Shown one piece after another: positions 1 through 64,000 of a stretch of DNA of 64,000 nt. The stretch spans positions 1-64,000 of the forward strand of contig PLZW01000035.1 in assembly GCA_003153575.1 (NCBI GenBank), in the 5' to 3' direction. How positions within the stretch are numbered: the first letter of the stretch is position 1; each line of letters opens with the position of its first letter. The notes below the pieces were generated by a model that saw nothing but the letters and a program-made list of their open reading frames with translations, was not told the DNA's origin and did not search any database. This DNA is from Acidimicrobiaceae bacterium (GTDB taxonomy: Bacteria; Actinomycetota; Acidimicrobiia; Acidimicrobiales; RAAP-2). A program made the translations under genes and the position numbers.

Positions 1-469
1 TCCCCGCCGGGGCCTGAATAGTTACTGTTAGGAATCCCTTTCCCCGTGGTTAGGGTTCGATGTGGACCTCGGTACCGGGCTTCCTCTGCTCCGAACCGCT
101 GCCTGCTCGCACCTGACATTTCTGGGCTCTCCGTGATTTCCTAGTGATTCTAGTGACTTACTAGAGATTATCCCCACTACCGCTGCCCGTCAAGGCGCTC
201 TTCCCCCACGGGCGGAACCTCCATGTTGTGGACTCGAACTCCGGATTGTGGACAACTCGGCTCACCCGCTCCATGCCTGGCAACGTCCCGGCTTCCTCTC
301 TTACAATCCTCGTCCTGCCCGACGAGTGCCCATAGGGCCAATAGTCCACTTTCCGGTCCAATTCTGCCGATCCAACCGGGTGATGGATCGGTTCGTGAAG
401 CGGCAGGCACAGCCCCCAAGTGAACCGATAACACGTGGCACTCCGACACCACACCGCTCATCCAGGCTC

Positions 470-898
470 CTAGAACCCGACCCCACCCCCGCCTCCTCCC
501 GGACCCGTCGTCGTGGGCGGTGAGTTGGTGGTCGGTGGTGCTCTGGCAGGAGGCGCCGTTACCGTAGGACTCGAGACCGGCGAAGGCGAGGTCGGTGCGG
601 TCGTCGAGGGTGGAGTCGGCACAGATGGCGCCGTGGCTGAGCTCACCTGTGTCGACGGAGTCGTGGGCGAGGCGGCGTGGGCCGGTGGCATCGTGGCCGG
701 AGGACGCGTTGTCGCTGGCGTCGTCGTGGTCGCCGTCTTGGCGCGAGTCGTCGTCGTTCCAGACGGGTTCGCACCTGAGGTCGCGCATGCGGCGAGCATC
801 AGGCCTCCAGCTACCACGATTCCCAGCGACCGCACGATGCTCGTCATGCCGATCCTCCCATGGGAGTCAGGCGTGTCTCGCAGCCGAGGTCGCCCCAT
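470..898 (-). CDS. Small lipoprotein: signal peptide/lipobox (LMLAAC), Ser/Thr/Pro-rich linker, C-terminal GGGGGGVGF tail
   Basis: ORF; lipobox and low-complexity linker visible; no globular domain. Confidence 0.55.
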   Translation of the reverse strand: MGRPRLRDTPDSHGRIGMTSIVRSLGIVVAGGLMLAACATSGANPSGTTTTRAKTATTTTPATTRPPATMPPAHAASPTTPSTQVSSATAPSVPTPPSTTAPTSPSPVSSPTVTAPPARAPPTTNSPPTTTGPGGGGGGVGF

Positions 899-1086
899 CC
901 AGACATGAGTACCGTCACGGAGCTTGATTTGTTCACCGGATCCGACAGATTTCCAGGGCGTCGCCGCTCAACCGAGTTGCCTCATGGAGACGTGATGCAG
1001 CACGGGGAATGGATCCCCATCGTGGTGCGGCGGCCCTGGTGTCGGGTCCAGCACGTAGCTATTGGGCGGGACGACAGCGCAAGCGC

Positions 1087-1818
1087 TCACCAGACACCGG
1101 GGAGCAACCGCCATCGCACGGCGGCACGATACTCGTCGTAGTGGCCGGTCGCCGTGAGGAATCGCTCTTCGCTGCGTACCCGTCCTACACTGCAGCCGCA
1201 CACGAAGAGCATCACGAAGGCGTTCCGCACCGAGATGCTCTGTAGGACGTAGCCGAGTTGGAGGAGGAAGTACGACGCGTAGATGGGGTGGCGCACGATG
1301 GCGTAAGGACCGCGCCGGCTCAGTCCCCGGTAGGCCGGCGCGAACCCGAACGAGCGTCCGAGTGCGAAGAACGAGGTCACGCACAGCGCAAGCCCGGTCA
1401 GCTGGAGGCCCAACCCTGCAGCGATCCAACCCGGCAGATGTGCGCCGTCGGGCCTGAACAGGACGCCGCCGAACGTACCGCCGAATGCCAGAAGCCAGTC
1501 GCCGGGCCGTTGACTCACGACGCTGGCTGGACGCCTCACGACGAAGGCCACGACGATCCACAGCTGCTCGGCGAAAAAGAGGCCACCGATCAGTGAGTGA
1601 GTCCGCAGGTAGTGCTCAAGTCCGGCCCGTGCGAACAGGAGTGCGCCACAGGCACCGACAAGATTGGCACCGACCCGCAGGACAAGGGTGGTCCGTGGCG
1701 ACTTGGACGAGCGGAACGGCCCGTCGCCTTCGATGATGGGTGTCAATCGGCTGTCTGACCGGGCCGACGCGTCCGTGTTCTGCAGATCAGCGTGCAGACG
1801 TGGTTCGCCGGTGGTCAC
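1087..1818 (-). CDS. Isoprenylcysteine carboxyl methyltransferase / PEMT-like membrane methyltransferase
   Basis: RRGPYAIVRHPIYASYFL motif typical of ICMT-family proteins; several TM segments. Confidence 0.8.
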   Translation of the reverse strand: MTTGEPRLHADLQNTDASARSDSRLTPIIEGDGPFRSSKSPRTTLVLRVGANLVGACGALLFARAGLEHYLRTHSLIGGLFFAEQLWIVVAFVVRRPASVVSQRPGDWLLAFGGTFGGVLFRPDGAHLPGWIAAGLGLQLTGLALCVTSFFALGRSFGFAPAYRGLSRRGPYAIVRHPIYASYFLLQLGYVLQSISVRNAFVMLFVCGCSVGRVRSEERFLTATGHYDEYRAAVRWRLLPGVW

Positions 1819-2411
1819 CGTGGCGATGGGTCAGCACTCGGTCGTACCTGCACCCGGTCAACGGAGGACTGCTGACCCTCGTCTCGGCGTAGCTCCATCG
1901 AGTCGATCGACCGAAGATGGCGCGCGATGAGAGCGTCGACGCTCAGTCGGCCTCCACCGAGGCCGACCACGACCAACGCCATGACGGCCAGTGCCAGATT
2001 GAATTCGTAGCCCGGCGTCGCTGAGAGCGAGTTGATGCCGTTCGCCCACGACACGGTGATCATCGCCATCACCATGTCCCCGAACAGAGCGATCGCGGCG
2101 AGCCGCGACATGAAGCCGAGCGCGAGAGCGACAGCCGCGCCGAATTCGATGATCCCGCCGAGGACGGCAAAAAATCCTCTGGGATGCAGGTGAGCTGAGT
2201 TCGAGAAGTAGATCGCTGTGCGGTGGATTCCCGGACCATTGAACCAACCGAAAAGCTTTCCGGCTCCGTAGTAGGTGAAGATCCAGACGAGGGCGATGCG
2301 CACCGGCACCACCGCGATATCGGTGCCGAGGACCGAAGGATCGGTGTTGCACAAGGTCGCAAGCCCCATCCGAACGCGCCCGGGTCGAGTAGTCCGAAGA
2401 GGCGACTCCAT
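1815..2411 (-). CDS. DoxX family membrane protein
   Basis: WIFTYYGAGKLFGWFNGPGI...FGAAVALALGFMSRLAAIAL pattern; overlaps 1087..1818 by 4 nt. Confidence 0.75.
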   Translation of the reverse strand: MESPLRTTRPGRVRMGLATLCNTDPSVLGTDIAVVPVRIALVWIFTYYGAGKLFGWFNGPGIHRTAIYFSNSAHLHPRGFFAVLGGIIEFGAAVALALGFMSRLAAIALFGDMVMAMITVSWANGINSLSATPGYEFNLALAVMALVVVGLGGGRLSVDALIARHLRSIDSMELRRDEGQQSSVDRVQVRPSADPSPR

Positions 2412-3535
2412 CAGCGTTGCACCCCTCCGACCACGGTCGTCCGGAACCGGCGGGTTTCGTCGTCGCCATCCAGTGCATCGCCACGAACGTGCAGCGGGCG
2501 GAATGGACCCCAGAGCTGGGCGAGGAATACCGCAAAATAGCGGGGACGGTCGCCGGCCTGTTCGACGATGAGCGGCCGTCCAGGTAGCCCGGTGTCCGTC
2601 CGGATCGTGGCCTCGGTAGGGAACACCGCCCGGTGAGCCAGCTGATCCCAGATCGTGAGCGCGAAGCCGAGATTGACGTCCTGAGGTCCATCCAACTTGT
2701 GATGAATGCGGTGGTAATTCGGACTCACGAAGATCCTCTCGAGCGGACCGAGGCCGAGGTTGGTGTTCGAGTGCTCGAACGCCACGAAGCCGGCATAGAC
2801 GACCAGCAACGCGGTCGGCACGGCGCCGTTAGCCAGGAGCACGATCCCCGGAATGAGAGCGATGAGATAGGACACATGGATCAGCGGATGGGTTCGGAAT
2901 ACCGTGAGCACGCTCATGTCCTCTTGCGAGTGGTGGAGCTCGTGGAAGCGCCAGAACACGCCGATGCGGTGATTTCCGAGATGCGCGAGCCAATTGCACC
3001 CGTCCATCGCCACGAAGATCAGGCCGATGGCAACCCACCGGGGAAGGAACTCGAGTCGCGGCACGACGATCCAGGGGAGATACCTCTGCGCCACGTCAGC
3101 AAAGGAAAGTGAGAGTGCCACAACCAGGGGCACGACCAGGCTGGCGTTCAAGAGTGTGTAGAGCGCGTCCTGTCGATAGCCCCGGGCGATGAGTGATCGG
3201 CGCTGCGCGGGTCGTACTCGTTCGACGACGAGCACGACCGCGAGGATCGCCACGGTCATCGGGCCGATGACGACGACGCGCTGACGCGTCATCGAGTCGC
3301 CGAACCTCGCACCACCCCAGTGGTTCGACCAGGCGATGCCGATCAAGACGACGAGGGCGGCCACTATCGAGGATGCCGGCAGGTAGAGGCGAGGGGCACG
3401 CTCGAGGCCCTGTGAATCGGTCTCGAGCACTCTTGGAGTTGGCCACGCGTGTTCCGCTGATCGCTCGATTGCCTCGATGGCACAGAGCGCTTCCGCATCA
3501 CACGAGTCGACAAAACCACTAGAAGCCAACACCAC
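2411..3535 (-). CDS. Sterol desaturase / fatty acid hydroxylase family protein
   Basis: Histidine motifs HLGNH, HELHHSQ, NYHRIHH; TGATG overlap with the DoxX gene. Confidence 0.85.
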   Translation of the reverse strand: MVLASSGFVDSCDAEALCAIEAIERSAEHAWPTPRVLETDSQGLERAPRLYLPASSIVAALVVLIGIAWSNHWGGARFGDSMTRQRVVVIGPMTVAILAVVLVVERVRPAQRRSLIARGYRQDALYTLLNASLVVPLVVALSLSFADVAQRYLPWIVVPRLEFLPRWVAIGLIFVAMDGCNWLAHLGNHRIGVFWRFHELHHSQEDMSVLTVFRTHPLIHVSYLIALIPGIVLLANGAVPTALLVVYAGFVAFEHSNTNLGLGPLERIFVSPNYHRIHHKLDGPQDVNLGFALTIWDQLAHRAVFPTEATIRTDTGLPGRPLIVEQAGDRPRYFAVFLAQLWGPFRPLHVRGDALDGDDETRRFRTTVVGGVQR

Positions 3536-4112
3536 CCCCGCCTCCGCTGGGGCTCGTCGTCGTCGGACTCGATGCCGGCGTGGAGTTCGAGGTGCTCAGC
3601 ACAAACCACGTCCCACCGACACCCTGGCCCTTGTCCGTGCCGGGGGCGGTGTCACCTTGGTAGTAGTAGAGGGGATGGCCCTTGTAGGTCACCTGGGTCG
3701 TGCCGTCCGGGCGCGCGATCGTCGCCACCGTCCCGGAAATACTCGACGAAAGCGTCGGAGTGGACCCGGCTGGCACCTCGAGGGGGGGCCATACGACAGC
3801 GCACTGCCCGGTACAGGTCGTCGAGCTTGGGGAATCAGTCGTGAAGTAGTACAAGGTCATGCCGTTCGGACCAGTCAGTACCGAACCCACGCTGGGAAGG
3901 GTTGTTGACGCGAGCTTGACCGCCTTTGCGGTCGCTCCCGACCCTGTCGGCGCGGCTTTCGTGGTCGTCGGTGAGCTCGCCGAAGAGCCGCATGCGGCCG
4001 ACAGCAGGGCGATCGCCGCGAGCGATCCGATGAGCCATGAATATCGGAGGCGCGATGTCAGGTGTCGCTCAGGGGTTGGGTTCATGGATGGAGGCGTGAG
4101 GTTGTTCATCAC
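3519..4112 (-). CDS. COG4315-type secreted lipoprotein (repeats with YY/YxYxGD motif), GGGGGVGF C-terminus
   Basis: LLSAAC lipobox; GMTLYYFTTD and GHPLYYYQGDTAPGTDKGQGVGGTWF motifs. Confidence 0.75.
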   Translation of the reverse strand: MMNNLTPPSMNPTPERHLTSRLRYSWLIGSLAAIALLSAACGSSASSPTTTKAAPTGSGATAKAVKLASTTLPSVGSVLTGPNGMTLYYFTTDSPSSTTCTGQCAVVWPPLEVPAGSTPTLSSSISGTVATIARPDGTTQVTYKGHPLYYYQGDTAPGTDKGQGVGGTWFVLSTSNSTPASSPTTTSPSGGGGGVGF

Positions 4113-4213
4113 CTCTGACTACTGCCGCGGAGGCCGATTCGTTCAACGAAATCAAACATTCCCAGAACATGGTGATGTCCGACGCCCTGGTCGGGCCCGT
4201 GCATGGGCACGAC

Positions 4214-5623
4214 CTACATCGGCGCCCACTGTGTCGTCGCCGAGGCGAGCCAGTGGAGGACTTGGCGCCTCGTCGTCGGGCCGTTGGGCGTCCAGGGCGA
4301 CAGGATGGCCCCATCACGCGCGAGCATGGCGGTCTCGTCGATGTTGGACGTCAGCGGATCGGCCGTGAGTCCACAACGGACCGCGGTCGGATCGATGCCG
4401 AACAACTGGGCGGCGTTGAGCCCGAATATTCCAGCCTTCACCGAGTCCGTCAGCGGCGGGTACTGGTAGAGATCCTGGAATTCGGGAGTGATCTGGAATG
4501 CACGCATGGCTGCGATCTGTGGCTGCGGGCTACCGAACCAGATGGCATCGGTGCCCCACAGGACTCGTTGCTGACCCACCCGCTTCAACAGCTTTCCGAG
4601 GGCGTGTGCGGCCTGATCCGGCTGGGTGAGGAGTTGACGCCAGACTGTCGCAACATCGACCCAGACATTGTCATCGGGTGGAACCTGATGGCGATCGAGC
4701 GCCGCGAGCAGGCTGTCGATCCCGATCGCCGCACTCGGATCGTACGGGCCTTCGACGCGTGACGGATCCCAGGCCGCGTGATAGATGACGAAGTTCATGT
4801 CGGGAAACTGGCGTGACACAGCGACCATGTCCTCCGGATGATTGTTGACCGGATCGAAGTTGACGAGTGGCAGTCCTTTGTGCGCCACGAAGACCTTGAT
4901 GCCCAGGTCGTGGGCGTGCTGGACCGTCGGGAGTCCGACGGTCGGGTCTTCCAGAGAGAACCCTTGACCGCTCGGACTCCATGCCGTGTACACCTTGAAC
5001 GCGGCGACCTCGCCGGTCTCGGCTGCAGCTGACATCTCGTCGAGCGTCGCGGCCAGCGGACCGACGTTTGGGGCAATGATGTTCTCCACCAAGAGCCGAC
5101 CTGCTCCACCGGCGGTGAGGCCGGCGGTGATCTGCTGGGTCTTGACGGCCTCCGGGAAAGGAATCGGAGCATTGGTCGCGCCCGAATTGGGAACGTCAGT
5201 CAGCATGGCCACCGTCGTGTCGCTGGCCAGGAACACGTCGTGAAGATAGGTAGCCCGATCGACACAGTCCAGCTGCGGACTGTCGGTGCACCCTGCCGGC
5301 AACATGCTCAGGACCAGGTTCACGGTCTCGGGAGCATTCTGGGTCCACGCGCCACTCGGAATCACGTGATGGGTGTGGACGTCGACGATGAACTCGCCCT
5401 GGCTGCCGAGTGCAGCCTGGCACGCCTCCGTGTCGGTCGGTGGCGGCACACCGAAGGTCCCTCCCGGGCCTGGGCGCGTGGATTTCGTCGGAGGGCGGGA
5501 CGCAGCAGTCGGTCCCGCGCATCCCGTCAACTCGAACGCGGCCAGTGACGCGGCCACCGCTCCGGCAGACATCAAGAAGTGTCGGCGATCGGTCCCCAGC
5601 CGACGAACGGCATCATCGGTCAT
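4214..5623 (-). CDS. Amidohydrolase-family metal-dependent hydrolase with Tat-type/lipoprotein signal
   Basis: RRHFLMSAGAVAASLA...LTGC signal; VDVHTHH, YHAAWD and WGTDAIW motifs; start chosen at the Met before the signal. Confidence 0.7.
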   Translation of the reverse strand: MTDDAVRRLGTDRRHFLMSAGAVAASLAAFELTGCAGPTAASRPPTKSTRPGPGGTFGVPPPTDTEACQAALGSQGEFIVDVHTHHVIPSGAWTQNAPETVNLVLSMLPAGCTDSPQLDCVDRATYLHDVFLASDTTVAMLTDVPNSGATNAPIPFPEAVKTQQITAGLTAGGAGRLLVENIIAPNVGPLAATLDEMSAAAETGEVAAFKVYTAWSPSGQGFSLEDPTVGLPTVQHAHDLGIKVFVAHKGLPLVNFDPVNNHPEDMVAVSRQFPDMNFVIYHAAWDPSRVEGPYDPSAAIGIDSLLAALDRHQVPPDDNVWVDVATVWRQLLTQPDQAAHALGKLLKRVGQQRVLWGTDAIWFGSPQPQIAAMRAFQITPEFQDLYQYPPLTDSVKAGIFGLNAAQLFGIDPTAVRCGLTADPLTSNIDETAMLARDGAILSPWTPNGPTTRRQVLHWLASATTQWAPM

Positions 5624-5891
5624 CGAATGAATCAGATCGTTCGTCGCACGATCGCGTGCACTCGGTGCGGACGGAATGAATTCACCGTTGGACACCGGGC
5701 CGGCAGGAAGCGGGAGCGGAGCCTCCTCGTTTCCTCGCAGTCGCCTCGAGAACGGGCCTAGGGTGGCCATCGCCCCGATGCTACGCAGCTGAAGGGATCC
5801 TCGCCGGGCAGGAAGAGCAGAACGACCGATGAGGCTTGACCGGCCCCCGCTGGAGTCCGCAGCCTCACCACGGACATTGCTGAAGTGCTGG

Positions 5892-6948
5892 TCATGCGCC
5901 TGATGCGGCGGGTCGTCCAGGCGGGTGGGATGGGGGACGATCCGGTGCTTGAGACGTGAGTGCCGCCAGGGCCTCGAGCGCTCCGGTGGTCGGAGCGATC
6001 GTCACCAGCCCGCGGTAGAGCTTGACGATGGTGGCGCGGTCGAGGGTGCCGGTCCGGGCCCGGTCGCAGTGGGCGGACTGGATCGCAGCCTCGATCTGGA
6101 ATCGCCCGAGCGGCGCGCCGAGTGCGCTCGCTCGCCGCAGCATCGCCTTCGGCGATCAGTGATCGATCCCACAGCGCCGTGTCCTGTTCGTCGAGGGGCG
6201 GCCACGGCGTACCCGTGCGGGCGGGCGCCCGTGACTGGGCGAGCGTGAGCAGCGCGGCGAGTCCCCACGCTTCGGGCTCGGTGGCGAGCAGGTTCGCGGT
6301 GAGCACGGCGAGCCATCGTGCCTCGTCGGCCATGGATTCACGGATGTGCTCGTGCTGGTCGAGCCAGTCGATCGCATAGGCGCCGTAGATGGACCCGAGG
6401 ACGGCGGGCAACCGCGTCGGCAGATCCGTACGCGTCGGGACTCGGAACGGAATGCCGGTGTCGCGGATGCGGCGCTTGGCCCGGACCAGGCGTTGGGCCA
6501 TGGCGGCAGGCTCCACTCCAAAGGCGCCGGCGATGCGGGCCGCGTCGAAGCCGAGCACCACCTGGAGCATGAGCGGAGTGCGCACCGCGGGATCAATCGC
6601 CGGGTGCGCGCACGCGAACAGGAGCTCCAGCCGCTTGTCCGGAATGGCGTCGAGGTCGGTTTCGGCGAGCGTGCCAGCTATGTCGGCGGGCAGTGGTGCC
6701 GCGGTGCGCGCCGCAGCGGAGGTGAGCAGGTCGCGGATGCGGTTGCGGGCCACGGTTACCAGCCACCCCTGCGGGTTGTCGGGGACACCGGCCTCAGGCC
6801 AGGTGCGAAGCGCCCGCTCGAATGCGTCGGCCAGCGCATCTTCGGCGAGCGCGATGTCCCGGGTCGAGGCTGCCAGCAAGGCCACGAGGCGGCCGTACGA
6901 CGCCCGCGCCACCCATTCGGCGACAGCGCTGGCCTCGTGGCCAGTCAC
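5892..6948 (-). pseudogene. ECF42-type RNA polymerase sigma factor, frameshifted near 6140 and apparently shortened in its C-terminal extension
   Basis: Frame 1 runs VTGHEASAVAEW...ALWDRSLIAEGDA; the expected continuation MLRRASALG...FQIEAAIQSAHCDRARTG is in another frame (ORF 5892..6143); GTGA overlap with upstream YciI/DGPF gene. Confidence 0.75.
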
Positions 6949-7331
6949 GTGACCGGCTGCGCGCCCTGCCATGAGCCGTCCACAAAGCGGGTCGCCGTCG
7001 GTCTGATCTCGACATGTCCCCACGATGCCGATGGTGCCCGCCCCGCCCATTCGATGGCGGCGTCGAGGTCCGGGACTTCGATCACGAACGTGCCGCCGAG
7101 CTGCTCCTTCGTGTCGGCGAAGGGCCCGTCTTGGACGACCAGCTCTCCTCCGACCAGCGTGATCGTGGTGGTCGAAGCCGATTGCTGCAGCACCTCCGCA
7201 CTGGCCAGGAGGCCCGCATCGTCGAGCGCCCGCGCATACTCCTGGAACGCGCGCATCGCCTCGGCGAGGGCCTCGGGTCCGAGCTCGTCGCCGGTCGGCT
7301 CGGGATAGTGGAGTAGGAGTGTGTATCGCAT
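6945..7331 (-). CDS. YciI-like DGPF-domain protein
   Basis: MRYTLLLHYPEP...QDGPFADTKEQLGGTFVIEVPDLDAAIEWA. Confidence 0.85.
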   Translation of the reverse strand: MRYTLLLHYPEPTGDELGPEALAEAMRAFQEYARALDDAGLLASAEVLQQSASTTTITLVGGELVVQDGPFADTKEQLGGTFVIEVPDLDAAIEWAGRAPSASWGHVEIRPTATRFVDGSWQGAQPVT

Positions 7332-7620
7332 GGCATAGGTCCTTCCAGATCGCATCTCGATTCTGTCACCCCAATGACGATCGAAAGCCGTCCAAATCGA
7401 CAGCACCTGTATCGACTGGGCGTCGGGCCCGGTCCGCAGGGGTCGCGGGGAGGCTGTCCCCAGTCATACCGGTCACCATGGCCGCGAGACCATGGCCAGG
7501 TAGCCGAGGCACCAAATGGGGGAATTTGCCCTACACCCGACGCACTCCTAGGAATTAGGGTGAGATGATGCGGGACCACGTCAGCACCGATCCTCACTCC
7601 TCCACCTTGCCGGAGCGGCG

Positions 7621-8199
7621 ATGACGCTCCTCGGCGCGCTCATGTCGGAGTCCGAGATCTTCGTCGCCTCCGACTCCCAACTCGTCAAGACCGACGCCAG
7701 GAGTTCCGGCGAGGAGATCCGCCGGGTCATCAGGATGTACCGGTTGCCTGGGCGGAACATCGTCTGGGGCTACGTCGGCGAGGAGCCGATCGGCGAGGAA
7801 CTCCGACGCACCCTCGAACTGGCGGCTCCCACTGATTGGTCGGACTTCGATGGTCATGTCTCCCTCTTCTTGGCGGCAGCCAACCGCGCCCCCGGTCCAG
7901 GTGAGAGGCGGAGCGACCTCACGGTGGTGCTGGCCGCCGGTTGGTTCGATCACGAGCGCAGAATCGTCAGCTTCGACGAGCTGGGCCACCCGACGCAGGC
8001 CGCAGACTCCTCGTTCATCGGTTGGGGCAAGGTGGAGGCTCGCTCCGCACTGCGTGCGGTCAACATGGCGAAGCCAGACACCAAGGGGTACGCCAAGCTC
8101 AAGATCGCCATGGAGGCGACGATCGAGGAGTGCGAGGGACTGGAAGGTCCCGTGCAGATGTGGAAGGTCCGCGCTACGTCCGTCGAACTCCTGCGCTGA
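7621..8199 (+). CDS. Proteasome-superfamily-like (Ntn hydrolase) protein, tentative
   Basis: N-terminal MTLLGALMSESEIFVASDSQ resembles the T..G....vvvAsDSr strand pattern of proteasome beta-type proteins; later GWGKVEARSALRAV. Confidence 0.45.
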   Translation: MTLLGALMSESEIFVASDSQLVKTDARSSGEEIRRVIRMYRLPGRNIVWGYVGEEPIGEELRRTLELAAPTDWSDFDGHVSLFLAAANRAPGPGERRSDLTVVLAAGWFDHERRIVSFDELGHPTQAADSSFIGWGKVEARSALRAVNMAKPDTKGYAKLKIAMEATIEECEGLEGPVQMWKVRATSVELLR

Positions 8200-8368
8200 A
8201 ACGCCGGGACGTCGATTCGACAGGCCCGACCCACAAGATGGCAACTGCACCTGAGGGTTTGGCGTTGGGGTTGACCTTCACGCGTACACGCGTATCCAGC
8301 CCGCCCGATTCAGGAAATCACCTTGGATTCGGGAACCCGTCAGCATTGGAACGCGTTACCTGGGAGAC

Positions 8369-10345
8369 TTGAGTCCGGATCTTTCGGCCGCGAACAACCG
8401 TAAGCGCTGCGAGATACCTCAGTTCTTTGAGAAGTGTGCGACTTCGAAGGAGGTGAGCGAGATCCAGCTCACCGACGGTGCACTTGCTGGTCTATTTGAT
8501 TCGGCTCCGATAGCCATGCTCGTCGTGGACGAGTCCGGGCTGATCGTCTTCTTGAACGCTGAGGCGGAAGAACTGTTCGGATATTCCCGGGAAGCGCTCA
8601 TCGGCAAACCCGTCGAACCGCTCATCTCCATTGGACATCCGGGTGTCCCGACGTCATCGCAAGGGTTGGAGATGCCGGGACGACGACAGAACGGCACTGA
8701 GTTCTCGGCCGCCATCGCATTGGCGACGGTGGCGTCCGATTCCGGACAGCTGATATCGGCCACAATCCGCGACGTCAGTGAGCGGATCGAGGTCGAAGCG
8801 GAGGCGGAGGAGGTCCGCATCGAGGCTGAGGCGGAGCGGGTGAAGGCGGAGCGGGAGAAGACGGTAGCCGAGCGCGTCCGCCTCGAGGCTGAAGCCGACC
8901 GTGTCACAGCTGAGGGAGAGAAGACGGTGGCCGAGCGCGTCCGCCTCGAGGCTGAAGCCGACCGCGTCGCCGCCGAGGGGGAGAAGCGGGAGGCCGAGCG
9001 GGTGCGGCTTGATGCCGAGGCAGACCGCGTCACGGCTGAGGGGGAGAAGTTCGAGGCCGAACGGGTGAGGCTGAAGGTCGAAGCCGAACGGGTCACGGCC
9101 GAAGGGGAGAAGGCAAAGGCCGAGAGCATGCACCTGGAGGCAATTGCCGATCGCAGCCGGCTCGAGGCGCAGCTTCACCAGTCCCAGCGTCTGGAGAGCC
9201 TGGGCCAGCTGGCCGGCGGCGTCGCCCATGACTTCAACAACCTCTTGGCGGTAATTCTCAACTACGCATCCTTTGTCGCGGAGGAACTTTCGATCGCGGC
9301 GTCTGGTCCGACCGGCACCCGTTGGGAGGGTCCGCTCAAGGACGTCGAGCAGATCCAGCTCGCAGCCGAGCGAGCCAGCGTCCTCACGCACCAACTCCTC
9401 TCGTTCGCCCGACGCGAAGTGGTCCAGGCTCGTGCGCTCAGTCTCAACAGCGCGATCACCAGGATGGAACAGATCCTGCGCCGGACCATCGGCGAGCAGA
9501 TCGAGCTCGTCACTGATCTCGCCGGAGGGTTGCCCATGGTCGTGGCTGACCCCGGTCAGATTGAACAGATCGTGCTCAACCTGGCCATCAATGCCCGCGA
9601 CGCAATGCCTGACGGAGGAACCCTGTCGATCGACACGTCGCTGAGGGAAGCGGTCGGTGACGAAGTTGCGGGTACCGACGCTCCCCCCGGTTCCTATGTG
9701 TGCTGCCGGGTGAGTGACAACGGAATCGGCATGTCGACGGAGGTCCGCGATCGCGCCTACGAGCCGTTCTTCACGACGAAGACCGGGGGTGAAGGCTCGG
9801 GTCTCGGTCTGGCCACGGTGTATGGAATCGTCTCGCAATCGGGTGGTTTCACCAGGATCTACTCAGATGAGGGGGTCGGTACGTCGATCACCATTCTCCT
9901 TCCTGCCGCAGTGGAGGACGAGACACCGATCGACCTCGACGAGTCCGAGGTGAGCCTCGTTTCCCTGACCGGACGGGAGACGATCCTGGTGGTCGACGAT
10001 GAAGACGCGCTGCGCGAAGTGACCCGACGAATTCTGACCCGGAATGGCTACACCGTCGTGACCGCATCAAGTGGGGTCCAGGCCATCGAGATCGCCACGT
10101 CGTACGATACGTCGATCGACCTCCTGCTGACCGATGTGATCATGCCATCCATGCAGGGACCGACTGTGGCTATCGAAGTGAGGAAACTGCGCCCTGATAT
10201 CCGGGTGCTCTACATGTCCGGTCACGCGCATCCTGTGTTGGAGGCGGAGTCCGTGCTCGGCACCAACTTTCTCCTGGTGGAGAAGCCGTTCGACCAAGCC
10301 ATGCTCCTCGAGAGTGTGCGCACGATCCTCGAGCGCGATGAGTGA
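8369..10345 (+). CDS. PAS-domain hybrid sensor histidine kinase with C-terminal receiver domain (TTG start)
   Basis: PAS region, HisKA LAGGVAHDFNNLLAVI, HATPase (NLAINARDAMPDGG, GEGSGLGLATVYGIV), REC (ILVVDDED...LLLTDVIMP). Confidence 0.9.
   Translation: MSPDLSAANNRKRCEIPQFFEKCATSKEVSEIQLTDGALAGLFDSAPIAMLVVDESGLIVFLNAEAEELFGYSREALIGKPVEPLISIGHPGVPTSSQGLEMPGRRQNGTEFSAAIALATVASDSGQLISATIRDVSERIEVEAEAEEVRIEAEAERVKAEREKTVAERVRLEAEADRVTAEGEKTVAERVRLEAEADRVAAEGEKREAERVRLDAEADRVTAEGEKFEAERVRLKVEAERVTAEGEKAKAESMHLEAIADRSRLEAQLHQSQRLESLGQLAGGVAHDFNNLLAVILNYASFVAEELSIAASGPTGTRWEGPLKDVEQIQLAAERASVLTHQLLSFARREVVQARALSLNSAITRMEQILRRTIGEQIELVTDLAGGLPMVVADPGQIEQIVLNLAINARDAMPDGGTLSIDTSLREAVGDEVAGTDAPPGSYVCCRVSDNGIGMSTEVRDRAYEPFFTTKTGGEGSGLGLATVYGIVSQSGGFTRIYSDEGVGTSITILLPAAVEDETPIDLDESEVSLVSLTGRETILVVDDEDALREVTRRILTRNGYTVVTASSGVQAIEIATSYDTSIDLLLTDVIMPSMQGPTVAIEVRKLRPDIRVLYMSGHAHPVLEAESVLGTNFLLVEKPFDQAMLLESVRTILERDE
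8804..9181 (+). repeat. 63-bp tandem repeat encoding 21-aa coiled-coil units (five clear copies plus one degenerate)
   Basis: Unit (A)ERVRLEAEADRVTAEGEKxx; unit starts at 8804, 8867, 8930, 8993, 9056, 9119, exactly 63 bp apart. Confidence 0.9.
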
Positions 10346-11486
10346 GCATCCCATGATCCGAGTGGTGGTGATCGACGACCACGAGATGATCCTCCAGAGC
10401 CTGGTGCGACTGCTTCGAGACGATCCGATGATCGTCGTCGTCGGCGAGGCACTGGACGCGAGGGCAGGACTGGAGGTCACGGTGAGGGAGCATCCCGACG
10501 TCGTGATCATCGACTACACCCTGCCCGACATGGACGCGCCGGAGGCAATCGAGTTGCTCCGTAAAAAATGCCCTGAGGTCAAGGTCATCACGCTTTCCGG
10601 TTCGGAGCGTCCCGGTGCCTTCTTCGCATCGTTGCGAGCGGGGAGCTCCGCGTGGGTGACCAAAACCCGGGCGATTCAAGAGCTCCGTGACACGGTCCTG
10701 CGCGTCGCCGCAGGACTGCCCGTGAAGAGTGAGGAGATGGCAGCCCTACCTTCGCTCGACCAGCTGGTGGTGCACTATCAACCGGTGGTCGATCTGGCCA
10801 CCACGCGGACAATCGCCTTTGAAGCCCTGGTCCGCTGGCAGCACCCCCGTCGTGGACTGCTCTACCCCGACTCGTTCCTGCCCTTGGCGGAGGCATCCGG
10901 CTTCATCGTGGAGATCGATCAGTGGATCTGGGAACAGGCGATATTCCAACTCATGGAGTGGCAGAGTCAGTTCCCGCGGGAACCGAACATCCGCATGGGC
11001 GTCAATCTGTCGGCCAGCGATCTGTCGGATGCCGAGCCCTTGAAAGGGATAGCTGACATCGTCGCCCGCTCCGGCGCCGACGCCGGAGATCTCATCTTCG
11101 AGATCACTGAATCCGTGCTTCTGGCCGACACCGCGCCCACCATGGACTTCCTCGCCCAGCTCAAGGGCCTCGGTGTCCTGCTGGCACTTGACGATTTCGG
11201 CACCGCGTTCTCATCGCTCTCCTACATACGCCGATTCCCCTTTGATGACCTGAAGCTCGACATCTCGTTCACGTCGGAGCTGCCGCATTCGACCCGTTCG
11301 ATGCTGTTGGTCGAGGAGATCTGCCACCTCGCCCGATCCATGGAGATGACGGTCATCGCCGAAGGCATCGAACGACGGGAGCAGGCTGACGCACTGCGGG
11401 GAATCGGTTGTGACTACGGGCAGGGCTATCTGTACGCCAGGCCACTTTCCGCAGCAGAGTGTGAGAAGCGTCTCGCCGCCGAATAG
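10338..11486 (+). CDS. Response regulator receiver plus EAL-domain c-di-GMP phosphodiesterase
   Basis: REC (VVVIDDHEM...VIIDYTLPD); EAL motifs FEALVRW, VNLSASDL, EITES, LDDFGTAFSSL, LKLD, IAEGIE, GQGYLYARPL; start overlaps the kinase stop. Confidence 0.9.
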   Translation: MSEHPMIRVVVIDDHEMILQSLVRLLRDDPMIVVVGEALDARAGLEVTVREHPDVVIIDYTLPDMDAPEAIELLRKKCPEVKVITLSGSERPGAFFASLRAGSSAWVTKTRAIQELRDTVLRVAAGLPVKSEEMAALPSLDQLVVHYQPVVDLATTRTIAFEALVRWQHPRRGLLYPDSFLPLAEASGFIVEIDQWIWEQAIFQLMEWQSQFPREPNIRMGVNLSASDLSDAEPLKGIADIVARSGADAGDLIFEITESVLLADTAPTMDFLAQLKGLGVLLALDDFGTAFSSLSYIRRFPFDDLKLDISFTSELPHSTRSMLLVEEICHLARSMEMTVIAEGIERREQADALRGIGCDYGQGYLYARPLSAAECEKRLAAE

Positions 11487-11566
11487 TTGGTACGCACGAT
11501 CAACCGGGGAGGGCGGATTCTGGCACTCGGTTCACTAGTCAGAGTTCGAGAACCCATCAGGTCCAA

Positions 11567-12085
11567 CTAAGAATTTGAGTCTGCCGCCCATCGCTGTTGC
11601 GTGTGTTCATAGTTCGACAAGCTCCAAAGGAATGCCTTCTCCGGTCGTAGGAGATAAAGCACGTCGAATGACTCGTCATGAGAAGGTAGGTATCGGGCGT
11701 CTTCCGCGGCGTCGTACTTTGAGCTGAGGGCCTCGACAACTCCTGGGGTGTCTCCCGGTAGACCAATGTCGTCGAAGTGGCCGTGGACGATCACCACTTC
11801 CTCTGCACTCTCAAGATGGATCACCGCTCGACTGTCGAGGGCCAGGTTCCTTGCTTTGACAGTGGCCCGCTCGCTGTACATGTAGAGGCAATCGTCCAGA
11901 ACTACACCCCAGACGGGAGTCGCATGAGGTGAGCCGTCCGGGTTCGACGTTCCGAGCCAATAACTGCGCGCGGGAGCCAATCGCGCGGCTATTGCAGACC
12001 AAGTCGGCCCGCATGAAGATCGGTTCCCACCGCGTGATGATCGCACGTAGTTGGACCCGTCGGACGTCTCGCGGGGCCCCATCAC
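11567..12085 (-). CDS. Pyridoxamine-5'-phosphate-oxidase-like (PPOX/F420 split-barrel) protein
   Basis: LGTSNPDGSPHATPVWGVVLDDCLYMYSERATVKARNLA...AVIHLE. Confidence 0.8.
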   Translation of the reverse strand: MMGPRETSDGSNYVRSSRGGNRSSCGPTWSAIAARLAPARSYWLGTSNPDGSPHATPVWGVVLDDCLYMYSERATVKARNLALDSRAVIHLESAEEVVIVHGHFDDIGLPGDTPGVVEALSSKYDAAEDARYLPSHDESFDVLYLLRPEKAFLWSLSNYEHTQQRWAADSNS

Positions 12086-12122
12086 CTATCCCTGCCACCT
12101 CGACCACAAGTGGCCACTGCAG

Positions 12123-12195
12123 TGCCCACGGCAGGATTCGAACCTGCGACGCACGGTTTAGGAAACCGACGCTCTATCCCCTGAGCTACGCGGGC
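12123..12195 (-). tRNA. tRNA-Arg (anticodon CCT)
   Basis: Cloverleaf GCCCGCG TA GCTC AGGGGATA GAGC ... TTCCTAA ... GGTTCGAATCC ... CGTGGGC A; no encoded CCA; T:T mismatch at the first anticodon-stem pair. Confidence 0.92.
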
Positions 12196-12568
12196 GGGAG
12201 TGGGCTGGAGTCCGGCGACACGTCGGACGTTGTCCAGGATCCACGGGATGCACGCTACTTGTCGCCGCCGATCGAACGGGAGAGGGTCATTGCATGTCTC
12301 CGGCCGTCGCGCCTCGAGGCCAGACGGACGCATTGCACCAAATTTCCGAGGCGCGGGTCGTGTCGGCATGCACCTGGGCCGCGCCCATCGGGGTTGTGTC
12401 GACCATGTTCCCGAAGGGCAGGCGTCGCCACCTCCGAACGGATCGTCACTCGTCGGGCGTCCCGTGCTCACGCGTCTCCGAACGTCCCTCGTACGAGGGT
12501 CGACCCTCGGAGCGCGGCTCCGGCCTACGGCCAGACCATCGGCTCGTCGATACGCCGGAACAGGTGGC

Positions 12569-12614
12569 GCCAGGCCCGGAGCCGGGTGGCGGGACCCCGC
12601 GTCACGGGCCTGGC
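12569..12614 (+). repeat. Hairpin repeat family, copy R4 (10-bp perfect outer stem)
   Basis: GCCAGGCCCG-gagccgggtggcgggaccccgcgtca-CGGGCCTGGC. Confidence 0.75.
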
Positions 12615-12719
12615 GGCGGCCCCAGTCTACCGGTCGTCAACAACTGTTGACACACTAGTACCACTGACGCCGAGTACCACGGACCCGGAGGCTTCAGTAC
12701 CCTGAAGTCACCGGCGGGA

Positions 12720-13070
12720 TCAGGAGCGCTCGTCACAGCTTCCAGCCAGGATGCGGTGCACCAGCTGGCGCGAGACGCCGAACAGCTCGGCGATCTCGAG
12801 GTCCGTCCGCCCCTGGGCCCGCAGTGATTGTGCGACGCCCATCCGCATGACGAACCGGGCCCGCTCGAAGTCGCCGAGCTGATTGGTCATCGACAAGCTG
12901 CACTGGGCCGAATCGATCGCTCGAAGTGTCCCGTCGAGCGGCCGGTCCCATTCGAGTTCGGCTATCAGCCGCTCGTTCCACTCGACCTGTTCATTGAGCC
13001 GGTCGACGAGTCGATGTACGGCCACGGTGTACTCGAGGACTACCTGGGCCACGTCGCCCGCGCCATCCAT
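12720..13070 (-). CDS. Small HTH-containing hypothetical protein
   Basis: C-terminal GRTDLEIAELFGVSRQLVHRILAG helix-turn-helix. Confidence 0.55.
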   Translation of the reverse strand: MDGAGDVAQVVLEYTVAVHRLVDRLNEQVEWNERLIAELEWDRPLDGTLRAIDSAQCSLSMTNQLGDFERARFVMRMGVAQSLRAQGRTDLEIAELFGVSRQLVHRILAGSCDERS

Positions 13071-13175
13071 GTTGACATCGTACGGGCCCGGCCGTCCGGC
13101 CGCCGACCCGACTACCGCTACACGGGTTGCGCCGTCAAATGGGCCCGGCGCCTTGCGGCCCTGCGCCGCCGTCGG

Positions 13176-14012
13176 TCAGGGCGCCACGAAGTCGGGGTCC
13201 GGCTCGAAGAACTGCAGGGCCAGGGCCTCGATCGAGAGGGCGAAGAGCGACCACTCCTGACATTCGCCGCCGGGCCCACTCGGCAGCATCAGGGTCGGCA
13301 TCTCCCGCAGGATGTTGTACCGGAGGATGTCGCCCTCGGACACCGAGGTCGCTGCCAGTACGAACTGCCGCACCGTCCTCGGTTCCCGAACCCGGAGGCC
13401 GAGGAAGGCGATCAACCCGCTGTAGACGCCCGCCCAGAAATCGGTCACCGTGTCGTAGCCCTCGGCCAGGGCGTCGCACATCCGGTTCCGCTGCTCTTCA
13501 TTCGAGCTGGTGGAGGCGATGGCCATCACGCTGATCCACAGCGACCGACTGGTGGACGCGGCCAGAACCTGGCGGTTGGCATCGCCGGCCACGCGGCACA
13601 GTTGCGACATCCCGCGCATGCGTCCTTCGACCGAGCTCCGGTCGATGCCGTCGATTACCGACCGCACGACGTCGAGGGTCCCCTCGATCTCCGGGCGCCC
13701 CTCATCATGGGCGATGGCCACCAGGACGTCCGCCTGGTAGTCGGACTGGTTCTCCCAGATCCGCTTGATGATCGACGCGTTGGTGAGGTGGCGCCCGGTG
13801 TCCCGCTCCACCCGCTCGAAGACGCGCTTGAACGTCAGATTGTTGGACGAGGTCTCGATCCCCTCTTCGTTGACGATGGCGCGACCGGCGTCGACCATGA
13901 GCTGGCGCAACGCCTGTTTCGACTGGCGCTTCTGGCGCCGGCCGGATGCGGCCTGCGCCACCGTTCCACCGCTCCCGCCCACCGGAACCCCGTCCACCGT
14001 TCCATCATGCAC
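13176..14012 (-). CDS. TetR-like transcriptional regulator
   Basis: LRQLMVDAGRAIVNEEGIETSSNNLTFKRVFERVERDTGRHLTNASIIKRIWENQSDYQADVL resembles a TetR N-terminal HTH. Confidence 0.55.
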   Translation of the reverse strand: MHDGTVDGVPVGGSGGTVAQAASGRRQKRQSKQALRQLMVDAGRAIVNEEGIETSSNNLTFKRVFERVERDTGRHLTNASIIKRIWENQSDYQADVLVAIAHDEGRPEIEGTLDVVRSVIDGIDRSSVEGRMRGMSQLCRVAGDANRQVLAASTSRSLWISVMAIASTSSNEEQRNRMCDALAEGYDTVTDFWAGVYSGLIAFLGLRVREPRTVRQFVLAATSVSEGDILRYNILREMPTLMLPSGPGGECQEWSLFALSIEALALQFFEPDPDFVAP

Positions 14013-14102
14013 CTTTGGGTCGCAAACGTCTATGGGTCCGGCAGATCGAGGAGATCATTCGGGGTGCCACCTTCTGACCAGGGTGTTTGTCCGGACGGAC
14101 CG

Positions 14103-14762
14103 TCATGGACGGCTCCAGGGCACGGGGACGGTGTCACCCCTCAGGTAGAGGGGATGGGCCGGGTACCCGTCCCGGGTGGCCCGGAGGGCCACGGCGGCCA
14201 CCCCGTGATCGTCCAGCAGCCCGGCCACCTGTTCCCCGCGGGCCAGTTGGCTCCCCCGGGTGCCCCACGCCACCACGACCCGATCGGCCGAGACGGCGGC
14301 GTCGGTGATGGCCCGGTCGTTGCCCGGACCCACGGGATCGTCCGGTAGCGCGAGGACCGCCGGATCCGTCGCCCGGAAGGCGAAGATGTTGGTAACCACC
14401 AGGGTGCCGAATCCCCAGGCCCGGGCGAACCCGACGCACCGGCGGACGGTGGGGTCGAGCTCGTGGGCGTCGGCTGTCGACGGATTGAGCATGAGGAAGT
14501 TGACCCGGGGCAGACCCGGGTCCCAGGTCCGGGTCAGCCGGAACCGGTAGGCCCGGGTGGGGTCGAAGGTGGCCGTGGCCGCTCCGTCGGACCCCGTGCC
14601 TTCCTCGACCAGCCAGTCGTTCGCCGTGGAGGGGATCGACACCACCCGACCGTACCCGTCGGCCCACCCCCCGTCGGGGTCGGATGGCCCTTGGGCGCGG
14701 ACCCCGCCAGGCCCTACCATCGCAGTGTGTCCCCGGCACCGGGCCGGGGTGCGTGCGGGCAC
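14103..14762 (-). CDS. DUF1643 domain protein
   Basis: FLMLNPSTADAHELDPTVRRCVGFARAWGFGTLVVTNIFAFRATDP. Confidence 0.85.
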   Translation of the reverse strand: MPARTPARCRGHTAMVGPGGVRAQGPSDPDGGWADGYGRVVSIPSTANDWLVEEGTGSDGAATATFDPTRAYRFRLTRTWDPGLPRVNFLMLNPSTADAHELDPTVRRCVGFARAWGFGTLVVTNIFAFRATDPAVLALPDDPVGPGNDRAITDAAVSADRVVVAWGTRGSQLARGEQVAGLLDDHGVAAVALRATRDGYPAHPLYLRGDTVPVPWSRP

Positions 14763-14794
14763 CCGATCCCGACCGACGAGACACTGGAGCGAGC

Positions 14795-15130
14795 ATGAGC
14801 GGACCCGACGACGCCACCGAGATCTACGAGCAGGGCGACGACGCCATCGACGAGGCGTCCCGGCTCGATCCCGAGTTCATGGAGGAGCTCGAGCTCGACC
14901 CGTCGCTCGACCCCAACTTCCAGGCCGACGAGAAGGAGATCGAGGAGGCCGGCGCCGCACTCGACGACCCCGAGCAGATCGCCGTGCTCGACGGTCTCAT
15001 CGACGACCCCGACGGACTGGGTGGTCCCTCACCCAGGACCCGGTCCCGCGAGATCGACCCTGAGGGCTGGGACCTCGACGCCCCCATCGTCCCCGGTGAC
15101 GAGGACGACGAGGAGCCGGCTGGCGACTGA
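14795..15130 (+). CDS. Small highly acidic hypothetical protein
   Basis: MSGPDDATEIYEQGDDAIDEASRLDPEF... Confidence 0.5.
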   Translation: MSGPDDATEIYEQGDDAIDEASRLDPEFMEELELDPSLDPNFQADEKEIEEAGAALDDPEQIAVLDGLIDDPDGLGGPSPRTRSREIDPEGWDLDAPIVPGDEDDEEPAGD

Positions 15131-15133
15131 GCC

Positions 15134-16324
15134 TCAGGCGCCCGTGCCGATCTCGGTGCAGCGGGTGCCGCTGTAGATCGAAGGCATGCAGCGGTTGCAG
15201 TGGATGCACGCGCCGTCGACCCGTTCGCCGGCCGCCCACCGTTCGACCAGGTCGGGCTCGCGCAGCAGCGCCCGGGCCATGGCCACGAAGGAGAACCCTT
15301 CGGCCAGCGCCGATTCCACCGTGTCGAGCCGGTTCACGCCGCCGAGCAGGATGAGGGGCAGGTCGAGGGCGTCCAGGAACTGGCGGGCCTGGGCCCGGAA
15401 GTAGCCCTCCTCGAACGGGTACTCCTTCATGAAGCGCTTGCCCACCACCGAGAACCCGAGACGCATGGGCTGGGGCAGGGTGGCGGCGAACTCCTTTCGG
15501 GGGGCGTCGCCCCGGAACAGGTACATCGGGTTGGAGAGCGAACTCCCTCCGGTCAGTTCGAGGGCGTCGAGGTGCCCGTCCGCCTCGAGCATCCGGGCGA
15601 ACTCGATGCTCTCGGGCACGTCGAAGCCGCCCGGTACCCCGTCGGCCATGTTGAGTTTGGCCGTCACCGCCACCGCGTCGCCCGCACCCTCGCGCACCGC
15701 CGCCACCACCTGTCGGGGAAAGCGGGCCCGGCGCTCGAGCGGTCCCCCCCACCCGTCGGAACGTTTGTTGAGCCTCGGGCTCAGAAAAGAGCTGAGCAGG
15801 TAGTTGTGACCGAGGTGGATCTCGATGCAGTCGAATCCGGCCTCCACGGCGGTGGCCGCCCCGGCGCGGTAGTCCTCGGTGATGCGAGCGATCTCGTCGT
15901 CGGTGGCGGCTCGGGTCAAGGCACCCGAGGCGCCGAACCGCCGGCTGGGGGAGAGCGAGGCCACGCGGTTGGACTTGGAGTTGGCCACGGGTCCGGCATG
16001 ACCGATCTGGGCCGAGGCCAGCGCCCCGGCGTCGTGGACGGTCGCCGTCAGCCGGGACAGGCCCTCGAGCGAGCCCGGCCCGAGGAGGATGCAGTGCCGG
16101 TCGGTGCGACCCTCCGGCGACACCGCCAGGTAGGCCACCGTGGTCATGGCCACTCCACCCCGGGCGACCCGCTCATGGAAGGCCACCAGGTCGTCGCTCA
16201 CCAGGCCCCGGGGGGCGGCGCCTTCGAAGGTGGCCGACTTGATGATCCGGTTCTTGAGGGTCAACGGCCCGAGCCGGGCCTCGCCGAAGACCGGCGCGAG
16301 GACGGTGCCCGGTCCGTCGGTCAC
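15134..16324 (-). CDS. NADH:flavin oxidoreductase / Old Yellow Enzyme family
   Basis: LTLKNRIIKSATFEG, AQIGHAG, EIHLGHNYLLSSFLSPRLNKRSDGWGG; GTG start. Confidence 0.85.
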   Translation of the reverse strand: MTDGPGTVLAPVFGEARLGPLTLKNRIIKSATFEGAAPRGLVSDDLVAFHERVARGGVAMTTVAYLAVSPEGRTDRHCILLGPGSLEGLSRLTATVHDAGALASAQIGHAGPVANSKSNRVASLSPSRRFGASGALTRAATDDEIARITEDYRAGAATAVEAGFDCIEIHLGHNYLLSSFLSPRLNKRSDGWGGPLERRARFPRQVVAAVREGAGDAVAVTAKLNMADGVPGGFDVPESIEFARMLEADGHLDALELTGGSSLSNPMYLFRGDAPRKEFAATLPQPMRLGFSVVGKRFMKEYPFEEGYFRAQARQFLDALDLPLILLGGVNRLDTVESALAEGFSFVAMARALLREPDLVERWAAGERVDGACIHCNRCMPSIYSGTRCTEIGTGA

Positions 16325-16328
16325 CGGC

Positions 16329-17114
16329 TCACCCGTCCCCGAGGAGCCCGGAGTCGCGCACGGCGGCCAGCACGTCGCCAGCCAGGTCGGGGTGGCACAC
16401 GATGAGGTCGGGCAGCCACGGGTCGGGTCGGGCGTAGCGGAGGGGGGACCCGTCGATGCGGCTGGCGTGGAGGCCGGTGGCCAGCGCCACCGCCACCGGC
16501 GCGCACGAGTCCCACTCGTACTGGCCCCCGGCGTGCACGTACACCTCGGCCTCGCCCCGGACCACCGCGGAGATTTTGGCCCCGGCCGAACCCATGGGCA
16601 CCGTCTCGGCCCCGAGGCGCTCGGCCACGAAGGGCACGAACTCGGGGGGCCGGGTGCGGCTGACCACCAGGCGGGGCACGGCTGGCCTGACGGGCAACGT
16701 GGGCGGGCTCCCGGTGTCCAGCACCAGGTCGAGGCCGGGCAGGGCCACCGCACCGACCCTCGGTGCACCGTCGACGGCCAGGGCCACGTGCACCGCCCAG
16801 TCCGTCCGCCGCTCCGAGTACTCGCGGGTCCCGTCCAGCGGGTCGATGATCCAGACCCGTCCGGCGGCGTCGGCCAGCTCCTCGGCCTGGTCGTCCTCCT
16901 CGGACCGCACCCGATCCTCCGGGAAGCGCTCCGCCAACAGGCCCAACAGCAGCTCGTGGGACCGGCGGTCGCCCTCTGCCCCGAGCGCCTTGCCCTCCAG
17001 GTCACCGCCCTGGAGTTCCCGGAGCACCTGGCCGGCCCGATGGGCCAGCTCGGCGGCCGCCGCATGGTCGTCCGCGCCGTATCGGCCCTGCCCCGCTGTT
17101 TCGCCCTCGGCCAC
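16329..17114 (-). CDS. Inositol monophosphatase / CysQ-like phosphatase
   Basis: RSEEDDQ, WIIDPLDGTREYSER, YEWDSCAPVAVA motifs. Confidence 0.85.
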   Translation of the reverse strand: MAEGETAGQGRYGADDHAAAAELAHRAGQVLRELQGGDLEGKALGAEGDRRSHELLLGLLAERFPEDRVRSEEDDQAEELADAAGRVWIIDPLDGTREYSERRTDWAVHVALAVDGAPRVGAVALPGLDLVLDTGSPPTLPVRPAVPRLVVSRTRPPEFVPFVAERLGAETVPMGSAGAKISAVVRGEAEVYVHAGGQYEWDSCAPVAVALATGLHASRIDGSPLRYARPDPWLPDLIVCHPDLAGDVLAAVRDSGLLGDG

Positions 17115-17241
17115 TGGCTCTCCCCTGTCGCTGTCCGCAGTGCCGGTTCTCGGCCTGGGGGACAGTCTGCACGAACCGGGACCGGGTGCGGGTCACCGGT
17201 CGGCCCACCGCGGCGGCCTGCGTGGCTACGATCCTCCCGTC

Positions 17242-17661
17242 ATGACCCCACCGCCCGCCATGGACGTGGCCGAGCTCCAGGCGTTCCTCGAAGCCGGCTT
17301 CCCGAACGAGCTGCCGTACCGTGTCGAAGAGATCTCCGACACCGGCGCCCGGATGCGCCTGGCCGTCGACGGCTCGCACGTCCGGCCCGGGGGCACCGTC
17401 TCGGGTCCGACCCTGATGTCGCTGGCCGACTGCGCGGCCTGGCTGGCCATCGTGGGCCAGATCGGTCCGGTGGCACTCGCCGTCACCACCAGTCTCCACA
17501 TCGACTTCCTGCGCAAGCCGGCCCTGGTCGACGTGGTGGCCGTCGCCACGCTGCTCAAGCTCGGAGCGCGGCTGGCCGTGGTCGACGTGGCCCTGTACTC
17601 GGTGGCCGACGACGCCCTGGTGGCCAAGGCCCAGGTCACGTACTCGATCCCGCCTCGCTGA
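17242..17661 (+). CDS. PaaI-type hotdog-fold thioesterase
   Basis: VRPGGTVSGPTLMSLADCAAWLAIVG...TTSLHIDFLRKP. Confidence 0.8.
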   Translation: MTPPPAMDVAELQAFLEAGFPNELPYRVEEISDTGARMRLAVDGSHVRPGGTVSGPTLMSLADCAAWLAIVGQIGPVALAVTTSLHIDFLRKPALVDVVAVATLLKLGARLAVVDVALYSVADDALVAKAQVTYSIPPR

Positions 17662-17744
17662 CACCGGGTGGGGGGGCTCCATTGCGCGCCCCCCCTGGCC
17701 GTGACAGCATCGTCGGAGCCACAGAACGAGGGGGAAACCGAGCC

Positions 17745-19469
17745 ATGCACGACCTCATCATCCAGGGTGGCACCGTCGTCGACGGCACCGGGGCGCCGGC
17801 CCGCACCGCCGACATCACCGTGAGCGACGGCCGGATCACCGGGGTCGGAGACCACCGCGGTGAGGATGCCGCCCGCACCGTCGACGCCGAAGGCCTGCTC
17901 GTCACCCCGGGCTGGGTCGACATCCACACCCACTACGACGGCCAGGCGACATGGGACGAGGTCCTCGCCCCCAGCAGCTGGCACGGCGTCACCACCCTCG
18001 TCACCGGGAACTGCGGGGTCGGGTTCGCCCCGGCCCGGCCCGACCGTCACGACTGGCTCATCGGCCTCATGGAGGGCGTCGAGGACATCCCGGGGACCGC
18101 ACTCTCCGAGGGCATGAAGTGGGACTGGGAGACGTTCCCGCAGTATCTGGACGCCCTCGACAAGCGCCGCTGGACGGTCGACGTCGGCACCCAGATCGCC
18201 CATGGCGCGGTGCGTTCCTACGTGATGGGCGAGCGAGGGGCCCGCAACGAGCCCGCCACCCACGAGGACATCGCCGCCATGAAGCAGGTGGTGAAGGAAG
18301 CGATAGTGGCCGGCGCCCTCGGGTTCTCGACGTCGCGCACCATCGCCCACCGGGCCATCGACGGCGAGCCGGTGCCCGGCACGTACGCCGCCGAAGATGA
18401 GCTGTTCGGCATCGGTGCCGCCCTGGGTGAGCTCGGCACCGGGATCTTCGAGCTGGCCCCGGCCGGCGCCGCCGGCGAGGACGTGCTGGCCCCGAAGCTC
18501 GAGGTCGACTGGATGCGCCGGCTGTCGGCGGCCATCCAGCGGCCGGTCACTTTCGCCATGGTCCAGGTGGACGCCGCCCCGAATCTGTGGCGCGAGCTGC
18601 TCGACGAGTCGCTGCGGGCGGAGGCCGACGGGGCCGACCTGTGGCCCCAGGTGGCCGGACGCGGCTTCGGACTGCTGTCGGGCCACTTCACCACCTACTG
18701 CCTGCTCGACCAGATCCCCGCCTACCAGGAGCTGAAGGCCAAGGACCTGTCGCCCGACGACCTGGTGGCCGCTCTGCGGACGCCCGAGGTGCGCGCCGAC
18801 ATCGAGTCGTGGGAGCCGGACGCCGAGACGGCCGAGCGGATGGAACAGGCCTTCACAACCACCTACACGCTCGGCAGCCCGCCCGAGTACGAGCCGGGCC
18901 CCGAGCGGTCGCTGGCCGGGATCGCCGCGGCTACCGGGCACTCCGCGGTGTCGGTGGCCTACGACGCCATGCTCGAGGACGACGGGCGGGGCCTGTTGTA
19001 CGTGCCGATCCTCAACTACTCCGACGGCAACCTGCACGCCGCCCGCGAGATGCTCCTCCACCCCCGGGCCGCGGCCGGCCTCGGCGACGGCGGCGCCCAC
19101 TGCGGCGTGATCTGCGACGCGTCCCAGCCCACGTTCATGCTCACGCACTGGACCCGGGACCGGGACCGGGGTGAGCGCCTCCCCCTCGAGTGGATGGTGA
19201 AGAAGCAGACTCACGATACGGCCCGCCTCTACGGCCTGACCGACCGGGGGACCATCGAGGTCGGGGCTCTGGCCGATCTCAACCTCATCGACTACGACCG
19301 GTTACAGCTCACCAATCCCCGGGTGGTGGCCGACCTGCCCGCCGGGGGAAAGCGCCTGCTCCAGGGGGCGGTGGGCTACGTCGAGACCATCAAGTCGGGG
19401 GTCACCACCTTCGCGGAAGGCGTCGAAACCGGCGCCCGCCCGGGCACCCTGGTCCGCGGCGCCCGCTGA
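17745..19469 (+). CDS. N-acyl-D-amino-acid deacylase-like amidohydrolase
   Basis: DLIIQGGTVVDGTGAPARTADITVSDGRI; VDIHTHYDGQATWD; GDGGAHCGVICDAS. Confidence 0.88.
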   Translation: MHDLIIQGGTVVDGTGAPARTADITVSDGRITGVGDHRGEDAARTVDAEGLLVTPGWVDIHTHYDGQATWDEVLAPSSWHGVTTLVTGNCGVGFAPARPDRHDWLIGLMEGVEDIPGTALSEGMKWDWETFPQYLDALDKRRWTVDVGTQIAHGAVRSYVMGERGARNEPATHEDIAAMKQVVKEAIVAGALGFSTSRTIAHRAIDGEPVPGTYAAEDELFGIGAALGELGTGIFELAPAGAAGEDVLAPKLEVDWMRRLSAAIQRPVTFAMVQVDAAPNLWRELLDESLRAEADGADLWPQVAGRGFGLLSGHFTTYCLLDQIPAYQELKAKDLSPDDLVAALRTPEVRADIESWEPDAETAERMEQAFTTTYTLGSPPEYEPGPERSLAGIAAATGHSAVSVAYDAMLEDDGRGLLYVPILNYSDGNLHAAREMLLHPRAAAGLGDGGAHCGVICDASQPTFMLTHWTRDRDRGERLPLEWMVKKQTHDTARLYGLTDRGTIEVGALADLNLIDYDRLQLTNPRVVADLPAGGKRLLQGAVGYVETIKSGVTTFAEGVETGARPGTLVRGAR

Positions 19470-19490
19470 GGCACGACCGGACCGTCGGGC

Positions 19491-19913
19491 TCAGAAGGAA
19501 GGCCCGGCCCCGCTCTGTGTCGGGCCGGAGGTGACCGGCTCGGCCGGCGCGGTGCCGGCCGCTTCGGCCGCCCACTCGGCCTGCATCTGCGTGTAGACCC
19601 GGTGCTCCACGATGAAGGCCAGGAAAGGCACGAAGCCCGAGCAGACGACCAGGACGATCCTCCCGATCCTCCATCGGGCCCGTCGGGCCAGATCGGCGGC
19701 GGCGGCCAGGTACACGAGGTAGAGGTAACCGTGAATCGGGGCCACGATCTTCTCGGGCGTCTTCATCTGCGACCGCAGGTCGAACCCGTACTGGAGGATC
19801 ACGATGGCCGTCAGCACCAGGAGGGCCGACCCCACGATGAAGGCCATCACCCGGTAACGCAGGACGGCGCCGTGCACGGCCCGGTCCCCCGAGAACGCGG
19901 ACAGGTCGCTCAC
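19491..19913 (-). CDS. DUF3817 membrane protein
   Basis: PIHGYLYLVYLAAAADLARRARW...PFLAFIVEHRV. Confidence 0.75.
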   Translation of the reverse strand: MSDLSAFSGDRAVHGAVLRYRVMAFIVGSALLVLTAIVILQYGFDLRSQMKTPEKIVAPIHGYLYLVYLAAAADLARRARWRIGRIVLVVCSGFVPFLAFIVEHRVYTQMQAEWAAEAAGTAPAEPVTSGPTQSGAGPSF

Positions 19914-20440
19914 CGTCCGGCCCCCGAGCCGGCGTCGGCATCCTCGGCGCCCAGTGCCGCCAGGTAACGGTTGTACTCGGCCAGGCGGGCGGCCTCCTCG
20001 GGCGTCTGGGCCGTGAACCGCTCCCCCTTGCCGCCCCGCTGGGCGTCGATCGGCGCACTGGCGGCGATGGCCGTGTTCCGCTTCCTACCGCCGCTCAGGG
20101 CCCAGCCCGCTGGACGCGGTCCGGCTCCCTCCTCCGCCGTGGCAGGTGCGCCAAGGGCGTCGGTGGCCGAGGCTGTGCCCTTGCCGGTCACCTGGTCCTG
20201 GACCAGGCTCCACCAGGTGTAGACGGCGTAGGCCCCGAACGCCGGCCACAGGAAGACGTAGGCCCAGCTCAGGGTGTTCCCGCTGGTGGCCCGGTTGTAC
20301 TGCCACCAGGTCAGCCACGCGAACGCAGGTAGGAGGACCAGGAGCGTCACGTGCATCCCGATACATCTGGGCGTGAGATAGCGACGCACCTCGCCATCGT
20401 ACCGGCCGCCGCCGACGACTCCCATTCGCCCGACGGCCAT
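19910..20440 (-). CDS. Two-TM hypothetical membrane protein
   Basis: HVTLLVLLPAFAWLTWWQYNRATSGNTLSWAYVFLWPAFGAYAVYTWW; 4-nt overlap with DUF3817 gene. Confidence 0.6.
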   Translation of the reverse strand: MAVGRMGVVGGGRYDGEVRRYLTPRCIGMHVTLLVLLPAFAWLTWWQYNRATSGNTLSWAYVFLWPAFGAYAVYTWWSLVQDQVTGKGTASATDALGAPATAEEGAGPRPAGWALSGGRKRNTAIAASAPIDAQRGGKGERFTAQTPEEAARLAEYNRYLAALGAEDADAGSGAGR

Positions 20441-20562
20441 CCACCGGTGGCCACGGGGCGCTGTTTAGCCTGGGTGCGCACGTCGACAGGCCATGCACGG
20501 CGACAGACCATGCGCGCCAGGAGCCCACCCGGCACCGATGCGCAGCAGGAAAGGAAGCACCC

Positions 20563-21375
20563 ATGAACGAGCGTCTGCGCATCGGAATCGCCGAGGCGGT
20601 CGGCACCATGATCCTGGTCGTCGGCGGTGCGGGCACCGCCATCCTGGCCACCGGTCACTTCAACGGCCCGAAAAGCTCGGTGGGCATCCTCGGCGTCGCC
20701 CTGGCTTTCGGCCTCAGCCTGCTGGTGGCCGCCTACGCCATCGGCTCCATCTCCGGGTGCCACATCAATCCGGCGGTCACCATTGGGCTGTGGGTGATCG
20801 GCAAGACCAAGACCAGGGAGCTTCCGTACTACATCGTGGGCCAGGTCGTCGGCGGCATCCTCGGCGGCCTGGTCATCTTCATCATCGCCAACGCCACCCG
20901 GGTCCATTCGGCCACGGCCACCAACCTCGGGACCTACAGCGCCAAGGCGACCGGGTTCGCCTCCAACGGCTACGGCATCCACTCGCCCGGCGGGTTTCCC
21001 GTCGGCACGGTGATGCTGTCCGAGGTGTTCTTCACCGCCGTGTTCGTGTTCATCATCGCCTCCACCAGCCGCAAGTCGATGCCGGTGGGGATCACCGGGA
21101 TCACCATCGGACTCACGCTGGCCGTGATCCACCTGATCTCGATCCCGGTCGACAACACCTCGGTCAACCCGGCCCGGTCGCTTGCCACCGCCGTCTTCCA
21201 GGGCAGTTGGGCGCTCCACGAGGTCTGGGTCTTCATCGTGTTCCCGATCGTCGGCGGCATCCTCGGCGCCGCCCTCTGGAAGGTGCTGCGGCCCGAGTCG
21301 GACGAGGAATCGTTGGAGGAGTCGGAGGAGGTCGCGCCCGGCCCCTACGGCAAGCGCGCCATGCCGGGCCAGTAG
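20563..21375 (+). CDS. MIP-family aquaporin
   Basis: Two NPA motifs (HINPAVT, SVNPARS) and six TM segments. Confidence 0.88.
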   Translation: MNERLRIGIAEAVGTMILVVGGAGTAILATGHFNGPKSSVGILGVALAFGLSLLVAAYAIGSISGCHINPAVTIGLWVIGKTKTRELPYYIVGQVVGGILGGLVIFIIANATRVHSATATNLGTYSAKATGFASNGYGIHSPGGFPVGTVMLSEVFFTAVFVFIIASTSRKSMPVGITGITIGLTLAVIHLISIPVDNTSVNPARSLATAVFQGSWALHEVWVFIVFPIVGGILGAALWKVLRPESDEESLEESEEVAPGPYGKRAMPGQ

Positions 21376-21428
21376 CGCCGGCGCCTGCCCGACTCGCCGA
21401 CGTCACAACCCGCCCGTAGCGTGACGAC

Positions 21429-21989
21429 ATGACCCCGGTTCCCCAGCCCGCCATCCCGTTCGCCCCGGACGTCGAGGTCCGGGTGTCGAAACGACGCAAG
21501 AAGACCGCCGGCGCCCACTGGGAGGGCGACCGCATCGTGGTGGTGGTCCCCACCCACCTGCGGGGTGCGGCCCGCGACGACATGGTCGAGCACCTGACCC
21601 GACGGCTCACCCGGCACCGGCCCCAACTGCACGCCTCCGACGACTTCCTGGCCGAACGGGCCCGCCACCTGGGCGCCGTCTACCTCGACAGGGTGGTGCC
21701 CGCCTCCATCAGGTGGTCCACCAACCAGACCAAGCGCTGGGGGTCGTGCACGTTGGCCACCCGCGAGATCCGGATCTCCTCGCGGCTGCGGGCCGTCCCA
21801 CCGTGGGTACTCGACGCCGTCATCGTCCACGAACTGGCCCATCTGGTGGAACCGAACCACTCCCCGCGGTTCCGCCAGCTCGAGGAGCGCTACCCGCGCA
21901 AGCACGACGCCGAGCTCTTCCTCGACGGCTACCACCTCGGTCTCCACACGGATGCCGCGGGGGCCGCCGACCCAACATCCGGCCCGTAG
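21429..21989 (+). CDS. YgjP/DUF45-type metallopeptidase
   Basis: RWGSCT...IRISSRLRAVPPWVLDAVIVHELAHLVEPNHSPRF. Confidence 0.85.
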   Translation: MTPVPQPAIPFAPDVEVRVSKRRKKTAGAHWEGDRIVVVVPTHLRGAARDDMVEHLTRRLTRHRPQLHASDDFLAERARHLGAVYLDRVVPASIRWSTNQTKRWGSCTLATREIRISSRLRAVPPWVLDAVIVHELAHLVEPNHSPRFRQLEERYPRKHDAELFLDGYHLGLHTDAAGAADPTSGP

Positions 21990-22027
21990 GGTTCCCAGCC
22001 GGCCCGTTCGCGACTACAACAGGGTCT

Positions 22028-22951
22028 GTGGCCTTCCTCCTCGCGGCCCTCGCCGCCTTCACCAACGCCGTCACCTCGGTCCTCCAGCGCATCGGCGTGG
22101 AGACCGCCCCCGAGTCGTCCGCCCTCCGCCTCAGCCTCATCTCCCACGCCATCAAGCGGGGGATCTGGCTCATGGGCTTCGCCCTGATGCTGGTCCAGTT
22201 CGGCCTGCAGGCCACCGCCTTGAAGTTCGGCCAGCTCAGTGTGGTCCAGCCCGTCCTCACCACCGAGCTGCTGTTCCTGCTCCTGATCCTGGCCGTGTGG
22301 TTCCGCTACCGGCTGGGCACCCGCGAATGGCTCGGCGCGTTCCTGGTGGTCGGCGGCCTTGGCAGTTTCTTCCTCGCCGCCCATCCCCACGGGGGCCAGG
22401 TCCTGCCGTCCACCTCGCAGTGGGTGGTGGCCTCCGTCATCCTCATCTCGGCCGTGACCGCCTTCATCGTGGCCGCCCTGCGCGGGCCCCGTTGGTGGCG
22501 GGCGGCGGCGTTCGGAGCGGCGACGGCCATCTGCGCGGCCTACGGGGCCGCCCTGACCAAGGCCATCACCGGCTACGTGTCCCAGGGCTGGGGCCACGTC
22601 TTCACCCACTTCCAGCCCTACATGCTGGCCGTGTCCGGACTGGGCACCGTCTTTCTCCTCCAGAACGCCCTCCATGCCGGGCCCATCACCGCGTCGAGGA
22701 CCACCCTCGTCACGATGAACCCGCTGATCAGCATCGTGTTGGGCATCACCCTGTTCGGCGACGTGCTGCGGGGCGGTGCGCTGCGGATCTCCCTCGAGGT
22801 CCTGGCCCTCGCCGTGCTGGTGGTCGGCGTGGTGGTCCTCACCCGGTCGCCGCTGGTGGCCGGGGCCGACGACGGCAGCACGGACGGGGAGATGCTGGGC
22901 GGGGCACGGGAGCGGGCCATGATGGCCATGCCGATCGAGGCCATGCCCTGA
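22028..22951 (+). CDS. DMT/EamA-type transporter
   Basis: GTG start; about ten hydrophobic segments; SVVQPVLTTELLFLLL. Confidence 0.7.
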   Translation: MAFLLAALAAFTNAVTSVLQRIGVETAPESSALRLSLISHAIKRGIWLMGFALMLVQFGLQATALKFGQLSVVQPVLTTELLFLLLILAVWFRYRLGTREWLGAFLVVGGLGSFFLAAHPHGGQVLPSTSQWVVASVILISAVTAFIVAALRGPRWWRAAAFGAATAICAAYGAALTKAITGYVSQGWGHVFTHFQPYMLAVSGLGTVFLLQNALHAGPITASRTTLVTMNPLISIVLGITLFGDVLRGGALRISLEVLALAVLVVGVVVLTRSPLVAGADDGSTDGEMLGGARERAMMAMPIEAMP

Positions 22952-23006
22952 ATCAGGGCCTTCTGATATCAGCGGGATCGCATCGTGGCGAGCCGCACGA
23001 GTTCGA

Positions 23007-23324
23007 TCACCCGGGCGTCGAGCGCGCCGAGAAGTTGACGATCTCCTGGAGTGCGTGCATGTGGCGGGCCAGTACCTCCTGGCCGAGACCGGTGATGGCC
23101 AACCACGTTCTGGGGCGCTTGCCCACGTATCCCTTGCGGATGTGCACGTATCCAGCATCCTCGAGCTGACTGAGCTGGCGGGAGAGCACAGAATCGCTCA
23201 CTGACAGGACGTCACGGAGATACGCGAACTCCACTTCCTCGGCCGCGGACAGCGCGCCCATGATGGACAGGCGCACGCTGTTCTGGAGGAGGTCGTCGAG
23301 GGCTTCCCTAGGGTGCGACATCAC
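23007..23324 (-). CDS. Winged-helix transcriptional regulator
   Basis: VRLSIMGALSAAEEVEFAYLRDVLSVSDSVLSRQLSQLEDAGYVHIRKGYVGKRPRTW. Confidence 0.8.
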   Translation of the reverse strand: MMSHPREALDDLLQNSVRLSIMGALSAAEEVEFAYLRDVLSVSDSVLSRQLSQLEDAGYVHIRKGYVGKRPRTWLAITGLGQEVLARHMHALQEIVNFSARSTPG

Positions 23325-23769
23325 GCTCCTCGCGGGTGCGGACGACGAGACCGGTGACGAAGAACGGGATGGCGGCCAGCACCGCCGCCGCCGTCCAGGC
23401 GAAGCGGAAGTGACCTTGGAGCACGCCGGCCATGACCATGATCAACACGTACACGACGAACACGGCCAGCCAGTTGCGCCACGTGGTTTGACGCGCCCAG
23501 TGGAGACGGCGGGCCCGCAACACGAAGTAGGCCATAGTTGCGACCCCACCGGCCAACGACGCGCTCCACACGATCGGTCCCCAGATCCGGCCGTCGACGA
23601 AGTCGAAGGGCGGGACGAAGACGAGGACCCAGATCCCCCACAGCACGAACACCTTCCACTCCTTGGGCGTGTCGGAGCGGATCCTGCCCTTCGCCGCGTC
23701 CGCCGCGGCGAGCAACACGTCCGGGTCCTCGGATCCATCCGATCGGTATGGAAAAGTAGTTTCCTTCAT
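23308..23769 (-). CDS. Hypothetical multi-TM protein (2TM-domain-like) cotranscribed with the winged-helix regulator
   Basis: Overlaps the regulator by 17 nt; four hydrophobic segments. Confidence 0.6.
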   Translation of the reverse strand: MKETTFPYRSDGSEDPDVLLAAADAAKGRIRSDTPKEWKVFVLWGIWVLVFVPPFDFVDGRIWGPIVWSASLAGGVATMAYFVLRARRLHWARQTTWRNWLAVFVVYVLIMVMAGVLQGHFRFAWTAAAVLAAIPFFVTGLVVRTREERDVAP

Positions 23770-23958
23770 GGAAGGTACTTTATAGATGGTCAACCCCAAT
23801 GTCAATGCGACCATCCGCGACCCCGCCCGGCGCCGATGGGATCGGGCCGTCATCGTCAGAGCGGATGGGACGTCGTCCGCACCCCGCGGAACTCCGGAGC
23901 CGCGACTCCGGCTCGGCACGATTGTCCCCTCTGGCGGCCCTTCGGCCTCCGACATCCG

Positions 23959-24660
23959 TCAGGCAGCGGGCGTGTGGCGGCGTTCGTGGGCGACGGGACG
24001 CACGTCGCTCCACCCGGGCCAGGCCTGCCCCCCGCCCTCCACCAGGAGGCGGTCCACGCGGAGCAAGTCGTCGCCCAGCTCGGCCCGCATGGCGCCGAAG
24101 AGGGCGGCCGTCACCCGGGCGTCGCCCAGTGCACTGTGGTGGTCGTCCCAGATCAGGCGGTAGCGGTCGCAGCAGTCCACCAGTCGGGCCTTGCCCGGCA
24201 GATCGAGATGGGCCTGGGCCACCCGCAGGGTGTCGAGTGTGGTGACCGATCCGGGCACCAGGGTCTCGCCGCCGAGGCGACGGCACTCGGCCAGCAGGAA
24301 GGCGAGGTCGAACCGGTCGACGTTGTGGCCGACGACCACCCGGCCCGACAGGAGGCCGGCCAGGTAGGGGTGGATGCCGGCGAAGGTGGGGGCGCCCTCC
24401 AGCATCTCGGCGGTGATGCCGTGGACGTAGGTGGGGCCGGGGCCGCACTCGGGGTCGACCAGGGTGCAGAAGGCGTCCACCTCGCGGCCATCGGGGCCGA
24501 GGACGACCACGGCCACCTCGACCACCCGCTCCTGTTCGGGCGAGAACCCGGTCGTCTCGAGGTCGACCACGGCGAACCCCGGCCGGGCGGGGGCACTGGA
24601 CTCCATGAGCGACACCGTAGAGGGTGGGTGTCCCGTGGCGCCGACCGGAGTGTGCGCCAC
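23959..24660 (-). CDS. DEDDh 3'-5' exonuclease (DnaQ-like)
   Basis: FAVVDLETTGFSP, VHGITAEM, GHNVDRFDLAFL, HSALGDARVTAALF. Confidence 0.88.
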   Translation of the reverse strand: MAHTPVGATGHPPSTVSLMESSAPARPGFAVVDLETTGFSPEQERVVEVAVVVLGPDGREVDAFCTLVDPECGPGPTYVHGITAEMLEGAPTFAGIHPYLAGLLSGRVVVGHNVDRFDLAFLLAECRRLGGETLVPGSVTTLDTLRVAQAHLDLPGKARLVDCCDRYRLIWDDHHSALGDARVTAALFGAMRAELGDDLLRVDRLLVEGGGQAWPGWSDVRPVAHERRHTPAA

Positions 24661-24676
24661 CGGACCCGTCCCCCGT

Positions 24677-26518
24677 TCAGGCGTTGGCGCCGACGAGTTG
24701 CTTGAACTCGGCCTCGACGTCGGCCTCGTGCTGCTTCTCGTCCTCCCGGGCCCGGGCCGGGCTCCAGCGTCCGCGGTTCAGCCAGATCGTCGGGATGAAC
24801 AGGAACATGCCGACCATGCAGACCCAGAACCAGTTCTGCCACTGCTTGGGTGACTTGGACACACCGCCGAGCAGGTTGTCCAGCTGGTTCTGGTGCAGGG
24901 CCAGGTAGCCGAGTGCCGTTGAGTTGGGGAACACCTGTGTGTTCAGGTAGTTGAGGTTTGCCGCCACCTGGGCGAACACCACCGGGCCGACGGCCTTTTG
25001 CAGTGCGGTCACGTTGGCCGCCGTCGGGGCATTATGGGCCGCTGTGACGATCGGGACGTTCTTCGGCTCGGTCAGGACCTTCAGCCAATCTTTGTTTTTC
25101 ACCGCGAAGGCCACCAGCGCCTTGTTATGGATCTGGAACTCCTGGGCGTTGAACGGCTTGCCGTTGAGCGTGGTCTGCGCGTACGGCAGGTTGTCGACCA
25201 CCGGGTTGACCGAGTTCACCACCACGGGCAGGAAGATGAACGAGATGGCCACGGTGAGCCGGAGGAGCCATCCCCACAGCGCCAGGCCGGTCCCCACCAG
25301 GGCCGGGTTCTTCGCCTCCACCATCTCGGTGTAGCCGGCCATCCACGGCGCGAACGTCAGGGAGATGAAGGACGCCAGCAGGACCTCCAGCAGGATGATC
25401 TGGTGGAAGCTGGAGTAGGGGTGGTCGGCCCGTTGGATGAAGAAGTACAGCATGACGATCGACCCGATGGCGCCCGCCAGCATCATCGGCTTCCGCACCT
25501 TCAAGAGGTCGGACAGGATGCCGAAGACGATGAGCGCCACGATGTCGGCCCACCAGAACCACGTGTTGAGGTCGTTGGCCTGGGAGGTGGTGAGGTTGAG
25601 CCCGCTCGGGTTCTTGAAGACGGTGGCCCAGTAGATGGTGAAGAACGCCGACGCCGCGTAGTAGAGCAGTAGGAACACGGAGATGCCCAGGGCCGAGCCG
25701 ACCAGGTCCCACTTGAGGATCTGGCGCCACGGGTGGGCGGTGGCGGCCAGCACGTCCTGCTCGGTCAGCCCGCGGGCCTTGGCCTCGACGAGGGTACGGT
25801 CCTGCTCACTCACCATCAGCTGGTCGCGCAGCCGCGACGACAGGTCCTTCAGGAAGAACAGGGCCAGCACGAACACCACGATCGAGGTGGCGCCCGAGAT
25901 GATGAACTGGCTCTTCCAGGCATCGGCGCCGTGGTTCTTGATGAACGTGTCGAGCGTGTGTGCGGCGACGATCGAGGTGATCAGGCTGCCGGCCACCGGG
26001 CCGACGGTCCAGAAGCCCATGGCCGAGGCCCGTCCGAGCTGCGGACTGAAGTCGCGGACCAGGGCCGGGGTGGCCACCAGGATGGCGCCCTCGACTAGGC
26101 CGAGCACACAGATGACGAAAGCGAACTGCCACTCGGTCTTGCAGAGCGGGACGCCGACCGCCACCAGCAGGCCGATGATCAGCAGCCCGTAGATGACGAC
26201 GTTGGACCGCCCGAGCCGGTCTGTCTTCGACGCGGGCAGCGAGGCGAAGGCGCCGATGGCGTTGGAGATCACCACGATCCACACATAGAACGAGAACGAC
26301 ATGTGGTACGAGACGAGGATGTTGGGGGTGACCCCGGTCTGCGTGTAATAGGTGTAGTAGAGGACGATGGTCGCCAGGACGGCCAGGGCGAGGTAGGCCG
26401 TGCGCTTGCCGGTGTCGGGGTACTCGTCGATCTCGTGGACGAAGAGGAATCGGAAGAGCCCCCCTCGCTCGGTCGCCTCGCCTCCGGTGCTCGCAGCGGT
26501 TGCCGTGTCTACTGCCAT
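24677..26518 (-). CDS. MFS transporter with a long extra segment before the last TM
   Basis: Repeated TM segments, DRLGR loop motif; ~130-aa hydrophilic stretch before the last TM. Confidence 0.8.
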   Translation of the reverse strand: MAVDTATAASTGGEATERGGLFRFLFVHEIDEYPDTGKRTAYLALAVLATIVLYYTYYTQTGVTPNILVSYHMSFSFYVWIVVISNAIGAFASLPASKTDRLGRSNVVIYGLLIIGLLVAVGVPLCKTEWQFAFVICVLGLVEGAILVATPALVRDFSPQLGRASAMGFWTVGPVAGSLITSIVAAHTLDTFIKNHGADAWKSQFIISGATSIVVFVLALFFLKDLSSRLRDQLMVSEQDRTLVEAKARGLTEQDVLAATAHPWRQILKWDLVGSALGISVFLLLYYAASAFFTIYWATVFKNPSGLNLTTSQANDLNTWFWWADIVALIVFGILSDLLKVRKPMMLAGAIGSIVMLYFFIQRADHPYSSFHQIILLEVLLASFISLTFAPWMAGYTEMVEAKNPALVGTGLALWGWLLRLTVAISFIFLPVVVNSVNPVVDNLPYAQTTLNGKPFNAQEFQIHNKALVAFAVKNKDWLKVLTEPKNVPIVTAAHNAPTAANVTALQKAVGPVVFAQVAANLNYLNTQVFPNSTALGYLALHQNQLDNLLGGVSKSPKQWQNWFWVCMVGMFLFIPTIWLNRGRWSPARAREDEKQHEADVEAEFKQLVGANA

Positions 26519-26659
26519 GTCGATCCCCCTGGGTCCGAACGCCCCCTCCCCGGGGTGCAGGACCGACCGTAGCGCAGGCGCGCAGCCGCGGCCCGTATCT
26601 GTGCAGGCAGGGGGTGGCGTTCCGGTGCTCCGGGGGTGGCCGGCCTGGGGCCGGCGCCC

Positions 26660-27790
26660 TCAGCCGTCGAGCACCTGGGTGGCGATGAGCTCCTCCAGCG
26701 TCCGCGGGTCCCACCACGACAACTGGAGCTCCTTGGCCCGCCGGAAGTAGAGCTGGATGTCGAACTCGACGGTGAAGCCGATGCCGCCGAAGATCTGCTG
26801 GGCGGTCGCCGTCACGTCGCGGAATGTCTGGCAGGCGTACAGCTTGGCCATCGGGGCCAACTTGGCCACCGACCGGCCGTCGGACCGGGCCCAGGCCGCC
26901 TCGTGGACCAGGACCTCGGCCCCGTCCACCGTGGTGGCGGCGTCGGCCAGGTAGTGGGCAAGCGCCTGGAAGGCGCCGAGCGGCTTGTCGAACTGCTGGC
27001 GGTCCTTGGCGTACTGCACGGTGATCTCGAGGGCGTACTGGGCGCCCCCGACGGCCTGGGCGGCGGCCAGGATGATCGCATCGTGCATGACCGCGCTCCA
27101 CGTGGCCCACCCGCTGCCGGCGGCGCCGATCCGGTCCTCCTCGGTGACCCTGACCGCGGCCAGCTCCACCTTGTACTGGGCGTCGGAGGCGATGGTCAGC
27201 TGCTGGGTGAGCGTCACGCCGACGGCGGCCGGGTCCACCAGGAACAGGTCGACATCGCCGGGCGCGTCACCCGTCCGGGCCAGCACGATCAGCTGGGAGG
27301 CCGCCGACGCGAAGGCCACGTGGCGCTTGGTGCCGGTGATGGTCCACCCGTCCCCGTCGGGCACGGCGCGGACCTGGACACCCGTCGGGCCGGAGCTGTT
27401 CTCGGGCTCGAGCCAGGCCGGGGTGAGGATGGCCTCGCCTGTCACGATCCCCGGCAGCCACGCCTGCTTCTGGCTGTCGCTGCCCGAACGGGCCAGGCTG
27501 GCACCCGAAAGGACGGAGCTGACGAAATGGGGGGACGGGGCGATGGCCCGGCCGAACTCCTCGTAGACCACCACGCCTTCGATCGCGCTCATGCCCGAGC
27601 CGCCGTACTCCTCGGGCAGCTGCAGGCCGATCAGGTCGAGGTGGGCCAACTGCTTCCACAGCTCGGGCGAGTAGCCGGTGGGGTCGTCCTCGAGCTCACG
27701 CACCACCCCGAGCGGGCTGGTGGAGGCGACCACGCCGCGCACCGTCTCACGGAGCATCTCCTGCTCGGGGCTGAAGGTCAGGTCCAACAT
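26660..27790 (-). CDS. Acyl-CoA dehydrogenase
   Basis: QLPEEYGGSGMSAIEG, TGTKRHVAFASAAS, QQIFGGIGFTVEFDIQLYFRRAKEL. Confidence 0.88.
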   Translation of the reverse strand: MLDLTFSPEQEMLRETVRGVVASTSPLGVVRELEDDPTGYSPELWKQLAHLDLIGLQLPEEYGGSGMSAIEGVVVYEEFGRAIAPSPHFVSSVLSGASLARSGSDSQKQAWLPGIVTGEAILTPAWLEPENSSGPTGVQVRAVPDGDGWTITGTKRHVAFASAASQLIVLARTGDAPGDVDLFLVDPAAVGVTLTQQLTIASDAQYKVELAAVRVTEEDRIGAAGSGWATWSAVMHDAIILAAAQAVGGAQYALEITVQYAKDRQQFDKPLGAFQALAHYLADAATTVDGAEVLVHEAAWARSDGRSVAKLAPMAKLYACQTFRDVTATAQQIFGGIGFTVEFDIQLYFRRAKELQLSWWDPRTLEELIATQVLDG

Positions 27791-27862
27791 GTCGTGTTCT
27801 CCTCTGGTGCAGCTACCGGTTGCTTGGTGTCGAAGGGTGCGGCGGATGTGCCGGGCGGTGGT

Positions 27863-28342
27863 TCAGGGGGTCCAGCGGTCGCCGGTGCGCGACCACGGGT
27901 TGTCGTGCTCGGTCTCGGGCAGGGCGACCCGGGCCGTGCACGAGGTCTTGGTGTCGCCGTCGACGGACACCGAGATGTCGAGAGCCACCCAGCCGCACCC
28001 GGTGTCGTCCACCCCGGTGTCGGTCACCGTGCCGCGGAACACCATGGTGTCCCCCGGGAAGATGGACCCGAGCATGCGGAACGTCACCCGCTGCAGGCGC
28101 CCGTAGGGCCCGGTCCAGTCGGTGATGTACCGTTCGAACCACGAGGCCAGGTTGGGGGTGTTGAGGAAGATGTCACGGGTCCCGTTGCGGTGGACGGCGA
28201 AGTCCTTGTCGTGGTGCATGGGCCGCCAGTCGCGGGCGGCCAGGGCACCCAGGACGACGGTGGTGGCGGTCACCGGATAGGCCAGTTCGGGCAGGGCGTC
28301 GCCCACGGTCACCGCGCCCCGGAGCAGTGTCGGCGCCGTCAT
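27863..28342 (-). CDS. MaoC-like hydratase (hotdog fold)
   Basis: [37 protein letters not shown]. Confidence 0.8.
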
Positions 28343-28866
28343 GATGCCTCCTCGCTACCGGCCCGGCGGTAGCCGAAGCCGGTGTAGCTCTCGACGGCCA
28401 CCAGGTCACCGCGCTGGTTGTGGTACTCGACGTCGATGACCCAGAAGCGCCCGGTGCCGAGCTTGGTGGTCTTTACGTCGCTGACCGACCGCAGGATCTG
28501 GCGGGTGCGGAGCCGGTCGCCGGGGCGCACTGGCTCGTGGAACACGATGGTGTTGTCGCTCATCACCGCCTCGGGCAGGCCCAGGCCCTCCTTCAGGTCG
28601 AAGTGGATCTGGAGGGGCAGTCCGGGGGTCGAGCGGTCGGGGGCCCAGTGGTGGGGCCGGAACCACACCGACACCATGGTCGGCGGGGCGATGGGACCCC
28701 CGGTGACCTCGTCGGCCACCTCGGGATCCCAGAACAGCGGGTTGCCGTTCTCCACCGAGGAGCAGGTCGTCCAGATGTAGCCCTGTTCGACCGGAAACTC
28801 TCCGACCTCCTCGTACTGGCCCACCCCGAGGAGGCCCTCGACGTCGTCGATCCCGATGGCGCTCAT
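28339..28866 (-). CDS. MaoC-like N-terminal/FAS1-type dehydratase domain protein
   Basis: [19 protein letters not shown]...[47 protein letters not shown]; overlaps next gene by 4 nt. Confidence 0.8.
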
Positions 28867-30107
28867 GCCACCACTCCCTTCGTCCGCAGTGCGGCGATCC
28901 GTTCGGCGGCCACCCCGGCGGCGGCCAGCAGTACGTCGGTGTCCGACCGCGCCGCGTCGCCGGCCACGACGGGCTCCCCCACCCCGGCCATCCCGGCCAG
29001 CACCGGTCCGACCTGGCGGAAGGTGGACGGGGCCCCGTCGGCCCGGATCCCGCCCGGCAGATGCGCGTCCACGAAGGCCCGGCGGGCGCCGTACTGCTCG
29101 TCGTCGACCAGTTCGTACGCGCTCAGCACCGGACTGACGCAGGTGTCGGCGGCGCCGAGTTCGGCCACCCAGCTCTCGCGGTCCCGGGTGGCGAAGGCGG
29201 CGGCAAAGTCGGCCCGTACGGCGTCCTGGACAGCGTCGTCGATCTGACTGGCGATCCACTGGGGACAGCCCAGCAGCCGGCACAGGTTGGCGTAGAATTT
29301 CGCCTCGATGGCCCCGACCGCCACCCACCGGCCGTCGGCGCAGCGGTAGGTGTCGTAGCAGGCGTAGCGGCCGGTGATGATGTTGTGGCCGAAGCCCACC
29401 GGTGCGCCGGTGGCCAGGAACTCGTCCACGGCCAGCGAGGTGAGCCACAGGACACCGTCGGCAATGGACACGTCGAGGTGCACGCCGGGGCCGTCCTCGC
29501 CCCGCCCGATCAGGGCCGCCATCACGGCCATGGCCGCCTGCATCCCGCCCCCGGCGGCGTCGGCGATGGTGGCCCCCGGCACCGGCGGGCCGCCGTCGGC
29601 GCCCGGCTCGGTGGCGGCCAGGTAGCCGCCCACGGCCAGGTAGTTGATGTCGTGGCCGGCCCACTGCGCTCGCGGGCCGTCCTGGCCGTACCCGGTGGTC
29701 GAGCACAGGATCACCCGGGGGTTGACGGCGCACAGCGCGTCGAAGCCGATGCCCAGACGATCGACCACGCCGGGCCGGAAGCTCTCGACCACCACGTCGG
29801 CGTGGCGGACCAACTCGAGGAAGGCGCTCCGGCCGTCGGGGTCCTTCAGGTCGAACGCCGTGTGGCGCAGGTGGCGGGCCCCGCTGTAGGCGTAGAAGGG
29901 CGGCCGGATCGGCTCGACGCCGCGGCCCGCGACCGTGCCCACCTTCACCACGGTCGCCCCGTAGTCGGCCAGCACCCGGGTGCACCGGGCGGCCGGCCCG
30001 ACGCTGGCCAGGTCGAGCACGGTCACCCCGGCCAGGGGCCCATCCGGCCCGCGGTCCGCGACCGGCTCGGAGGGCGCGGCGGCAGAGGTGGCGGACGGGG
30101 TCGTCAC
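28863..30107 (-). CDS. CoA-transferase family III (CaiB/BaiF)
   Basis: [72 protein letters not shown]. Confidence 0.88.
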
Positions 30108-30121
30108 GGTCGTCGGCGGGC

Positions 30122-31303
30122 TCAGAAGTTCTTGGGCAGGCCGAGCTTGCGCCGGGCCAGGATATTCTTCTGGATCTCGGACGAGCCGCCGCCGATGGTG
30201 TCGATGACCGTGTAGCGGTAGGTCGACTCGGAGCGGCCGGCCATGGGGGCCTCCTCGGTATGGACCCGCAGCTGGCCGCCGGAGCCGGCCAGGTCCATCG
30301 AGGCGTTGGCCAGGCGCCGCGAGTACTCGGTGGTGAACAGCTTGTACTCGGAGGCCTGCGACGTGGGTGGGGCGCCGCCGGAGGTCGAGGCGGCCACGAA
30401 CTTGAGGCCGAGCACCCGGGCCACCTCCGCCTCGGTGTGGAGTTGGGCCACCTTGGAGCGCACCACGCTGTCGTCCTTCATCGGCTCGCCGTCCCGGGTG
30501 GCGTTCTTGATGTACTCGGTCAACAAGCCGAGCCGTTGGGCGATCGGCGAGTAGGTGAACAGGGTGAACCGCTCGAGGTCGAGCGCCTCCGAGATGTACT
30601 GGAAGCCCCGGTTGAGCTCGCCCACCACGTAGTCGTCGTGTACGAACACGTCGTCGAGGTAGACCTCGTTGGTGCGCTCGTCGCCCATGGTCCAGATGGG
30701 CTTGATGGTGATGTTCGGATGGTCCATCGGCACCAGGAACAAGGTGATGCCGCTGTGCTTGGGGGCGTCGGGATCGGTCCGTGCCCCCACCCAGTACCAG
30801 TCAGCGAAGTGGGCCGACGTGGTCCACGTCTTCTGGCCGTTGAGGCGCCAGCCGTCGCCGTCCCGGGTGGCCTTGAGCTGCATCGAAGCGGCATCCGACC
30901 CGGCGTTCGGCTCGGAGTAGCCGACGGCGAACTCGACTTCGTTCTTCAGGATCTTGGGCAGGAACTCGGCCTTCAGCTTCTCGCTGCCGTGGCTGATGAT
31001 GGTCTTGCCGATGATCCCGACGCCCTTGCCGATCTGGGGGCCGCCCCGGGCGGCCAGCGCCTCGTTGAGCAGGTACTCGTAGACGCCGTCCCCGTCCTTG
31101 CCGCCGTACTGCTCGGGCCAGGTGATCCCCAGCCAGCCCTTCTCGCCGAGCTTGGCCATGAACTTGCGGCGCGGGGGGGTGTCGACGATCTGGGCCATGT
31201 TCTCCCGGGTGACGTCGAAGACCTCGGGGTCGTAGTTGTCGTCGAGGAACTGCTCCACGTCCTTGACGAACTCGAGCTGCTCGGGGGTGAACTCGAAGTC
31301 CAT
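30122..31303 (-). CDS. Acyl-CoA dehydrogenase
   Basis: [63 protein letters not shown]. Confidence 0.9.
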
Positions 31304-31350
31304 GGCCTGGCCTCCATCGTCTGCCGTACGGCGGGCGGAATCGTCGCGGT

Positions 31351-31388
31351 CTGACTGACCGTCAGACGTTACCTGACTGACCGTCAGA
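31351..31388. promoter_or_regulatory. Two direct copies of CTGACTGACCGTCAGA (31351-31366, 31373-31388), operator candidate in a divergent promoter region
   Basis: Each copy has CTGAC-N5-GTCAG dyad; 22-bp spacing; between divergent 30122..31303 (-) and 31512..32957 (+). Confidence 0.75.
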
Positions 31389-31511
31389 TACTGTGGACAT
31401 CATAGGATGGGCCGGCAGGCGGGGCCAGCGGCCCGGCGCCGACGGCCGCCCGCACCACGACGAAGGGATCAGGACCACCATGGATCAGCACCGCCCCAGC
31501 GGGCCACCGTC

Positions 31512-32957
31512 ATGACCAGGGGCATCGTCTCCATCGCCGGCTACGTCCCCTACCGCCGGCTCCAGCGGGCGGAAGTGGGCAAGGTCTTCGCCAGCGGCGG
31601 GGGGAAGGGCGCCCGCTCGGTCGCCTCCCACGACGAGGACACCACCACCATGGGGGTCGAGGCGGCCCGAAGGGCCCTGCGCTCCGCCCCGGGTGCGGCC
31701 CCCGGCGCGGTGTGGTTCGCCACCGCCACCCCGGCCTACCTCGACAAGACCAACGCCACCACCATCCATGCCGCCCTCCACCAGCCGGCCGACGTGGCCG
31801 CCTTCGACTTCGGCGGCGCCCTGCGGTCGGGACCGGGCGCCCTGCGCACCGCCCTCGGCGCCCCGGGCTCGGGGTCGACCCTGGTGGTGGTGGCCGACCT
31901 GCGCGACGGGCTGCCCACCTCCGGCGACGAGTCGGCCGGAGGCGACGGGGCGGCCGCCGTCCTGGTCGGGGACGACGGGCCCGGCACCCCGGTCGTCGCC
32001 GCATACCTGGGCGGGGCATCGATGACCGACGAGTTCCTCGACCGCTGGCGCACGGTGGGCGACCGCCGGTCCAAGACCTGGGAGGAGCGCTTCGGCGAGA
32101 CCCGCTACGTGCCCCTCGGCACCGACGCCTGGCAGTCCGGGCTGAAGGTCGCCGGGGTGACGGCCGACGAGATCGACCGCGTTGTCGTCACCGGCATGCA
32201 CGGCCGGGCGGCGAAGGCCCTGGGCCGCCAACTGGGCGTCCGCGACGGCGCCCTCGGCGACGACCTGTCGGCCACGGTGGGCCAGACCGGTACTGCCCAC
32301 GCCGCCTTGATGCTCGCCTCCATGCTGGAGCAGTCCGGTCCGGGCGAGGTGGTGGCCGTGGTGTCGCTGGCCGACGGGGCCGATGTGCTGGTGTTCCGGA
32401 CCACGCCGGCCATCGCCGCCTGGTCGCCGGCCGACCCGGTGGCCGACCAGGTGGCCGCAGGGGCCGACCTCCCCTACGGCAAGTTCCTGACCTGGCGGGG
32501 CATGGTGACCACGGAGCCGGCCCGCCGGCCCGAGCCGCAGCGGGTGTCGTCGTCGGCCGCCTGGCGCAACGAGTCGTGGAAGTTCGGATTCGTGGGGTCC
32601 GAGGACCGCACCTCGGGCGCAGTCCACCTGCCGCCGGCCCGGGTGTCGATGAGCGGCGGGGTGGTCGACGACATGGTGCCGGTCGACCGGTCCGACGCCG
32701 AGGCCACCATCGCCACGTACACCATCGACCGGCTGGCCTACTCGCCCAGCCCGCCCATCGTCTTCGCCATCCTCGACTTCGACGGCGGCGGCCGGTTCCC
32801 CGTCGAGCTGACCGATGTGGACCCCGACACCGTCGAGATCGGTGACCGGGTGCGCATGACGTTCCGCAAACTGTTCACCGCCGACGGCATTCACGACTAC
32901 TTCTGGAAGGCCACTCCCGTCCGCCACGCCGCAGGCGACGCGGCGACGGCCGGCTGA
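31512..32957 (+). CDS. HMG-CoA-synthase/KAS III-like thiolase-fold protein fused to C-terminal OB-fold (DUF35-like) domain
   Basis: GIVSIAGYVPYRRL...TTTMGVEAARRAL...FATATPAYLDKTNATTIH; C-terminal FAILDFDGGGRFPVELTDVDPDTVEIGDRVRMTFRKLF. Confidence 0.8.
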   Translation: MTRGIVSIAGYVPYRRLQRAEVGKVFASGGGKGARSVASHDEDTTTMGVEAARRALRSAPGAAPGAVWFATATPAYLDKTNATTIHAALHQPADVAAFDFGGALRSGPGALRTALGAPGSGSTLVVVADLRDGLPTSGDESAGGDGAAAVLVGDDGPGTPVVAAYLGGASMTDEFLDRWRTVGDRRSKTWEERFGETRYVPLGTDAWQSGLKVAGVTADEIDRVVVTGMHGRAAKALGRQLGVRDGALGDDLSATVGQTGTAHAALMLASMLEQSGPGEVVAVVSLADGADVLVFRTTPAIAAWSPADPVADQVAAGADLPYGKFLTWRGMVTTEPARRPEPQRVSSSAAWRNESWKFGFVGSEDRTSGAVHLPPARVSMSGGVVDDMVPVDRSDAEATIATYTIDRLAYSPSPPIVFAILDFDGGGRFPVELTDVDPDTVEIGDRVRMTFRKLFTADGIHDYFWKATPVRHAAGDAATAG

Positions 32958-33023
32958 CCATTCCACACCGGATCCGGGCGCCCCGCGCGCCCGGTACACC
33001 ACCGCACGACTTGAAGGAGAGCA

Positions 33024-34214
33024 ATGGCATCGCATGGGATCAAGGACCGGGTGGCGATCGTCGGCATGGGGTGCACCCGCTTCGCCGAGCACTGGGACAA
33101 GAGCCTCGACGACCTCATCATCGACGCCGCCACCGAGACCTTCGCGTCGGCCGGCGTGACCAAGGAGGAGGTCGATGCCTACTGGTTCGGCACCGCCCAG
33201 TCGGGCATGAGCGGCATCACGCTGGCCCGTCCGCTGCAGCTCGAGGGCAAGCCCGTCACCCGGGTGGAGAACTACTGCACCACCGGATCCGAGGCCCTGC
33301 GGGCCGCCGCCTACGCCGTGGCCTCGGGGGCCTACGACGTGGCCATGGCCGTCGGCGCCGAGAAGGTGAAGGATTCGGGCTACCAGGGGCTGAATGCGTT
33401 CCCCATCCCCAACGACGGCACGGCCCGCACCTTGACGGCGGCCGCCATGTTCTCCATGGTCGCCCCCGCCTACGGCAAGAAGTACGGCGTCGGCGAAGAC
33501 GAGCTGACCGAGGTGCTGGCCCGGATCTCATGGAAGAACCACCAGAACGGGGCCCGCAACCCCCGGGCCCAGTTCCGCAAGGAGGTTTCCACCGAGACCA
33601 TCTGCGCGTCGCCCCGGGTGGCCGGACGCCTGGGCGTCTTCGACTGCGCCGGCGTGGCCGATGGGGCCGCCGCCGCCATCGTGGTGCGGGCCGAGGACGC
33701 GCTCAAGTACACCGACAAGCCGATCTACATCAAGGCCCTGTCCTTCGCGGCGGGCAGTGGGTCGGGCCTGATCGACCCCGACTACGACTACACCTGGTTC
33801 CCCGAGTGCGCGACGGCGGCCCAGGACGCCTACGCCCAGGCCGGCATCACCGACCCGCGCCACGAACTGGCCATGGCCGAGGTGCACGACTGCTTCACCC
33901 CGACCGAGCTGGTGCTCATGGAGGACCTCGGATTCGCAGCCCGGGGAACGGCGTGGAAGGAAGTGCTGGCCGGCACCTTCGACCGCACCGGCCCGCTCCC
34001 GGTCAACCCCGACGGAGGCCTCAAGAGCTTCGGCCACCCGGTCGGTGCGTCAGGGCTGCGGATGTTCTTCGAGGCCTGGCTGCAGCTGCGCGGCGAGGCC
34101 ACGCCGGAACGGCAGATCGAGACCGACAAGAAGCTGGCGTTGACCCACAACCTCGGGGGCTACCCCGGAGAGATGGTGTCGTTCGTGTCCGTGGTCGGCA
34201 CCGAGCTGGGCTGA
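33024..34214 (+). CDS. Thiolase / lipid-transfer-protein-like acetyl-CoA acetyltransferase
   Basis: RVAIVGMGCTRFAEHWDKS; NYCTTGSEALRAA; AEVHDCFTPTELV; GGLKSFGHPVGASGLRM. Confidence 0.88.
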   Translation: MASHGIKDRVAIVGMGCTRFAEHWDKSLDDLIIDAATETFASAGVTKEEVDAYWFGTAQSGMSGITLARPLQLEGKPVTRVENYCTTGSEALRAAAYAVASGAYDVAMAVGAEKVKDSGYQGLNAFPIPNDGTARTLTAAAMFSMVAPAYGKKYGVGEDELTEVLARISWKNHQNGARNPRAQFRKEVSTETICASPRVAGRLGVFDCAGVADGAAAAIVVRAEDALKYTDKPIYIKALSFAAGSGSGLIDPDYDYTWFPECATAAQDAYAQAGITDPRHELAMAEVHDCFTPTELVLMEDLGFAARGTAWKEVLAGTFDRTGPLPVNPDGGLKSFGHPVGASGLRMFFEAWLQLRGEATPERQIETDKKLALTHNLGGYPGEMVSFVSVVGTELG

Positions 34215-34236
34215 GCCCCACTCGCCCCAGCCGGGG

Positions 34237-34923
34237 TCAGGCGACGGCCAGGCCCTCGGCCTCGCGCTCGTCGAGCAACGCCCACCAGGCGTCGGCGGCC
34301 CGGCGGGAGGCGTTCGCCACCTCGCCCTCGTCGGCACCGAGCAGCGCCAAGGCCTCGACGGCCCAGTCGCCGTGGTCGGCGTCCATGGTGGCGTGCACGT
34401 CCCAGAACGTCGTGTCGGCGTCGTCCATGCCGTACCAGCGACGGAGGCCGTCGCCCTTGGAGGCGGCGATGGCGGCGGCCTGGGTCTCGTACGCGGCCAG
34501 GCCGGCGATGGCGGCGACCGGCGACTCGTCGGCCAGGGCCAGGTAGGTGGCTACCAGGACCTCGGCGGCCGGGCCGGGGGACGGCGCCGCGGCGGCGGAC
34601 AGGGCGTCGGCGAAGGCATCGAAGAGGGCCAGGTGCGGCTCGGGGCACCCGAGCTCGTCGGCCAGGTTGCGGGCCACCATGTCGGCGGCCTCGAACTCGC
34701 CCTCGGACATCAGCCGGTCGACGACCGCCGACAGCACCGTCGGGAGGACGGCCTCGAAGGCCCGGTAGTGCACGGTGTACTCGGACAGCTCCTCGATGCG
34801 GAGCTCACCCGCCTCCCACCGTCGGTAGAACGGATGGGTGAGGAGCGTGCGCCCCTCGAGGGTGGTGGCGACCACGGCACGCAGTCGGGTCTGGAGGGCC
34901 TGTGCACGGGAGTCATCGGTCAT
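34237..34923 (-). CDS. TenA/PqqC/CADD-like iron-containing redox protein
   Basis: THPFYRRWEAGELRIEELSEYTVHYRAFEAVLP; WDVHATMDADHGDWAVEAL. Confidence 0.7.
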   Translation of the reverse strand: MTDDSRAQALQTRLRAVVATTLEGRTLLTHPFYRRWEAGELRIEELSEYTVHYRAFEAVLPTVLSAVVDRLMSEGEFEAADMVARNLADELGCPEPHLALFDAFADALSAAAAPSPGPAAEVLVATYLALADESPVAAIAGLAAYETQAAAIAASKGDGLRRWYGMDDADTTFWDVHATMDADHGDWAVEALALLGADEGEVANASRRAADAWWALLDEREAEGLAVA

Positions 34924-34965
34924 GCGAGCACCCTACCAATCGGGTCCACCGGTCGCGTCGACCGC

Positions 34966-35745
34966 TCAGCGGGCGATGGCCTGCTGGTTCGACGGATGGG
35001 CGTAGCGGCCGCTGACGTACGTCGGCAGTCCGCCGATCGGCTCCGGACGGTCGGCCCGGGGCTCGAGGTAGTGGAGCTTCATCTCGCGCTCCTGGGCCCG
35101 CCGGCGCAGGTGGACGAGGAGACCGACGTAGGCCCCGAGGGCCACGGCGTCGAGCGCCACCACCGCCCAGACGAACGACGAGCCGGTCACCAGGCCGGCC
35201 ATGAACGTGACGGCCAGGACCGCTCCGAGGACGGTCAGCGTGTCTTGGCGACGCCGGCGCGCCTGGGCACGGGTGTACGCCTCCGGGCCCCGCGGCGACA
35301 GGTCCAGGCCGACCGGGGGATCGCCGGGGTAGGCGTCCAGATCGGACAGGTGGCGGCGATCGTCGAGGCGCGCCGCCGGCGGGAGTTCGACGGGGCGGTC
35401 CTCCGGGCTGTCGTCGGACGGCCCCGGAGTCGTCATCTCCGGCTCACCGAGGAAGGCGAGCGCGGGGCGCGGCAGTTCCTTCGCGCCGACCACGGTGAGG
35501 ACCGGGGGGCGCCCGGTGTCGGGGCAGACGATGGCCGTCGGCGCACCGCTGCCGTCGACGGCGCGGAGCCGGTAGGCCGGGGCGACGATGGGTTCGGGCG
35601 CGCGCTGTTCGAGGACGCGCAGCTGGTAGTGGAAGTGGGAGATGGACTGGTCGCCCCCACTGCGGGCACGACGCTTGAGGAGACTCGGTCCCAAGATGAC
35701 GACCCACGCCACCAGGATGATGATCACCAGTACCACAGGCATCAA
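34966..35745 (-). CDS. SepX/GlpR-like divisome-associated membrane protein
   Basis: N-terminal TM then WVVILGPSLLKRRARSGGDQSISHFHYQLRVLEQ; basic RRRRQDTLTVLG plus two TM and acidic/basic tail. Confidence 0.55.
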   Translation of the reverse strand: MMPVVLVIIILVAWVVILGPSLLKRRARSGGDQSISHFHYQLRVLEQRAPEPIVAPAYRLRAVDGSGAPTAIVCPDTGRPPVLTVVGAKELPRPALAFLGEPEMTTPGPSDDSPEDRPVELPPAARLDDRRHLSDLDAYPGDPPVGLDLSPRGPEAYTRAQARRRRQDTLTVLGAVLAVTFMAGLVTGSSFVWAVVALDAVALGAYVGLLVHLRRRAQEREMKLHYLEPRADRPEPIGGLPTYVSGRYAHPSNQQAIAR

Positions 35746-35844
35746 CTCCTCCAGCGACCTGTTGGGTTAACGGTACCGATCGGGAATTCCGAGGTGGTGG
35801 ATGCTGCACGCCGGGATCGGGCGCCACCACTAGCGTCGTCCCGC

Positions 35845-36516
35845 GTGACGGCCTTCTGGATCCTGATGGGCCTGGCCGCGGTCGCCGCCATCGTCGACTG
35901 GGTGGCGGTGGCGCGGGAGGACACCCGGCTCGAGTACGTCGCCAAACCGGCCGTCCTCGCCCTGCTCACCGTGGCTGCGGCCGTCCTCCCTTCCACCCAT
36001 ACCGACCTGGTCGACCGGAAATGGTGGTTCGTGGCCGCCCTGTCGTGCTGCCTGGTCGGCGACGTACTGCTGATGCTCCGGCGCGACCTCTTCGTGCCCG
36101 GACTGGTCGCCTTCCTGGTCGGCCACGTCCTGTTCATCGTCGGCCTGCTGCAGCCGCCATCGCCCGCGGGCACGCCCCCGTTCGCCTTCTCGACGACGGG
36201 TCTGGTCGTCGCCTCGCTGGTGGCGGTGGCCTACGGGGCGGTGCCCGCCACCCTCATCTTCCGTGCCCTGGCCCGGGACGGCGGCGGGGCGCTGGTCGCC
36301 CCGGTGGCCGTCTACCTGGTCGCCATCTTGACCATGGCCGTGCTGGCCGCCAACGTCGGCGTGCCAGCGGCGGCCACCGGGGCCGCCCTGTTCGTGGTGT
36401 CCGACACGGTGCTCGCCCTCGGACGGTTCGTGCGACCGCTCCCCCACGGCGACGTGGTGGTGCACGTCACCTACCACCTGGCCCAGATGCTCCTCGTGCT
36501 GTCGCTGGTGCGCTGA
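35845..36516 (+). CDS. YhhN/lysoplasmalogenase-family membrane protein
   Basis: EYVAKPAVLALLTVAA, LVGDVLLML, FLVGHVLFIVG, FVVSDTVLALGRFV, YHLAQMLLVLS; GTG start. Confidence 0.8.
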   Translation: MTAFWILMGLAAVAAIVDWVAVAREDTRLEYVAKPAVLALLTVAAAVLPSTHTDLVDRKWWFVAALSCCLVGDVLLMLRRDLFVPGLVAFLVGHVLFIVGLLQPPSPAGTPPFAFSTTGLVVASLVAVAYGAVPATLIFRALARDGGGALVAPVAVYLVAILTMAVLAANVGVPAAATGAALFVVSDTVLALGRFVRPLPHGDVVVHVTYHLAQMLLVLSLVR

Positions 36517-36540
36517 CCCGACCGGCGGTCGGCTACCGCA

Positions 36541-37191
36541 TCAGTCGAACGATGGCGCCTCGGTGCGCGTCCGCTTGATCTCGTAGAAGCCGGGCGTGCG
36601 GGCCACCAGGAGCACGCCGTCCCACAGGCGACCAGCCGCTTCGCCCTTCGGTGCCGGGGTGACCACCGGACCGAAGAAGGCGACGTTGCCCACGGCGATG
36701 ACGGGAGTACCCACATCGGTTCCCACCAGGTTCATCCCGGCGTCATGGGACACCTTGACCGCCTCGTCGAATGCGTCGCTGTCCGCGGCGTCGGCCAGCG
36801 TGGTGAGCAGTCCGCAGCGGGTCAACGCCTCCTCGAGCATCGGCCGGTCGAACTCGCGACCTTCGACGTGACGGAGCGTGCCCATCGCCGTGTACAGGGG
36901 CAGCAGGACGCCGGCGCCGTGGGCCTGCTCGGCGGCGGCCACCACCCGCACTGGACCCCACGCTTTGGCCAGCCGGGCACGGTAATCCTCGGGCAGCTCG
37001 TCCCGCCCGGAGTTCAGGTAGGCCAACGACATCACGTGCCACTCGACGTCGAAGTCACGGACCTCGGCGGCATGCAGGACCCAGCGTGAGGTGATCCAGG
37101 CCCACGGACACAGGGGATCGAACCAGAAGTGGGCGACGGTGCGCCCGGTGGCGGTCGTCTCCGACGGGGCGGGCGATGTGACGGTCGACAT
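36541..37191 (-). CDS. DsbA-family protein resembling mycothiol-dependent nitroreductase
   Basis: AHFWFDPLCPWAWITSRWVLHAAEVRDFDVEWHVMSLAYLN; GTDVGTPVIAVGNVAFFGPVVTPAP. Confidence 0.8.
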   Translation of the reverse strand: MSTVTSPAPSETTATGRTVAHFWFDPLCPWAWITSRWVLHAAEVRDFDVEWHVMSLAYLNSGRDELPEDYRARLAKAWGPVRVVAAAEQAHGAGVLLPLYTAMGTLRHVEGREFDRPMLEEALTRCGLLTTLADAADSDAFDEAVKVSHDAGMNLVGTDVGTPVIAVGNVAFFGPVVTPAPKGEAAGRLWDGVLLVARTPGFYEIKRTRTEAPSFD

Positions 37192-37279
37192 GGGTCTCCT
37201 CCCGGACGTCTCCCCCGTACAACCCCGGCACCCCGCCCTCGCTTCCCGCTCGCTCGGCCGACACGCTCAGCCCACGTTC

Positions 37280-38083
37280 TCAATCCTGGGCCCGGGCCGA
37301 CCACCGGCCGCCCCGCCGCTCGACGGACACCTGGACGCCGAACGCCTCGGACACCGAGTCGTCGGTCAGCACCTCGTCGATCGGTCCGACAGCCACCAGC
37401 GATCCCCTGCGGAGTAGGGCGGCATGGCTGACCCCGGGCGGGATCTCCTCCAGGTGGTGGGTGACCAGGACCATGGGCGGGACGGCGGGGTCCACGGCCA
37501 GCGCCGCCAGCCGGGCCAGCAGTCCCTCGCGGGCACCGAGGTCGAGCCCGGCGGCCGGCTCGTCCATCAGGATCAGCTCGGGATCGCCCATCAGGGCCCG
37601 CGCCAGCAGGACCTGCTGGCGCTCCCCCTCGGACAGCAGGCCGAACGCCCGGGCGGCGAAGGGGTCGCCCCCGAAGCCGGCGTCGTCCAGCAACGCCCCG
37701 GCCCGGGCCCGGTCGGCGTCGGTGTACTCGTGCCACCACGTCTCGAGCGCGGCGTGACGGCCGGTCAGCACGACGTCGAGCGCGGGTTGGGCCGGGCGCA
37801 GGGACCGGCCCACCGATGCGCTGACGACGGTGATCCTCCGGCGGAGCTCGCGCATGTCGACCCGGCCGAGGACCTCACCCAGGATCTCGACCGTCCCCCG
37901 GGTCGGCCACAGGCCGGCGCCCACCACCCGCAACAGGGTGGTCTTGCCCGACCCGTTGGGTCCGAGCAGGGCCCACCGCTCCCCCGCGCCCACCGTCCAG
38001 GTGATGTCGTCGAGCAGCGCGACACCGTCGCGGACCACGGCGACCCCGTCGAGGCGGACCACCGGTCGGTCGTCACCCGTCAC
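37280..38083 (-). CDS. ABC transporter ATP-binding protein
   Basis: Walker A LLGPNGSGKTTLLR, signature LSEGERQQVLLARAL, Walker B LILMDEPAAGLD; GTG start outside the inserted element. Confidence 0.85.
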   Translation of the reverse strand: MTGDDRPVVRLDGVAVVRDGVALLDDITWTVGAGERWALLGPNGSGKTTLLRVVGAGLWPTRGTVEILGEVLGRVDMRELRRRITVVSASVGRSLRPAQPALDVVLTGRHAALETWWHEYTDADRARAGALLDDAGFGGDPFAARAFGLLSEGERQQVLLARALMGDPELILMDEPAAGLDLGAREGLLARLAALAVDPAVPPMVLVTHHLEEIPPGVSHAALLRRGSLVAVGPIDEVLTDDSVSEAFGVQVSVERRGGRWSARAQD

Positions 38084-38106
38084 GTCGACGTCCGTGGAGT
38101 TGTCAT

Positions 38107-38121
38107 ACGTTGAAGCGGAAC
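38107..38121 (+). repeat. Left attachment core (att)
   Basis: ACGTTGAAGCGGAAC; on the minus strand reads TTC CGC TTC AAC GTA TGA = FRFNV*. Confidence 0.88.
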
Positions 38122-38188
38122 GTGGCAGGCACGGACGGCCACCGTTGGCAATCATTGAGAAACCGTGTCTGACCTGGCGCTCTGTGAT

Positions 38189-38214
38189 TGGCAACCGTTG
38201 GCAACCGTTGGCAC
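38189..38214 (+). repeat. 10-bp tandem repeats TTGGCAACCG near the left end (related copy at 38142-38151)
   Basis: TTGGCAACCG TTGGCAACCG TTGGCA; CCGTTGGCAA also at 38142. Confidence 0.7.
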
Positions 38215-38227
38215 GTTGCGGACTTTC

Positions 38228-38246
38228 TGAGGACTATTTGAGGACT
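38228..38246 (+). repeat. Left arm-type site candidate TGAGGACT-ATT-TGAGGACT
   Basis: Same 8-mer pair with 3-nt spacer recurs at 51658-51676. Confidence 0.7.
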
Positions 38247-38376
38247 CACGGGCTACCTACGTGGTGATGTTTGGCATGGACGTCATGACACCCACCTGTC
38301 ATACTCCTTGTAACCCACCTGGCTTCTTCTGGGGGTCAGGACTGGCAGGCCCGCCGAAAGGCGGGCCGAGCCGCGT

Positions 38377-39012
38377 CTAGGGTCCCCACTCGACCGGCTT
38401 GCGGATCTGCGTTCCGTCAGCGGCGTGCACGGTGCTTGGCAACTGGCTGCGCTCTAGGTGTCCTCGCCTGATTCGCCTGTGGTCGGTCCCCTTCAAGTGG
38501 TCGCGTTGGCCTACGTGATGATGTGGGTTGACCGTCACCACGTCGATGCCCTCGCCCATGGCCAATTCGATTGACGCTTGGAAGTCGGAGTCATTTGTTA
38601 CCACCAGGGCGCGATGCATCATCTGGTGACACGCGTCCCATACCAATCGGGTTGCCAACATCACGTCGGTGCCCTTCTCCTCGGTCACCTTTGCGGTGGC
38701 AAAGTGACCGCCGTCGGATTGCTCCTGGAGCACCCAGACTCGCTTCTTGCGCGTCCGAAAGTGTCCAAGGTGTGCCACAACGCCCGGAATGGTCTCAAGG
38801 GCCTTGAGGTACGTGTCTTGCCTCTGACTCTGTTGGGGGTCCTCGACCCGGTCCTTCACAATGGCTGTGAAGTAGTTGACCTCGCGGACGCTGTGGTCGC
38901 ACAACAGCAACTCAGCCAGATGAAAGGGGTTGAGCCATTTGTAAGGGGTTCCGGAGATGCACCCCTTGTAGAGATTGAAGCCGTCGATGTAGACGTTCGT
39001 CGTCGGCGGCAT
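38377..39012 (-). CDS. NYN-domain (LabA/DUF88-like) protein
   Basis: NVYIDGFNLYKG; EKGTDVMLATRLVWDAC; ALVVTNDSDFQASIELAMGEGIDVVTVNP. Confidence 0.85.
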   Translation of the reverse strand: MPPTTNVYIDGFNLYKGCISGTPYKWLNPFHLAELLLCDHSVREVNYFTAIVKDRVEDPQQSQRQDTYLKALETIPGVVAHLGHFRTRKKRVWVLQEQSDGGHFATAKVTEEKGTDVMLATRLVWDACHQMMHRALVVTNDSDFQASIELAMGEGIDVVTVNPHHHVGQRDHLKGTDHRRIRRGHLERSQLPSTVHAADGTQIRKPVEWGP

Positions 39013-39038
39013 CCAGCAACCATATCCAGCATGAAAAT

Positions 39039-39089
39039 GCCGGGCCCGGAGCGATAGGCGGCGGGACCTTCCGCTCGGACGGGACCGAC
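39039..39089 (+). repeat. Hairpin repeat family, copy R1 (two stem mismatches)
   Basis: GCCGGGCCCG-gagcgataggcggcgggaccttccgctcgga-CGGGACCGAC. Confidence 0.75.
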
Positions 39090-39205
39090 CCCCTTCAGGT
39101 TAAGCGGGTGGTTGGTCACTTCAGCCGCCCCGTCGCCTTCACTCGCCGAATAGCTCCCCACCAGTTCGCCCTGTGCCCTCAGAACGATCGGCGTGGGGGT
39201 CAGGT

Positions 39206-39255
39206 GCCGGGCCCGGAGCATCAGGCGGCGGGACCTTCAACTCGACGGGCCCGGC
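39206..39255 (+). repeat. Hairpin repeat family, copy R2
   Basis: GCCGGGCCCG-gagcatcaggcggcgggaccttcaactcga-CGGGCCCGGC. Confidence 0.8.
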
Positions 39256-39712
39256 CGGAAGAACGTAGTCGCCGACGGGGCCGGGATCGCGGCAGCCCTG
39301 CTCGCCGCGACCCCGACCCATTGGTATCGGCGCAGGTCCCGCCCAACTGGATTCGTAGCAATCGACCCCGGCGGATGACGGGGCCCGAATCTCCGCTCCC
39401 TTTAGGTCTGCGCTCGCGTCGGTCCCCCCGCTGGAACCGACGCCTGCCCCGCTGACCGAGAGCGGCATGAGGGACATCGCTCGAACGACCAGCCATTTCA
39501 ACTGTAGGCGGGGGTCCCTCCGCTGTCACTCCTGAGCCGTATTACCCTGTCCAAATGGACCGCCAGGGACGCGGCGATGCCCCCACGTACACATTGTTGA
39601 GTGCTCGTGAGGACATCGTGTCTGGCCATACGCAGGGTGATCGGCCCGTGCCCACTCCATCGGCATCTTGGGGCGCTGACTGAACGGGCCTTAGGTCCCT
39701 AATTGCGAAAGT

Positions 39713-39762
39713 GCCGGACCCGGAGCTTCAGGTGGCGGGACCATCCGCTCGACGGGTCCGGC
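39713..39762 (+). repeat. Hairpin repeat family, copy R3 (compensatory stem change)
   Basis: GCCGGACCCG-gagcttcaggtggcgggaccatccgctcga-CGGGTCCGGC. Confidence 0.8.
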
Positions 39763-39842
39763 CAATAGAGGATAACGGGAAACGGTCTAGACCAAATCAG
39801 GACAGATCAGTCGTCTAGGACGGGCGCATCCGGCGGAGGGAT

Positions 39843-40043
39843 TTACTTGAGCCGGCCCGTCTCCCTCGCCCACGCCTCGACCTCGGGCCAGTCCCACACG
39901 AGAACCCCGGACACCTTTGTGATGGGAGGTGGGAAGTCAGGGTGCCGGCGGCGTAGGTCGTGGACGAACGTGGGCCTGTCAGATCCGAGACGCTCGGCAA
40001 TCTCTCTTGTCCCGACTAGCTGCTCCACGTCGACCTTTCGCAC
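39843..40043 (-). CDS. AlpA/excisionase-like HTH protein (paralog 1)
   Basis: VRKVDVEQLVGTREIAERLGSDRPTFVHDLRRRHPDFPPPITKVSGVLVWDWPEVEAWARETGRLK; GTG start. Confidence 0.75.
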   Translation of the reverse strand: MRKVDVEQLVGTREIAERLGSDRPTFVHDLRRRHPDFPPPITKVSGVLVWDWPEVEAWARETGRLK

Positions 40044-40153
40044 GCCGCCAGTATCCCGTATACGTATGGCGGATACCTCTTGCGCTATTAGTAGCGCACC
40101 CCTTATAGTAGCTACTGCGACAGTATTAGCGCAACCTACGAGAGAGGGAAACC

Positions 40154-40456
40154 ATGACAACGACCGAAGAAGTCAAAGAGCAACTAGCAGCCTCGTGCCC
40201 GTCGTGGTGCGAGCACTCGATCTGGGTCGGTGATGGCACAGAGCCCCACGAGGGCGATCATGTCGGCCTGAGTCACATGGTCGGCAGCGGCCTCCTGGTC
40301 ACTTCCATCTGTGCGCCCGGGTACTGGGCGGACGAAGCAAACGAGCAGCTCGTCTGGATCCGGCCACCCGGCAGCACCGATGGCATCAAGGTCACGGAGG
40401 ACGAGGCCATCGCACTCGCCCACGCCCTGATCCGTCTCGTAGGAGACGAGTTCTAG
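40154..40456 (+). CDS. Small DUF6907-like protein
   Basis: CPSWCEHSIWVGDGTEPHEGDHVGLSH...DEAIALAHALIRLV. Confidence 0.7.
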   Translation: MTTTEEVKEQLAASCPSWCEHSIWVGDGTEPHEGDHVGLSHMVGSGLLVTSICAPGYWADEANEQLVWIRPPGSTDGIKVTEDEAIALAHALIRLVGDEF

Positions 40457-40509
40457 CGGCCCGAGGGCGGCCCGAGGGCGGCCCGACGGGCCGACCTGAC
40501 CGACGGAGG

Positions 40510-40530
40510 CCCCCGGTTCCGGCCGGGGGT
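40510..40530 (+). terminator. Hairpin terminator after 40154..40456
   Basis: CCCCCGG-TTCCGG-CCGGGGG. Confidence 0.6.
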
Positions 40531-40600
40531 CTGTCGCGTTCACCGAAGGTTCACTTTGCGGCCCCTGGAGATCCTGCAACCACCCCACTAGCCTTTCCGC

Positions 40601-40894
40601 GTGGCCAATCGCAGCAGGCTCGCAGTTGCGGCACTTCTCGTTCTGGTGATCGGGATGCCCTGCGCCGACAGTGTCGCGTGGTCCGACCCGCACCACCTGA
40701 CATGGGGTCAGGTCTTCCTGCTCGTCGCACTCCCGCCGCTTGTGTCGCTGGTACTGGCGGTGGTCTCCGTCATGCCGAGCCGGGCCCGACCTCATTCCAG
40801 CCAGGGCGATCTGCTTGGCGTCGGCGTCGGTTCGCTCAGCTTCTGGGCGCTTGTCGGCGGCGCGGCATTCGTCGGAGCGGCGTCAATCTTGTAG
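40601..40894 (+). CDS. Small membrane protein (GTG start)
   Basis: Three hydrophobic segments; followed by a terminator-like hairpin. Confidence 0.5.
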   Translation: MANRSRLAVAALLVLVIGMPCADSVAWSDPHHLTWGQVFLLVALPPLVSLVLAVVSVMPSRARPHSSQGDLLGVGVGSLSFWALVGGAAFVGAASIL

Positions 40895-40944
40895 ATCCAT
40901 CGCGTCACTCGCCCACCACTCGCACCGGGAATGCACCAGTGAGG

Positions 40945-40966
40945 ACCCGCGGTTCCGGCGGGTTCT
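40945..40966 (+). terminator. Hairpin terminator after 40601..40894
   Basis: ACCCGC-GGTTCCG-GCGGGT-TCTT. Confidence 0.55.
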
Positions 40967-41311
40967 TCGCGTCGGGAGACTCACAGGCGCACGCCCTAAA
41001 AAGGGTCGACTTGCCAATGATCCCGAATGTCCCAGTAGTTCGACTTGGCCAGGTTGATGCGTTCCTGCGGGTCGGGAGAACATCCGGGTATCCTCGAGCT
41101 ATGACAGTCCCTGCCCCAAGCGAGCCCGTGCCCGCCGACCCTGCTCCGCAGCCACTTGATCCTGGGGTGCCTGGCCGGCCCCCCGATCCTGTCGATTAGC
41201 CGCCGGCCGCCGCAAGGGCACGTGACCCATGCGGGCCACGACCCCGACATTTGGTTATCGACGCCAGTCACCATGCAACTGGGACCACGGGCACTGGCAG
41301 TTCGAGAGCCA

Positions 41312-41515
41312 TCACTTCAGCCGGCCCGTCTTCCTAGCCCACTTCTCGACGTCGGCCCAGTTCCAGACCAGAGCGGCCTTGAGCTTGGCAACTGGTGCGG
41401 GGAAGTCCGGATCTCGGCGACGCAAGTCATGGACGTAGACGGCCCGCTTGTATCCCAGCCGATCGGCGATTTCCGCCGCTCCCACGAGTTTCTCCACGTC
41501 AACCCTTCTCGCCAC
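41312..41515 (-). CDS. AlpA/excisionase-like HTH protein (paralog 2)
   Basis: MARRVDVEKLVGAAEIADRLGYKRAVYVHDLRRRDPDFPAPVAKLKAALVWNWADVEKWARKTGRLK; closely parallels 39843..40043. Confidence 0.8.
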   Translation of the reverse strand: MARRVDVEKLVGAAEIADRLGYKRAVYVHDLRRRDPDFPAPVAKLKAALVWNWADVEKWARKTGRLK

Positions 41516-41574
41516 ATCAGCAAACTATCCCGATATGCGTATTCCGCATGAAGGGGTGAGTCCGCTTGGCTCTT

Positions 41575-41604
41575 GCGTATGATCGTAGTCGGCGTATGAT
41601 CGTA
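41575..41604 (+). promoter_or_regulatory. Direct repeats GCGTATGATCGTA (41575-41587, 41592-41604), operator/promoter candidate
   Basis: Exact 13-bp duplication, 17-bp spacing, between divergent HTH paralog 2 and the 50-aa ORF. Confidence 0.65.
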
Positions 41605-41629
41605 TGCAACCTACGAATGAGGGGAAACG

Positions 41630-41782
41630 ATGGAGAACAACCGATTCGACGAAACGATCAGTGCGGGCCGGACAGAGATCGCCGCATGTCGAGAGGCCGG
41701 CCTGGACGATCTGGCCGACGAGCTAGCAAAGGATATGCAGTGGGTTATCGCCCGGCACGAGGCCCGTCTCGGCATGACCTGA
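41630..41782 (+). CDS. 50-aa hypothetical protein
   Basis: ATG after GAATGAGGGGAAACG; MENNRFDETISAGRTEIAACREAGLDDLADELAKDMQWVIARHEARLGMT; leader matches the 40154 gene; below the ORF track length cutoff. Confidence 0.6.
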   Translation: MENNRFDETISAGRTEIAACREAGLDDLADELAKDMQWVIARHEARLGMT

Positions 41783-41810
41783 GCCGAGGTTCCGCTTCAC
41801 ACTGCGATGG

Positions 41811-41835
41811 CCCCCGGTTTCGGCCGGGGTTTTTC
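41811..41835 (+). terminator. Rho-independent terminator after 41630..41782
   Basis: CCCCGG-TTTCGG-CCGGGG-TTTTT. Confidence 0.75.
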
Positions 41836-42032
41836 GCGTCGGCGATATCGCCCCCGAGCCTGCGTTGTGGGGCAGTACCCTTTGACCAGTTGAGGACTGA
41901 GCCCTTCTGGGCCAGTCGTTCCCACGCCTCAGAAGTGGCTCGATCCGATGTCGCGCACCCGCCGACCCTTTCAACACAAGGACGCCATGCCACTCGGCTC
42001 GCCACATTCCCTGCGGATGTCCGATCAGGGCG

Positions 42033-43583
42033 CTAGGACAAGCACAAGATTCGCGCCCCGAACGTGACGTTGTTGACAGAGTCGTTGTTGGTAAGCGTGA
42101 CCGTCCATTGCGTCGGGTTCGTTGCTCCGTCTGGACTCGCTTCATTCCATCCAACACTCACGGCGTCATCAGCGGTACTGGTGCCAGCACGCACTGCCAC
42201 GTAGCCGCCCCCGACGGCGACTTCGCCAGCATTGCACGTGGCCGTGCTCGTGTCGGTTGCACCCGGAACCAAGAACTTACCGCCAGCCTGGTAACGCTCG
42301 ACAACTTGGATCTTTCTGAGCCCGAAGGCGTAGATAGTACCAAAGCTATCCGTAACGTACACCGTGCCATGCGAAATGACTGGATCGTAGGGAACGCCCC
42401 GAATCGTATGAAGGCCGCTTTTCCACAAGGGGTTGCAGGTCCTCGGCACTGTTCCAGAGCAGCCAAATCTCCCGGTGAGGTCCAGAGCGTAAAGGTTCCC
42501 ATCACTTGAACTGGCGTAGACGACACCGCCGCCGACCGCTGGCGAATTGACGTATCCACCACTGGTAAAGGTCCACAACAGAACCCCAGTGCTCGCGTTA
42601 AACACGTAGAGCTTGCCATCACTCGATCCTGCAAAGACCTTGCCGTTCCCGACGGCTGGCGTCGTAAGCCCATCCACATTGATCGCATGTGCCCACAGCG
42701 GGACACCTGTGGCTGCGTTGAATGCATAGAGCTTGCCATCATTTGCGTTGACGTAGACGACGCCATTCGCGACCGCCGGTGACGACACCATGGTTCCGCC
42801 AGTCGAATAGATCCAGAGGGCGCCACTGCCGTTCGCTTGGATCGCGTAGAGTTTCCCGTCACTCGATCCGGCATAGACGACGCCATTCGCGACCGCCGGT
42901 GACGACACCGTGGTGCCGCCAGTTGCATACGCCCACTTCACGGCTCCGGTGACCGCGTTGAACGCATACACCCACGAGCCACCGCCCGCGTAGGCAACGC
43001 CGTTCGCCACTCTTGGAGCTCCTATCAACCCACCAACCGCCTTGTTGGTAAAGACCTTGGCACCCGTGGTCGCGTTGAATCCGGAGAATCGAACTCTTGT
43101 AAGGTCTCCGGCATAGACAGTGCCATTCACGACAGCGGGACCCGGTATTTGGTCACCGTAAAGAGCCGACCAATTTGGCCCACCATTTCCGGAATCGATC
43201 GCGCAAAGACCGTTTGCCCCGCCGTCATAGACCGTGCCACCCACAACCGCAGGTACCCCATTTCCTCCACAGCCAGGGTTCGACCCAAACTTCATGATCA
43301 ATTGCCCTGCATTACTTACATTAATGGTCGCCTCAGGGTTGAAATGAGTATCCGCAGGCCCATACCCCGCCATCCGCCAGTCATTCCCCGCCAGCGGCGC
43401 CTGCAATAGCGCACTCTTCTCCGAGTGAGATGGCGATGATGCACCGACCCCGTCGACGAACAGCCCACCGCCCACCGCCGAAGCTATTAGCGTTAGGAAC
43501 GCAACTAAAGCGAGAATGTCCAGCCTGACCCGTCTCGGATAGCGATTAGGACCGTTCTTCCAAATACTCCGCGCATAACTCAT
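42033..43583 (-). CDS. Secreted/membrane-anchored PQQ-like beta-propeller repeat protein
   Basis: Repeated SSPAVANGVVYAGSSDGKLYAFNAATG...LWAY blades; N-terminal TM; near-identical DNA repeats 120 bp apart. Confidence 0.88.
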   Translation of the reverse strand: MSYARSIWKNGPNRYPRRVRLDILALVAFLTLIASAVGGGLFVDGVGASSPSHSEKSALLQAPLAGNDWRMAGYGPADTHFNPEATINVSNAGQLIMKFGSNPGCGGNGVPAVVGGTVYDGGANGLCAIDSGNGGPNWSALYGDQIPGPAVVNGTVYAGDLTRVRFSGFNATTGAKVFTNKAVGGLIGAPRVANGVAYAGGGSWVYAFNAVTGAVKWAYATGGTTVSSPAVANGVVYAGSSDGKLYAIQANGSGALWIYSTGGTMVSSPAVANGVVYVNANDGKLYAFNAATGVPLWAHAINVDGLTTPAVGNGKVFAGSSDGKLYVFNASTGVLLWTFTSGGYVNSPAVGGGVVYASSSDGNLYALDLTGRFGCSGTVPRTCNPLWKSGLHTIRGVPYDPVISHGTVYVTDSFGTIYAFGLRKIQVVERYQAGGKFLVPGATDTSTATCNAGEVAVGGGYVAVRAGTSTADDAVSVGWNEASPDGATNPTQWTVTLTNNDSVNNVTFGARILCLS

Positions 43584-43973
43584 CCGCCGCTCCTCTCGCT
43601 GAGCTCCCTGGAGACTCATTCCAGACCGCACCGGGAACTTACCAGAGGAAGAATGCCAGAGCTAGGGTCGAAAGTCATTGACTGGGGCTCATCCGTCGAT
43701 CCACATCTCACGGGCCTAAAGGGCTCTGCTTCATTGATGGTTCGTCAGACGCTCGCCTTCCCGTCCCGGTGGGATTCGCTAATCAGACCACTTGTGTGAG
43801 TTTGTCGAATGCTGCGGCGATCGTGCACTGTTGCGTTGGGCGCGATCTCAACTTGGGCGCCGCAGGACGTGGGCCGTGCCCTTGCCACACGAAGGGGTTC
43901 CTGCGCCGCCGGGACTGATCGCTCACATTTGATCGTCCGGACGGCATCCGACGACCGACTTGAGTTCGAAGGT

Positions 43974-44011
43974 CCCCGGCACCCGAGCCTGGAGGAGCTC
44001 GGGTGCCGGGG
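43974..44011 (-). terminator. Strong hairpin downstream of the capsid gene, terminator candidate
   Basis: CCCCGGCACCCGAGC-CTGGAGGA-GCTCGGGTGCCGGGG, 15-bp perfect stem; no T-tract. Confidence 0.55.
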
Positions 44012-44118
44012 TATCGCCGGAGTGAGCTCCCGACGAGAAGTTGGTCCCGGCCGGGCCGGGGAAAGGAGTACCCGACCCGGCGGGGACGATCTGAGTCACG
44101 GGTGTGGTCTCTCCCTGG

Positions 44119-45651
44119 TTAGGCGAAGGACGGGGCCGTCGGGTAGGCCGCGCCGCTGATGACCTGCACCGCGGTGGCGTGACGCACGACGATCCCAAAG
44201 ACGCAGTACAGCTGGATTACGACGTTCAAGTCGTTGGCCAATGTCTCGGGAATGGCCCGGGCCACCGGTTCACTCATGAGGGTGTAGATGTTCGCCGCGT
44301 TGGCGAGGACGAACTGGCAGTTCGAGCCGCTGGCGGGAAGGTTCCCGTCCGTGAACACCGACGACGTGAGGATTCTCTGACCCGTGTAGCCGACCGGATG
44401 GTCGCCGTCCGGTGCCGGTGCGATGGGGACGTAGGAGTCCGAGGGCTGCGGGGTGAGGAGCGGGCGCCCGGTCGTGTCCACCTGAGCGGTGGCCCACTGA
44501 TAGAACGTCGGCGGCATGAACAGGTGCGTCGGCGGCAGGACCGTACCCGAGGCCGTCATCATGTTCGCCGAGCCCTTGGCGACGTCACCCCAGAAGTTGG
44601 CGTTCGAGAACACCGATGCACTCGTCACCGAGCCGGCCGTCGAGATGGCCTGCGTGAGTGCGTAGGAGTCGATCGAGGTCCAGAGCTGCTCGGTCATCTG
44701 GGCGTGAAGAATTTTGTCGATCCCGATTGGTCCGGCCCGATCGAACAGCGCCTGGGAAATGTCCACCTCGCCTGCGAACGTGACGAGGTTGCTGGTGATG
44801 TAGGCGCCGGTGGGGCTGTCGTTCGGCACCGTCGAGCCCTCGGTCTGCTGGGCCACCGATGCCGCCGAAGTGATCGACGGAATATTGAGCTGCATGCCGA
44901 CACCGGAATCGGGGACCTTGGACGTTTGGTCGACGAAGGCCGGGCCGTAGGTTCGGTAGTCAGCCCAGTCCTCGACCACGTACTGCGGGGTTACGAATCC
45001 TGCTCCAGAGCCGCCGGCCGTCGTCAGTGATCGAATCTCCGTCCTTGCGGTCTCCTCGCTTCCTCCCCATCCGCGTCCACGGGTAGAGGCCGACCGAATC
45101 GCACGCTTGCCCTCCTCGGAGCGGAGAGACGACTCCACGGAGACCTCCCGTGCGTGGCGCTGGAGGCGCTCAACGGCGGCGTCGTGCAGGCGGGTACCTG
45201 GGCACGCCGCGCGGGCGAGGTCGAGGTAGTGGGAGTGCTCGGAACCCTCGCCGTAGGTGCGGGGCTCACTCTTGACCGAAACGCCGACTACTGCGCGCTC
45301 CTCGGTGATGATCCGTGACAGACGCTGCACGCGATCGTCCTGTTCCTCGCCGAGGCGCAGCGCTTCCTTGTAGCGGTGAGCGACGTCGCCCTTGATGTCG
45401 GAGTCGAGTGACCCTCCGGGGTTGAGCACCTCGAGGGCGATGATCTTCGCCGCCCTACTCAAATGGGCGTCCCGGAGCGCGCGAGCGCGGTCGAAGAGAA
45501 GCGGCGCCGTGGCGTCGACGGTGACCCGAGCAGCGTCGGCCTCTTGTTGTGCCGAAACGTCGCGCCCGGTCGACTGGGCCCGTTTCCACATCCGTCGCTC
45601 GGTGGCGAGGGCTCGGGCTTCGGTTTTGTCGGTCATTCTGTCTCTCTTCAC
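44119..45651 (-). CDS. HK97-like phage major capsid protein with long N-terminal region
   Basis: GGSGAGFVTPQYVVEDWADYRTYGPAF...SASVAQQTEGSTVPNDSPTGAYITSNLVTFAGEVDISQALFDRAGPIGIDKILHAQMTEQLWTSIDSYAL; HLFMPPTFYQWATAQVDTTGRPLL. Confidence 0.8.
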   Translation of the reverse strand: MKRDRMTDKTEARALATERRMWKRAQSTGRDVSAQQEADAARVTVDATAPLLFDRARALRDAHLSRAAKIIALEVLNPGGSLDSDIKGDVAHRYKEALRLGEEQDDRVQRLSRIITEERAVVGVSVKSEPRTYGEGSEHSHYLDLARAACPGTRLHDAAVERLQRHAREVSVESSLRSEEGKRAIRSASTRGRGWGGSEETARTEIRSLTTAGGSGAGFVTPQYVVEDWADYRTYGPAFVDQTSKVPDSGVGMQLNIPSITSAASVAQQTEGSTVPNDSPTGAYITSNLVTFAGEVDISQALFDRAGPIGIDKILHAQMTEQLWTSIDSYALTQAISTAGSVTSASVFSNANFWGDVAKGSANMMTASGTVLPPTHLFMPPTFYQWATAQVDTTGRPLLTPQPSDSYVPIAPAPDGDHPVGYTGQRILTSSVFTDGNLPASGSNCQFVLANAANIYTLMSEPVARAIPETLANDLNVVIQLYCVFGIVVRHATAVQVISGAAYPTAPSFA

Positions 45652-46040
45652 TCGGGCTCAACGCGTGTGAGCCACTTCTGGACGTCTGTCGGGTCGAACT
45701 GCCATCGGCCACCGACCTGGCGACCGACGAGCCGACCTCTCCGTGCCGCCTCGGCTACACCGTTGCGACTGATCCCGGCGAGGTCTGCGACCTCTTGTGC
45801 TGCCAGTGTGACCCGTACGGGTGATTCCGGTGCCGGGCTGGTGGCGTTCGCGCCACTCGCGCCACTGACGGTCATCCGGTAGTGGCCGGCGACGATGGTC
45901 ACGTCCCGCGCGAACTCAAGAACCTTCGGCGGAACGACGGCGTTCTTCTGGTGGGCCAGTCGCAGGCCGGCCGCGACAATGAACTCCAAGTGGTGCGCTG
46001 TCTCTCCGTCCACCCAGACAACGGGTCCGTTCGACTTCAC
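45648..46040 (-). CDS. HTH-containing small phage protein
   Basis: VTLAAQEVADLAGISRNGVAEAARRGRLVGRQVGGRWQFDPTDVQKWL; 4-nt overlap with capsid gene. Confidence 0.65.
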   Translation of the reverse strand: MKSNGPVVWVDGETAHHLEFIVAAGLRLAHQKNAVVPPKVLEFARDVTIVAGHYRMTVSGASGANATSPAPESPVRVTLAAQEVADLAGISRNGVAEAARRGRLVGRQVGGRWQFDPTDVQKWLTRVEPE

Positions 46041-46168
46041 CGGACGGTCACCCGGAACACCGCCCGCCACCACCAGGGCACATGGACCGGGGCCCGAGCG
46101 GCGGCGAGCGCCTGGTCCCGTGCCCGCCGCTGCTCGGGCGTCCAACGTGGCCGGTCAGGCCGCGCCAC
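46037..46168 (-). CDS. 43-aa basic small protein, overlapping neighbours
   Basis: VARPDRPRWTPEQRRARDQALAAARAPVHVPWWWRAVFRVTVR; GTG start; overlaps flanking genes. Confidence 0.4.
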   Translation of the reverse strand: MARPDRPRWTPEQRRARDQALAAARAPVHVPWWWRAVFRVTVR

Positions 46169-46667
46169 CGTTGCCTCCCTTGTTGGCGAGGTCGACCATC
46201 TCCTGGAGTGCCTGACGAGCGCCTGCCTGCTGGAAGGCCAGGGCGGCGGCATCGACGGGGAGGAGCGCCTTCGGCCCGGTGCAGCGGTGGACGCCGGCGC
46301 TAAATTCAGTCCCGCACATGTCGCAGATCGTGGTGATCGTCGGGAAGGTTGCCGCCTTCGCCATCGCCTGCATGGCGCGGCGATTCCGGGCGGCCTGGCG
46401 GGGCGTGAGGGCGCACTTGTGGCCGCCCCACTCCGAGCGGGGCACCTCGGCGGTGCACGTCCCGCAGCCGACCATGACCGCGTCGATCGGGTTGGCGGCT
46501 GCCTCGGTGGTCGTTGGAACGTCCGGGTGGATGCGGAGGGCTATGGCGGGGTTCGCGTCCGCGGCGTCTGACCGCTTCTCCTCCACGATCCGGTCGAGGC
46601 TCCATGCGTGCTCCACGGGCTCGGTGTCGTCGGGTTCGGTCGGTAGATTCCTACTGAAGAGTCCCAT
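46155..46667 (-). CDS. Zinc-ribbon-like hypothetical phage protein
   Basis: Cys pairs CGTC...HKC and CDMC...HRC. Confidence 0.6.
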   Translation of the reverse strand: MGLFSRNLPTEPDDTEPVEHAWSLDRIVEEKRSDAADANPAIALRIHPDVPTTTEAAANPIDAVMVGCGTCTAEVPRSEWGGHKCALTPRQAARNRRAMQAMAKAATFPTITTICDMCGTEFSAGVHRCTGPKALLPVDAAALAFQQAGARQALQEMVDLANKGGNGGAA

Positions 46668-46736
46668 GAAGGTCCTTTCGGGTTGACAGCCGTGGACCGC
46701 ACGGCGCGGTGATGCTGGGGGAAGGGGCGGAAGGGC

Positions 46737-47039
46737 TCACCACTGCTGCGATGCCTTCCGTACGGGCCTCGCGGGCTTGCTCCCGCGGGAGGCGTTACAC
46801 CCGTAATGGGCGGTTCTGAGATTGGTGATGTCCAGCGCTGCGCGCTGCTGCTCGAGGCGGCTCAGGTGGCCCATCTGGCTGACCGGGATTTTGTGGTCGA
46901 CGCTGGGCGACCGTGAGGTGCGCGGTGGGGCGTCGAAGTCGACTGGTTCGCCGCAGAGGTGGCAGATCGAAGAGGCAGCCAGCACCCGCTTGTGAACCTG
47001 CTCCCAGGCGTAGCCGCTGGTGATGGCGCGCTTGCTCAC
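46737..47039 (-). CDS. HNH endonuclease
   Basis: ICHLCGEPVDF...SVDHKIPVSQMG...NLRTAHYGCNASRGSKP. Confidence 0.9.
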   Translation of the reverse strand: MSKRAITSGYAWEQVHKRVLAASSICHLCGEPVDFDAPPRTSRSPSVDHKIPVSQMGHLSRLEQQRAALDITNLRTAHYGCNASRGSKPARPVRKASQQW

Positions 47040-47438
47040 TGGACCACCCGACGGGACGTTTGGCCTGGGGGGGTGTCAGCGGAGAGAAACATCTGACAGG
47101 CGCCGAGGATGACCTCGAAGCGACCGAATCCCGCCGAAAGCGAACGTGTTCTAGCGCCCTGAAATCGTCGGGGAGGGAAAAAAGTCCGGCGTTGTGTGGT
47201 CCGATGTGTCCACCACGGAGGCTCGATATCCCCCCCATTAGCGCAGGTCAGAGGCGCTGTCGCTCTTGTCAGGTACCTAGGGTGCGGGTGAATCGACAGG
47301 CCGGTAGAGGGAGACACAGAGCAGTTACCTGCATGGGGCCGGCGGTCGACCTTTGGGGGTAGTACCCATGACCACACAACGCCTGACTTCGTCTCTCTCC
47401 GAGGTGAGATCAGGCCGAACTCGGGACTACCCCGGTGG

Positions 47439-47585
47439 TTATCGGTGGACATCGGCCGCACTCGGGATCGTTACCCCACCACCGCGCCGCTCCAGCCGAC
47501 GCCGACGGGCCGCCACCTTGGCGACGCGGACCCTTGCCCTGCGCTTGTCCTTGCGCCGGACCTTGGCACCCCATCGCCTAGCCAC
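47439..47585 (-). CDS. 48-aa strongly basic protein (GTG start), not in the supplied ORF track
   Basis: VARRWGAKVRRKDKRRARVRVAKVAARRRRLERRGGGVTIPSAADVHR; start overlaps the stop of 47578..47808. Confidence 0.45.
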   Translation of the reverse strand: MARRWGAKVRRKDKRRARVRVAKVAARRRRLERRGGGVTIPSAADVHR

Positions 47586-47808
47586 TTGAATCCTCCTTAG
47601 GTCTCACATCCTCAGCCGGTCGAACCACCGGGTCGGCCAGTGCAAGTAACACCTGGTCGACGTGTGGGCAATAATCCTTGGCCGAACCGCACGAGCAGAA
47701 CCACTGGCCGTCGAGATGTTGAACGTCGAACACGCCCGTGTATGACCTCACCACAGCGGTCAGGTCGCCGCGGATCTGGTGCTTGACCACCACGTCGTCG
47801 TCGGTCAT
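47578..47808 (-). CDS. SWIM zinc-finger-like small protein
   Basis: WFCSCGSAKDYCPHV = CxC-x6-CxH. Confidence 0.65.
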   Translation of the reverse strand: MTDDDVVVKHQIRGDLTAVVRSYTGVFDVQHLDGQWFCSCGSAKDYCPHVDQVLLALADPVVRPAEDVRPKEDSSG

Positions 47809-48062
47809 ATCGTCCTTTCGTCTGGTCGATCGCCCTCGTCGGTCAGCGCGATGACCTCACCCTCGTCTGGCAAATACCGGTGGGTCAGCGGGTCGAACCG
47901 CTCCCGCTTGCACCACGCCTCGTAGGTCAGCGTCGGCATGTCGTCGGTATCGAGGCTGGCGGTCTCGTTGTTCGAGGTTTTGGTGAGCTCACCCTCATAG
48001 ATACCCATGTGGTCGGTCATGCCGGACCCGTCGATTCGTCGCTCGTGGTATAGTTCGATCAC
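47805..48062 (-). CDS. Small hypothetical protein
   Basis: 85 aa; 4-nt overlap with the SWIM gene. Confidence 0.5.
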   Translation of the reverse strand: MIELYHERRIDGSGMTDHMGIYEGELTKTSNNETASLDTDDMPTLTYEAWCKRERFDPLTHRYLPDEGEVIALTDEGDRPDERTI

Positions 48063-48427
48063 CTAACTATTGCGAGGAGAACTACATTGAACACCTCTGA
48101 CCCACGGACATACATCGAGCGCGACACGGGTTGGCTATGGATGCCGCCACCCAACCGGGAAATGGACGACTCTCGGTTCGCCTTGATTTCGGAGAAGGCG
48201 GCCGACAACCTCGAGCGCGCCGCTGGTCGTCGCTGAGAATCAATCGAAAAGAGGCGGTGCTTGTCACGGGCGGCGGCGTCCCTCTCCCTATAGGAGAGAG
48301 GGAGACGCTCCGCCACCCGCTCCAATCTGCACCGGATTTTGGGGGTAAAAGTCCAGGTCACGGGCTTGTAAGATACATAACCCCTGGTGGACGCGGTTGT
48401 AGCTAACCCGCAGGTCAGAGGCTTGTA

Positions 48428-48471
48428 ACCGCGTCCCGAACCGCGTCCCGACCGCGTCCCGACCGCGTCCC
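48428..48471 (+). repeat. Four tandem ACCGCGTCCC iteron-like repeats
   Basis: Copies at 48428, 48440, 48451, 48462 (spacings 12, 11, 11). Confidence 0.8.
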
Positions 48472-48491
48472 AGGCGGATGCGTCGGACGCG

Positions 48492-49787
48492 CTAAACGGC
48501 ATGATGGCACCGCGCTTGTCCGATCACCTCAACCCGAACTAGTCCAGCGTCGACCAGGCGTTGCAATGCAGTATCTATTTCGGCGTCACGACCTGGGACG
48601 AGCTTGTGAATCGCCCGCTTAGATGCCCCTGGGTTGCCCTTGACGGCCGCCAGCACGGCATCGTCGCCGTCTGCAGCCACAACTGGCGATTCCGTCGCCT
48701 TGGGCGCGGCGTCCGACTTCTTCTTCCCGACCCGCACGACGCCGACTGGTCGATTCGTGGCCGGGTGGAGATAGCTGGAATCGACGATATGGAAGTCCAC
48801 CGAAGGCTTGCCCGGGACGTCCTTCTGCTTGTCCAGAATTGCTACCCGATTCCCACCCCGGCGCTCCTGAACGTGAATCATCCACTCGGCGTGGTTCTGC
48901 TGGCGAGACAGGCCGGCGAGGCTACGGTCCGATTCGTTGGAATGGGCAACCAGGACGACGGAGATCCCATGATACAAAATCTGTGGAAGTGTCTTGGCGA
49001 AGATGGCGCCGACATCGCTGTCCACCATGTTCGACCCGTTGGGCCGGACGGAATCCAGCGTGTCGATGATGAGCACAGAACACCGCTCGTTCTCCGCTGC
49101 CCGAATGATGGTGTCGGCGGCCTCGGGGTCGGCCAGGTCGAACTCGGCCGGGGCGCTATGGACTAGCCGCCTCCAGGGGTCTTCGTCGGTCTCCTGCTCC
49201 CATGCGACGATCCGGTTCGCGACCTGTTCCCGCGGCCCCTCGCACTGCAGGTACATCACCCCGACCGGCTCGTTGACGATGTCGGTGAGCCCCAACCACG
49301 GCCGGCCAGTCGCCCAGCAGCAGGCCGCGTCGACCATCAACATGGATTTGCCCGCTTCCCGTAACCCGTAGACGATTCCTACGCTTCCCCCCGGGACGAT
49401 GAAATCTCCGCCGGCCGACAGGGGCGGGTCGGGCTCGGTGTCGTCGGGTTCGGCCACTGCAATTAGGAGGGGGTTATTGACCCGCTCGAGCCTCCGCTCC
49501 ATCTCTATTTTCGCCTCGAACGCTTCCTTGCGCTTGGCGGCCTTGTCCTCGGCTACGGCTTCCCGCGTTTCTCGCCACTCCCTCTGCTCGGCTGGTTGCA
49601 GGAGTTGCCAGCGGCGTCGGGCCGTCTCGAGGTAGTCGGCCTCGTCATAGTCCGGGGGGAGGTTGGTCTGTCTCGCTTCACGGATTAGGGCGGGCCGCTC
49701 TACGTCGGTCAGATCGCCCCACGGAATCCGCTCGTCGGCGGTGGCCGCCCCTTGACTAACTGGGTATTGGGTGTCATCTTGAGGCAT
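48492..49787 (-). CDS. RepA-like AAA/RecA-fold ATPase (replicative helicase type) with C-terminal winged helix
   Basis: Walker A VYGLREAGKSMLMVDAA; Walker B SVLIIDTLDSV; VVLVAHSNES; WH region SKRAIHKLVPGRDAEIDTALQRLVDAGLV. Confidence 0.8.
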   Translation of the reverse strand: MPQDDTQYPVSQGAATADERIPWGDLTDVERPALIREARQTNLPPDYDEADYLETARRRWQLLQPAEQREWRETREAVAEDKAAKRKEAFEAKIEMERRLERVNNPLLIAVAEPDDTEPDPPLSAGGDFIVPGGSVGIVYGLREAGKSMLMVDAACCWATGRPWLGLTDIVNEPVGVMYLQCEGPREQVANRIVAWEQETDEDPWRRLVHSAPAEFDLADPEAADTIIRAAENERCSVLIIDTLDSVRPNGSNMVDSDVGAIFAKTLPQILYHGISVVLVAHSNESDRSLAGLSRQQNHAEWMIHVQERRGGNRVAILDKQKDVPGKPSVDFHIVDSSYLHPATNRPVGVVRVGKKKSDAAPKATESPVVAADGDDAVLAAVKGNPGASKRAIHKLVPGRDAEIDTALQRLVDAGLVRVEVIGQARCHHAV

Positions 49788-49910
49788 AAGGTTTCCAATC
49801 AGGAGTTGGTAACTAGACGACGGTCGGGGTTGAGTTCCCGGCCGTTCGTCGCGTGTGGGTGGATGTTCGAAAAACGGTGTCGCGCACGTCACCGACCTCG
49901 TCGTCGGCAC

Positions 49911-50087
49911 TCACGACGCAGCCTGCTCCTCGAGCCAGGATTCGAGGTCGTCCGCGAAGTAGGCGACCCTGCGACCGAGCTTGAATGACCGAGGCCCCCT
50001 GCCGACATGTCGCCAGAACCTCAGCGTCTCTTCTGGCGTCCTCAGCCTCTCCGCAGCCTCTGGCAAAAGCAGTACCTGGCGTTCCAT
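49911..50087 (-). CDS. Excisionase/AlpA-like HTH protein
   Basis: LLLPEAAERLRTPEETLRFWRHVGRGPRSFKLGRRVAYFADDLESWLEEQ. Confidence 0.8.
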   Translation of the reverse strand: MERQVLLLPEAAERLRTPEETLRFWRHVGRGPRSFKLGRRVAYFADDLESWLEEQAAS

Positions 50088-50193
50088 GGGTGCCTCCTCT
50101 AATCTCAACCGGGTTAAATTTCAACCCCTCTAACCTTAATGTATCAGCGGTGACTACTTGCTGTCAACCATGGTGGGGGTGTATAACATACCC

Positions 50194-50583
50194 ATGACAG
50201 ATATTCCCAGCACTGAGGCGATTTTCGGTGAGACAGTTCGTCTGCTTCGGCAGGAGAGGGGCTTGTCGCAGGACGATTTGGCCGCGGCGATGCGCGCCGA
50301 GGGATTCGACTGGCATCAGACGACGACCTCCAAGACAGAGGCGGCCCAGCGGCCCATCCGCCTGAACGAGGCGAAGGCGCTCGCCGACATCCTCCGAATG
50401 CGCCTGTCCGCCATGTTGAGGGGCATCGATGCCGATTACCTGGATTTGCAGAAGCGGCTCGAGGCAGCGCAGCTCGCCAAGGCTCGGGCGGATCAGGACA
50501 TCCAAAGGCTGGAAGTGGAGTCCTTTTTCTGGACACTCGGCGAGGTCGAACCCGATGAGGAGGCAGACGATGGCGAGCATTAG
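50194..50583 (+). CDS. XRE-family transcriptional regulator (repressor candidate)
   Basis: ETVRLLRQERGLSQDDLAAAMRAEGFDWHQTTTSKTEAAQRPIRLNEAKALADIL. Confidence 0.8.
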   Translation: MTDIPSTEAIFGETVRLLRQERGLSQDDLAAAMRAEGFDWHQTTTSKTEAAQRPIRLNEAKALADILRMRLSAMLRGIDADYLDLQKRLEAAQLAKARADQDIQRLEVESFFWTLGEVEPDEEADDGEH

Positions 50584-51691
50584 TCAGCTACCTAGCGGCA
50601 AGTGGCGAGCCCGGTACCGCGACGAGGCCGGCAAGCAGCACGCGAAGCACTTCCCGCGGAAGGTCGACGCTCAGCGTTGGCTCGACGAGGTCACGACCGC
50701 AGTCGTCACCGGCATGTATGTCGACCCGTCGGCCGGCAAAGTGACGTTCGCCACGTTCTACGCGGACTGGTCCACTCGCCAGGTGTGGGCACCCGGCACC
50801 CGTAGGGCGATGGACCTAGCGGCCGGCTCCGTCACGTTCGGGTCACTACCCCTCGGTACCGTGAGGCGCTCGCACGTCGAGCGATGGGTCAAGGGCATGG
50901 AGGTCCGCAAACTGGCCCCCGGTACCGTGCACACCCGGATGAACAACGTCCGCTCCGTGCTCCGGGGCGCGGTCGGCGACAAGGTGATCCCGTCTGACCC
51001 GAGCAAGGGCGTCAGGCTCCCCCGTCGCCGGCGTGCCGCGGCTGCAATGACTGTCCCGACAGTCGCACAGGTCGGGCAGCTCCTGGTCGTCGCTGACGGA
51101 CCGTTCCGGGCATTCATCGGACTGTGTGCCTTCGCTGGACTCCGTCTCGGCGAAGCGGCCGGGGTACAGGTCGGAGACATTGACTTCCTGCGGCGCACCC
51201 TGTCTGTCGATCGACAGATTCAAAGAGATGGCCGCGGATTCGAGGTACGGGAGCCGAAGCACGGTTCGGAGCGCACGGTCTACCTCGCCCCGGACCTGGT
51301 GGCGATGCTCACCGAGCACGTCCGGCTACACCGGCCCGGAGATGACCCGACGCGGTGGCTCTTTACTGGCGAGGGTCAGGACCCACCGCACCAAAACACG
51401 GTCGGCCATCGGTGGCGGGCGACTCTCAAAAAGACCGGCATCGAGGGGCTCAGGCTCCACGACTTGCGCCACTTCTACGCTTCCGGGCTCATCCACCACG
51501 GTGCGGACGTGGTGACTGTCCAGCGGGCTCTAGGGCACGCTCAGGCGACCACGACGCTCAACACCTACTCGCACCTGTGGCCCAAGGCAGAGGACCGGAC
51601 CAGGGCAGCGGCGCAGTCGATGATGACCGAGGCCCAGTCCGTAGTGCCTGCTGCTGGTGAGGACTCTGTGAGGACTCCGGGTAGCAAGTAG
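50570..51691 (+). CDS. int: Tyrosine-type site-specific recombinase (integrase)
   Basis: Catalytic motifs GLRLGEA, LRLHDLRHFYASGLI, ALGHAQATTTLNTYSHL; N-terminal arm-binding region SGKWRARYRDEAGKQHAKHF. Confidence 0.95.
   Translation: MASISQLPSGKWRARYRDEAGKQHAKHFPRKVDAQRWLDEVTTAVVTGMYVDPSAGKVTFATFYADWSTRQVWAPGTRRAMDLAAGSVTFGSLPLGTVRRSHVERWVKGMEVRKLAPGTVHTRMNNVRSVLRGAVGDKVIPSDPSKGVRLPRRRRAAAAMTVPTVAQVGQLLVVADGPFRAFIGLCAFAGLRLGEAAGVQVGDIDFLRRTLSVDRQIQRDGRGFEVREPKHGSERTVYLAPDLVAMLTEHVRLHRPGDDPTRWLFTGEGQDPPHQNTVGHRWRATLKKTGIEGLRLHDLRHFYASGLIHHGADVVTVQRALGHAQATTTLNTYSHLWPKAEDRTRAAAQSMMTEAQSVVPAAGEDSVRTPGSK
51658..51676 (+). repeat. Right arm-type site candidate TGAGGACT-CTG-TGAGGACT (within the int 3' end)
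   Basis: Matches the left pair at 38228-38246. Confidence 0.7.
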
Positions 51692-51718
51692 CCGTCTGAA
51701 CTGGGAGAACGTGCTCCA

Positions 51719-52804
51719 CTACACGTTGAAGCGGAACTCCACGACGTCCCCGTCCTGCATCACGTACTCCTTGCCCTCCATCCGGGCCTTGCCCGCCGCC
51801 TTCACCGCGGCCACCGAGCCGGCCTCGACCAGGTCGTCGAAGCCGATGACCTCGGCCTTGATGAAGCCCCGCTCGAAGTCGGTGTGGATCACACCGGCAG
51901 CCACCGGGGCCGTGTCGCCGATGTGGATGGTCCAGGCCCGCGTCTCTTTCGGCCCTGCCGTCAGGTAGGTCTGGAGGCCCAGGGTGTGGAACCCGACGTG
52001 CACCAGCTGGACCAGGCCCGACTCCTCCTGCCCGTAGCCGGCCAGCAACTCGGCCGCGTCCTCGGGGTCGAGGGCGGCCACCTCGGCCTCGATCTGGGCG
52101 CACAGCACGACTGCGTCGGCCGGTGCGACCAGAGCCCGGAGCTCGGCCTGCAGGTCGTCGTCGCCGAGGGCACCCTCATCGACGTTGAACACATAGATGA
52201 ACGGCTTGGCGCTCAGCAGGTGGAGGTCGGTCACCAGCCCGGGGTCGATCTCGCCCGCGGCGATGGCCGAGGACACGGTGCGCCCGGCGTCGAGTATCTC
52301 GCGGGCCCGCTCGGCGGCGCGCAGCTGGGGTACCAGGTCGGGCTGCTTGCGCGACTCCTTGGCCAGCTTGGTGATCCGGTTGTCGACGGTCTGGAGGTCG
52401 GCCAGGATCAGTTCGGTGTTGACGGTCTCGATGTCGGCGGCCGGCTCGATGCGCCCGTCCACATGGATCACGTCGGGATCTTCGAAGACCCGGACCACCT
52501 GGCAGATGGCGTCACTCTCGCGGATGGCGGCCAGGAACTTGTTGCCCAGCCCCTCGCCCTCCGACGCGCCTTTCACGATGCCGGCGATGTCCACGAAGGT
52601 GACCATGGCCGGCAGGATCTCCTTCGAGGAGAAGATCTCGGCCAGGACGGCGAGACGCCCGTCGGGGACGGCTACCACCCCCACGTTGGGCTCGATGGTG
52701 GCGAAGGGGTAGTTGGCGGCCAGGACCTCGTTGCGGGTCAAGGCGTTGAACAGCGTGGACTTCCCCACGTTGGGGAGACCGACGATGCCGATGGAGAGTC
52801 CCAC
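51719..52804 (-). CDS. ychF: Redox-regulated ATPase YchF (Obg-family)
   Basis: [40 protein letters not shown]...[34 protein letters not shown]...C-terminal VVEFRFNV. Confidence 0.96.
51723..51737 (+). repeat. Right attachment core (att) inside the last codons of ychF
   Basis: Exact 15-bp copy of 38107-38121. Confidence 0.88.
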
Positions 52805-52917
52805 GGGTGCTTCCTCCGATGTCGCCGCCGGCGCCGGCCGGCGGTGGGTCAGGGCGCGAGCGTAGGTGATGGCCGTGCCAGGCGGTACCCGGCGTACCGC
52901 CCACCCCCGGGGGCAGG

Positions 52918-53649
52918 TCAGGCGAGCGGTGCGACCAGGTACTCGCTCATGGTCGAGCTGCGCAGCCGGCCGAGGTCGAGGCACGCGGTCACGCTGTCGA
53001 GCATCCGGCCCACGTTGACACCGAGCTCCTCGTCGGTGGCGGCGTTGAAGAACAACTTGGGGTCGGCCACGTGTTCGACCGAAGGCCATCCCTCCTCGAC
53101 GATGCCGCCGACCTCGGGCGCGCCCTCGGTGAGGGACCGCACGACCTCGTTGCGCACGTAGCGGGTCCGGGGCTGGAGCTCGCCCGACACCGGCGACTGG
53201 GTGCCGTGCCACCGGGTGATCCATTCGCGGTAGTCGAGGCCCTCGGGCCGGTAGATGAGGGCAACGGTCAGAACGCCGGGCGACCGCTCGCCGTCGGGCC
53301 AGTCGCGCGGCTGTGCGTACGGGGTCGTCCCGTAGTCGTCGTACAGCGACTCGACGACCAGGTAGGAGGCGGTGGGCTGGCGCAAGGCGGCCAGAGCGGC
53401 GTCGATGTCGGCGGTGCGCTCGTAACAGTCGAGCCACATCGACACCTCGGCCACATGGGGGTGCTCGCCCTCGGGGGCGGGTGCCGGTGACGGTGCCCGG
53501 TCGGCGGCGGCATCGTGCACATTGAAGGTCACGGCGCGGGCGCCGCCCCGACGCAGGCGCGGCACCGTGTCCTCGATCAGCTGGTGGCGCAGGGCCTCGC
53601 CCGATTGGGCATCGCCCGGACCCCAGACCAGTGCGATGACCTTCTCCAC
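52918..53649 (-). CDS. EthD-like (dimeric alpha-beta barrel) hypothetical protein
   Basis: VLTVALIYRPEGLDYREWITRWHGTQSPVSGELQPRTRYVRNEVVR. Confidence 0.6.
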   Translation of the reverse strand: MEKVIALVWGPGDAQSGEALRHQLIEDTVPRLRRGGARAVTFNVHDAAADRAPSPAPAPEGEHPHVAEVSMWLDCYERTADIDAALAALRQPTASYLVVESLYDDYGTTPYAQPRDWPDGERSPGVLTVALIYRPEGLDYREWITRWHGTQSPVSGELQPRTRYVRNEVVRSLTEGAPEVGGIVEEGWPSVEHVADPKLFFNAATDEELGVNVGRMLDSVTACLDLGRLRSSTMSEYLVAPLA

Positions 53650-53659
53650 CGCGGTCCCC

Positions 53660-54184
53660 TCAGTCCCGGGTGCTCGCCGCGCCGTGCGCCGCAGGCACCC
53701 GGCAGGCGCCGTCGATGTCGAACACCTGGTTGAAGCGACCGAGGGCCAGCCACGAGCCGACGCACAGGGCCAGGTCGACCAGTTCGTCGTCGGTGTAGGC
53801 GTTGTGGCACCGGTCCCAGAACGCCGCGTCCATACTCAGGTGGTCGGTGGCGTAGCGCCGGGCGAACTCTGCAGCCAGTCGCTCGCGTTCGGTCAGCGCG
53901 GCGTCGTCGCCGGATCCGACCGCCGCATAGTACGACTCGGGCACCTCGTCGGCCGCCGCCCCCCGGGACGGGACGTCGCGTGCAGTCCGCCAGTCCAGGC
54001 AGAGCGCACACTGGTTGATGCGGGCCATGGTGATGCGGGCCGCCTCGAACTCCCGCAGCGACAGGCTCGAGTGCTCGTAGACGGCGCTGGAGTACCCGGC
54101 CGCCGCCGACGTCAGCGGCGGCGCCAGCGCCGTCCATACGTGGATCAGGGGATCCGAGGCAGCGGGGACGGTCACGTTGGGCAT
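53660..54184 (-). CDS. AhpD/carboxymuconolactone decarboxylase-like protein
   Basis: ARITMARINQCALCLDWRT...LTERERLAAEFA...FNQVFDID. Confidence 0.8.
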   Translation of the reverse strand: MPNVTVPAASDPLIHVWTALAPPLTSAAAGYSSAVYEHSSLSLREFEAARITMARINQCALCLDWRTARDVPSRGAAADEVPESYYAAVGSGDDAALTERERLAAEFARRYATDHLSMDAAFWDRCHNAYTDDELVDLALCVGSWLALGRFNQVFDIDGACRVPAAHGAASTRD

Positions 54185-54230
54185 CAGGTCCTCCTCGACG
54201 GTCGGCCGCGTCGGACGGGCGACTGCCCGG

Positions 54231-54593
54231 TCACGATCCGGCGGCGGCGGGCAGCCGACGGATGACCCGTCCGGCCAGCCCGGACACATACTGCTCCCAC
54301 CGCCGGTCGCCCAGCAGCCAGAGCCACAGCTCGCGGCGGTCGGCTACGACGATGTCGACGAACTCCTCACGCGAGCACCCGGCCGGCTCCAACGCGGGCT
54401 GCCACAGGCTCCACAGCAGGACGCCGATGCAGATGTCGTCGCTGAACCCCTCGCGCCAGTCGCCTCCGGCCAGCAGGGCGTCGCGCAGCCCGACCCGCAG
54501 GGCCTCGGGCTCCTCGGGGAACTCGAGTCTGGGGCCCTGGGTCGGCTCGATGCGTTCCTCGACGTCGGTCACCGGCACCACGCTACCCCGCAC
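54231..54593 (-). CDS. Hypothetical protein
   Basis: Open frame, 120 aa, same strand as neighbours. Confidence 0.45.
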   Translation of the reverse strand: MRGSVVPVTDVEERIEPTQGPRLEFPEEPEALRVGLRDALLAGGDWREGFSDDICIGVLLWSLWQPALEPAGCSREEFVDIVVADRRELWLWLLGDRRWEQYVSGLAGRVIRRLPAAAGS

Positions 54594-54610
54594 TTGCGCA
54601 CCCGGGCCGC

Positions 54611-55888
54611 TCAGCGGTCGGCGACGACCGGGGCCCGGTCGGTGCCCTCGTAGGTGGCCACGTGCTCGGCGTAGTCGATGAACAGGGGCGCGTCGGGGTC
54701 GAAGGGGCGACGCAGGCTGTCGAAGGCCACCCGCTTGTCGAACGCGTCCAGCTTGACCAGGGCCTCAGGGCTGTCGAGCTCCCGGAAGTCGAGGCGGCCG
54801 CGGGCGTTGTCGAGGGCCCGGTGCCCCCGCTCGGTCCGCACCAGCACACTGCTCCAGCCGTCGATCGCCCCCACGCTGCCGATCGACAGGTCGGCGCTGC
54901 GACCGAGGAAGTCGGCACACTCGTCGCAGCCCTTCAAGGCGGCACCGTGGAAGTTCTTGATGGGCTCGTCCACGGCCAGCTCGCCGTCGCGGTACTCGAC
55001 GATCATCTTGCCTCGGATCACGTCCACCTTGGAGACCCGGTCGATGTCGATGCCGCGGTCCTTCTGGAGCAGGTCGAGCATCAGGCCGCGATAGTCGAAG
55101 CTCTTGGTGCACAACAGGGCGATGGTGAGCACCACGGCGTCGATGCGGTGGGCGCCCGACGGCCAGCGGCGGGCCTGCATGGCCCGGATGCCCTGGATCT
55201 CGCACGGCGTACCGACCACGGCGATCTTCGGCTTGGCCGGCAGGTCGTAACGGGACAGGTCCAGCTCGGCCAGAGCCATGGTCTGGTTGTAGTAGCTGCC
55301 CGCCGCGTCGGTGATCTCCTTGGCCGTGGTGGCCAGGTGGGAGACGCCCTTCCAGGGCTCCTCGGGATCGTCGCTCGGGCGGGTGACCACGGCTCCGTCG
55401 ATATCGCCGGCGGCCAGGGCGGCGATCAGCAGGGCCGACACCACCCCGCCGTCCTGGGCCCCGTCCGCCCGAGCCCCGGCCCGCACGGAATAGGCCTCGG
55501 TGACGGCACCCAGTCCGTCGCCCGGGGGACCCCCGGTGATCTTCCAGTAGGTGTCGGACGCGTCGACCCGTTCGACCGAGGAGGCGGCCACCTCGTCGGC
55601 GGTGGCCCCGGGCATGATCGTCGAGGGTGGCCACAAGGCCTCGTAGCGGAGCCCACCGCGGGGGCAAAAGTCCCAGCAGAGCGAGCAGCCCGTGCACATC
55701 TTGACCAGCTCGGGCAAGTCGGTGTCCTCGTCGACGCCGATGGAGTTCGACGGGCACGCGGCCACGCACGTGCCGCACTGGATGCACCGCCCGGCGTCGA
55801 TGACGCCCGCCTGCAGCTCGAAGAACCAGGTCTTGCCCGGCGGCTCCTCGATCCCGTTGATCTCCTGGCGGATCCGGTAGGCCTTCAC
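54611..55888 (-). CDS. FrhB/FpoF-like coenzyme F420 oxidoreductase beta subunit with N-terminal 2x[4Fe-4S] ferredoxin domain
   Basis: CIQCGTCVAACP and CTGCSLCWDFCP; QDGGVVSALL; VVGTPCEIQGIRAM; LLCTKSFDY; KGCDECADFLGRSADLSIGSVG. Confidence 0.85.
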   Translation of the reverse strand: MKAYRIRQEINGIEEPPGKTWFFELQAGVIDAGRCIQCGTCVAACPSNSIGVDEDTDLPELVKMCTGCSLCWDFCPRGGLRYEALWPPSTIMPGATADEVAASSVERVDASDTYWKITGGPPGDGLGAVTEAYSVRAGARADGAQDGGVVSALLIAALAAGDIDGAVVTRPSDDPEEPWKGVSHLATTAKEITDAAGSYYNQTMALAELDLSRYDLPAKPKIAVVGTPCEIQGIRAMQARRWPSGAHRIDAVVLTIALLCTKSFDYRGLMLDLLQKDRGIDIDRVSKVDVIRGKMIVEYRDGELAVDEPIKNFHGAALKGCDECADFLGRSADLSIGSVGAIDGWSSVLVRTERGHRALDNARGRLDFRELDSPEALVKLDAFDKRVAFDSLRRPFDPDAPLFIDYAEHVATYEGTDRAPVVADR

Positions 55889-57675
55889 GAGGCACCGCCC
55901 GGCTTCGTGGTGAGGGCGACCGGGGTGCCGGTCCCCTCGGCTGCCAAGGTGGTCCGCAACTCGTCGTTCGGGACCCGGCGGGCCCAGTTGTAGAACGGCT
56001 CGTCGGCACGGCGCTCGGACTGGTAGCGGCGCACCACCCGAAGTAGTGCGTCGGGCACGTCATTGACGGGGCGGGCGTTCTCGATCCAGTCGATGAAGCC
56101 GGCGTCGGCCCCGAGCGAGCCCCCCATCCCGATGTCCACCCCTTCGGCCAGGTGGTTGCCCACCTTGGCGACGTCGCCCCGGAACCCGATGTCGGCGATC
56201 TGGGGCTGGGCGCAGCTGGCCGAGCAGCCCGAGAAGTGCATCCGGATGATGCCGGCGTCCTCACCCTTGGGCGAGTACCCGCCCGGTGTGGGGGCCGCAC
56301 CCACCGGCTCGCCGGCCAGCTGGTCGTCGAGGAACCGGGCCCACTTGACGGCGCGCTCCTTGGTCTCGACGATGGCGTAGCGGCAGAACTCTGACCCGGT
56401 GCAGGCCACGACGCCCCGGCTGAACGGCCCGGGGAAGGGCGAGTATTTGGCCAGGAGGTCCTCGGCCAGCAGCGCGTCGACGTTGTTGCCGTGGACACCG
56501 GTCAACGTGAAGTTCTGGTCGGTGCCCAGCCGCAGGGTGCCGTCCCCGTAGGTTTCGGCCAGCCGGGCCACCTCGACCAGCTCCATGCCCTGCATGCGTC
56601 CGACCGGGACGGAACAGCCGACGTAGAAGAAGCCGTCCTCCTTCTGGCGGTGCACACCCACGTGGTCGCCCCGGTAACGGCGGGTCAGCTCCACACCGGC
56701 CGGGACCAGGTCGAATCCGGCCCTCTTGGCCAGCTCGTCCCGGAAGCCCTCGGGGCCGAGCTCCTGGACCAGGTAACGCATGCGGGCCAGGCCCCGGTTC
56801 TCGCGGTTGCCGAGCTCGCCGAAGAGCTGCGCGATGGCCCGGGTGACCTCGACCGCCTGGTCCTGGGCCACGAACACGTCGATGTCCGAGGCCATCCGCT
56901 CGCCGTCGGACAGCCCGCCGCCGACCAGCAGGTTGAAACCGAGGGAGCCGTCACCGGCCCGGGCCGGCCACAGGCCGATGTCGTTGATCTCGGCCTGGGC
57001 GCAGTCCTCGAGGCAGCCCGACACCGAGATCTTGAACTTCCGGGGCAGGTTGGCGTACTCGCGGTTGCCGGTGAAGAACGCCGACACGGCACGGGCCACG
57101 GGAAGGGCGTCGAAGGCCTCGTCGGCGTCCACCCCTGCGACGGGGCAGCACAGGACGTTCCTGGCCGAGTCGCCGCAGGCCTGCACGGTGGTGAGGCCGA
57201 CGGCTGCGAACCGGCGCCAGATGCGGGGGATGTCCTCGATCCGCAGCCAGTGGATCTGGATGGTCTGGCGGGTGGTGATGTCGGCGTACCGGGACCCGAA
57301 CATCCGCGACTCGGTGCCGTCGGGACCCTCGCCGAAGGCGTCGGCGGTGACGCCGATCTCGCAGGCCTGCGGAGCGGTCAGGAAGCCCCCTGGCACCTTG
57401 ACTCGCATCATGAAGGCGTCGCCCCCCTGCTTCTGGGGGTAGATGCCGGCCCACTTCAGGCGTTCGACCTCGCCCGGCACCTTGGCGATGCCGGCCGGAC
57501 CCTCCTTCGAGTAGGTGTCGATGATGGCGTCGGCGATCTCGAGGGGGTGGCGTGCCAGCTTGAGCAGCTCGATCTCGTTGAGCTCCCCCGTCGTCCGGTA
57601 GGGGTTGACGAACGGCATCGGGCGGTCCGTCCCGCGCAGGTTCAGCCCGTAGAGCTCGTCGCGGTCCTTGGTCAT
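55885..57675 (-). CDS. Siroheme [4Fe-4S] sulfite/nitrite reductase (sulfite reductase by context)
   Basis: CTGSEFCRYAIVETKE and FSGCSASCAQPQIADIG cluster motifs; ATGA overlap with FrhB-like gene. Confidence 0.88.
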   Translation of the reverse strand: MTKDRDELYGLNLRGTDRPMPFVNPYRTTGELNEIELLKLARHPLEIADAIIDTYSKEGPAGIAKVPGEVERLKWAGIYPQKQGGDAFMMRVKVPGGFLTAPQACEIGVTADAFGEGPDGTESRMFGSRYADITTRQTIQIHWLRIEDIPRIWRRFAAVGLTTVQACGDSARNVLCCPVAGVDADEAFDALPVARAVSAFFTGNREYANLPRKFKISVSGCLEDCAQAEINDIGLWPARAGDGSLGFNLLVGGGLSDGERMASDIDVFVAQDQAVEVTRAIAQLFGELGNRENRGLARMRYLVQELGPEGFRDELAKRAGFDLVPAGVELTRRYRGDHVGVHRQKEDGFFYVGCSVPVGRMQGMELVEVARLAETYGDGTLRLGTDQNFTLTGVHGNNVDALLAEDLLAKYSPFPGPFSRGVVACTGSEFCRYAIVETKERAVKWARFLDDQLAGEPVGAAPTPGGYSPKGEDAGIIRMHFSGCSASCAQPQIADIGFRGDVAKVGNHLAEGVDIGMGGSLGADAGFIDWIENARPVNDVPDALLRVVRRYQSERRADEPFYNWARRVPNDELRTTLAAEGTGTPVALTTKPGGAS

Positions 57676-57692
57676 CTCAACAACCGATCATG

Positions 57693-58409
57693 TTAGACGT
57701 GGAGCCCGCATTCGACCTTGTCGGAGTCGGCCCACCGTCCGGCCCGCAGGTCCTCCCCCTCGGCCACCGGCCGGGTGGTCGGGGCGCACCCGATGGACAC
57801 GTAGCCCTGGGAGCGCAACGGGTGCTGGGGGACGTCGTGGTCGACGGCGTAGCCCACCAGGTCCTGATGGGTCCACGTGGCCAGCGGGTTGATCTTCACC
57901 ATGCCCCAGCTGTCGTCGTAGGCCACGATCGGCGCGTGGCGCCGGGTCGGGGCGTCCGAACGCTTCAGCCCCGTCACCCATCCGTCCTTGCCGGACATGG
58001 CGGCCCGCAGGGGGCGGACCTTGCGGAACTCGCAGCACTGCGCGGTCCCGCACGGATGGGCCTCGGCCCCGGCGATCGGATGGGCGATCGTGAGATTCAG
58101 GTCGTAACGCGACCGGACGGCCTCCACGTACTCGAGCGTCTCATCGAAGTGGGAGCCGGTGTCGAGGAAGATCACTTCGATGTCCGGTTCGACGGCCACG
58201 GCGATATCGATCAGCACCGCCTCCTGGAACGAGCACGACATGGCGAGCTTGGGTCCGAACCGCTCCACGGCCCAGGCCACGATGAGCCCGGCGGGTGCCG
58301 TTTCGAAGGCGAGCGACTGTTCAGTCATCTCGGTGCGCAACCGCGAGATCGCAGGATCGATCGCCAGCTCGGCCAGCCTCGTCCGGTTGTCCACCACGCT
58401 CAGCTTCAC
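57693..58409 (-). CDS. cysH: APS/PAPS reductase with [4Fe-4S]-type cysteines
   Basis: LAMSCSFQEAVLIDIAV; FLDTGSHFDET; CGTAQCCEFRKVRPL; YVSIGCAPTTRPV...ECGLH. Confidence 0.9.
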   Translation of the reverse strand: MKLSVVDNRTRLAELAIDPAISRLRTEMTEQSLAFETAPAGLIVAWAVERFGPKLAMSCSFQEAVLIDIAVAVEPDIEVIFLDTGSHFDETLEYVEAVRSRYDLNLTIAHPIAGAEAHPCGTAQCCEFRKVRPLRAAMSGKDGWVTGLKRSDAPTRRHAPIVAYDDSWGMVKINPLATWTHQDLVGYAVDHDVPQHPLRSQGYVSIGCAPTTRPVAEGEDLRAGRWADSDKVECGLHV

Positions 58410-58673
58410 GTCGTCACTCCCTCTTCCGCCCGGAGCGGGGGTCCGCTGTCGTGCGGCCCTCCATCTCCAGCCTCCGGCACCTTCGATCTGCCCCCCGGAG
58501 TGCCGATCCACGCTTCTCGTGCACTATACATGACTAACCCGATCAGCTTTTAAAACATTCGCGGCAGATCAGACGTTCCCGACGGGTCCGGAGGGATTAG
58601 GGGACAAGGGGTGGCAGGGGGCTCAGCCTCCAGGCACATCCCTCCAGGCACGACCCTGTAGGCAAGAATAAGG

Positions 58674-59435
58674 GTGGACAGCATCTCGGCGACCTCGGGC
58701 CGCCGCTCGCACCACGCCATCAATTCGATCCCCATGGCCCCCACCCCCACCTCCAGCCCCGGCCCGGGCCACCCCGCCTCCGAGCGCCCGCCGGCCTTTC
58801 CCGTGGAAGTCGTCCTCGATGGGGCCTCGTGCCTGGTAGTGGGGGCGGGGCCCGTAGGAGCCCGCAAGGCCCGCGGCCTGCTGGCGTCCGGCGCCCGGGT
58901 GACCGTCGTCGCCCCTCGGATCGGTGCCCACATGAAGGCGCTGGCCGCCGACCCGTCGCCGGGCACGCTCGTCGTCGAGGTGCGACCCTACCGGTCCCCC
59001 GAAGCGGCGGACCACCTCCTGGTGGTGTCGGCTACCGGGGACCCGGCCGTCGACGCCGTGGTGGCCGCCGACGCCGTAGCCGCTGGAACGCTGGTCAACC
59101 GGGCCGACTCGGGGGGCGACGGCACGGGGCCCACAGCCGGGTCGGTGCGATTCCCCGGCGTCCACCGCGACGGCCCGGTCACTCTGACCGTGTCCACCGC
59201 CGGGTCCGGACCGGCGTTGGCACTGTGGCTGCGGGCCCGTGCCGCGGCTGCCCTCGGACCAGATGTCGCCTTGCTGGCCCGGCTCGTCGCCGAGGCTCGC
59301 ACGGCCCTGCAGGACACCGGTCGGGCCACGGATTCGATTGACTGGGGTCCCGTCCTCGACGAGGTCGCCCCCTTGGTGGCTGAGGGACGCCTCGACGAGG
59401 CCCGTCGCTCGTTGGCGCGCCTGACCGGTGTCTGA
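58674..59435 (+). CDS. Precorrin-2 dehydrogenase / siroheme synthase N-terminal-type protein
   Basis: FPVEVVLDGASCLVVGAGPVGARKARGLLASGARVTVVAP...GTLVNRAD...GSVRFPGVHRDGPVTLTVSTAGSGPALALWLR. Confidence 0.85.
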   Translation: MDSISATSGRRSHHAINSIPMAPTPTSSPGPGHPASERPPAFPVEVVLDGASCLVVGAGPVGARKARGLLASGARVTVVAPRIGAHMKALAADPSPGTLVVEVRPYRSPEAADHLLVVSATGDPAVDAVVAADAVAAGTLVNRADSGGDGTGPTAGSVRFPGVHRDGPVTLTVSTAGSGPALALWLRARAAAALGPDVALLARLVAEARTALQDTGRATDSIDWGPVLDEVAPLVAEGRLDEARRSLARLTGV

Positions 59436-59516
59436 GGCACCCGTATCTGAGGCACCCCGGGCGCCTCACCCGCTCGGGCGGTACCTGGCAACCCCCGGTG
59501 TCTGTAGGGTTGAACC

Positions 59517-60809
59517 GTGAGTCACGTGCCGACCCTCGCGGTCGCCGACATCGACCTGTCGGACATGGAGTTCTGGGGACGCCCACCCGCCGAGCGGGAC
59601 GCAGCGTTCGCCGTCCTGCGTGCCGAGCGGCCGATCGCCTTCTTCGAGGAGCCCGACCTGGCCAGTTCCTCCGCCCTCGCCTTCCCTCGGGGCCCCGGAT
59701 ACCGGGCCATCACCCGCCATGCCGACATCACCGAGATCAGCAGGCACCCGGACATCTACTCGTCGGGCAAGGGCGCGCTCAGCATCATCGACCTTCCCCA
59801 GGAGATGGTCGAGTTCTTCGCAGGAATGGTGTCGACCGACAATCCCCGCCACGCCCGCCTCCGTCGCATCGTGTCCGCTGCCTTCAGCCCCCGCCACATC
59901 AAGGCCATCGAGGAGGGCATCGAGCAAGTGGCCGTACGCCTCATCGACCGTTCGGCCGACCTGGGCGAGTGCGACTTCGTCACGTCGTTCGCCGCCCCTC
60001 TCTCCCTCGAGATCATCTGCGACATGATGGGCCTGCCCCCCTCCGAGCACGACACGGTGTTCCGCTGCTCCAACGTCATCGCCTCGTCGGGCGATGCCGA
60101 GTACCTGGCGGCAGGGAGCGATCCCCTGCAGGCCATGCTCGAGGCCGGACAGGTGCTGACCGCCCTCATGACCGACCTGGCCGCCTACCGGATCGACCAC
60201 CCGACCGACGACCTGACCACCGCCCTCATCTCGACCAACATCGACGGCGAGGCGTTGTCCAACGCCGAGCTGGCCTCGTTCTTCATCCTCCTGCTGACGG
60301 CCGGCAACGAGACCACCCGCAACGCCATCTCCCATGGGATCCTGGCCCTCACCGAATACCCCGACCAGCGCGCCATCTGGCAGGCCGACCCGCTGCGGGT
60401 GGCCGCCACCGGCGTCGACGAGGTCGTGCGGTGGGCCAGTCCGGTCATCTGGATGCGGCGCACCGTCACCGAGGACACCGTCCTGTCCGGCGAGGAGTTG
60501 CACCCCGGCGACAAGGTGGTCCTCTACTACGCATCGGCCAACCGGGACGAAGCGGTGTTCGACGACCCCTACCGGTTCGACGTGCTGCGCAACCCCAACC
60601 CCCACCTCGGATTCGGGGCGGCCGGTCCCCACTTCTGCCTGGGCGCCCACCTCGCCCGCCGGGAGATCGACGTCATGCTCCGGGAGCTACTGACCCGGCT
60701 GCCCGACATCGAGGTGTCCGGCGAGCCCGACTGGGCCCAGTCCCGGTTCGTCAACGGGATCAAGCACCTGCCCTGCCGGTTCACGCCGGCCCGCCTCACC
60801 TCGGCGTAG
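59517..60809 (+). CDS. Cytochrome P450
   Basis: LTAGNETTRNAI; EVVRWASPV; heme loop FGAAGPHFCLGAHLAR. Confidence 0.93.
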   Translation: MSHVPTLAVADIDLSDMEFWGRPPAERDAAFAVLRAERPIAFFEEPDLASSSALAFPRGPGYRAITRHADITEISRHPDIYSSGKGALSIIDLPQEMVEFFAGMVSTDNPRHARLRRIVSAAFSPRHIKAIEEGIEQVAVRLIDRSADLGECDFVTSFAAPLSLEIICDMMGLPPSEHDTVFRCSNVIASSGDAEYLAAGSDPLQAMLEAGQVLTALMTDLAAYRIDHPTDDLTTALISTNIDGEALSNAELASFFILLLTAGNETTRNAISHGILALTEYPDQRAIWQADPLRVAATGVDEVVRWASPVIWMRRTVTEDTVLSGEELHPGDKVVLYYASANRDEAVFDDPYRFDVLRNPNPHLGFGAAGPHFCLGAHLARREIDVMLRELLTRLPDIEVSGEPDWAQSRFVNGIKHLPCRFTPARLTSA

Positions 60810-60825
60810 GGCTCCCCACCACCGC

Positions 60826-61377
60826 TCAGGGCTTGGCCGCCATCAGCACGGCGACCGCCACCAGCATCACCGCACACCCCGTGGCCACCAGTCCCGCCCG
60901 CAGGCATCGGGCCTCCACCGCGGCACCCGACTCACTCTGCCCCCCATCGGGAACGCCGCCACCGTCGGCGGAGGCAACCGCCTGCTGCAGACGGCGCTCG
61001 TGCGGCCACAGGACAGCTTCGGCCACCACGGCCACCGCCGCCCACGCCGCCGTCCCGAGCGAGACCCAGGTATCGGACCAGCTCCACTCGCCCCCGCTCA
61101 TGGCGATCAGTACGGCCCCCAGGACGGGCACCGCGAACAGCACCCGGCCGGCCCAGTTGACTCCGGGCCGGTAGTAGCGGACCAGGACCTCCGGCACCGG
61201 GCCGCCGCGGCGGAGGGCACCCCGCAGGGCCATGGCGAATCCCCCGGCGACCGCCACGGCCACCAGTGCGGCCGCCGCCGCCAGCACGTGGGCCAGCAGC
61301 ACGAGGTCGTAGGTGGCGGAGTTCTGGTTGACGGAGGCCACCGTCGCGGCGGCCACCGTCGAGAGGGTGAGGGACAC
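60826..61377 (-). CDS. DUF2269-like membrane protein
   Basis: GTG start; four hydrophobic segments. Confidence 0.6.
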   Translation of the reverse strand: MSLTLSTVAAATVASVNQNSATYDLVLLAHVLAAAAALVAVAVAGGFAMALRGALRRGGPVPEVLVRYYRPGVNWAGRVLFAVPVLGAVLIAMSGGEWSWSDTWVSLGTAAWAAVAVVAEAVLWPHERRLQQAVASADGGGVPDGGQSESGAAVEARCLRAGLVATGCAVMLVAVAVLMAAKP

Positions 61378-61576
61378 GCCGCGATTCTCGCACCACCGGA
61401 CGGTGCGCCATCCGGACCCCCCTGCACCGCTTCCGGCCACGGAATTGCTAGGTTGGACGCAGGTCGACGTCCTGTTCGGCGGCACAGGCCCGTTCCGGGT
61501 TAGACGACGGATACCGAGGTGGCAGGCAGGTGTGCAGACATGACCGACGATCGCTGAGGAGCACCGCACCCCTCTG

Positions 61577-62569
61577 ATGAACCAGCTTCGACTCGATCCC
61601 CTGACGGGGCGATGGGTGGTGGTCAGCACCGAGCGCGCCAACCGCCCCCGGGCCTTCGCCCCCCGCATCGCCTCCATCCAGGCCGATACCTCGTCGCCGT
61701 GCCCCTTCTGCCCGGGCAACGAGGAGTCCACCACCCCCACCCTCGAGACGCTCGGCCCCGACGGCCAGTGGCGGGTCCGGGTCGTCCCCAACAAGTACCC
61801 GGCCTTCGAAGGCGACGCACCGTTCGTGGTCACCAACCGCGGGCCGGTCTTCACCCAGGCCTCGGCCGGCGGCATCCACGAGGTGCTCGTGCTGTCCCCC
61901 GACCACCAGAACTCGTGGTCGATGCTGAGCGACGACCAGACCGGTGCGGTGATGCGGGCGATCAGCGACCGGATCGGCGAACACGCGTCCATTCCCGGCC
62001 TGCGCTACAGCCAGGCCATCGTGAACGCCGGACGCGAGGCCGGCGCGTCGATCGAGCACCCGCACGGCCAGCTCCTCGGGATGTCGTTCGTCCCCCGCGA
62101 GCTCGTCGAGGAGCAGGCCGGCTTCGCCCGGTTCGCCGGCCGGTGCCTGCTGTGCACCACCGTCGATGCCGAGGAGAACGTCGGGTACCGGGTCATCTAC
62201 TCCGACGAGCAGGTCCTGGTGGTGTGCCCCTTCTGGAGCGGCTCCCCCTACGAGATGCTGGTGATCCCCCGGGCCCACGGCCCCCACCTGCACCACAGCC
62301 CGACGACCGACCTGCTGGCCGTGGGCCGGGCACTCACGATCGCCCTCGGACGCCTGCGCAACGTGCTCGGCGACGTGGCCTACAACCTGGTCTTCCACTC
62401 CGCCCCGTACCGGGCACCCGAGCCGTACCACTGGCACGTCCACGTGGTACCGAAACTGACCACCGTCGCCGGGTTCGAGCTCGGCACCGGGGTGCTGATC
62501 AACATCGTCAATCCCGAGCAGGCGGCCGAAGAACTCGGCGCCCAGCAGCCCGTGGCCAACACCGGCTGA
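61577..62569 (+). CDS. galT: Galactose-1-phosphate uridylyltransferase
   Basis: LDPLTGRWVVVSTERANRPRAF; CPFCPGNE; IEHPHGQLLGMSFVP; YHWHVHVVPKL. Confidence 0.9.
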   Translation: MNQLRLDPLTGRWVVVSTERANRPRAFAPRIASIQADTSSPCPFCPGNEESTTPTLETLGPDGQWRVRVVPNKYPAFEGDAPFVVTNRGPVFTQASAGGIHEVLVLSPDHQNSWSMLSDDQTGAVMRAISDRIGEHASIPGLRYSQAIVNAGREAGASIEHPHGQLLGMSFVPRELVEEQAGFARFAGRCLLCTTVDAEENVGYRVIYSDEQVLVVCPFWSGSPYEMLVIPRAHGPHLHHSPTTDLLAVGRALTIALGRLRNVLGDVAYNLVFHSAPYRAPEPYHWHVHVVPKLTTVAGFELGTGVLINIVNPEQAAEELGAQQPVANTG

Positions 62570-62597
62570 ATCGGCCCGACCCGGACCCGCCGGACCC

Positions 62598-62634
62598 GCT
62601 CAGATCTGCTCAGATCTGCTCAGCTCAGATCAGC
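62598..62634. repeat. Short tandem repeats GCTCAGATCT between galT and treS
   Basis: gctcagatctgctcagatctgctcagctcagatcagctc. Confidence 0.75.
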
Positions 62635-64000
62635 TCGAAGGAGAGCGAACCGTAGGGCCCGAGGGTGACAGCGTAGGGCTCGGTGCCGATGAGAGGGAAC
62701 GCCACCCTGCCGAGCAGCTCCACCGGCTGGCGCCCTGCCCACTCGGCCGCGTCGATGGTGGCCGGCTGGGCCGAACGGCTGAGGTTGTGCACGCACAGCA
62801 CCGCGTTGTTCCGCTCCCGATCCGACTCGGGTGCCCGGCGGTCGGTGCGCACGAAGGCCAGCACCGAGGGGTTGGCCGAGGTCACCATCTGGACCGAGCC
62901 GGTGCCGAACACCGGGAACTGCCGACGGACGGCCAGCATCCGGCGCATCCAGTGCAGGAACGAGCTCGGGTTCCGTTGTTGGGCCTCGACATTGACCCCG
63001 GCGTAGCCGTAGATGGGGTCCATCAGCGGTGGCAGATAGAGCTGGGCGAAGTCGGCGCGGCTGAACCCGCCGTTGCGGTCGGGCGACCACTGCATCGGGG
63101 TCCGCACCGAGTCGCGGTCGCCCAGGTAGAGGTTGTCTCCCATCTGGATCTCGTCGCCGTAGTAGAGGACGGGGCTGCCCCGGAGCGTGAAGAGTATGGA
63201 GAAGAGCAGCTCCGACAGCCGCCGGTCGCGGTCGAGCAGAGGGGCCAGGCGGCGGCCGATCCCCATGTGCCGCTTCATGCGCGGGTCCTTGGCGTACTCG
63301 GTGAACAAGAAGTCCCGTTCCTCCTCGGTCACCATCTCGAGGGTCAGCTCGTCGTGGTTACGCAGGAAGATGGCCCACTGCCCGCCCGACGGGGCATCGG
63401 GGGTCTGGGACAGGATCTCGGTGATCGGGTAGGCCTGCTCACGCCGCACGGCCAGGAACAACCGGGGCATCAGGGGGAAGTTGAAGCACAGGTGGCACTC
63501 GTCGTCGTCCCCGAAGTAGTCGGCCACGTCGGTCGGCCAGCCGTTGGCTTCGGCCAGCAGGATGCGGCCCGGGTAGCGGGTGTCGAGCTCGGCCCGGACC
63601 CGCCTGATGAAGGCGTGGGTTTCGGGCAGGTTCTCGCCCGCCGTGCCGTCACGCTGATACAGGTAGGGGACGGCGTCGAGGCGGAACCCGTCGAGGCCGA
63701 GGTCGAGCCAGAACCTGACCACCTCCAGCATGGCGTCGGCCACGTCGGGATTGTCGTAGTTGAGGTCGGGCTGATAGCCGTAGAAGCGGTGCCAGTAGTA
63801 CTGCTCCCGCACCACGTCGTAGGACCAGTTCGACCGTTCGACGTCGATGAACACCACCCGGGCCTCGGGCCACCGCAGGTCGTCGTCGTTCCACACGTAC
63901 CAGTCGGCCTTCGGGTTGTCCCGGCTCTGGCGGGACTCGACGAACCACGGGTGCTGGTCCGAGGTGTGGTTGATGACCAGATCGGCGATGACCCGGATGC
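62625..64000 (-). CDS. treS: Trehalose synthase / alpha-amylase family GH13 (5' end beyond window)
   Basis: DGFRLDAVPYLYQRDGT; ILLAEANGWPTDVADYFGDDDECHLCFNFPLMPRLF; FLRNHDELTLEMVT; GDRDSVRTPMQWSPDRNGGFS; open upstream to 64000. Confidence 0.92.
   Translation of the reverse strand, partial: IRVIADLVINHTSDQHPWFVESRQSRDNPKADWYVWNDDDLRWPEARVVFIDVERSNWSYDVVREQYYWHRFYGYQPDLNYDNPDVADAMLEVVRFWLDLGLDGFRLDAVPYLYQRDGTAGENLPETHAFIRRVRAELDTRYPGRILLAEANGWPTDVADYFGDDDECHLCFNFPLMPRLFLAVRREQAYPITEILSQTPDAPSGGQWAIFLRNHDELTLEMVTEEERDFLFTEYAKDPRMKRHMGIGRRLAPLLDRDRRLSELLFSILFTLRGSPVLYYGDEIQMGDNLYLGDRDSVRTPMQWSPDRNGGFSRADFAQLYLPPLMDPIYGYAGVNVEAQQRNPSSFLHWMRRMLAVRRQFPVFGTGSVQMVTSANPSVLAFVRTDRRAPESDRERNNAVLCVHNLSRSAQPATIDAAEWAGRQPVELLGRVAFPLIGTEPYAVTLGPYGSLSFELI

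Follow-up and report, generated by a model that had tools for sequence, protein, structure and literature searches.

A candidate two-polypeptide F420H2-dependent assimilatory sulfite reductase in uncultured Acidimicrobiia

The closest described relative of the system reported here is aFsr, a putative assimilatory F420H2-dependent sulfite reductase that was proposed for haloarchaea by Susanti and Mukhopadhyay in 2012 (PMC3448663), in a study whose trees of the FrhB-like subunit already hold Rubrobacter xylanophilus and Thermobaculum terrenum. The two-gene architecture has been known under that name since then, and the idea put forward in the first-pass annotation of this DNA is therefore not new (PMC3448663). 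In the literature we found no activity data or biochemical report for any member of aFsr. A 2021 review of F420 gives the F420-oxidoreductase family to which the FrhB-like subunit belongs for Euryarchaeota only (PMC8498797), and a survey of the same year describes the role of F420 in haloarchaea as "enigmatic", with one F420-dependent reaction reported (PMC8305020). New here are the breadth of aFsr in Acidimicrobiia, the position of its actinobacterial branch, nested inside the haloarchaeal ones, and a conserved small gene, ORF120.

The sulfite reductase locus

The window, that is, the whole 64,000-nucleotide stretch analysed, holds the following genes:

54231-54593, minus strand: ORF120, third module gene, encoding a small conserved helical protein (alignment)
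54611-55888, minus strand: beta, FrhB/FpoF-like F420H2 dehydrogenase subunit, predicted, 425 aa (Pfam and profile matches)
55885-57675, minus strand: alpha, predicted siroheme sulfite reductase, NirA/SirA fold, 596 aa
57693-58409, minus strand: CysH, phosphoadenylyl-/adenylyl-sulfate reductase, 238 aa (PRK02090, PF01507)
58674-59435, plus strand: precorrin-2 dehydrogenase (Met8 / CysG N-terminal domain), siroheme synthesis (TIGR01470)

CysH scores 230 bits against a PRK02090 cut-off of 154 and matches PF01507 with an E value of 1e-39, and its gene ends 17 nt before the start of alpha. The precorrin-2 dehydrogenase (89 bits, TIGR01470 cut-off 62.3) is divergent from cysH and is the same neighbour in many relatives. 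The coordinates bear out the first-pass annotation in placing cysH, alpha and beta in one minus-strand cluster, and both ferredoxin motifs that it read in beta are complete (CX2CX2CX3CP; C35/38/41/45 and C65/68/71/75). The claimed overlap of alpha and beta is present, at 4 nt, but its letters are GTGA rather than ATGA, the GTG start of beta lying over the TGA stop of alpha.

In most actinobacterial loci, those of Rubrobacter among them, ORF120 follows beta on its 3' side, often with a 4-nt overlap; no haloarchaeal pair was seen to have it as a neighbour. Residues W64, E88, W92, G95, G108 and R112 are invariant in an alignment of 38 sequences. The protein has no Pfam match, and its confident AF2 model (pLDDT 85) found no structural match in the PDB; a relative carries this domain at the front of a PAPS_reduct/CysD-like protein (L034:2811-4127). 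ORF120 may be an accessory factor of alpha-beta.

The beta subunit and its proposed electron donor

Beta is composed of an N-terminal 2x[4Fe-4S] ferredoxin domain followed by a FAD/[4Fe-4S] FrhB core, with Pfam matches to FrhB_FdhB_N (E 1e-18) and FrhB_FdhB_C (E 4e-36). Comparison with the FAD loop, cluster and F420-site loop described for F420-using FrhB proteins (PMC3591093, PMC3930138) reveals no loss of F420-binding residues, which would have spoken against the first-pass reading: beta retains the F420-type FAD, cluster-1 and F420-loop motifs, namely QDGG (145-148), RGK (292-294), the GSVG loop (337-340) and the cluster-1 cysteines C229/C260/C321/C324, and such motifs are kept in 78 to 80 of 80 betas. 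Lys75 of FrhB, near the FAD, is Tyr or Phe in beta, a position that is also variable in the F420-using structures 8riu and 8rja. An AF2 model of beta built from 18 close homologs was of low confidence (pLDDT 58); a fold search with it returned F420-CODH, FrhB and Fsr first and HCAR after, but with low TM-scores, so that we rely on sequence instead.

Regarding the cofactor, both FbiC (CofGH) and CofD are encoded in the genome, which makes the host a putative F420 maker and answers the concern that biosynthesis genes might be missing. As F420 genes occur in 60 of 61 genomes of the order, with or without the alpha-beta pair, their presence is necessary yet non-discriminating, and we dropped it as positive evidence. 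Among the 31 paired genomes, two Rubrobacter MAGs (G348 and G352) have both CofD and CofH below cut-off, possibly through genome incompleteness. Neither an F420:NADP reductase nor an F420-dependent G6P dehydrogenase was found in the genome, and the source of F420H2, for which no regenerating enzyme was found, counts against our preferred explanation.

The ferredoxin-dependent chlorophyll-reductase relatives HCAR and BciB belong to the FrhB fold, whose members outside the F420 group use ferredoxin. Beta might accordingly be a dedicated adaptor that, like HCAR, receives its electrons from reduced ferredoxin (or a different low-potential carrier), with F420 uninvolved. The ferredoxin dependence of ordinary NirA/SirA enzymes, the 2x[4Fe-4S] domain of beta itself and the missing F420H2 regeneration would all suit such an adaptor. 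We nevertheless regard it as unlikely, as the betas form one clade (100/100) clearly separate from HCAR/BciB and carry QDGG and a GSVGS loop where HCAR/BciB have QWTG and GYMG, neither of which is found in beta. Furthermore, the beta profile has F420 enzymes as its best PDB matches, at 123-165 bits (F420-CODH subunit 165, Fsr 156, FrhB 132), versus 33 for HCAR, and an additional adaptor seems superfluous for a SirA that is already ferredoxin-dependent.

Pairing with alpha across two domains of life

All 77 testable named loci of Acidimicrobiia and Rubrobacter (those of the 80 named loci with upstream DNA present) have alpha immediately upstream of beta, and 57 of 84 pairs show an overlap of exactly 4 nt. 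On haloarchaeal plasmids alpha is directly 5' of beta in six of seven cases, the remaining plasmid carrying beta with no alpha nearby. This pairing is far beyond chance, and in these 77 loci the FrhB homolog stands beside the sulfite reductase, not with unrelated enzymes. The phylogeny of both proteins agrees with this picture: the paired alphas form a single clade (SH-aLRT 98.7), from which a careful tree splits the unpaired rows at 100/97, and both window subunits fall in one clade with the haloarchaeal pairs, pointing to a common origin with aFsr. Identity between haloarchaeal and window pairs is 47-52% for alpha and 42-53% for beta; Haloferax-type betas bear an N-terminal extension. The sulfur context of the pairs comprises cysH, precorrin-2 dehydrogenase and CysD/CysN-like genes or ATP sulfurylase. 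Cultivated carriers include Haloferax mediterranei and Rubrobacter taiwanensis.

A second FrhB paralog (about 36% identity to beta) is present in nearly all members of the order. It was rejected as part of the same system, since it forms a separate clade near FrhB, and in the two contexts read it is flanked by formamidopyrimidine-DNA glycosylase and histidine phosphatase. FpoF-type proteins can work alone with ferredoxin and F420. Beta could thus be a ferredoxin:F420 oxidoreductase merely co-regulated with alpha, which would take its electrons directly from ferredoxin, a scheme that would suit the unexplained F420H2 supply and the haloarchaeal plasmid with beta only. We consider this very improbable, because the invariant adjacency of alpha in two domains of life, together with the single paired-alpha clade, argues for a complex, and such a role would fall more readily to the second paralog.

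Alpha matches NIR_SIR (E 4e-53) and NIR_SIR_ferr (E 7e-35), has tobacco nitrite reductase and M. tuberculosis NirA as its closest solved relatives, and is the only NIR_SIR protein that a search with this domain found in the genome. It holds the sulfite/siroheme residues R136, R172, K213 and K215 and the cluster ligands C425, C431, C484 and C488 (CX5C...CX3C). The sulfite-type Y79, C167 and K-x-K are found in every paired alpha examined, whereas nasA-linked nitrite reductases and tobacco NiR show F, G and K-x-N at the corresponding sites; one row of this residue table, Nonomuraea, is out of frame there and in frame in the trees only. These hallmarks of assimilatory nitrite reductases (NasD/plant NiR), including a nas context, are absent from alpha and its locus. 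Alpha is thus supported as a predicted assimilatory-type siroheme sulfite reductase with the NirA/SirA fold. The reading of the pair as a nitrite reductase that uses F420H2 and serves to assimilate nitrogen or to detoxify, favoured by the top NCBIfam and PDB names for alpha and by the precedent of FsrII from ANME-2c, shown to be an F420H2-dependent nitrite reductase (PMC9295563), was rejected and is the least credible of the alternatives, given these residues, the cysH/precorrin-2 dehydrogenase/ATP sulfurylase context, the fusion of Natrialbaceae alphas to two rhodanese domains, and the separate nasA-linked NirA that accompanies the pair in Haladaptatus pallidirubidus.

Proposed function and comparison with known systems

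All together, these data lead us to propose that the operon probably encodes a two-polypeptide F420H2-dependent assimilatory sulfite reductase, an actinobacterial aFsr. The FAD of beta would take a hydride from F420H2, and single electrons would travel by way of the core [4Fe-4S] cluster and the pair of N-terminal ferredoxin clusters into alpha. At the siroheme-[4Fe-4S] centre of that subunit, sulfite made by CysH would receive six electrons to yield sulfide for cysteine synthesis. Beta would in this way substitute for the ferredoxin/FNR or NADPH flavoprotein of ordinary assimilatory reductases. Of the split F420H2:sulfite reductase on an assimilatory-type enzyme that the first-pass annotation envisaged, the architecture, motifs and sulfite-type residues hold, while the use of F420H2, as well as the physical complex and the electron path, is what we infer.

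As the sulfite reductase gene is always followed by that of a type of subunit which takes electrons from F420 in methanogenic archaea, these actinobacteria probably use F420 for sulfite reduction, and many soil and lake actinobacteria would then probably employ it in a core nutrient pathway. Whether F420H2 is the dedicated donor of assimilatory sulfate reduction across Acidimicrobiia and Rubrobacter, through an enzyme acquired from haloarchaea to which ORF120 was added in bacteria, we judge an even question. If true, Acidimicrobiia of peat, permafrost and lakes would need F420 for sulfur assimilation, which would extend this cofactor in bacteria beyond peripheral redox chemistry into core nutrient assimilation; the F420 claim is testable in cultivated carriers.

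With FpoF/FqoF and the zeta subunit of F420-CODH (PDB 8RIU), beta shares the organization of a separate F420-active subunit with an N-terminal ferredoxin domain, but those proteins serve a membrane complex I-like enzyme or CODH instead of a sulfite reductase. Alpha resembles M. tuberculosis NirA/SirA (PDB 1ZJ8) in fold, cluster and siroheme residues, and the Tyr/Cys near the siroheme; the annotated unpaired homologs examined, however, have no adjacent FrhB-like subunit and fall outside the paired clade. Fsr has the same proposed function, and its F420H2-oxidase half is built alike, from an N-terminal 2x[4Fe-4S] domain, a FAD and a core cluster. It is, however, one polypeptide, and in its reductase half a single dSir-related repeat bears an inserted ferredoxin domain, whereas the window system consists of two genes with a two-repeat aSir-type reductase. 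The fused Dsr-type layout of group I Fsr is absent here, alpha is only weakly similar to Fsr (E 2e-8), and the second ferredoxin motif is complete, with four Cys, in beta and FpoF/FqoF, but not in Fsr. The likeness is to aFsr, with its separate linked genes for an aSir-type alpha and an Fsr-N/FpoF-like beta, from whose haloarchaeal form the window pair differs in standing beside cysH and precorrin-2 dehydrogenase, in being followed by ORF120, and in belonging to uncultured Acidimicrobiia.

Gene order in the window

In the first-pass annotation, cysH, a siroheme reductase and an FrhB-like protein had been assigned to one minus-strand cluster at 54611-58409, and the domain matches agree with this arrangement.

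58674-59435, divergent from the cysH cluster: precorrin-2 dehydrogenase (siroheme synthesis)
57693-58409, minus strand: cysH, with a PAPS_reduct domain
55885-57675, minus strand: alpha, the siroheme reductase (596 aa), with NIR_SIR and NIR_SIR_ferr domains
54611-55888, minus strand: beta, the FrhB-like protein (425 aa), with FrhB_FdhB_N and FrhB_FdhB_C domains and two [4Fe-4S] ferredoxin motifs
54231-54593, minus strand: ORF120, a small protein following beta, without a Pfam family

The overlap of alpha and beta, described at first as ATGA, is instead the four bases GTGA. In most actinobacterial loci ORF120 comes after beta, in many cases overlapping it by 4 nt, and its conservation extends to Rubrobacter; its structural model is confident and all-helical, with no match in the PDB. 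In one relative (L034:2811-4127) an ORF120 domain is found N-terminal to a PAPS_reduct (CysD-like) domain. Our guess is that ORF120 assists sulfate assimilation, perhaps in assembly or scaffolding. The protein at 53660-54289 (minus strand) matches carboxymuconolactone decarboxylase weakly (E 0.002, under the cut-off) and adjoins ORF120 in close relatives only.

CysH (57693-58409, minus strand) has the cysteine pattern C120-x4-C125-C126 plus a single C208. The CxxC usual in assimilatory APS reductases is replaced by C-A-P-T in 48 of 63 relatives, and an additional Cys five residues before the CC is kept in 97%, a pattern that possibly reflects an altered [4Fe-4S] ligand set.

Distribution and descent of the pair

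Of the 37 family genomes searched, 30 encode a beta ortholog, strongly diverged in one case; in the wider class the gene is rare (7 of 296 sampled genomes). Scanning a genome collection produced 210 relatives. The best 80 were retained, and they belong to Acidimicrobiia of peat, permafrost, soil and lakes and to several Rubrobacter, the isolate R. taiwanensis among them. Wherever the locus includes DNA upstream of beta (77 loci; the remaining 3 of the 80 start at or within beta at a contig end), the next gene upstream is alpha, and 57 of 84 pairs overlap by exactly 4 nt. Beta is also present on seven haloarchaeal plasmids (41-53% identity), and alpha adjoins it on six: those of Haloferax mediterranei, Salinirubellus, two Haladaptatus, Natronococcus and Halomontanus. 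On the Halopiger plasmid no alpha was found near beta. The Haloferax-type betas (L151:6479-7000, L152:6482-7000) carry a Cys- and charge-rich N-terminal extension of ~170 aa with no Pfam match.

When unpaired homologs are included in the tree, all paired alphas group together in a single clade (SH-aLRT 98.7), with haloarchaeal reductases as the closest unpaired rows; a careful tree that omits the longest branches separates paired from unpaired rows at 100/97. The actinobacterial alphas (100/98) are nested within the haloarchaeal ones. This inner order recurs among the betas, which make up one clade (100/100): Natrialbaceae outermost, then the Haloferax-type, then actinobacteria. Both trees fit a single origin of the pairing and a transfer from haloarchaea to actinobacteria, which would remain provisional as to direction, the haloarchaeal sampling being plasmid-borne only and too thin for it.

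Two further loci deserve mention. A strongly diverged pair (L166:4181-7490, minus strand, genome G035; about 42-46% identity) adjoins ORFs resembling uroporphyrinogen-III methyltransferase and precorrin-2 dehydrogenase, and an Acidimicrobiia-type pair (L097) lies on a contig titled Candidatus Saccharibacteria, a record that is probably mislabelled or contaminated.

Substrate and cofactor residues

Alpha contains the basic residues R136, R172, K213 and K215, which in this family lie at the sulfite and siroheme, and the cluster ligands C425, C431, C484 and C488. Three positions split sulfite from nitrite enzymes in the compared set, namely Y79, C167 and the second Lys of Lys-x-Lys. Y79 and C167 are also found in M. 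tuberculosis NirA, whereas tobacco nitrite reductase and three haloarchaeal enzymes encoded beside nasA have Phe and Gly in their place and Lys-x-Asn for Lys-x-Lys. The sulfite-type residues occur in every paired alpha of the residue table, plus one unpaired haloarchaeal homolog, and Haladaptatus pallidirubidus has the pair plus a separate nasA-linked enzyme. On the Natronococcus and Halomontanus plasmids two rhodanese domains are fused to alpha, beside beta (L154:4544-6943, L156:4302-6842); clusters of relatives also hold CysD- and CysN-like genes, and in Rubrobacter an ATP sulfurylase immediately follows ORF120. In the window genome (76% completeness), no NIR_SIR protein was found besides alpha.

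Against solved structures, the beta profile scored 165 bits with the F420-reducing CODH subunit, 148-157 with Fsr (the fused enzyme of methanogens), 148 with the F420-reducing formylmethanofuran dehydrogenase subunit, 123-132 with FrhB and 33 with the chlorophyll reductase HCAR. Among the best 80 betas, 78 to 80 keep the QDGG that binds FAD, the four cysteines of cluster 1 (C229, C260, C321 and C324, corresponding to FrhB Cys104/134/192/195) and the GSVGS loop adjoining the proposed F420 site; HCAR and a photosynthetic BciB-type protein carry QWTG and GYMG instead. As F420 was not seen bound with certainty in the structure papers used for comparison, the F420 residues are only partly defined.

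F420 supply and known systems

A check of the genome for F420 biosynthesis genes, as called for at first pass, found both FbiC and CofD. CofD is above the cut-off in 26 of 31 paired genomes, the other five being four MAGs of Rubrobacter and one of Acidimicrobiaceae that matches in part; in the Rubrobacter MAGs G348 and G352, neither CofD nor CofH is above it. Since CofD occurs in 60 of 61 members of the order, with or without the pair, the F420 genes are permissive for the F420 reading rather than supporting it. The window genome yielded no F420:NADP oxidoreductase, and an F420-dependent G6P dehydrogenase was found neither there nor in four close relatives. A second FrhB paralog (~36% identity to beta; L158, L159, L167 and others), flanked by formamidopyrimidine-DNA glycosylase and histidine phosphatase where the context was read, is present in nearly all Acidimicrobiales genomes searched and was not found in the window genome; that it might be a source of F420H2 is pure speculation. 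For the pair itself, F420H2 is a putative electron donor that we regard as quite probable.

The original reading as a split sulfite reductase of F420 type was largely right, but it is not new. In 2012 Susanti & Mukhopadhyay (PMC3448663) anticipated it by describing the same architecture in haloarchaea under the name aFsr, a putative assimilatory sulfite reductase that would depend on F420H2. Their beta homologs include a Rubrobacter xylanophilus and a Thermobaculum sequence, and the idea recurs in an alignment legend of PMC9295563. In the open-access literature we found no report of aFsr activity and no description from Acidimicrobiia. The architecture having been published, the window pair is a member of that putative kind; Fsr proper is ruled out by architecture. 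The second ferredoxin motif of Fsr is without its second Cys, whereas both motifs of beta are complete, as they are in FpoF/FqoF.
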